Shown here: positions 1 through 28,721 of the stretch, one piece after another
How the letters are laid out: each line of letters starts with the position of its first letter
Position numbering within the stretch: the stretch's first letter is position 1
DNA from: a virus
Reading direction: 5' to 3' (one strand)
Length of the DNA stretch: 28,721 nucleotides
Virus record (IMG/VR): IMGVR_UViG_3300030419_007078
Span: 1 to 28,721 of that record
Position numbers and translations under genes: made by a program
The notes under the pieces: generated by a model
Told to the model about the DNA's origin: nothing
Database searches by the model: none
The model's input: only the letters and a program-made list of their open reading frames with translations

Positions 1-1143
1 GGCTCAGTGTTGGCGACCACAAGCTTGAAAACTCCTCTTATTGAGTATACTGATGGCGATGACGCTATTACAATTGGGGATGGTGGAACTGTCACATTCT
101 CAAACACAGTTAAGCTTGTTGACGACAAGACTCTTATCTTTGGCTCTAACGATGATTGGACGATTGAGTATGATGAGGATGGCGACGATGATCTGGTAAT
201 GACCGGTACTACGTTGACAATCGCAACCGACACCGCTAGTTTTGAATCAGCAAACGCAAATGATCCTCTAGTTCAAATCAAGAATACGACTAATGATGCC
301 AACGGTGCCATCCTTAGATTTGTTAAAGATAAAGGAGCCGCCGGCGCCGCCAACGATGTTAATGGAAAAATACAATTCTACGGAGATGATGCCAACCAAG
401 ATCAAGTGTTATTCTCAGAGATTGAATCTCAGGTAGCGGTCCACACAAACGGACAAGAGGGTGGTCGTTTATCTTTAAAGGTGGCTTCTAACGATGGAGA
501 ATTGGTTGACGGTCTTATCATAGAAGATGGTGCCGCAGAAGATCAAGTATATGTAAAGATTAAAGATAACGATAAACTTATTTTTGGTACTAACAGTGAT
601 ATTAGCATAGCATATGCAGAAACTTCAACTGCTGTGGGCACTAATGATTCTTTAGTAATTCAAACTGCTGAGCGTATTAATTTTGAGTATGACATGGCCA
701 GCGCTGCACCGCTGACTGGCCCATTTGCCACGGATGGAGATACAAACGGTACGATTATTAAATTTTCTCCTGGCGCGGATGATGATTTAACAGTAGGTCA
801 GCTATACTATCTTCATACGGATGGAACGTGGAATCAAGCAGATGCCAGCGCAGCTTCAACTTCAAAACAAATGCTAGGTATTGGGTTAGGAAATGCCAGA
901 TCTATAGGTGTGCTAATTAATGGATTTGTCAGAATACCTGGTACTGAAATATTGAACATTCCAGGATCTAATGCCTCTGCTGGTCTTCCGCTTTATATCT
1001 CCACAACTGCTGGTCACATTGATTTTACGGCTCCAAGCGGAAATGGAGAAATTGTTAGAATTATTGGATACGCTTTTCAAGATGATACTGACGTGTTGAT
1101 TTATTTTAATCCAGATGCCACTTACGTGGAGATTACAGCATAA
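1..1143 (+). CDS. phage fibre or capsid decoration protein, 5' partial
   Basis: The frame is open from the first base with no convincing ribosome site near the GTG at 7, so the gene most likely begins upstream. Two related blocks, near residues 40-70 and 185-220, share the pattern D(K/N)-LIFG(S/T)N-D-I-Y followed by an acidic turn and a hydrophobic strand; I know this pattern from structural proteins of marine phages. The last ~140 residues are a beta-rich domain with a 'VGQLYYL...GTW' and 'GIGL...GVLINGFVRIPG' pattern, like DUF2190-type decoration or fibre tip domains. No enzyme motif is visible. It lies 15 bases before a second fibre-like gene, which supports a role on the virion surface. 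Whether it is fibre, whisker or capsid decoration is not decidable here. Confidence 0.6.
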   Translation, partial: GSVLATTSLKTPLIEYTDGDDAITIGDGGTVTFSNTVKLVDDKTLIFGSNDDWTIEYDEDGDDDLVMTGTTLTIATDTASFESANANDPLVQIKNTTNDANGAILRFVKDKGAAGAANDVNGKIQFYGDDANQDQVLFSEIESQVAVHTNGQEGGRLSLKVASNDGELVDGLIIEDGAAEDQVYVKIKDNDKLIFGTNSDISIAYAETSTAVGTNDSLVIQTAERINFEYDMASAAPLTGPFATDGDTNGTIIKFSPGADDDLTVGQLYYLHTDGTWNQADASAASTSKQMLGIGLGNARSIGVLINGFVRIPGTEILNIPGSNASAGLPLYISTTAGHIDFTAPSGNGEIVRIIGYAFQDDTDVLIYFNPDATYVEITA

Positions 1144-1158
1144 CAAGGATTATAAATT

Positions 1159-2367
1159 ATGGGTGATGTTAATAAAATTGATGATGTTGCGATTGGCAGT
1201 GTAAATAAAGTAAATGATGTTGCCAAATCTAGTATTGCTAAAATGAACGATGTTACTGTTGCAGCTGCCGCAGCTGGAGATCTTCGAGTGGCTATGGTTG
1301 TTGGCGCCGCAGGCGAATATTATTGGTCTACTAGTTCAAACTTGGCTACTGTTGGTGACTGGCACCTTGTCGATTTGGGAAGCTCAGTTAACTATGATAT
1401 TGCATGGGGGTATGATTCTAACGGTAATGAAGCCTGGGTTATGGCTACAAATCAAACTGCTCGTCCGATTAGGGTAGCGGTTTCTGATGGATCTGATAAC
1501 TGGGTGCCGTCTGGGAGTGATAACTGGGAAGACGTTGATCCTTCAGGAATTAGAGATTTCCCCACATACGGATATGAATGCCACTATCACCCGAATGCAG
1601 TGACACAATCAAATTCTGCTTCATGGACAATGAGCGGTGTTAATAATAGTTCTTATGCGTATTATTTGTCTGGCTCTATGACTGATCCGGCAAACTGGAA
1701 TACGGAATATAGAGGCTTTGACGATAGCGGCACTAACAGCGCAATTAGAGGGCCTGTGTCTAACGGAAGCGGCAGCACTGATGGTGTTTATGTCTTGCAT
1801 GTTGTTACAACAACGGGTGATTTGTGGGTTAATCACAGTGGTGGATTAGGAAATGGTGATGATACTCCAGCCGAGTGGGAAAGAGTATATAGCACCGGCA
1901 CCAATAGACAAAAGAGTGCTATTGGTTATGGTTTAGGAAAATGGGTTGTAGCAGGATCTGGCACCGCGAAACATCATTTAACATCCAGCAACAATATGGC
2001 CGGCGCTAAAGGAATGGAGTGGGGCGATCTTCCGCAGCCGGGAACCACCAATCGAGTAATGAACGGCGTAGCGACAGATATGTCAGGTAACTGGATACTT
2101 TGCGGAGACACTGGCTATTTTTGGGCTAGCGACGATAATGCTGCGAGCTGGACCGAATCAAAAATACCATCTACGGATGGTGGCACCACATATCGACCTG
2201 TAAAAGATATAGCGTATGACAACAATGGCACTTGGTTAGCAGCCGGCGAGCGCTCTTTCTACGTCAGCACCAACAACGGCGGCACCTGGACATCGTTTGA
2301 TATCTCTGCCACAACAAACAGGACGTACCGTGCCGTTGCATTTAATGTGCACAACACTTCGCAATAA
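1159..2367 (+). CDS. tail fibre-like protein with BNR/beta-propeller repeats
   Basis: 402 residues with an AAGGA ribosome site ahead of the ATG. Residues ~4-36 hold three 11-residue repeats (VNKIDDVAIGS, VNKVNDVAKSS, IAKMNDVTVAA), a hendecad pattern that suggests a short trimeric stalk or attachment helix. The rest is Trp- and Gly-rich and repeats a blade-like unit: a 'G-W-(V/L/I)-(V/L)-(A/C)-G' strand followed by an Asp-box-like 'S-x-(D/N)-N-x-x-(S/T)-W'. The last two units, around residues 310-390, are clearest. This is what sialidase/BNR-type propellers look like. A receptor- or glycan-binding fibre is the likely role; no catalytic residues of a sialidase could be assigned. It follows another fibre-like gene and precedes the head genes. 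Confidence 0.6.
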   Translation: MGDVNKIDDVAIGSVNKVNDVAKSSIAKMNDVTVAAAAAGDLRVAMVVGAAGEYYWSTSSNLATVGDWHLVDLGSSVNYDIAWGYDSNGNEAWVMATNQTARPIRVAVSDGSDNWVPSGSDNWEDVDPSGIRDFPTYGYECHYHPNAVTQSNSASWTMSGVNNSSYAYYLSGSMTDPANWNTEYRGFDDSGTNSAIRGPVSNGSGSTDGVYVLHVVTTTGDLWVNHSGGLGNGDDTPAEWERVYSTGTNRQKSAIGYGLGKWVVAGSGTAKHHLTSSNNMAGAKGMEWGDLPQPGTTNRVMNGVATDMSGNWILCGDTGYFWASDDNAASWTESKIPSTDGGTTYRPVKDIAYDNNGTWLAAGERSFYVSTNNGGTWTSFDISATTNRTYRAVAFNVHNTSQ

Positions 2368-2382
2368 AATAGGGAACGATAA

Positions 2383-2685
2383 ATGTCATTTACTGATGAA
2401 AAACTAATTGAAATATTAAACGATGCTTTTTATGACTATACTGAAGATACTACGGATGAATGGTTACAATTTTCATTGTCGCGGCCAAACAATACCGAGT
2501 TAGAATTTAATAGATTGATGAAAGAGCGCTCTGTAAGCGACGAACAGGTATCACAGTTAAAGCTTACTCACGGATTCAACTCTAGCCTTTCGGTAGCAGA
2601 AGTTTTAGAATATTTTATCAACGCATTGGGTGGCGAAAAGTGGACCGCAGAATATGCCGCAACTCTGCGTGTGGGCTACGATTAA
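2383..2685 (+). CDS. small acidic protein of unknown function
   Basis: 100 residues, not recognised. The ATG has an AGGGAACG site 5-12 bases upstream, and the gap to the fibre gene is only 15 bases, so it is probably in the same transcript. The sequence is acidic, mostly predicted helix, with no signal peptide, membrane segment or cysteine. It could be a fibre chaperone or a small structural protein given its place between a fibre gene and the scaffold gene, but that is inference from position only. Confidence 0.6.
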   Translation: MSFTDEKLIEILNDAFYDYTEDTTDEWLQFSLSRPNNTELEFNRLMKERSVSDEQVSQLKLTHGFNSSLSVAEVLEYFINALGGEKWTAEYAATLRVGYD

Positions 2686-2708
2686 TATATTTGCTTTTTC
2701 GTATCAGG

Positions 2709-2739
2709 AATACTATTTATTTTGAATTAGTATTTTTTT
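2709..2739 (+). terminator. weak AT-rich hairpin with T-run
   Basis: AATACTA (2709-2715) pairs with TAGTATT (2728-2734) around a 12-base loop and runs into seven T's. The stem has only one G-C pair, so termination would be weak. The left arm overlaps the ACTATTTA promoter-like motif, so the repeat may instead be part of a regulatory site. Confidence 0.3.
2712..2719 (+). promoter_or_regulatory. ACTANTTA late-promoter-like motif (scaffold gene)
   Basis: ACTATTTA, ending 33 bases before the scaffold start. It is one of seven such octamers, one in each longer gap between virion genes. Confidence 0.5.
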
Positions 2740-2751
2740 AGGAGCATCTGT

Positions 2752-3894
2752 ATGTCTAATTTATTAAAAGAAGCTATTATTGACGCAAAGGCTTTACGAG
2801 AAGCAGCGTTGCAAAGCGCCGAAACGGAAATAATTAATAAATATTCTGATGAGGTCAAAGAAACCTTAAACAGGCTTTTAGAACAAGATGATCTCGGTGC
2901 TGATCTCGGAGCCGATCTCGGTGCTGATCTCGGAGCCGATCCTGCAGCTGAAGCAGCTGCCCCAACAGAAGAGGCGCCCACCGAGGGAGAAGAGATTGTT
3001 GATGATGTTCCGTTAGCAGCAACTGACGGCTTTAGTGGTCTTTCTGGCACTGGCTTACGAAACTTGCCAGATGAAGGCGCCCCTGTAGAAATTTCAGTTA
3101 ATCTTGATGCTCTTCAAGAAGCAGTTGCGACCTTAGAGGCTGAATTGAGTGAGTCAGAAAATTTTGAAATTAACGAAGAAGAGATTATGGAAATTTTATC
3201 TGAGGAAGATGATTCTGAGGAATCTGCTACAGCCGCCACGGACACTAATTTTAGCGCAACTATTGAAGAGGAAACAGCATCTTTTGAGGGCCCAGCAGAG
3301 AATGAACTCAATGAAGACGAGGAACCTTTAGACTCAATAGCCGATGCTATAATGGAAAAACTTACTGTTGACATGGGCGCCGAATTATCCGGCTGGGCCG
3401 GCCGCTCTTCAGATGATATGAAACATGAAATGGAAAGAGAGCTTGCTCGCCGACGCTCTACTGACGTACAACAAGAATTAGAAGTTATGAAAAAAGCTCA
3501 AGAAGAGTTGGTTTTTGAAAATAAACAACTTAAAGAGCAGAATAAACAATATAAGCAGGCAACAAATGAGCTTAAAGAAAGTTTACAGGATGTGAATCTT
3601 TCTAACGCTCGCTTGCTTTATACGAACCGTGTATTGAGAAATACCTCCTTAAATGAGCGACAAAAGGAAACAATTGTCGAAGCGATTTCGAACGCCGGTT
3701 CAGTTACAGAAGCAAGAACAATTTTTGATACGCTTCAAAGCACAGCGCAATCCGCTCCAAAACGCGGACCACAATCGCTAAGCGAAGCCATTAATCGTCG
3801 TTCTGGTTCCTCTGTAATTCGCGCCTCTCGCAACGAGAGGTCAGACTCTGATCCTTTCCAAGAAAGGATGAAGAGACTAGCTGGAATAAAATAA
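2752..3894 (+). CDS. 22: prohead core scaffold protein, T4 gp22-like
   Basis: 380 residues, ending 36 bases before the major capsid gene, the T4 order for genes 22 and 23. The family forms the internal core around which the T4-type prohead assembles and is later degraded by the gp21 protease. Residues ~46-210 are highly acidic and low in complexity, including DLGA repeated four times (~47-62). Residues ~225-300 are charged coiled coil. The conserved part is around residues 280-330, where 'ARLLYTNRVLRNTSLNERQK' is followed by 'IVEAISNAGSVTEA', a block I recognise from gp22 of marine T4-like phages. The Arg-rich C-terminus ends in MKRLAGIK. The long acidic N-terminal half is unlike T4 gp22. RBS is AGGAG ahead of the ATG. 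Confidence 0.82.
   Translation: MSNLLKEAIIDAKALREAALQSAETEIINKYSDEVKETLNRLLEQDDLGADLGADLGADLGADPAAEAAAPTEEAPTEGEEIVDDVPLAATDGFSGLSGTGLRNLPDEGAPVEISVNLDALQEAVATLEAELSESENFEINEEEIMEILSEEDDSEESATAATDTNFSATIEEETASFEGPAENELNEDEEPLDSIADAIMEKLTVDMGAELSGWAGRSSDDMKHEMERELARRRSTDVQQELEVMKKAQEELVFENKQLKEQNKQYKQATNELKESLQDVNLSNARLLYTNRVLRNTSLNERQKETIVEAISNAGSVTEARTIFDTLQSTAQSAPKRGPQSLSEAINRRSGSSVIRASRNERSDSDPFQERMKRLAGIK
2890..2940 (+). repeat. in-frame tandem repeat in the scaffold gene
   Basis: A 24-base unit, itself two similar 12-base halves (GATCTCGGTGCT, GATCTCGGAGCC), occurs twice, followed by a further GAT. It encodes four DLGA units plus D. The two 24-base copies are identical, which suggests recent duplication or slippage. 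Confidence 0.9.
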
Positions 3895-3912
3895 TAAACA
3901 AAAATCATTATA

Positions 3913-3924
3913 TAAGGAGGTGAT
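3913..3924 (+). promoter_or_regulatory. exceptionally long Shine-Dalgarno sequence of the capsid gene
   Basis: TAAGGAGGTGAT complements 12 consecutive bases of the standard bacterial 16S rRNA 3' end. It ends 6 bases before the ATG. No other gene in the window has such an extended match, in keeping with the very high output needed for capsid protein. Confidence 0.85.
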
Positions 3925-3930
3925 TTAAAA

Positions 3931-5742
3931 ATGGCTGGTATTGTCGAAAGATTAACAGAAGGTATTGTTAATCGCGATATGCGTTCCGAAGGGCACGCAT
4001 TAATTGAAAAGTGGCAGCGCACAGGGCTTCTCGAAGGTCTTGATACAGAGCGCGGCAAAAACGGTATGGCTCGCCTGCTTGAAAATCAGGCAAAAGAGTT
4101 ACTTCGCGAGAGCAGCACAATGGCTGGTGGTGATATTGAGGGTTTCGCAGCCGTCGCATTCCCCATTGTCCGTCGCGTTTTCGCAGGATTGATTGCTAAC
4201 GATCTCGTTAGTGTTCAGCCCATGAGTCTCCCTAGTGGACTCATTTTCTTCCTTGACTTCACCACATCTACTGATGGTGCAGGTCTCCCACGTCTTGGAT
4301 ATGGCTCTTCTGAAGAGTCACTCTATGGTGGCGGCGTGGTTGGATCCCAGTTGACTGGTGGTGTGTCGTTAACCGGCGACAACGCTGAGGCAGGTCCTTA
4401 TGCGTTAAACAATGGTTATGCTTCTGCTACTGGTTCGATGACTGGTGGTGGTGGCGAAGGCTTAATCGTCGTCGCTTCTGGCGCAGTTAACTCTGTTGCT
4501 AGTGACTACCCTGAGCTTTCCGTAAAGGATCAGGCTACTCTTGATAGTCTTTGCTCTTATGACCCAGACCTTTCTGGTACACTGGTTGTCGTTGTTGAGC
4601 AGACTGGTTCTAGTGTAGGTAACTGGGAGCAATTGGATGTTAATAACCTTCCTGCTATCGCACTTGCTTCTACTGTGGACGAAGATGTCACAGATAACCT
4701 TAAGCTTGTTCGTCGTTTGACTAGAATTTCATCTGGTTCTACTGGCAATGACACATCAAATGCTAATCACAAGATTACATTAGTCTTTGCTCAGAAGAGT
4801 GGTTCCACACCTTTCGATAACGGTACTAACGGTATCATGAGCACAATTAGTGGAGCTGCAAGTGAGTTTGACTTTACGTTCCCAATCGATGATCAGTTCA
4901 ACGCTTCTACAGCGCTTGGTTCTGTTATCGGTGCTGCTACATGGGGACTGGAAGGCGAGCCTCGTATCCCAGAAATTGACATCAAAGTCGATTCTGTGGC
5001 TGTGACGGCTATGACCAAGAAACTCAAGGCTAAGTGGACTCCAGAGTTAGGACAAGATCTTAACGCTTACCACAACCTTGATGCCGAGGTCGAGCTTACA
5101 AGTATCCTCTCTGAGCAGATTGCTCTTGAGATTGATCGCGAGATTCTTGCGGATCTTGTTACTTTAGCTACTGCTGGAACCTACTACTGGTCCCGTTCTC
5201 CCGGCTTGTTCGTGGAGCGTGAAACTGGTAAGGAAGTTGGTGCAAGCTCTGCTGCCCCTGACTTCACAGGTACAGTTAGTGAGTGGTATGAGACACTCGT
5301 TGAGACAATCAATGATGTTTCCGCACAAATCCACAGAAAGACTCTACGTGGTGGAGCAAACTTCGTTGTCTGCGGACCCGAAGTTGCTAATATCCTTGAG
5401 TTTACTGCCGGTTTCCGTGCAAGTGTCACTGCTGATGACGATAAGGGCTCCATCGGAGCTGTTAGAGTCGGAAGCCTTTCCAAGAAGTTTGACGTGATGG
5501 TAGACCCCTACTTCCCACGTTCGGTTGTCTTGGTTGGTCGTCGCGGATCTTCTTTCCTTGAAAGCGGATATGTGTACGCGCCTTATGTGCCACTGCAGAC
5601 CACACCCACTATCTTTGGGCCAGACGACTTCGTGCCCCGTAAGGGAGTCATGACTCGTTACGCCAAGAAGATGGTTCGTCCTGATATGTACGGCTTGGTT
5701 ATCGTTCGCGGTATCCTTGGTGAGGCTGGAGCCACTAGCTAA
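3931..5742 (+). CDS. 23: major capsid protein, T4 gp23-like
   Basis: 603 residues against 521 in T4. The N-terminal ~60 residues form a helical propeptide-like segment. It ends in L58-R59-E60 followed by SSTMAGG, which fits the gp21 protease rule (L/I)-x-E cut before a small residue, and sits where T4 gp23 is cut after E65. Next comes the gp23 signature 'IEGFAAVAFPIVRRVFAGL' (about 69-87) and 'VSVQPMSLPSGLIFFLDF' (about 93-110). The C-terminal part has 'RKTLRGGANFVVCGPEVA' and ends with 'MYGLVIVRGILG', also typical. A Gly/Ser-rich insertion lies around residues 130-200. Arginine is mainly CGT/CGC while neighbours use AGA, a sign of high expression. A strong terminator follows directly. Confidence 0.95.
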   Translation: MAGIVERLTEGIVNRDMRSEGHALIEKWQRTGLLEGLDTERGKNGMARLLENQAKELLRESSTMAGGDIEGFAAVAFPIVRRVFAGLIANDLVSVQPMSLPSGLIFFLDFTTSTDGAGLPRLGYGSSEESLYGGGVVGSQLTGGVSLTGDNAEAGPYALNNGYASATGSMTGGGGEGLIVVASGAVNSVASDYPELSVKDQATLDSLCSYDPDLSGTLVVVVEQTGSSVGNWEQLDVNNLPAIALASTVDEDVTDNLKLVRRLTRISSGSTGNDTSNANHKITLVFAQKSGSTPFDNGTNGIMSTISGAASEFDFTFPIDDQFNASTALGSVIGAATWGLEGEPRIPEIDIKVDSVAVTAMTKKLKAKWTPELGQDLNAYHNLDAEVELTSILSEQIALEIDREILADLVTLATAGTYYWSRSPGLFVERETGKEVGASSAAPDFTGTVSEWYETLVETINDVSAQIHRKTLRGGANFVVCGPEVANILEFTAGFRASVTADDDKGSIGAVRVGSLSKKFDVMVDPYFPRSVVLVGRRGSSFLESGYVYAPYVPLQTTPTIFGPDDFVPRKGVMTRYAKKMVRPDMYGLVIVRGILGEAGATS

Positions 5743-5764
5743 ACACTAGTTGCAAATTAAATGT

Positions 5765-5798
5765 AAAGCCCCTGTCGATTGACAGGGGCTTTCGTTTA
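5765..5798 (+). terminator. strong rho-independent terminator after the capsid gene
   Basis: AAAGCCCCTGTC and GACAGGGGCTTT form a perfect 12-bp stem around a GATT loop, followed by CGTTTATC. It closes the scaffold-capsid transcript 22 bases after the stop codon. Confidence 0.9.
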
Positions 5799-5804
5799 TC
5801 CAAA

Positions 5805-5812
5805 ACTACTTA
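5805..5812 (+). promoter_or_regulatory. ACTANTTA late-promoter-like motif (decoration gene)
   Basis: ACTACTTA, in the context AACTACTTATAG, begins 7 bases after the preceding terminator, as expected for a promoter that restarts transcription. It would give a leader of about 105 bases for the downstream gene. AACTAATTATAG at 7365 differs from it at one base. Confidence 0.5.
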
Positions 5813-5844
5813 TAGGTGAACGAAAAGTTCATACCAAAGTTATC

Positions 5845-5864
5845 GGGTAGACTTTGAGCTACCC
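5845..5864 (+). other. leader hairpin before the decoration gene
   Basis: GGGTAG (5845-5850) and CTACCC (5859-5864) form a 6-bp stem with an 8-base loop in the ~105-base leader. A smaller repeat, ATTGT (5871-5875) with ACAAT (5883-5887), follows. There is no U-run, so this is not a terminator; its role is unknown. Confidence 0.45.
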
Positions 5865-5922
5865 CCTAGTATTGTAAAACAAACAATGCAGGGACATGAT
5901 TATAAAAGGAGGGTTTTTAACT

Positions 5923-6825
5923 ATGGGAACAAAGAGAGTAGGACTCGCGAGAGTCGAGAAATTATTAGAAAACTTAAAGAGAGAAATTGATTGGGGAACC
6001 GCATCGTCTTTCGAAAATGGTCCAATGCTACGAAAAAAGGCCGGCTCTGCTGGAGATCAAGGTGATACATCACTTATCATAGGAAAAAATGGAGCCGCAG
6101 CTGGACTTACTGCAGACCCATTTCAAGAGTCATCCACACAGCTTTTTCCACTGGGTACAAAGCTAATATACAATGATAGAACTTTTAGATACGCAAAGAT
6201 GGGCTCTGGCGCAGTTACCGCCGGAAAAGTCGTTCAGGCGGCCGCTGAGCTAGGCAGCGCTGGAGATCACCAAGATCTGGCAATGGCTTCTGGCACCACC
6301 GCTGCAGCTGGGGTTACTCAAATATCGATTGACACAGCTGGTACCGACCTTACTGCAAACCAATATGCAGAAGGCTATCTATATGTTAATGACGGAACCG
6401 GTGAAGGTCAGTGCTTTAGAATTAAGTCTCATCCAGCCCACGATCATTCGACCGATCCTACTGTTGTGATCACTCTTCATGATAAGGTTGTGACAGCCCT
6501 TGCTCAGGCCAATTCAAAGCTTACCCTTTCTCAGAATCCGTATGGAGGAATGATTGTTGCTCCTCACGCTGAGTCGGGAGCTGCTCTTGGCGTTACGACT
6601 ATTGACATGACAGCCAATTATTATGGTTGGATCCAGACTGGAGGGCCCGCAGCCGTATTGACATCGGGCACGCTTGTTATTGGAAACAACGCATGTAGAG
6701 CACTAGCCACCCTGGACGGTGCAGTATTGCCACAGGTGGATGCCGGCGTTAACCCGGTTCTCGGCTGGGTTATGGTAGTTAATTCTAATACAGATTATTC
6801 TTTAATTTGGCTTACGATTGAGTAG
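5923..6825 (+). CDS. probable capsid decoration or head structural protein
   Basis: 300 residues. I chose the ATG at 5923 over the in-frame ATG at 5896 because AAAGGAGGG lies 9-17 bases before it. The N-terminus (residues 1-35) is a basic helix. From residue ~75 the protein is beta-rich, starting with 'FPLGTKLIYNDRTFRYAKMGSG-AVTAGKVV', which resembles the DUF2190 class of small phage decoration proteins. The end, 'VNPVLGWVMVVNSNTDYSLIWLTIE', is strand-rich. There are no transmembrane segments and no enzyme motif. It comes just after the capsid gene, in its own unit with a promoter-like motif before it and a terminator after it, so a virion protein made in high amount is likely. Assignment as decoration protein rests on the domain resemblance and position. 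Confidence 0.6.
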   Translation: MGTKRVGLARVEKLLENLKREIDWGTASSFENGPMLRKKAGSAGDQGDTSLIIGKNGAAAGLTADPFQESSTQLFPLGTKLIYNDRTFRYAKMGSGAVTAGKVVQAAAELGSAGDHQDLAMASGTTAAAGVTQISIDTAGTDLTANQYAEGYLYVNDGTGEGQCFRIKSHPAHDHSTDPTVVITLHDKVVTALAQANSKLTLSQNPYGGMIVAPHAESGAALGVTTIDMTANYYGWIQTGGPAAVLTSGTLVIGNNACRALATLDGAVLPQVDAGVNPVLGWVMVVNSNTDYSLIWLTIE

Positions 6826-6853
6826 CGTACTACATCTTATCAACTAATATTTA

Positions 6854-6884
6854 AGCCTCCTTCTTCGGAAGGAGGTTTTTTTTT
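6854..6884 (+). terminator. strong terminator with UUCG tetraloop
   Basis: CCTCCTTC (6856-6863), a TTCG tetraloop and GAAGGAGG (6868-6875) are followed by nine T's. The C(UUCG)G loop is an unusually stable form. It ends the decoration protein transcript. Confidence 0.93.
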
Positions 6885-6944
6885 GAAAATGTCGATCTGT
6901 CAAATTTTTTCGCCGGTAAATTTTTGAGATTTTTGCTTTTTTAT

Positions 6945-6952
6945 ACTAGTTA
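6945..6952 (+). promoter_or_regulatory. ACTANTTA late-promoter-like motif (basic protein gene)
   Basis: ACTAGTTA ends 23 bases before the start of the small basic protein and lies in an AT-rich tract downstream of the UUCG terminator. TATACT partly overlaps it, so a sigma70-type -10 box is an alternative reading, but no well-spaced -35 box is present. Confidence 0.5.
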
Positions 6953-6974
6953 CTATACAAAAAAGGAGTTTTTT

Positions 6975-7307
6975 ATGGGCAAGAAAAGAAGATTAAAATC
7001 TGCAAAAGTTAAGTTTGCAGCCAAACACAAACACCACCCCAGAGCACGCTTTTTGGCTCAAATGCAACAACAGGCGCAAGAAACATCAGAACCAGAAATC
7101 GCTCAAGAGATAGAAACGGTCTCAACAAAGCAAGAAGTTGAAAAACCAACCCCAGAAGTTGTTTTAAAAGAAGAAGCACCCAAACCTGTTGTTAAAGTTA
7201 AGGCTGCTCCTGCAAAAGCTAAAAAAACAACAACACCTAGAAAAAGAAAAGCTACTACGCCAAGAAAAAGAACAACAAAAAAGAAAACAACTAGTGCGGT
7301 AGTTTAA
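6975..7307 (+). CDS. small histone H1-tail-like basic protein
   Basis: 110 residues, starting at the ATG preceded by AAAAAAGGAG; the longer frame from 6924 has no ribosome site. Residues 1-30 are Lys/Arg/His-rich (GKKRRLKSAKVKFAAKHKHH). Residues ~35-70 are a Glu/Pro/Val-rich linker. The C-terminal ~40 residues are Lys/Ala/Pro/Thr-rich with two TTPRKR units, like the S/T-P-x-K DNA-binding tails of histone H1 and some bacterial HU-like proteins. No folded domain is evident. It is the only gene between two strong terminators and has its own promoter-like motif. A nucleic-acid-binding, perhaps packaged, virion protein is my inference; an RNA- or ribosome-binding protein cannot be excluded. Confidence 0.6.
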   Translation: MGKKRRLKSAKVKFAAKHKHHPRARFLAQMQQQAQETSEPEIAQEIETVSTKQEVEKPTPEVVLKEEAPKPVVKVKAAPAKAKKTTTPRKRKATTPRKRTTKKKTTSAVV

Positions 7308-7330
7308 AATAACGCGATCTTTATAAAAGG

Positions 7331-7360
7331 ACCCTCAGCTTGCCTGGGGGTTTTGTTTTA
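7331..7360 (+). terminator. rho-independent terminator after the basic protein gene
   Basis: ACCCTCAG (7331-7338) pairs with CTGGGGGT (7344-7351, one G-U pair) around a 5-base loop, followed by TTTGTTTTA. It lies 23 bases after the stop codon. Confidence 0.85.
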
Positions 7361-7365
7361 TCAGA

Positions 7366-7373
7366 ACTAATTA
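7366..7373 (+). promoter_or_regulatory. ACTANTTA late-promoter-like motif (neck operon)
   Basis: ACTAATTA, in AACTAATTATAG, begins 5 bases after the preceding terminator and ends 20 bases before the gp13-like start. The transcript start would be very close to the AGGAG ribosome site. Confidence 0.5.
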
Positions 7374-7392
7374 TAGCAGGAGAATCGTACAC

Positions 7393-8715
7393 ATGCCTAC
7401 AGACTTGAGTCCACGTTCAGAAACCAGCGCAGTCATACTGCCATCATCCGGCGCCGCAGGCGCTTCATCAGAACAATTACGAGCTTCAGCAGGAGAAGTG
7501 TTAATTCAAGCTTGTCCTTTTGGAATCTACACTGGATCCGCAGATTTTTTAACCGGTGCCTCTCATCAGGTGTCATATGTGTATAAAAAACTTGGTGGCG
7601 ATGTTGTAGATATTGAACTGACTGTTGATAATGTTTATGCCGCCTATGAAGAGGCAGTGTTAGAATATTCTTATATTATAAATTTGCATCAAAGCAAGAA
7701 TTCACTTTCTAGTATGCTAGGTCAGACAACAGGCACATTTGATTACCAGGGTCAAATGAAAACAGCTGTTTCTGGTGCTGGAACTACCCAAATTGCACTT
7801 AGGTATCCAAAATTTCAACTTGCATCTGCAAAAAAAATTGGAGATGGAATGGCTTCGGTTGCCGGATTTGGAGGAACTGTGAGAGAATATTCTGCCTCGT
7901 TTTCTCCTTCAACTGATCAACAAGATTATGATTTACAAAAAATTATTGAAGACGCATCAGCTTCAGGACAGGACGACGGCGGCAACGCAATCGATTTTTC
8001 TGGAAAAGTAAATTCTAATCAAAGAGTAATGATAACAAAAGTTTATTTTATGTCTCCACGTGCTATGTGGCGCTTTTATGGCTACTATGGAGGCGTTGGT
8101 GTGGTAGGCAACTATTCTACATATGGACAATTTGCTGACGACTCTACGTTTGAAATTATACCCACTTGGCAGAACAAAATGCAAGCGATTATGTATGAGG
8201 ATTCAATTTATACTAGAACATCTCACTATTCATACGAGCTAATAAACAATAGATTAAGACTATACCCAACGCCAAGTTATTGGTCAATGCAGCTAGACAG
8301 AATATGGTTTAGATTTTATGTGGAAGATGATGTCTGGAAAGAGCCTGATGGATATCATGACGGCACATTGGGTGTCAATAACATGAACACACTTCCGTTT
8401 GAAAACCTCAGATATGAAAATATCAACTCAATAGGCAAACAATGGATTAGAAAATATGCTCTTGCATTGTGTAAAGAAATGCTTGGTCAAATACGCGGCA
8501 AATTCACCACAATACCGATTCCTGGCGAAAGCGTAACGCTAAACCACTCAGAACTTCTCACTCAAGCAAAAGAGGAGCAAACTCAACTGAAAGAGAAGCT
8601 TATGGAAATGCTTAAAGAAATGGAGTATACCGAGTTAGCCAAAAATGATACTGAGCGCGCAGATGCTGCAGCCGCTACATTTAAAAATTCTCCATTACCA
8701 ATATTTGTAGGATAA
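7393..8715 (+). CDS. 13: neck protein, T4 gp13-like
   Basis: 440 residues, with AGGAG before the ATG. In T4, gp13 and gp14 form the neck that closes the filled head and receives the tail. The diagnostic region is C-terminal: 'WIRKYALALCKEMLGQIRGKF' then 'TIPIPGESVTLNHSELL' (about 355-395), a long charged helix, and 'NSPLPIFVG' as the last residues. I recognise this pattern from gp13 homologues of marine T4-like phages. Residues ~60-100 contain the 'ELTVDNVYAAYEEAVLEYSYIINLHQSK' helix also seen in neck and connector proteins. It is longer than T4 gp13 (309 residues). The gp14-like and gp15-like genes follow at 6-base and overlapping spacing. Confidence 0.8.
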   Translation: MPTDLSPRSETSAVILPSSGAAGASSEQLRASAGEVLIQACPFGIYTGSADFLTGASHQVSYVYKKLGGDVVDIELTVDNVYAAYEEAVLEYSYIINLHQSKNSLSSMLGQTTGTFDYQGQMKTAVSGAGTTQIALRYPKFQLASAKKIGDGMASVAGFGGTVREYSASFSPSTDQQDYDLQKIIEDASASGQDDGGNAIDFSGKVNSNQRVMITKVYFMSPRAMWRFYGYYGGVGVVGNYSTYGQFADDSTFEIIPTWQNKMQAIMYEDSIYTRTSHYSYELINNRLRLYPTPSYWSMQLDRIWFRFYVEDDVWKEPDGYHDGTLGVNNMNTLPFENLRYENINSIGKQWIRKYALALCKEMLGQIRGKFTTIPIPGESVTLNHSELLTQAKEEQTQLKEKLMEMLKEMEYTELAKNDTERADAAAATFKNSPLPIFVG

Positions 8716-8721
8716 TAAGTT

Positions 8722-9210
8722 ATGTCTGATAAATGGAAAGCGCCAAAATCTCCACCACCTCCGTTATTTCTTGGCAAAAAAGAAAGAGATCTTGTAAAGC
8801 AGGTAAACGATGAATTAATTGAAAAAGTTATCGGACAGCAAATTCTTTATTATCCTATTGATATGCAAACCACCGATTTTCACCCATTATACGGAGAGGC
8901 AATTGAAAAAAACTACCTACCCCCTATTAGAATTTACGCTTTGGTAGAATATACTGAATTTTCTACCGACTATTTAGAAAGCGGCGGTATTGACAAAACA
9001 TGGGAGATACAAGTGCATTTTCACAAAAGAAGATTAGAAGAGGATCAGGACTTATATGTTAGAGAAGGAGATTTTGTATTATACAATGATCATTATTACG
9101 AAATCATTAAATTAATGGAACCAAAGCTTCTTTTTGGCCAAGCTAATAGAGAATTAGAAATTTCCGCTACGTGCAAAAGAGCAAGAAAGGGGCTTTTTGA
9201 TGCTTCCTGA
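8722..9210 (+). CDS. 14: neck protein, T4 gp14-like
   Basis: 162 residues, starting 6 bases after the gp13-like stop. Conserved blocks are 'FLGKKERDLVKQVNDELIEKVIGQQILYYPI' (about 16-46), 'FHPLYGEAIEK' and 'HFHKRRL-EDQDLYVREGDFVLYNDHYYEI' (about 100-128). The last resembles the beta-rich head-tail joining fold. I recognise the sequence from the gene that follows gp13 in marine T4-like phages, where it is called neck protein. It is shorter than T4 gp14 (256 residues), so equivalence of the whole protein is not certain. Its 3' end overlaps the next start by 11 bases, which indicates translational coupling. Confidence 0.65.
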   Translation: MSDKWKAPKSPPPPLFLGKKERDLVKQVNDELIEKVIGQQILYYPIDMQTTDFHPLYGEAIEKNYLPPIRIYALVEYTEFSTDYLESGGIDKTWEIQVHFHKRRLEEDQDLYVREGDFVLYNDHYYEIIKLMEPKLLFGQANRELEISATCKRARKGLFDAS

Positions 9211-10108
9211 TAATTTTGATTTTGCCATGCTTCCAACTGGTTCAACATCGTATTCTTTAAAAGAGTTGGGCATGTTGGCATCAACTATTGAAGATATAGA
9301 CACCGCCATAGTTAATTGGGTTAAAGGGCTAAATCTTTATGCGACCACAAATGAAGGCTATGTGCAAACGCCAGTGTTATGGCAAACTCCCGAAAGAGCA
9401 TTTCAAATTAAAATGCAAAAAGAACTTCGTGACGATGCCGGCGCATTAAAATTGCCGCTGGTTAGTGTTGAGAGAACAGCCATAACAAAAGACCCGACTA
9501 GAAAAGGGGGATTTCAAGCACACGTCTATTCTGACAAAAAAGACGGCCGTGCTGGGCGCTGGACAATTGCAAAAAGAATCTCTACGGACAAAACACGAAA
9601 TTTTGCAGTTGTCGGCGCCACAAGAGGAGCTAGTGAAACTGGAGGGACAAAACAAAGATATTATCCCGGCATATCAGGCTCAATAGGGCGCCCAAACAAA
9701 AAAATAATCATTCAGTCTCTTTCGATCCCGATTCCCATATACGTTAATGTTGATTATAAAATAGTTATTAAATCTGAATATCAACAGCAAATGAATAGCC
9801 TCATTGCGCCATTTATCGCCAGAACAGGTCAAATCAATGCTTTTGTTATGCGTCGAAATGGGCATCTTTACGAGGGCTTCGTAGATCAAGGATTTGTTCA
9901 CAACAACAACATAAGTAATTTAGGCGAGGACGTAAGAATGTTTTCAAGCGAAATAACTATTAAGGTTTTGGGATATTTAGTAGGCGAAGGCGAGAACGAT
10001 GATCGCCCAATTGTAAGGTTAGATGAAAATATTGTTGAAATTAGTTTCCCTCAAGAAAGAACAGCCCCGGAGGGTGTTCCAAACATATTCGGAGATATTA
10101 TTAAATAA
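9200..10108 (+). CDS. 15: tail completion / sheath terminator, T4 gp15-like
   Basis: 302 residues. ATG at 9200 is preferred to the adjacent TTG at 9197; the ribosome site AAAGGGG lies inside the upstream gene. T4 gp15 caps the finished tail and stabilises the sheath for joining to the neck. Shared features are an N-terminal 'WVKGLN...QTPVLWQTPERAFQIKMQKELRD' region, then 'LPLVSVERTAI', 'SIPIPIYVNVDYKIVIKSEYQQQMNSLIAPFI' (about 175-210) and a C-terminal strand 'EITIKVLGYLVG'. T4 gp15 has the same order: short strands, a 'Y-L-I-T-Y-M-I-P-F' segment, and a closing strand-rich module. Gene order after gp13/gp14-like genes agrees. A gp3-type tube terminator is the related alternative. Confidence 0.7.
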   Translation: MLPDNFDFAMLPTGSTSYSLKELGMLASTIEDIDTAIVNWVKGLNLYATTNEGYVQTPVLWQTPERAFQIKMQKELRDDAGALKLPLVSVERTAITKDPTRKGGFQAHVYSDKKDGRAGRWTIAKRISTDKTRNFAVVGATRGASETGGTKQRYYPGISGSIGRPNKKIIIQSLSIPIPIYVNVDYKIVIKSEYQQQMNSLIAPFIARTGQINAFVMRRNGHLYEGFVDQGFVHNNNISNLGEDVRMFSSEITIKVLGYLVGEGENDDRPIVRLDENIVEISFPQERTAPEGVPNIFGDIIK

Positions 10109-10161
10109 AGTATTTTTCTCACATCCTGAAGTTTCTTTTGAATCCTTTTGAGATTAAAAAC

Positions 10162-10169
10162 ACTATTTA
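10162..10169 (+). promoter_or_regulatory. ACTANTTA late-promoter-like motif (sheath gene)
   Basis: ACTATTTA ends 50 bases before the sheath start in a 110-base gap. No strong terminator was seen between the gp15-like stop and this motif. Confidence 0.5.
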
Positions 10170-10172
10170 ATT

Positions 10173-10190
10173 AATGATTGCGCTATCATT
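10173..10190 (+). other. inverted repeat in the sheath gene leader
   Basis: AATGAT and ATCATT flank T-GCGC-T, making an almost perfect 18-base palindrome (only the T pair at 10179/10184 fails). It lies just downstream of the promoter-like motif. It could be an operator or a leader hairpin; function unknown. Confidence 0.4.
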
Positions 10191-10218
10191 TGCGAAGTTT
10201 TTATAAGAGGAAAGCAAT

Positions 10219-13200
10219 ATGTCAGTAAAAAATTTCAAGTTTGTATCTCCTGGAGTGTTTATTAACGAGATTGATAACTCGTTTATCCCTAAATCAGCGG
10301 AAGAAATCGGCCCTGTAGTTATCGGACGAGCCCGACGCGGGCTAGGTATGCAGCCTATTAAAGTTCAGTCTTATTCTGAATACGTCACTCTTTACGGGGA
10401 GACTGTGCCCGGTGGCGGCGGTGGCGATATTTATCGCGATGGAAACTATCAGTCTCCTATGTATGGAACTTATGCGGCAAAAGCTTTCCTAAACGCAAAT
10501 GTGGCTCCTCTCACTTATGTTCGTCTTTTGGGACAAGAAGCTCCCGGAAATGATGGTGACGGTGGTGCCGCCGGCTGGAAAACCGCAAACAGCACTGATC
10601 TTGATGTCGATTCAAGTGGTGGTGCTTATGGATTGTTCTTAGTTCACTCAGGCGTCAGTGTTAACATGCACAAAACTATGCTTGGAGCAGTTTGGTACGT
10701 AGATAAAGGATATGTAGGTTTATCCGGCTCTATAAGAGGTGGAGATGCTTGGCTTGGTACCTGCCACGTCGCCGACACGGCCGGCCACGGAAAAGTTTAT
10801 GGTACGAATAGTGACGGAACTTTTACGATGTTAATTTCAGGCGCGCAAGTTGCTGAGACAAAAATTAATTTCACGCTTGATGACACGAAAGATAACTATA
10901 TTAGAAATGTGCTAAACACAAATCCACAGCTGGGTAACTATAATGCCTCTGATTTTTATCCTGCAACATCTGAAAAGATTTTCTGGCTTGGTGAAACATA
11001 CGAACAAGCACTTAGAGAAGAAGGATATTTAACAGCCTCTCAAGCCTTCGTAATGCCAATACAAAATTCCTCAAAAACTGGAATGCATAGTCAAAAGCAG
11101 CCTTCTCGTGAAGCAGTTGCAGGCTGGTTTATTGGTCAAGATCTTGGCGACTACTCTTCCTACGTGCCGTTCAATGCAGCTAAACTTTTCCGCTTAAAAG
11201 GCCGCGGCCATGGCGAGTGGCTTCATAAGAATTGTAAAGTTTCAATTGAAAGAGTTAGAGCCTCAACTTCTAAATCAACAGATTACGGAACTTTCTCAGT
11301 GGTAATCCGAGACATTAGAGACAATGACAACGCAGTTATAGTCTTAGAAAGATTTGATGGCTGTAACTTAGATCCCACATCTCCTAACTTTGTTGGAAGA
11401 AAAATTGGAACCAAATACCTTCAGTGGGATAACGATCAAAGAAGACTTAAATCTTATGGCGAATACGATAATGAGTCTAGGTACGTTTATGTGGAGTTAG
11501 ATTCTGACGTCGAAGATGGTGCTGCAGATCCTACACTACTTCCCTTCGGATATTATGGCCCACCAGTATTTTCAGATTTATTCGACCTTAATGGCGCAGC
11601 GGCCGTGGCCACTGCACAATATTCTATTCAAGCTTCCGGTGGAGCGAACGCAACAACCGCTTTTGTAACTGGCGGCCAAGATGTTATTCGCAATATCGGT
11701 AATGTTAAGACAAGCGCTACAGCGATGACGGGAGCTTTTCTAAAGTCGGAAATATTGTGGTTGTCGGGCGGGGCGGGCACCACAGTAGATGGCGCCGCCA
11801 CCACAGTTCTGTCACAGAATAAAATTCAGCCCCTATCCGCAAGTCTATTCTTTCCGCATAACGCGTTAAGACTTTCAGCGTCTGATGGCGGGCTTTCTGA
11901 TCCAACAAGAGCATACTTTGGATTTAGAACAACAAGAACTGCCGCCAGCACTGTTTATGACAAGAGTGTAGCCCCAATGCAAAATGTTCTATATGAAGAT
12001 TTTCCTGATGATCCGGTTTCCGCGGGCTATCAAGGCACAGCTGGTATCAATGCGTGGTCTTACATCTTTTCCCTTGACGATGTTGTCAGCGGTTCAACTG
12101 GATATTTCTATAAGTCAGGCTCCCGTGCCGGCGCCAGTCACCAGGGCAGATTTGATGCATCAGCAGAGGGAGTTTATAACTCTGCAACGACTGGTGCATA
12201 TACAGATCTTCTTGATGCGGGCTATGACAGCTTCACGGCCCCTTTCTGGGGTGGATTTGATGGCTGGGATGTCATGAAGCCAGATCCAACTTACAATGCT
12301 GGCATGTCTGCTACCTCAACCGAAACAAACGATTATGCTTATCACACATGGAAGCGAGCAATGGACACAGTTGCTGATCCAGAAGCGGTTGATATGAACT
12401 TATTAAGTGCTCCTGGGCTTACATTAGATGCGCTTACAACTCATGCGGTTCGTATATGTGAAGATCGAGGCGATGCTCTTGCAGTAATCGATCTTCCAGA
12501 TGTGTACATCCCGACGCACGAAGCACTAAAGAGCACAAAAGCCGACAGAATCGCAACAACGCCAACTGAGGCAGCAAAGGTGTTATCGCGCAGGCAGATT
12601 GACTCTAGCTACGGATGCACCTTTTATCCATGGGTGCAAACTAGAGATGACACAACCGGTCAGCTTCTTTGGATTCCGCCTTCTGTTGCAATCATGGGCG
12701 TTTTAGCCAGTTCGCAGGCAGCTTCAGAAATTTGGTTCGCTCCCGCAGGCTTTAATCGTGGCGGCTTAAGTGAGGGCGCCGCAGGTATTCCAATTACATC
12801 GGTAACCGAAAGATTAACTTCAAAAGAAAGAGATACTCTTTACGAATCTAATATTAATCCAATTGCATCTTTCCCATCTTCTGGGATTGTATTATTCGGA
12901 CAAAAAACCCTCCAGGAAGATCAGAGCGCATTAGATAGAATTAATGTTAGAAGATTGGTAATATATCTCAAGAAGCAAATTTCCATCTTGTCTAATACAA
13001 TTTTATTTGAGCAAAATGTTACAGCCACATGGAACAGATTTATTGCCTTAATTGAGCCTTTGTTGGCCAGCGTTAAGCTTAGATTTGGACTGTCTGACTA
13101 CAGATTGGTTCTCGATGATACAACAACAACGCCAGATTTAATTGATCAAAATATCTTGTATGCTAAAATTATGGTTAAACCAGCAAGGGCAATAGAATTC

Positions 13201-13251
13201 ATTGCAATCGATTTTGTTATCATGTCAACGGGTGCTTCATTTGATGATTAA
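10219..13251 (+). CDS. 18: contractile tail sheath protein, T4 gp18-like
   Basis: 1010 residues, well above T4 gp18 (659). The N-terminus has the family opening 'FVSPGVFINEIDNSF' followed by 'GPVVIGRARRG' and 'SYSEYVTLYG' (residues 9-58). The C-terminal ~150 residues are the conserved inner domain that packs on the tube: 'LTSKERDTLYESNINPIASFPSSGIVLFGQKTL' then 'INVRRLVIYLKKQIS' and 'IDFVIMSTGASFDD' at the end. The middle, roughly 100-680, is an unusually large variable region, presumably outward-facing domains. The ribosome site is GAGGAAAG. The tube gene follows after a 67-base gap with its own promoter-like motif. Confidence 0.95.
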   Translation: MSVKNFKFVSPGVFINEIDNSFIPKSAEEIGPVVIGRARRGLGMQPIKVQSYSEYVTLYGETVPGGGGGDIYRDGNYQSPMYGTYAAKAFLNANVAPLTYVRLLGQEAPGNDGDGGAAGWKTANSTDLDVDSSGGAYGLFLVHSGVSVNMHKTMLGAVWYVDKGYVGLSGSIRGGDAWLGTCHVADTAGHGKVYGTNSDGTFTMLISGAQVAETKINFTLDDTKDNYIRNVLNTNPQLGNYNASDFYPATSEKIFWLGETYEQALREEGYLTASQAFVMPIQNSSKTGMHSQKQPSREAVAGWFIGQDLGDYSSYVPFNAAKLFRLKGRGHGEWLHKNCKVSIERVRASTSKSTDYGTFSVVIRDIRDNDNAVIVLERFDGCNLDPTSPNFVGRKIGTKYLQWDNDQRRLKSYGEYDNESRYVYVELDSDVEDGAADPTLLPFGYYGPPVFSDLFDLNGAAAVATAQYSIQASGGANATTAFVTGGQDVIRNIGNVKTSATAMTGAFLKSEILWLSGGAGTTVDGAATTVLSQNKIQPLSASLFFPHNALRLSASDGGLSDPTRAYFGFRTTRTAASTVYDKSVAPMQNVLYEDFPDDPVSAGYQGTAGINAWSYIFSLDDVVSGSTGYFYKSGSRAGASHQGRFDASAEGVYNSATTGAYTDLLDAGYDSFTAPFWGGFDGWDVMKPDPTYNAGMSATSTETNDYAYHTWKRAMDTVADPEAVDMNLLSAPGLTLDALTTHAVRICEDRGDALAVIDLPDVYIPTHEALKSTKADRIATTPTEAAKVLSRRQIDSSYGCTFYPWVQTRDDTTGQLLWIPPSVAIMGVLASSQAASEIWFAPAGFNRGGLSEGAAGIPITSVTERLTSKERDTLYESNINPIASFPSSGIVLFGQKTLQEDQSALDRINVRRLVIYLKKQISILSNTILFEQNVTATWNRFIALIEPLLASVKLRFGLSDYRLVLDDTTTTPDLIDQNILYAKIMVKPARAIEFIAIDFVIMSTGASFDD

Positions 13252-13275
13252 AAGCAGGAACTTTTCATTAATCAA

Positions 13276-13283
13276 ACTAGTTA
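13276..13283 (+). promoter_or_regulatory. ACTANTTA late-promoter-like motif (tube gene)
   Basis: ACTAGTTA, in AAACTAGTTAATT, ends 36 bases before the tube start. Confidence 0.5.
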
Positions 13284-13318
13284 ATTCAGTGCCCCCATAT
13301 AAAAGGAGAAAATAAAAT

Positions 13319-13909
13319 ATGTCATCAGGATTCTGGACCGACACAAATTCCGAAACCATGTCGGACCCAAAAAGAAAATTTAGGTTTACTGTGCAGTTTA
13401 CCAATGTTGAGAATTTTATATGGTATGCTAAAACAGCAGCCAAGCCTTCGTTTCAAATAGCGACTGCGGAACATAAGTATTTAAATCATACTTTTTATTA
13501 TCCCGGCTCTGTTACTTGGCAAGATGTAACCATTACCATGGTTGATCCTGGTGAGCCTGATGTTGCGGCCACGTTGTCCGATGTTCTTAGAACAAGCGGC
13601 TACAAACTTCCAGCTGGACCAACAGATAGTGAACTCGGCACTATGAGCAAATCTCAAGCGGTTTCAGCTCTTGGTGCTGTTATTGTTACGCAGCTTGATG
13701 CCGAAGGCAGCCCTATTGAAAAGTGGACACTACATAATGCATTTTTAACTGAAGTAAAATATGGTGAACTGGAATATGGCGGCGATGACTTAACAGAATA
13801 CTCAGTGACATTTAAATACGATTGGGCTAGTCTTGAGCCCGGCGGTGCATCCGTCCTTGATGGTGGTGTGGGCCCCGATGGCACCGAGTACTTCAGCGTT
13901 GCTGGCTAA
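13319..13909 (+). CDS. 19: tail tube protein, T4 gp19-like
   Basis: 196 residues, close to T4 gp19 (163), directly downstream of the sheath gene as in T4. The sequence shows the tube-fold features 'DPKRKFRFTVQF' near the N-terminus, 'AKPSFQIATAEHKYLNHTFYYPGSVTWQDVTITMVDP' (about 41-78), and a closing 'LTEVKYGELEYGGDDLTEYSVTFKYDWASLE' (about 141-172). This is the strand pattern of T4-type and phage-like tail tube proteins, which stack as hexamer rings inside the sheath. AAAAGGAG precedes the ATG. Confidence 0.92.
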   Translation: MSSGFWTDTNSETMSDPKRKFRFTVQFTNVENFIWYAKTAAKPSFQIATAEHKYLNHTFYYPGSVTWQDVTITMVDPGEPDVAATLSDVLRTSGYKLPAGPTDSELGTMSKSQAVSALGAVIVTQLDAEGSPIEKWTLHNAFLTEVKYGELEYGGDDLTEYSVTFKYDWASLEPGGASVLDGGVGPDGTEYFSVAG

Positions 13910-13947
13910 AGGTTAAAATTAAACAATACTAAAATAAGAGGTGTATA

Positions 13948-14811
13948 TTGTCAAGAAATAAAGATCGTCTGGGCGGCGGAATGCAAGTCGAACCAGACAC
14001 AAGCCCTCCCCCGGCTTTAACACAACAAAGTGATAGTGGGGATTTTTCTTTCGTTGTGCCAACTGAATTTATAGCGCTCCCATCAAAAGGAGTGTTATAT
14101 CCAGAGGGGCATCCTTTAAAAGGGGAAGATTGTATAGAAATTAAACAAATGACCGCTAAAGAAGAGGATTTACTAACATCCAAAACATTGTTGAAAAAGG
14201 GTGTAGCAATTGATCGACTTGTTCAGAGTTTAATTGTTGACAAGAGAATCAAAGTCGACTCGCTTTTATTGGGTGATAAAAATGCTGTAATCATTGCTAT
14301 AAGAAAATCTGGATACGGCTCTGATTATTCAACTAAGATTAATTGTCCTGCGTGCGGAGCAACACAAAGGCGCACATTTAACCTTAATAATCTTGCAGTT
14401 TATCATGGAGACAAGCTTGATGAATTAAACGTTACCAACAATAATGATGGTACGTTTTCTACCGTGTTGCCAAAAACAAAACTAACTGTTAGATTTCGCT
14501 TGTTAACAGGGCAACATGAAAAACAATTAGTCTCTGGCTTGAAAATGGATCGTCAGCAAAAAAGTCATGAGCGCGCAATAACAAGACAGTTAAGAAATAT
14601 GCTAGTCTCAGTAAACGATAACCCTCACTCAACAGCTTTAAATTATTTAGTCGAAAATATTCCATCTATGGATTCAAGACACTTAAGGCTATGTTATAAA
14701 TTGGCATGCCCTGATATTGATATGACTCAAGAGTTTGTTTGTGAAGAGTGTGACCATGACCAGGACCTGGAGGTTCCGCTGACTGCGGAGTTTTTTTGGC
14801 CTCAACAATGA
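13948..14811 (+). CDS. T4 gp26-like baseplate hub / tail assembly protein with Cys pairs
   Basis: 287 residues from a TTG start with AAGAGGTG just upstream; the ATG at 13981 is the alternative start. Residues ~38-110 read 'FIALPSKGVLYPEGHPL', 'IEIKQMTAKEEDLLTSKTLLKKGVAIDRLVQSLI' and 'LLLGDKNAVIIAIRKSGYG', the pattern of the 'T4 bacteriophage base plate protein' family that includes gp26. Cysteines C133/C136 (CPAC) and C265/C268 (CEEC) probably bind one zinc. In T4, gp26 helps assemble the hub. Here the gene sits between tube and tape measure, where other tailed phages encode the tail assembly chaperone. Its last codons contain a T7 run with a second frame open across it, so a frameshifted longer product is plausible. 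Confidence 0.72.
   Translation: MSRNKDRLGGGMQVEPDTSPPPALTQQSDSGDFSFVVPTEFIALPSKGVLYPEGHPLKGEDCIEIKQMTAKEEDLLTSKTLLKKGVAIDRLVQSLIVDKRIKVDSLLLGDKNAVIIAIRKSGYGSDYSTKINCPACGATQRRTFNLNNLAVYHGDKLDELNVTNNNDGTFSTVLPKTKLTVRFRLLTGQHEKQLVSGLKMDRQQKSHERAITRQLRNMLVSVNDNPHSTALNYLVENIPSMDSRHLRLCYKLACPDIDMTQEFVCEECDHDQDLEVPLTAEFFWPQQ
14791..14797 (+). other. candidate programmed frameshift site (T7 run)
   Basis: Seven T's are read TTT-TTT-T in the upstream frame, four codons before its stop. The downstream gene's frame is open from 14783 through this run, so a +1 or -2 slip on UUU codons would fuse the two proteins. GGAG abuts the run at 14787-14790 and GGAGG lies at 14769-14773; SD-like elements upstream stimulate frameshifting in known cases. 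Confidence 0.5.
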
Positions 14812-14815
14812 GTAC

Positions 14816-15052
14816 ATGGAAAATGTATATGAGCAATTCTTTTTCTTAAAATATCATGGTGGCTGGTCGCTTGCAGAGGCATATAATTTGCCTATTGGCC
14901 TTCGATTATGGTTTGTTAAGCGCCTTATGAAACAACTTAAAGATGAAAAGCAAGCAATGGAGGAAGCCAAGGCCGGAGATAACTCGCGCGGAGGCTTTCA
15001 GGAATTGAATGCTCATAATCAACCGGGCCCTCCTAAAATTCCTCGCAGATAG
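14816..15052 (+). CDS. small tail assembly protein (gp51-like or chaperone extension)
   Basis: 78 residues from the ATG at 14816, 4 bases after the preceding stop. The core 'EQFFFLKYHGGWSLAEAYNLPIGLRLWFVKRLMKQLKDEKQA' (residues 6-47) resembles T4 gp51-type hub assembly proteins. It equally resembles the short second part of tail assembly chaperones, with aromatic-rich 'YH-W' and a 'LP--LR-WFV-R' helix. No Shine-Dalgarno sequence is at useful distance from the ATG, so translation must come from reinitiation after the upstream stop or from frameshifting at the T7 run. The frame stays open upstream to 14783. Tail 51-78 is Gly/Pro/Asn-rich and probably disordered. Confidence 0.65.
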   Translation: MENVYEQFFFLKYHGGWSLAEAYNLPIGLRLWFVKRLMKQLKDEKQAMEEAKAGDNSRGGFQELNAHNQPGPPKIPRR

Positions 15053-15090
15053 GCTTTACGCTTTTATGAATGAGACATCTTTTTTTTCTA

Positions 15091-15106
15091 TAAACTAATT
15101 AGTTTA
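15091..15106 (+). promoter_or_regulatory. 16-bp palindrome containing ACTANTTA (tape measure gene)
   Basis: TAAACTAATTAGTTTA is a perfect palindrome; the motif ACTAATTA is at 15094-15101 and ends 29 bases before the tape measure start. The palindrome could be an operator over the promoter. The T8 run at 15080-15087 just upstream has no stem, so I did not call a terminator. Confidence 0.5.
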
Positions 15107-15129
15107 GGTGATTTGTAAGGAGCCTTCAA

Positions 15130-17934
15130 ATGAGCGAGTGGGAAGACGAGCCGGGTGGAGAAGACGAGCTAACAGTTGAACAGGATTTAGAAAAAATCCG
15201 TGAGAAGTTAGCTAAAAAACGCGCCGAAAGCTTAGCGGATATGCAAGCAGAGCTGAAGCTTGCACAAGAGTATGCTTTAACACTTGACGGTATGTCTAAA
15301 ACTGAGGCGACTCTTTCAGCTCAAAAGAAACAGAACCTTGAAATCGCAGAACTAGAGCATAAAATCGCTGTTGAGAAGCTTAAAACGGGCGAAGGCGATA
15401 CTGCCGAATTAGAAAAGCAGGTTGGTTTAGCAAAAGCAAATTTAAAAAACGCCAGAATAGAATTGGGGGTGCTTCAGAAGTCTACAGCATCTTTAAAAGA
15501 AAAAGTTCAAGGCGCCAGAGACTTTGGCAAAGAATTAGGAGCAGCGATTGTTCCGTTTGAAAAAAGTAAGTTTTTCAATTTAGGGTTTGCAAAGAAGCTG
15601 TTTGGTACGCTGACTTCTGGTGCTGAGGGATTTGGCAAGGCGCTTCTGGGCTTTGGCACGGTTGCAATTGATGGTCTTATTGGCGGTATGATCAAGATGG
15701 CATTTGAGCTTGACAATATGCGATCTGCTTTGCAAAAAACAGGTATTGTGCAGCAAGATCGAGCATATCAAATTGCAGAAGAAAGCAAAGAAGTGTCCCA
15801 TTTGTGGGTTACCACTGAAACTTATCAAAAGTCTGTTATCGGCTTAATGCAATCATATCAAGAATTTAGCATGCTGTCAGTGGATGTACAGAAAAAAGCT
15901 GCTCGATTAACCTCTGTGATGGAAAGATTTGGGGTTAGCGCGCAAACAATCGCAACATCTATGCAGAACGTTACAAAAATTACCGGTATGGCTGGCGATA
16001 AGGCTACGGATACTGTAGCTTCATTACACAGTTTGGCAAATGTTCTTGGGGTTACAGTTACGCAAGTAACAGAAGATTTCAACGCTATGCTGCCACAGTT
16101 GGCCAAGCTAGGTCCAACGGCGGTCAAGTCTTTTAAAGAAATGGCAAGAGTATCAAAAATTACTGGACTTGAAATGCAAAAACTGTTGAACATGACCAAT
16201 AAGTTCGATACGTTTGAGGGCGCCGCTGAACAGGTTGGACAAATGAATGCTGCACTTGGCGGCAACTTCCTTAATGCAATGGATTTAATGATGGAAACAG
16301 ATCCAATAGGCAGATTTGAACAAATGAGAGGTGCCCTTGAAGATGCCGGATTAGAATTTGATAGTATGTCATATTATCAAAGAAAGTTTTTTGCTGACGC
16401 TATGGGCCTTGAAAGTGTAGCCGATCTTGCCAAGGTGATGAGTGGCGATATGGGCAAATTTGGAGGAGAAGTAGGTAAGACTGCTGCAGATTATGCAAAA
16501 ATGGAAGAAGAGGCTGCTAAAGCAGCAAGCTTACAAGAAAAGTTTAAAGGACTGCTATCTGATATAATGAAAACGCTCGTGGATTCGGATATGCTAAAAA
16601 ATCTCAACGAAATGTTTGATGCGTTTAGTAGAGGCGAGGACGGCCCTATCAAAACAATCCGCGACACCATGGTTTCTTTGGGAGAGGTGATTAGGGATAT
16701 CATTATTCCGGCTATTAAGCATCTGGCAAAATGGTGGGAATATTACGCTACTGTATTAATAGCGCTGAAGGGCGCCCAACTAATTATATGGTTAACTCAA
16801 ATGACCGGAGCCATGAAAACTAAGCTTGCGTTAACAAAAGCTCAGGTTAACTGGGAAGGACTACAAAAAGATATGCAGGCTCTCAAGATTGCTTTGACCC
16901 AGAAAGACACACAGGCAGAAATAGCAAATACGGTCGCCAAAGAAGGTTCCACTGCCGCCTCGACAGGTCAGATAATAGCAAAAGAAGGAGAGGCCGCCGC
17001 CAAAGCCACGGACACAACTGTCACCAATACAAACACAACATCAGAAGGCGCCTCAAGAATTTCAAAAATTGCTTCCGCGGCTGGCTCAGGCATACTAACG
17101 GTAGCAACAGGCGCCTTAACAGTAGCAAAATTTGGGCTATCCATGGCACTTCAGGCTGTAAATACTAGATTTGGTGTTTTAGCTATTGTTCTTGGCTTGG
17201 TTGCTGCAGCGTTCTTAATATCTTCGCCATCATTGTTGGTCGCCGCATTTGTTGCACTTGGTATAGCTGTTTGGTTTCTGGTGCCGGCACTAACCGCATT
17301 AATGCCGTCACTTAATGCTAGTATACCCGGTATGCTAGCATTTGGTGCCGCAGCCTTAATGATTGGTGCCGGAATTGGAATTGCAGCTGCCGGTATTTCA
17401 ATGTTTTTTGATTCGTTACTACAAGGAGATCCCGGCCAAATTATGGCATCCGCTCTTGCTTTGTTGGCACTAGGAGGAGCTTTCCAAATGGTCGGCGCTG
17501 GATTAGCAATGCTGGCTAATCCCTTGTCAATGGCGGGAATTGGTACTTTTGCAATGTTGATGGGTGTTTTTACTGCAACTCTTTTAGCGGCTGGTGGTGT
17601 ATTTATATCAATTATTGAATCACTGTCTGGTTTATTCAGTGCTCTCAGTGAGATAAGCATCGGTGGTCAAGTTGGCAAAGAATTTAAAGCAATTGCTTCA
17701 GGTTTAAAAAGCATAGCTATAACAGACGTTATGACTGGAGGAATCGTTGACGATGTAAAAGATATGTTTACTGAAGCCGCTAAATTTGCAGAAAACTATA
17801 AAGGCGGCGGCGGTGGCCGCGGCGGCGGGGGTGGAGGCATGCCAGAAAAAATTATGGTTCAATTAGATGGTCCTGCTACAAAAGAATTTTTAGAAGGATT
17901 GATCGCTGAAGGGAATATTCAAGCAATTGGTTAA
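15130..17934 (+). CDS. tail tape measure protein
   Basis: 934 residues, with TAAGGAG before the ATG. The tape measure sets tail length and is carried inside the tube. Residues ~15-135 are charged coiled coil. Residues ~180-500 are helical, with repeated segments such as 'LTSVMERFGVSAQTIATSMQNVTKITGMAGDKATDTVASLHSLA' typed like phage tape measures. Residues ~680-835 are a long hydrophobic stretch with several Ala/Gly-rich membrane-type helices, the part proposed to insert in the host membrane at infection. A Gly-rich linker lies near 890-900, followed by a ~35-residue C-terminal tail, 'MPEKIMVQLDGPATKEFLEGLI', seen at the end of such proteins. Position after the two assembly genes is the usual one. 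It would be the functional counterpart of T4 gp29. Confidence 0.88.
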   Translation: MSEWEDEPGGEDELTVEQDLEKIREKLAKKRAESLADMQAELKLAQEYALTLDGMSKTEATLSAQKKQNLEIAELEHKIAVEKLKTGEGDTAELEKQVGLAKANLKNARIELGVLQKSTASLKEKVQGARDFGKELGAAIVPFEKSKFFNLGFAKKLFGTLTSGAEGFGKALLGFGTVAIDGLIGGMIKMAFELDNMRSALQKTGIVQQDRAYQIAEESKEVSHLWVTTETYQKSVIGLMQSYQEFSMLSVDVQKKAARLTSVMERFGVSAQTIATSMQNVTKITGMAGDKATDTVASLHSLANVLGVTVTQVTEDFNAMLPQLAKLGPTAVKSFKEMARVSKITGLEMQKLLNMTNKFDTFEGAAEQVGQMNAALGGNFLNAMDLMMETDPIGRFEQMRGALEDAGLEFDSMSYYQRKFFADAMGLESVADLAKVMSGDMGKFGGEVGKTAADYAKMEEEAAKAASLQEKFKGLLSDIMKTLVDSDMLKNLNEMFDAFSRGEDGPIKTIRDTMVSLGEVIRDIIIPAIKHLAKWWEYYATVLIALKGAQLIIWLTQMTGAMKTKLALTKAQVNWEGLQKDMQALKIALTQKDTQAEIANTVAKEGSTAASTGQIIAKEGEAAAKATDTTVTNTNTTSEGASRISKIASAAGSGILTVATGALTVAKFGLSMALQAVNTRFGVLAIVLGLVAAAFLISSPSLLVAAFVALGIAVWFLVPALTALMPSLNASIPGMLAFGAAALMIGAGIGIAAAGISMFFDSLLQGDPGQIMASALALLALGGAFQMVGAGLAMLANPLSMAGIGTFAMLMGVFTATLLAAGGVFISIIESLSGLFSALSEISIGGQVGKEFKAIASGLKSIAITDVMTGGIVDDVKDMFTEAAKFAENYKGGGGGRGGGGGGMPEKIMVQLDGPATKEFLEGLIAEGNIQAIG

Positions 17935-17953
17935 AAAAGGAGACAATAGCTAA

Positions 17954-19144
17954 ATGGGCAAAGAAAACGGAGATAATTTAATATTTGATTCGAACCGGTT
18001 CTGGAGCATTAAAAGCGAAAAAGAAAGGCGAGGTATTAATACTAAGGGAGTCGAGAGCTATCTTGTCGATCCCTCAGACGCGTATGCCAATCAAGGAATG
18101 GTTATTGGTTTTCACCACATACCAAGCGGTAAAAATGTGTATTTTAAAGCGTTTATAACTGCATTTAATGAAACTTATAACTCTGATTGGACGAGCGAAG
18201 TTGTTTACGGCCGTGCTGATCCAATTGTAATGTTTAAGAATACGACCAGAACTATTACGATAGGCTTTAAAGTGCCTGCTGCTTCTATTAGCGAGGGTTA
18301 TGAAAACTTAGCAAATGTTGGAATGCTATCGCGCTTCTTATATCCATATTACACGCAAACAAATTCTCAAAAAGACACTGACGCTACCACGATCGGACAA
18401 TCTCCGTTGGTTAGATTAAGGCTGATGAATTTGCTTGCGTCCAATAAAGATGTTGAGGGTAAAAAATTTGATGACTTTATCAAGTCAACTGGCACACATA
18501 GTGCAACTAAAGGACTTTTAGGTATAATTACCAGTGTCAGTATTAATCACAATTTAGAAAATGATGAGGCTGGTGTGATCGAACAAAGCAAAGGCACAAT
18601 TTTACCAAAACTAATTGAAGTTTCAGTGGACTTTCAAGCGATTCATGAACACTCGCTCGGTTGGGGAGAAGGCGAAGAAAAAGAAGGCGCCCCCGGCCCG
18701 GCTTTTAAAAATAGTGCTTTCCCTTATGGATTAGCCGACCCCAACGACTCCGCAGGCGTCCCCACGGCTTTCTTGGAAAAAGCTGCTGCAGCCGCTAAAG
18801 CCCGCAAAGAAACATTGAATCCTGGTTCTAACCTAGGTGAGGATGCTGCAGACGCCGAAGAGACAGCTGACGAGGTTATGGGCGCCATGGATCAAGCCGC
18901 AAGCGATGGCGATGCAGCTGCAGCCAATAGAGCTGTTATATCACTCGGTGGTGGCAGTGATCCATTAAATCTTGGGGCCCCACAGTCAGGCTTCGACCCA
19001 GTTGGCGAGTTGAGTATTCAAGATTTTGGAGATCCTGTACTAGCAGCGGACATACAAATGCAACAGATGATGGATGCCAAAGCGGCCTCTGATGCTGAGG
19101 ATCTTGAAGTGCAACAGTTTTTAGAAGAAATACCATTTGGTTAA
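17954..19144 (+). CDS. baseplate tail-tube cap protein, gp48/gp54-like
   Basis: 396 residues, with AAAAAAGGAG before the ATG and 19 bases after the tape measure stop. The conserved N-terminal 230 residues include 'MVIGFHHIPSGKNVYFKAFITAFNETYNSDWTSE' (about 49-82), 'VYGRADPIVMFKNTTRTITIGFKVPAAS' (about 84-111) and 'SPLVRLRLMNLL' (about 151-162). This tube-like fold caps the hub and starts tube polymerisation. I recognise the blocks from baseplate proteins of T4-related marine and jumbo phages and cannot tell gp48 from gp54. The last ~140 residues are Ala/Asp/Glu-rich and probably disordered, a tail not present in T4 gp48. Confidence 0.68.
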   Translation: MGKENGDNLIFDSNRFWSIKSEKERRGINTKGVESYLVDPSDAYANQGMVIGFHHIPSGKNVYFKAFITAFNETYNSDWTSEVVYGRADPIVMFKNTTRTITIGFKVPAASISEGYENLANVGMLSRFLYPYYTQTNSQKDTDATTIGQSPLVRLRLMNLLASNKDVEGKKFDDFIKSTGTHSATKGLLGIITSVSINHNLENDEAGVIEQSKGTILPKLIEVSVDFQAIHEHSLGWGEGEEKEGAPGPAFKNSAFPYGLADPNDSAGVPTAFLEKAAAAAKARKETLNPGSNLGEDAADAEETADEVMGAMDQAASDGDAAAANRAVISLGGGSDPLNLGAPQSGFDPVGELSIQDFGDPVLAADIQMQQMMDAKAASDAEDLEVQQFLEEIPFG

Positions 19145-19172
19145 CACAAAACAGCAAAAAGGAATTTAAATA

Positions 19173-19502
19173 ATGTCACGATATTCAGACGTTGAAATAG
19201 TATCAGATGATAGCGACTACTACTCTTTTTTAAGAAGAGGCAAAAAATTTGTGTCTTTTCACACTACAGCCCCAATGAGAAATCCATCAAGAGTAGACAG
19301 AATGCAGATAGACACCGCTAATCACATATGGACGCATGGCGATCGATATTATAAATTAGCAAATGACTATTATGGAGATGTACGTTTTTGGTGGGTGATA
19401 GCATGGTGGAACGGAGCCCCAATGGAAGCACATTTATCACCCGGAAACTTAATTAGAATCCCAATCGACATACAGAAAGCGTTGAGGGCTCTAGGGGTAT
19501 AA
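19173..19502 (+). CDS. LysM-like baseplate protein, gp53-like
   Basis: 109 residues. Residues ~45-98 form a LysM-like module: 'HIWTHGDRYYKLANDYYGDVRFWWVIAWWN' and then 'PGNLIRIP'. The 'ELA--YYG---WWVI---N' core is shared by T4 gp53 (wedge protein with a LysM fold) and by the tail protein X family. T4 gp53 is longer (196 residues). The domain in phage baseplates joins proteins of the wedge or hub rather than binding peptidoglycan. AAAAAGGAA precedes the ATG, and the hub-like gene begins 1 base after its stop, so the two are coupled. Confidence 0.72.
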   Translation: MSRYSDVEIVSDDSDYYSFLRRGKKFVSFHTTAPMRNPSRVDRMQIDTANHIWTHGDRYYKLANDYYGDVRFWWVIAWWNGAPMEAHLSPGNLIRIPIDIQKALRALGV

Positions 19503-19503
19503 A

Positions 19504-22500
19504 ATGACGGTTGATCTTGGCACCTTAGTAATTGATTCTAGTTTAGATTTAACTGAAAATTCAAAAGCACACCGTAAAGCAATTAACGATGCGAATGATG
19601 CTTTAGTAAACAATATCGGCCAAAAAGCTTTGGATTTAAAAAAGGCCTGGAATGAATTTGAGGCTTCATATAACGCATGGATAGAGTTTGCAGCACAACC
19701 ATTCGCCGCGTCCAAGGTCTCGCAATGGACACACGCCGCTGGAATTCCTGATAAAGTCATTGATGGTAATGTTATGTATAGTTTTGATGGTTCTCTTTCT
19801 CCGCGCAAATATATGGGCGGAAAGTTGACTACTGGAGATGTTTATCCGGCTAGTAACGAGATGGAAGGAGCACTATACGCCTGGACGCTGTTCACCAAAC
19901 GGCTAAAAGAACACTACTCAAGAGTTCAGCCTGCAATTGCAATGTTGCCAGATGATTCTGTACTAAAAAGCTTAGGAGATGGAACGCCTTCCGGCGAGCT
20001 TAATGAGGCCACTAGTTACATTTTAAAAATCAATCACGCTGCAGATATTGAAAAATATATGTCGCCATATGTGTCAAGGGATTTTGGCAAGTCCTGGAGC
20101 CAGGCTAGTAACACGGTTGCGGGCATGGTGCTTCCATATCCTAATCGATCAAAGGGTGATTTAGAAAAAATTGGCTATAATAAAACTGAATACCATCCGT
20201 CAGAATGGTATGGAAAAGGTAAAGGTGTTTCTGGAACTTATTTGGCTGCTACTCAAAATGGCGCCAAGACCAAAAAATCTTGGGGCGGCACAGCAGAAAT
20301 TAACGAGATTATGAATAAGACCTGTCAGTCAAAATGGCTCGAAACTTATAATGCTGCTGCGTCAAAAGACGCGGGAGACACATTCACTGGGGCAGACGGA
20401 AAAAAATACACATATGACAAAATTGAGCGCCGCGGATGGTCTCCTGGATTGTGGGGAGAAATGTCTATTTGGCACGAAGATTCTTGGAAGTATGCTATTG
20501 CCGCCAACGCCGAGACCGGTGTATTGCCGAAAGCGTCTTCTAGTACATACAGAGATGCAGTCCTCTCTTTCGCGTCATTTGATTCAGCAGGCTCTAGACG
20601 AAGCGTTTGGGGCCGCACATTTTACGCCTGGGGCACAGTTAACTACCCAGAAACTCACGCATGGTGGAATGATAATAACAGCATTCTTTGGTCTTCAGCA
20701 ACCGGGATGTCGAGATGGTATTATGGTAGTCATATATGGAATCAATGGGAATTGGACTGCGCGACAGGCTACATGCCCTATACGGGCACAGATCCCGAGT
20801 GCCCATGCACCAAGTGGGAAACGCAAGCAAGCAAATATAAATCCATAAAAGTTTGTAAAGAAAGAAAGTGCTATCAAGACGGAAAAAACGGCCGCCCCCT
20901 TAAATGCGGCGTGGATGGCAACTCGGTTAAATTTACGAGTTGGTGGAAAACCAGCTCTGGGCGCCCAGTCAGTGGTCGAACACATGCAGAATATACTCAT
21001 GCCCGATCGGGCACAAACAAAACACATTCATCTGGACACGTGTTTGGTTCCAACTCAGTTGCTTATAATAAAGCGCTCGGACACACCCAATCAGCATGGA
21101 CACAATTGAATAAAGCTTATTTTAATCTCAAACGATCTACATATAATCTTCGTGATGCATCGTATGAAATTTTAAAATTAGATGAAGAGCTTTGGTATGC
21201 AAAAAAATTAGCTAAACTTTTTGCGACAGAAGTAAAAAAACAAAATCCAAACACACCAGAAGCTGCAGCGGCTGAACAACTCTTAGGCTGGTTAGCCGCG
21301 CAAAAAGGTCGGGTTGAAGCACTTACGAGCAGCTTTACAAAAAATTTAATTTTCAGAGAGCAGTGCTACTTGCTTGCAAAAGTTCAAAAATTGTCCCGAT
21401 GGCGCGAACAGCGCTCTAAGCCATCTCCATATGCGGCTTCTGGAAAAAATGCTAGTCTTGCTATTAGCGCTGATAGTCCTTTTGCTTTTGTTAATAGATT
21501 AACTCAGGATCCAACACAAAAAACTTTATTTGATTTAAATACTTGGGATATTTCATCGCTGCAGCCAATGATTAAGCTGTACAAAGTAAAATTCGAAAAT
21601 CAGTCTATGGGCTCAGCGGAAGAAAGCGAGGTGCCAATTACATTTAATTCGCACGCTGATATTACTTCATTATTAAAAGATAAAGCAAAAAGAGGCGAAG
21701 GCGTTGGAATTCAAAGTTTTACATTTACATATGATGGTTCTAATCCATTTGCTGCGAAAAAAAGCATCAAGGCAAAGCTTAAAATTTTTGCCAATACATT
21801 TGATGAGCTGTTGGTTGAACGAGGAACTGGCGCCAATAAGTTCAAATACGTTGATTTGGCGTTGAAAACAAGCAACACATCAGGCGCCTCAATATGTAAA
21901 AACTTTAAAGACTTCAAAGGAAATAATGAAAGATTTTCAAAACTTAACTTTAGATTAAAAGCGGTTGTTGGCTGGGCCTATCCAAAAGGCACGCCTATGG
22001 CCCATTTTACATCAGGAGTTCCTGATGCTATATATAATTCATATGTTACGTTAAACTTAACGCCCACAGTTCACGATTTTCAAATTGACGAACAAGGTCG
22101 TGTTGTGTTTGAAATTAATTATCTTGCATACCAAGATGATTTTTTTGATCAAGCAGAATATACAATTTTTAGCAATAGTAGCATAATTTCTCTACAAAAG
22201 CTTAGAAAAATAGGATATGAAACTTTAAAAAATAGATGTAACGAAGATGAAATGGAAGAGTTTAAAGAAAACGACAAATTAGTTATTGGCGAGGAAAAAA
22301 GAAGAAATCTTAGCTGGCTAGTCAGCAAATTGTTAGATGAAAACTTTATTTACTATTTAACCGCCAACGTTGATGAAATAAAAAATTTCCAACTTGAGAG
22401 CGTATTTCACACAGTCGATGGCCGCGGCACCGATCCTTTAACTGCAGAACAGAAGGACAAAAAATTGAGCGACGATATTGCTTCAGCGCTTGTAAAATAC

Positions 22501-24342
22501 ACAGAAGCAAATCAAGACGTGGCGGAATTTAGAGATGAAATTGCTGTTGGATTAACAACTGTTAATCCAAATAATTTTGATTTGCCGTTTTTTTATGTTT
22601 CAGACTTAATTGATGTTATTTTAGCTGGAATACAAGATTCACTGGAAGCAGTTCCAAAAATGTTAGAGGGAAAACTGTCCTCAGAAGGTAAGACAAAATT
22701 GAAAAAAGCCGCCGCCAAAAAGAAACCTGTCCCGCCGGGCAAAGTTCCAGTTAAAGGCGCCCAATGGCCGGTGAGCCTTTGTATCGATAAAAATGAGGAT
22801 ATTCCATGTGGCGCTCCAGCCATTAAAGGCTGTAAAACTGGCAAATGGACGGGCCGCCCCTGGTTTTACAACCATAAAGGATTTGGCAAGAAAGGAATTG
22901 CTCATTACTGTAAAAAATATGGAGTTGAGAACCAATGGTTATATTGGGACGTTATATTGTGGGTAGCTAATGAAAGCTCAGCGTCAGATGATGCCAGCGC
23001 AAAATTTAACTATTCTGTTCAATTTGACATACCATGGCCAGATTTTAAACGAGAATATGAAGCGATCGTCAAAGAGATACACGGAGACACTTCAGTCATT
23101 GGAACGGCCAGGAATACAATTCACCAGGAGGAATTCAGTATTGAACTTCCAAAAACAGAATTTGCGGAAGAGTCCGATGCTTACGCCATTGAGGTAGGGA
23201 AGGGAGAGCCAATGGGTACTGAAGCGGTAGCAGAGCCATTTGTTTTTCGTAGCATGAATGATTGCCTTTTAATTAATGAAATTTTAAATTATGAAAGACT
23301 AAAAGAACAATTTAAAAAATTCAGAGTTCTGCTTGGTCCTGTAGAATTTGTTGATAGGAAAAATGACATTTTCACATCGACATTCTCTTTAGGTAGTTTG
23401 CCAATTTCAGTTAAATATTTTATGGAGTTTTTAACAGAAAAATTGTCTTCAAAAGAGTCAGCATCGTACACGCTAGCCAACTTTTTAAACGACTTTTTCA
23501 ATAATTTAATTCGAAACTTTCTTAATGACGATACGTGTTTTACTAATAGCATTAATGCTGCTCAAAGAGTTAGCATGATGTCGGCCGCCATCACTTCTTA
23601 TAAAAAGAATGGCTCAGAAAGAGATGAAATTACACAACAAATATACGATAATTTAAGCGCTGCCGATAAAAAAGCTGTAAAAGGCGGAACTAAATTTATT
23701 AGTGGTCTCGCAGACGCAGAGGATCTTGATCTTCCCATATTAAGTGTTTCTGGAAAAAGAGATTTTCCTGATGAGGGAAATCGCGGATTGAAAAATGAAA
23801 TGAATTACATGGTTTATTATGCCGGCCGAACTCGTCCCAAGGGCACAATGACTGGAGATAAAGAAATAGATCAAGACGCGGGAATTTTTCATTATTCTAT
23901 AGGGAAAGATCGAGGCATTGTCAAAAATATTCAACTTCAAAAAACACAAACTCCTGGCTTGCAAGAAGTTAGATTTGAACAAGAAGGTTATGATGGCTTG
24001 CGACAACTTCGAGTTGTTTATGATGTCAATATTGATACATACTCTAACGTAAAAGTCTTTCCAGGAACCTATATTTTTGTAGATCCCCAAGGTTTCGCGC
24101 CGAATACTTCTTTAAAACCTGGAGCTTTGGACAATTTGACTGAGTATGGAGTTGGTGGTTATTATATTGTTATTCGTTCTGAGCATAGTTTTGGCCCTGG
24201 CTATGCAAACACAAAAATATTTGCCAAATGGGTCAATCAGCTCGTTAGCGAAATGCTATCCCAAGAAAAAGGCTCAAAAACCGATATCAGCCGAAGTTCA
24301 AAAGTTAATGGTGTTCCTTGTAAAAGGGGTTGGCATCTATAA
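19504..24342 (+). CDS. giant baseplate hub-like structural protein
   Basis: 1612 residues, the largest gene here, starting 1 base after the LysM-like gene; its ribosome site (AGGGG) lies in that gene. Residues ~1-560 are Trp/Tyr/Gly-rich, with no domain I recognise and six cysteines at 419, 433, 435, 451, 456 and 468. Residues ~610-1000 contain 'NRLTQDPTQKTLFDLNTWDISSL', 'FTFTYDGSNPFAAKKSIKAKLKI' and 'VVFEINYLAYQDDFFDQ', a block I associate with virion proteins of large myophages. A second cysteine group is at 1093, 1102, 1110 and 1136. The C-terminus, 'VFPGTYIFVDPQGFAPN' then 'GGYYIVIRSEHSFGPGYANTKIFAKW', looks like the closing domain of gp27/gpD-type hubs. No lysozyme motif was found. Hub is the best guess from position and C-terminus. 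Confidence 0.6.
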   Translation: MTVDLGTLVIDSSLDLTENSKAHRKAINDANDALVNNIGQKALDLKKAWNEFEASYNAWIEFAAQPFAASKVSQWTHAAGIPDKVIDGNVMYSFDGSLSPRKYMGGKLTTGDVYPASNEMEGALYAWTLFTKRLKEHYSRVQPAIAMLPDDSVLKSLGDGTPSGELNEATSYILKINHAADIEKYMSPYVSRDFGKSWSQASNTVAGMVLPYPNRSKGDLEKIGYNKTEYHPSEWYGKGKGVSGTYLAATQNGAKTKKSWGGTAEINEIMNKTCQSKWLETYNAAASKDAGDTFTGADGKKYTYDKIERRGWSPGLWGEMSIWHEDSWKYAIAANAETGVLPKASSSTYRDAVLSFASFDSAGSRRSVWGRTFYAWGTVNYPETHAWWNDNNSILWSSATGMSRWYYGSHIWNQWELDCATGYMPYTGTDPECPCTKWETQASKYKSIKVCKERKCYQDGKNGRPLKCGVDGNSVKFTSWWKTSSGRPVSGRTHAEYTHARSGTNKTHSSGHVFGSNSVAYNKALGHTQSAWTQLNKAYFNLKRSTYNLRDASYEILKLDEELWYAKKLAKLFATEVKKQNPNTPEAAAAEQLLGWLAAQKGRVEALTSSFTKNLIFREQCYLLAKVQKLSRWREQRSKPSPYAASGKNASLAISADSPFAFVNRLTQDPTQKTLFDLNTWDISSLQPMIKLYKVKFENQSMGSAEESEVPITFNSHADITSLLKDKAKRGEGVGIQSFTFTYDGSNPFAAKKSIKAKLKIFANTFDELLVERGTGANKFKYVDLALKTSNTSGASICKNFKDFKGNNERFSKLNFRLKAVVGWAYPKGTPMAHFTSGVPDAIYNSYVTLNLTPTVHDFQIDEQGRVVFEINYLAYQDDFFDQAEYTIFSNSSIISLQKLRKIGYETLKNRCNEDEMEEFKENDKLVIGEEKRRNLSWLVSKLLDENFIYYLTANVDEIKNFQLESVFHTVDGRGTDPLTAEQKDKKLSDDIASALVKYTEANQDVAEFRDEIAVGLTTVNPNNFDLPFFYVSDLIDVILAGIQDSLEAVPKMLEGKLSSEGKTKLKKAAAKKKPVPPGKVPVKGAQWPVSLCIDKNEDIPCGAPAIKGCKTGKWTGRPWFYNHKGFGKKGIAHYCKKYGVENQWLYWDVILWVANESSASDDASAKFNYSVQFDIPWPDFKREYEAIVKEIHGDTSVIGTARNTIHQEEFSIELPKTEFAEESDAYAIEVGKGEPMGTEAVAEPFVFRSMNDCLLINEILNYERLKEQFKKFRVLLGPVEFVDRKNDIFTSTFSLGSLPISVKYFMEFLTEKLSSKESASYTLANFLNDFFNNLIRNFLNDDTCFTNSINAAQRVSMMSAAITSYKKNGSERDEITQQIYDNLSAADKKAVKGGTKFISGLADAEDLDLPILSVSGKRDFPDEGNRGLKNEMNYMVYYAGRTRPKGTMTGDKEIDQDAGIFHYSIGKDRGIVKNIQLQKTQTPGLQEVRFEQEGYDGLRQLRVVYDVNIDTYSNVKVFPGTYIFVDPQGFAPNTSLKPGALDNLTEYGVGGYYIVIRSEHSFGPGYANTKIFAKWVNQLVSEMLSQEKGSKTDISRSSKVNGVPCKRGWHL

Positions 24343-24358
24343 CAATATACTATATAAT
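24330..24358 (+). promoter_or_regulatory. sigma70-type promoter before the replication unit
   Basis: TTGGCA (24330-24335), a 17-base spacer and a perfect TATAAT (24353-24358). It overlaps the last codons of the hub gene. The predicted start near 24364-24366 leaves only ~10-12 bases ahead of the ATG, with the GGAGG site at the very 5' end. Confidence 0.75.
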
Positions 24359-24375
24359 AGATAGGAGGATAAACC

Positions 24376-25677
24376 ATGGCGAGACAATCAAGAAAAGTCA
24401 CTTCAGACGCCGCAGGCAACCAAGGCGGAACTCGCGAATTGTTTTATCAGAGACAGGTGTTTAAAAACTCAGTGTTAGTTATGAATGAGACTTATCCGCA
24501 TTTTGTCGACTTTAGGTTTGGTGAAAAATTTATGTTTGGCCGCGTTGATCAATTTTCATCTCCAATTGTAATTAAAAGAACGGCTGGAAAAAAAGAAATA
24601 CCTCCAACAGCTTTAGCTCAATCTGACTCTTATATGGTAGCTGTAGATTTTGTTGTTGACGCATTTAACGATTTGTTGAAAAGTTTTGCTAAGGCACGAC
24701 TGATTGAACAAATAGCGCCCGAAGCTGCATGGTTAGGAAATCTTAAAGTCTATAAAGCATATGAAGATCCTTATCAAAAATATAAAGCTTACAACGAGAT
24801 TTTTAATATTGAAATTAGAAAGCAATTTATTAATCAAAATATACAAGTTGTTGAATTTAAAGAATTTATTGAACATTTTAAAGGAATCCTTTTAACAAGC
24901 GGCGAAGGCGTGCGTAGATTCCCATACACATTGCCAGGATATATGAAAAGTCGTCTGTGTCCAATAACATGCAGTGGCTTGGCTATTGAAATTGCAAACT
25001 TGGATGCATCCAACGATTTGCAAAAAACCCAATTTATGGCGAACTCTAATTTTAAATTTTTTTTAAACGCATGTAATGATAATGGATTTATGGTCGATCA
25101 AGACTGCCCGTGGCGAATAGTGGCAGATATTGCTACGCCTGTGATGCTTGAGCGCGCAGCCGAGCCAAATGTAGTGTCGTCAATTAGAAATCGATATAAT
25201 TCGGCTGGCTTAGAATACTTTTCAAAATTTACACAAAGATTGTTGAATCTTTATAACTATATAAAGCAGCCCGTATATAGAACAGTGGAATTCTGCCAAC
25301 AAGGCACAATAATAAATAAATTAATTTATCCACGTGAATATACGATTGATGATTTAAACAGCGTCATTGGAATCGAAGGTATAATCAGGTTATACTGTGA
25401 GATTAGGTTTGCGGAGGAAGAATCAGTTTTTAGCGATAACGAACAAAAAAACTTAATCCACCAAGTAATTCAGGCCGTCCGCGCTGATGATGATGCTTAC
25501 TCTGCAATTTTTATTTTTGAAAGAATTTTAAATAAATCGTTTGACTATTCTCGTTCTGTAAGTTATATTGAGAATCGTATGAAACTTATTAAACAAGCCG
25601 GCTGGCGCTCAGAGTGGTTCAAGGGCGACAAGGCACAGGATTTACCAGAGCCTGGATCAGGCGGGGGTGTTTATTGA
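24376..25677 (+). CDS. unrecognised 433-residue phage protein
   Basis: The ATG is preceded by AGGAGG. The protein is mixed helix and strand, with no membrane segment or known catalytic motif. Distinct blocks are 'ETYPHFVDFRFGEKFMFGRVDQFSSPIVIK' (36-65), 'RRFPYTLPGYMKSRLCPITCSGLAIEIANLD' (about 179-210) and 'FLNACNDNGFMVDQDCPWRIVADIATPVML' (about 229-258). Similar blocks occur, as far as I remember, in structural or unassigned proteins of marine myophages. Position is ambiguous: it follows the hub by 33 bases but has its own sigma70-like promoter and its stop overlaps the polymerase start by 4 bases. It could be a virion protein or a replication-associated protein. I see no DEDD exonuclease motifs, so it is not the missing proofreading subunit. 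Confidence 0.75.
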   Translation: MARQSRKVTSDAAGNQGGTRELFYQRQVFKNSVLVMNETYPHFVDFRFGEKFMFGRVDQFSSPIVIKRTAGKKEIPPTALAQSDSYMVAVDFVVDAFNDLLKSFAKARLIEQIAPEAAWLGNLKVYKAYEDPYQKYKAYNEIFNIEIRKQFINQNIQVVEFKEFIEHFKGILLTSGEGVRRFPYTLPGYMKSRLCPITCSGLAIEIANLDASNDLQKTQFMANSNFKFFLNACNDNGFMVDQDCPWRIVADIATPVMLERAAEPNVVSSIRNRYNSAGLEYFSKFTQRLLNLYNYIKQPVYRTVEFCQQGTIINKLIYPREYTIDDLNSVIGIEGIIRLYCEIRFAEEESVFSDNEQKNLIHQVIQAVRADDDAYSAIFIFERILNKSFDYSRSVSYIENRMKLIKQAGWRSEWFKGDKAQDLPEPGSGGGVY

Positions 25678-26849
25678 TATTTCAAGCGCTTGACGACAAG
25701 TCAGAATGCATCGGGATTTACGCAAATGGCAAATTGTCGTTTGAAAATTTTCCAAATAATTTAACAAAAACATGGCGATACAGTGCATCTATCACGGATC
25801 CAGCGGTGGAGTATGCTTGGATACGCGCTAGCGGGCGCAATATTACTGATTGCTGCCCAGAAGATTTATGTAACGAGCTTCAGGCCGTCCAAAAAAAAAT
25901 GAAGGCCTACATTAAATCTTTCACGATTGCTAAGGTTAATATGATGGATCACTGTATTTTTGATTTAATCCCTCACGATTTTCTTATTAGGTTTTGCGAG
26001 ATTAAAAACAAAATTACCGAGCACGTTTTTGAAACTTATGAGGAGCCTGAAAATTATGCACATCTAAATAGCGTGTATAAGTTGCTGCACAAGATTAGAT
26101 ATCAAAAACTAAACTTAAACAGCGAAGATTGCAAGCACTTGTTTTATTCATCGATGAATCGACAAAAGATTCAAGAATTAATAAAAAACTTCAGAACCAT
26201 CGACTATAACATGTTTGGCACGATTACGGGTAGACTAACCACTCACCCCGAATCTTTTCCAATTCTAAATCTTAAGAAAGACTTACGCCGTATTATAAAA
26301 CCTCGCAATGATTTGTTGATGAGCCTTGATTATAATGGCGCTGAGATTCGCACTTTGTTGGAACTATGTGAACAAAACCAACCTGATCACGATATTCACG
26401 AATGGAATATTCAAAATGTAATTAATGATTTAACAATGACAAGAGAGGAAGGAAAGTTGTACTTTTTCGCATGGCTATACAATCCTGAGTCAAGGGATAT
26501 TGAGTCGGATTATTATGATCGCGAAAAAGTACTTGACAAGCATTACAAAGACGGATATATTCATACACCATATGGGCGCAAAATCAAAGTGGAACAAAGA
26601 AAAGCATTAAACTACTTGATTCAAAGTACAACCGCAGATCGCGTGTTGGAAAAAGCTGTTTTAATTGATAAGATGCTTGAAGGTAAAAAATCATTTATCT
26701 CCCACATTGTGCATGATGAGATTGTGATTGACTATGCAGATGAAGATCGCAACATGGTTCTTGGCATTCGTGATGTTTTTGAAGACGGTTATATGGCAAA
26801 TGTGCGTGCCGGAAAAGATTATTATAATTTAAATGAGATAAAATTATGA
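25674..26849 (+). CDS. family A DNA polymerase without exonuclease domain
   Basis: 391 residues from a TTG that overlaps the preceding stop (TTGA); GGGGGT lies upstream. The frame is open to 25614, but an ATG there has no ribosome site. Pol I motifs are clear: TGRLTT (from 185), motif A 'LMSLDYNGAEIRTL' with catalytic D219, 'DHDIHEWN', motif B 'R-EEGK-LYFFAWLYN' on the O helix, 'QSTTADRV', and motif C 'HDEIVI' with D348. Motif B differs from bacterial Pol I (K--NFG--YG), but 'FFAWLYNP' occurs in other phage members. Residues 1-~110 contain no 3'-5' exonuclease motifs and the protein is far shorter than usual phage PolA. Rhodothermus phage RM378 is known to encode polymerase and exonuclease separately, so a split replicase is likely. 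Confidence 0.9.
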   Translation: MIFQALDDKSECIGIYANGKLSFENFPNNLTKTWRYSASITDPAVEYAWIRASGRNITDCCPEDLCNELQAVQKKMKAYIKSFTIAKVNMMDHCIFDLIPHDFLIRFCEIKNKITEHVFETYEEPENYAHLNSVYKLLHKIRYQKLNLNSEDCKHLFYSSMNRQKIQELIKNFRTIDYNMFGTITGRLTTHPESFPILNLKKDLRRIIKPRNDLLMSLDYNGAEIRTLLELCEQNQPDHDIHEWNIQNVINDLTMTREEGKLYFFAWLYNPESRDIESDYYDREKVLDKHYKDGYIHTPYGRKIKVEQRKALNYLIQSTTADRVLEKAVLIDKMLEGKKSFISHIVHDEIVIDYADEDRNMVLGIRDVFEDGYMANVRAGKDYYNLNEIKL

Positions 26850-27685
26850 TTTCAATTATTGGTTTAGGAACTGCAGCCTCTAAAATAGCCGAAAAATTTA
26901 AACAAACAAAAAATTATAACGTCTACACAATGAATAAAGGAGTGTCGCGTAATTCAAAGTATAAGTATAGGCTTAAGAACTATGAGACACCTGAAGAATA
27001 TGAAAACAATATTCCAAATCTTAAAAAATTCTTTGCTGAAGTAGATGAGACTATTCAGTTTTTCATCGTAGGCTCCTCATTTAGTTCAAACTATTCGTTA
27101 GGCGTCTTGCAGCAGCTTAAACACAAAAAAGTTGATGTTTACTATATTCAACCTGACTCCGAATTGATGACCGGTGTTCCGAAATTGTTGGACAAGATTG
27201 TATTTAGTGTTCTGCAGGAGTATGCCAGATCAGGCTTGTTAAACTCTTTTACTGCAATTTCAAATGTAATGGTAGAAAAATCAATTGGAGATATACCGAT
27301 TAAAAGTTATTATGACAAGATTAATGATTCAATTTTTTCAACAATTCATTATATAAATTATTTTAATCACGCTGAACCTGAGATAGGAATGACTTCGGCT
27401 CCCCTAAGCATTAACCGAATCAGGACACTTGGACTGCTGAACACCACAAATCTTCAAGAAAAATGGCTTTATAAGCTTGACATGGAGCGAGATATATGTT
27501 ACTATTTATGTATCAATAAGGAAAGACTAGAAAAAGAAGGAGGATTGCATAAAAAAATTGTTGATATGCTTAAGGAAAAACCTCGTAATGCATTTCGTAG
27601 AATATCTTATGCAATTTATGAAACAGAACATCAAGATTTTGGGCTTTGCGTTGCCCACACTAACGCAATACAAGAATACACTTGA
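26846..27685 (+). CDS. divergent tubulin/FtsZ-fold protein with degenerate GTP-binding loop
   Basis: 279 residues, ATG overlapping the polymerase stop (ATGA). The segment order matches FtsZ. Residues 2-12 'ISIIGLGTAAS' match the first strand and T1 loop, followed by 'YNVYTMN' like 'VEFIAVNTD'. Residues 71-100 are a strand, the loop GSSFSSNYS, a helix, then 'VDVYYIQP', in the place of the tubulin signature GGGTGTG, helix and 'TVGVVTKP'. Residues 134-171 'FTAISN...PIKSYYDKINDSIFSTIHYIN' match 'TLIVIPN...EAFKVADDVL', including helix H7. Residues ~215-275 give the C-terminal domain, 'YYLCINKE' to 'YAIYETEHQDFGLCVAHTN'. The Gly-rich T4 loop and the T7 N-x-D-x-x-D are not visible, so GTP hydrolysis is doubtful. 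Phage tubulins such as PhuZ position DNA in the cell; the role here is unknown. Confidence 0.55.
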   Translation: MISIIGLGTAASKIAEKFKQTKNYNVYTMNKGVSRNSKYKYRLKNYETPEEYENNIPNLKKFFAEVDETIQFFIVGSSFSSNYSLGVLQQLKHKKVDVYYIQPDSELMTGVPKLLDKIVFSVLQEYARSGLLNSFTAISNVMVEKSIGDIPIKSYYDKINDSIFSTIHYINYFNHAEPEIGMTSAPLSINRIRTLGLLNTTNLQEKWLYKLDMERDICYYLCINKERLEKEGGLHKKIVDMLKEKPRNAFRRISYAIYETEHQDFGLCVAHTNAIQEYT

Positions 27686-27710
27686 CAAGCTACGTTGAGT
27701 GTGACACAAT
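27682..27710 (+). promoter_or_regulatory. sigma70-type promoter before the gp32 homologue
   Basis: Perfect TTGACA (27682-27687), a 17-base spacer and CACAAT (27705-27710). The -35 box overlaps the stop codon of the tubulin-like gene. It would give extra transcription of the ssDNA-binding protein, which is needed in stoichiometric amounts. Confidence 0.65.
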
Positions 27711-27712
27711 AG

Positions 27713-27733
27713 AAATCAAGGAAAGCTTGATTT
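27713..27733 (+). promoter_or_regulatory. perfect hairpin in the gp32 leader
   Basis: AAATCAAG and CTTGATTT form an 8-bp stem around the loop GAAAG, ending 29 bases before the ATG. The rest of the leader is unstructured and A/C-rich. T4 gene 32 has its autoregulatory pseudoknot about 40-67 bases upstream of its start, so this may be a functional analogue. Confidence 0.45.
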
Positions 27734-27762
27734 ACTTTACCCAACAAATAGGAGAAAATAAA

Positions 27763-28533
27763 ATGGGAATTGATATGGAACTGATGCGACGAAAGCTCGC
27801 ATCCCTTCGCGGCGAAGGAAATAAAGACAGCTCTTCACCCTGGTTTAAGCCAGATGAAGGCGACACCGACATTCGGATCGTGCCGACAAATGATGGCGAT
27901 CCGCTAAAGGAAATGTTCTTCCACTACAACGTGGGTGAGCACAAGGGGGGTATTCTGTGCCCGAAGCGTAACTTCGGCGAACATTGCCCCGTATGTGAAT
28001 TTGCTTCTTCGCTATGGCGCGAAGGAGTAGACAACAACGATGAGGAGAGCAAGAAGCTTGCAAAGTCACTCTTTGTGCGCACTCGCTATTTCTCTCCCGT
28101 TGTTATCCGTGGTCGAGAAGACGAGGGCATCAAGGTCTACGGCTACGGAAAGCAGGCTTATGAGCTACTTTTGGGATACATTTTGGATCCTGAATACGGA
28201 GACATCACTGATGTGAAGGAGGGCACGGACATTACCCTTACTTATACCAAGCCCAATAAGCCTGGAGCGTATCCCCAGACAAACCTAAAGATGCGTCGAA
28301 ATACGTCCACCCTCCTGGAAGACAGCGAAGCGATCCCCGCCCTCCTCGATCGCATGCCTGACTTTGACAATCTCTTTGAGCGTCTTAGTCCATCCCAGGT
28401 CGACGCAATCTTAGATGAACAACTTTCCGGAAGTTCTTCCGCAGAAAGTCGCTCGTCTGAGACAGCCAAGTACGGTGCCACCAATGGTAAGAGTGATGTA
28501 GACCGTGCGTTTGATGAGTTAATGACAGGCTAA
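27763..28533 (+). CDS. 32: single-stranded DNA-binding protein, T4 gp32-like
   Basis: 256 residues from the ATG with AGGAGAA upstream; the longer frame from 27682 runs through the leader and has no ribosome site. The basic N-terminus (MELMRRKLASLRGEG) is the cooperativity or 'LAST' region. 'DTDIRIVPTNDGDP' matches the first core strand. The zinc ligands are H54, C66, C75 and C78, with spacing close to T4's H64, C77, C87 and C90, and 'HCPVCEFASSLW' is typical. The Ser-rich linker (~225-240) leads to a short acidic end, 'DVDRAFDELMTG', which in gp32 contacts other replication proteins. It is shorter than T4 gp32 (301 residues). Codons are GC-richer than in the neighbours, like the capsid gene. 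Confidence 0.92.
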   Translation: MGIDMELMRRKLASLRGEGNKDSSSPWFKPDEGDTDIRIVPTNDGDPLKEMFFHYNVGEHKGGILCPKRNFGEHCPVCEFASSLWREGVDNNDEESKKLAKSLFVRTRYFSPVVIRGREDEGIKVYGYGKQAYELLLGYILDPEYGDITDVKEGTDITLTYTKPNKPGAYPQTNLKMRRNTSTLLEDSEAIPALLDRMPDFDNLFERLSPSQVDAILDEQLSGSSSAESRSSETAKYGATNGKSDVDRAFDELMTG

Positions 28534-28560
28534 TAGTAACTAGGTGAGTCTAGTACCGAT

Positions 28561-28597
28561 GGCAGAGCGGGGTAAAAATACTCTGCCAAATTTTTCC
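28561..28597 (+). terminator. possible terminator after the gp32 homologue
   Basis: GGCAGAG (28561-28567) and CTCTGCC (28581-28587) form a perfect 7-bp stem around a 13-base loop, followed by AAATTTTT. The large loop and delayed T-run make it weaker than the others. Confidence 0.45.
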
Positions 28598-28609
28598 AAA
28601 GGAGGGATT

Positions 28610-28708
28610 ATGAAGTACGCTGTACTAATCGCCGCATGCGCTCTAATGAGTGGTTGCGGAGACGCTGATGAAGACACTGGCGAAGACACTGCTGTCGTCG
28701 CTGAGTAA
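28610..28708 (+). CDS. 32-residue predicted lipoprotein
   Basis: ATG with a strong AAAGGAGGG site 4-12 bases upstream. The peptide has a Lys at position 2, a hydrophobic core (YAVLIAACALM) and a lipobox-like M-S-G-C with C16 as the probable lipidated residue; I-A-A-C10 is a poorer alternative because the core would be too short. The mature part would be only 17 residues, acidic (CGDADEDTGEDTAVVAE), with EDTGEDTA as a small repeat. No family is recognised. Tiny phage lipoproteins are known to block receptors or entry of related phages (T5 Llp). Such a role, or one in the host envelope, is possible but unproven. It may be cotranscribed with the gp32 homologue if the hairpin in between is leaky. 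Confidence 0.65.
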   Translation: MKYAVLIAACALMSGCGDADEDTGEDTAVVAE

Positions 28709-28721
28709 GCAAAAGCCGCTG

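Follow-up and report, generated by a model that had tools for sequence, protein, structure and literature searches.

A predicted tubulin-fold protein family devoid of the canonical GTP-binding and hydrolysis motifs, encoded beside a family-A DNA polymerase in marine Far-T4-like phages

Proteins of the tubulin superfamily are best known for forming filaments driven by GTP. The motifs of the superfamily have been stated as GGGTG[T/S]G, for GTP binding, and NxDxx[D/E], the T7 motif of hydrolysis (PMC12583498). In this study, we analyzed a 28,721-nt stretch of viral DNA (IMG/VR record IMGVR_UViG_3300030419_007078; hereafter the window), in which an earlier reading of the sequence alone had proposed a tubulin/FtsZ-like protein with no canonical GTP signature, encoded inside a replication operon; structure models and a family-wide loss of the motifs support this core proposal. 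The gene (26846..27685, + strand; ATG start and 279 aa, from the open reading frame and its translation) is real and conserved. Its product resembles the FtsZ of bacteria and archaea in predicted fold, in the order of the elements through H7, in the T1 glycines, the Asn after S6, the aromatic residue and the Asn/Asp of H7, and in the C-terminal domain. However, unlike FtsZ, the 279-aa window protein has neither GGGTG[ST]G nor NxDxx[D/E], helix H8 or C-terminal tail, and it belongs to a phage replication locus. PhuZ, from the phiKZ-like nucleus-forming phages, is likewise a phage-borne member of the superfamily in a large contractile-tailed phage, but no sequence similarity to it was detectable, the window protein does not have the glycine-rich loop, near GGGSGS, that is retained in the PhuZ rows checked, and the structural and replication genes of the window are Far-T4-like. 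The fold is also that of TubZ/RepX, of plasmid and phage partition, and structures 4ei7 and 2xka were among the top structure matches. In contrast to TubZ/TubRC, the neighbors are a family-A DNA polymerase (PolA) and a single-strand DNA-binding protein (SSB), with no TubR-like partner or centromere repeats seen beside the gene, and the window protein is shorter than TubZ, has no tail and has lost the motifs. The archaeal CetZ gave the best single PDB match of the window model (3zid; E = 6.4e-13, TM 0.65), although CetZ is a GTPase-type tubulin and the hydrolysis motif is lost in the phage family.

The nearest experimental precedent for the double motif loss is the FtsZ-like protein Nmar_1262 of Nitrosopumilus maritimus, which has neither the GTP-binding motif nor the T7 loop and did not polymerize in yeast (PMC3684127). 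Its loop AGKAGSA resembles the [SA]GK[VI][SA]GA of the divergent phage clade, a lead in which the two are likened by the loop alone, and unlike the phage family Nmar_1262 is a cellular archaeal protein. FtsZ and tubulin go unmentioned in the description of the Far-T4 phages, and the available part of a comparative survey of jumbo phages mentions two FtsZ/tubulin representatives and describes no PolA-coupled one. Within open-access papers, no account of a PolA-coupled, motif-less tubulin family was found. The best explanation is that marine Far-T4-like phages carry a previously unrecognized, motif-less family belonging to the tubulin/FtsZ superfamily.

Predicted fold and motifs

Searches of Pfam, PHROGs and PDB sequences with the window protein and its close relatives returned no tubulin match, and in the Pfam search the window protein did not reach the curated cut-off of PF00091. 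Comparison of the window family by hhalign gave a probability of 1.5% with FtsZ (not significant) and of about 1% or less with PhuZ, while FtsZ against PhuZ gave 83% in the same setting. Identity to cellular FtsZ was approximately 8–14% over both proteins that were modeled, and approximately 8–10% for the window protein. Given that the sequence-profile comparisons were not significant, a comparison of folds was needed. The AlphaFold model of the window protein, obtained with an alignment of 54 relatives, had a pLDDT of 90.8 and a pTM of 0.90. All of its best 50 PDB matches in Foldseek were CetZ, TubZ or FtsZ, with query-normalized TM up to 0.72 and rmsd of 4.4–6.2 over more than 300 alignment columns, and among viral structures its best matches were models annotated as FtsZ or tubulin of phages. 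We separately modeled a member of the other clade that is about one third identical (pLDDT 93.3), and its best 50 PDB matches were solely FtsZ, TubZ and tubulin, with E values from 1e-10. The two-domain tubulin fold with the central helix H7 (residues 152–175) was found in the models. Models from two divergent clades thus match the tubulin superfamily alone among their best 50, and the claim of a tubulin fold survived the comparison. The profile searches suggested along with that claim gave no PF00091 match for the window protein itself and weak matches, in register, for the divergent relatives. In this divergent clade, PF00091 (Tubulin) was weakly matched in six of 40 members (best E = 0.0044, sub-threshold) and TIGR00065 (ftsZ), also sub-threshold, in eight of 40, NCBIfam having been run solely on the divergent-clade alignment. 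The best four matches of its PDB profile search were FtsZ, in register over S6-T6-H7. Judging from the two models, it is almost certain that the window protein and its family have the tubulin/FtsZ fold. A match to uteroglobin was discarded as a chance hit, sub-threshold and with a matched stretch that varied between searches; matches of the window protein or its close relatives to cysteine synthase were likewise sub-threshold.

The motifs were examined in an alignment of 201 unique full-length homologues. It must be noted that the residue register comes from profile alignments (hhalign against E. coli FtsZ, and the PDB profiles of the divergent clade) and not from coordinate superposition. As the first reading had proposed, the segments follow the order of FtsZ, namely T1, the signature loop, N140 after S6, H7 and a C-terminal strand-helix-strand. 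The T1-equivalent loop (residues 5–11, IGLGTAA; 26858..26878, + strand) was aligned by hhalign onto VIGVGGGG of FtsZ; its family form is IG[LI]Gx[AG][AG], with G6 in 99% and G8 in 100% of the homologues. In the T4-equivalent signature loop (residues 76–82, GSSFSSN; 27071..27091, + strand), hhalign placed G76–N82 on G105–G111 of E. coli FtsZ, which bears out both the replacement of GGGTGTG and its proposed location at residues 76–84. No GGGTG[ST]G loop was seen in either of the two clades into which this loop divides the homologues: GSSxSSNY (n = 128), to which the window belongs, and GxGKxxGA (n = 73), more fully GxGK[VI][SA]GA. Within the loop, G76 is invariant, position 78 is Ser/Gly, position 79 is aromatic/Met or Lys depending on the clade, and position 82 is Asn/Gly.

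The absence of NxDxxD after H7 was also borne out, N.D..[DE] being present in just two of the 201 homologues over a wide region following this helix. At the positions equivalent to D209 and D212 of FtsZ, counted ungapped from the end of H7, residue 183 is V/L/T and residue 186 is Pro in 84% of the sequences. Column statistics and the model show a T7-equivalent stretch (residues 176–191; 27371..27418, + strand) with neither NxDxx[D/E] nor H8, and in the models of both clades there is no helix H8 between H7 and the strand at 192–198. The window protein ends a few residues past the last strand (265–272), the C-terminal tail peptide being absent. E177 and E179 are Glu in 80–85% of the window's clade, in which either may represent a displaced catalytic acid. 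The alignment indicates that the loss of both motifs is family-wide and not a one-off decay, and classical GTP hydrolysis has very probably been lost in the family.

The base pocket presents a different picture. Profile alignments identify N140 (27263..27265, + strand) as the equivalent of the guanine-pocket Asn of FtsZ (N165 in E. coli, N166 in S. aureus), and place an aromatic residue at 156 and N160, with a spacing of four, at the start of H7 (27311..27325, + strand). We take these three positions to correspond to N166/F183/D187 in S. aureus FtsZ and N206/Y224/N228 in tubulin, the residues that contact the guanine. Among the 201 homologues, N140 is kept in 98.5–99%, Tyr/Phe156 in 99% and N160 in 99%, and the chance that three fixed columns fall within the 24 most conserved non-aliphatic ones of 279 is p ~ 6e-4, given a correct mapping. 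In addition, a family motif Q-x-Y-x-R-S-G (residues 124–130; 27215..27235, + strand) lies at the C-terminal end of the modeled helix preceding S6, with Q124 and R128 in 100% and S129 and G130 in 98% of the sequences. Since the guanine-contact trio is near-invariant, "GTPase-dead" describes the family better than "nucleotide-free", and from these residues we infer that nucleotide binding has probably been kept and hydrolysis lost.

Distribution and gene neighborhood

The rest of the window is the virion module of a contractile-tailed phage of the T4 superfamily, with tail sheath, tube, baseplate and major head protein. The last of these matches phrog_138 (E = 4e-70), and its closest counterparts are those of the uncultured phage LR756508, Flavobacterium phage immuto and Microcystis phage Mel-JY01, that of Rhodothermus phage RM378 being a more distant match; it is on account of this head-protein kinship that the window is named Far-T4-like. 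Homologues of the tubulin-like protein occur in hundreds of marine Far-T4-like contigs of IMG/VR. Protein and profile scans of viral contigs retrieved at least 81, at least 304 and at least 580 relatives, and a scan anchored on the SSB reached further members of the family. The gene is single-copy in each of eight large relatives (136–194 kb). Four clade representatives used as queries retrieved no homologue from 50,697 phage records, isolates included, nor did one scan of bacterial and archaeal genome contigs reveal any. Apart from this family, viral contigs L289–L302 carry a short canonical FtsZ of approximately 310 aa, with GGGTGTG and NVDFAD, that is unrelated to the PolA module.

Immediately upstream of the tubulin-like gene is a family-A DNA polymerase (DNA_pol_A) of approximately 390 aa (25674..26849, + strand; PF00476, E = 2.4e-11), whose open reading frame in the window was drawn from 25614. 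The start of 26846..27685 overlaps the polymerase stop, confirming the ATGA coupling that had been noticed in the sequence. The exact overlap recurs in 132 of the 159 loci of the window's clade. In the GxGK clade, the gene is coupled to the polymerase or lies within 20 nt of it in 43 of 75 loci, and one to four small ORFs stand between the two in 31 of 75. The polymerase was upstream of the tubulin-like gene in all 237 loci with a detected polymerase, a count in which most loci were recruited through the tubulin-like gene itself and the SSB-recruited set is the independent part. No locus had a polymerase and room downstream of it but no tubulin-like gene. On the other side, the gp32-type SSB (27763..28533, + strand; PF08804, E = 6.5e-15; phrog_1192, E = 3.7e-23), with its start at 27763 set from a conserved Shine-Dalgarno/ATG, is indeed the adjacent, next gene, as had been proposed, but it begins about 78 nt on, behind a promoter-like site of its own, and is not translationally coupled. 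The SSB was found downstream at a median of 78 nt and as far as 3.7 kb, so that the polymerase is the tighter partner. Upstream of the polymerase, in closer loci, the conserved neighbor is a 433-aa gene (24376..25677, + strand in the window; cluster 3) present in 105 of 124 loci and with no match in the Pfam search. Genes for RecA, 5'-3' exonuclease, DnaB helicase, ribonucleotide reductase and dCMP deaminase lie downstream in relatives, while the T4-type sliding clamp was not detected in the eight large relatives with a single Pfam profile, PF02916, which divergent clamps may escape. Pairwise distances of the tubulin-like protein, the polymerase and the SSB correlate at 0.91–0.93, with no excess specific to the polymerase, as would fit a long shared ancestry.

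The phages immuto, Mel-JY01 and LR756508 share the order of the PolA...SSB module but lack the tubulin-like gene. Because other Far-T4 phages thus carry the module without it, the position in the operon is no proof of physical association. A canonical relative was sought in the same slot of these three phages and none was found, and a partition-system reading based on iterons was not supported, 26600–28721 containing no repeat array. The PolA–SSB interval of other Far-T4 phages is filled by a conserved protein of 130–150 aa with the motif HRKK.[ST]NT.YTIN.LN (L124:1346-1801, L125:5918-6307 and the L392 ORF at 8353), which is absent from the tubulin-bearing clade.

Possible functions

With moderate confidence in the combined statement, we favor a protein that binds a guanine nucleotide, does not hydrolyze it and serves the PolA replisome as an accessory or scaffold. 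According to this explanation, the family would have kept the two-domain fold, H7 and the guanine-base residues, would have lost the T7 hydrolysis loop together with H8, and would have rewritten the phosphate-binding loop. Guanine nucleotide would be bound as a structural or regulatory ligand with no tubulin-type hydrolysis, and the protein, produced through translational coupling, would be a stoichiometric accessory or scaffold of a minimal family-A DNA polymerase. Gene order makes a role with the polymerase the most likely one. Of the roles put forward in the sequence-only reading, that of replisome scaffold or accessory has the best genetic fit and that of binder of another nucleotide is possible, while no specific support was found for that of decoy of host FtsZ. 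More tentatively, a protein of the tubulin superfamily may have turned into a dedicated subunit of a viral polymerase (a tether, processivity factor or nucleotide-gated regulator), abandoning hydrolysis and filament dynamics, and would as such be conserved throughout a major group of marine phages.

Among the alternatives, the protein could be a cytoskeletal tubulin of the PhuZ/TubZ type whose filaments position or segregate replicating DNA, non-hydrolyzing assembly making these filaments stable. The superfamily fold, the retention of H7 and the base pocket, and the location of the gene in the replication region all agree with it, and PhuZ provides a phage precedent for DNA positioning (PMC4244570). 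However, the T7 loop, which in FtsZ filaments touches the nucleotide of the neighboring subunit (PMC12583498), is missing together with H8, the protein finishes a few residues beyond its last strand, neither a direct-repeat array near the gene nor a TubR-like neighbor was found, and the thaumarchaeal FtsZ without both motifs fails to polymerize in yeast (PMC3684127), all of which makes this alternative doubtful. It is somewhat less probable that the protein is a Rossmann-type sensor or enzyme for dGTP, ppGpp, NAD or a nucleotide-pool signal, tuning DNA synthesis or nucleotide supply, in which case the tubulin fold would reflect ancestry only. The phosphate loop has been rewritten in two ways, each well conserved, there are weak profile matches to NAD/CoA-binding Rossmann domains, and the downstream ribonucleotide reductase and dCMP deaminase genes of relatives would suit such a role. 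Nevertheless, the guanine-contact trio is nearly invariant, the Rossmann matches fall below the cut-off and are to be expected from a GxGxxG-like T1 loop, and no enzyme active site was recognized. Finally, a decoy or capper of host FtsZ, which with a nucleotide-bearing top face and no T7 face would cap protofilaments and halt division during infection, accords with the kept top face and the lost bottom catalytic loop, and other phages do target FtsZ through Kil (PMC3961180) and T5 Hdi (PMC10714956), but it is improbable, as approximately 8–14% identity to cellular FtsZ makes mixed filaments unlikely and the constant linkage is to the polymerase and not to host-takeover genes.

The preferred reading, of a replisome accessory, suggests that a tubulin has probably been put to a new use, genome copying; if true, the tubulin fold can act as a non-motor component of a DNA-copying machine. 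With its losses in the phosphate loop and in T7, the family offers a natural series of variants for dissecting binding, hydrolysis and assembly in tubulins, and annotation by motif or by Pfam misses it completely.

Other features of the locus

The stop codon of the tubulin-like gene is overlapped by a sigma-70-like promoter (TTGACA-17-CACAAT) at 27682–27710, a site also present in many relatives. At 27713–27733, the gp32 leader contains a stem of 8 bp whose apex is G-GAA[CA]G-C; it lies ahead of gp32 in 154 of the 258 SSB loci. Among the 32 distinct sequences of this stem, 99.2% of the cells pair, compensatory changes occur in seven of the eight pairs, and the covariation score is 0.80 vs. 0.30 in shuffles; it had no match in Rfam. 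The start that the promoter-like site (27682–27710) would predict coincides with the stem, and the stem is a candidate for an RNA or a single-strand DNA function. A small lipoprotein-like ORF (MKYAVLIAACALMSGCGDADEDTGEDTAVVAE) is located at 28610–28708, after a terminator-like hairpin at 28567–28586. In a 190-kb relative (G002), a phage-encoded tmRNA was found at L382:18710-19047, with the predicted tag ANNNNHYDEVRLAA, and this phage also encodes tRNA-Leu and tRNA-Gly elsewhere in its genome. Across 26846–28533 of the window, the G+C content steps up at gp32, which has 50%, against 33% for the tubulin-like gene and 36% for the polymerase.
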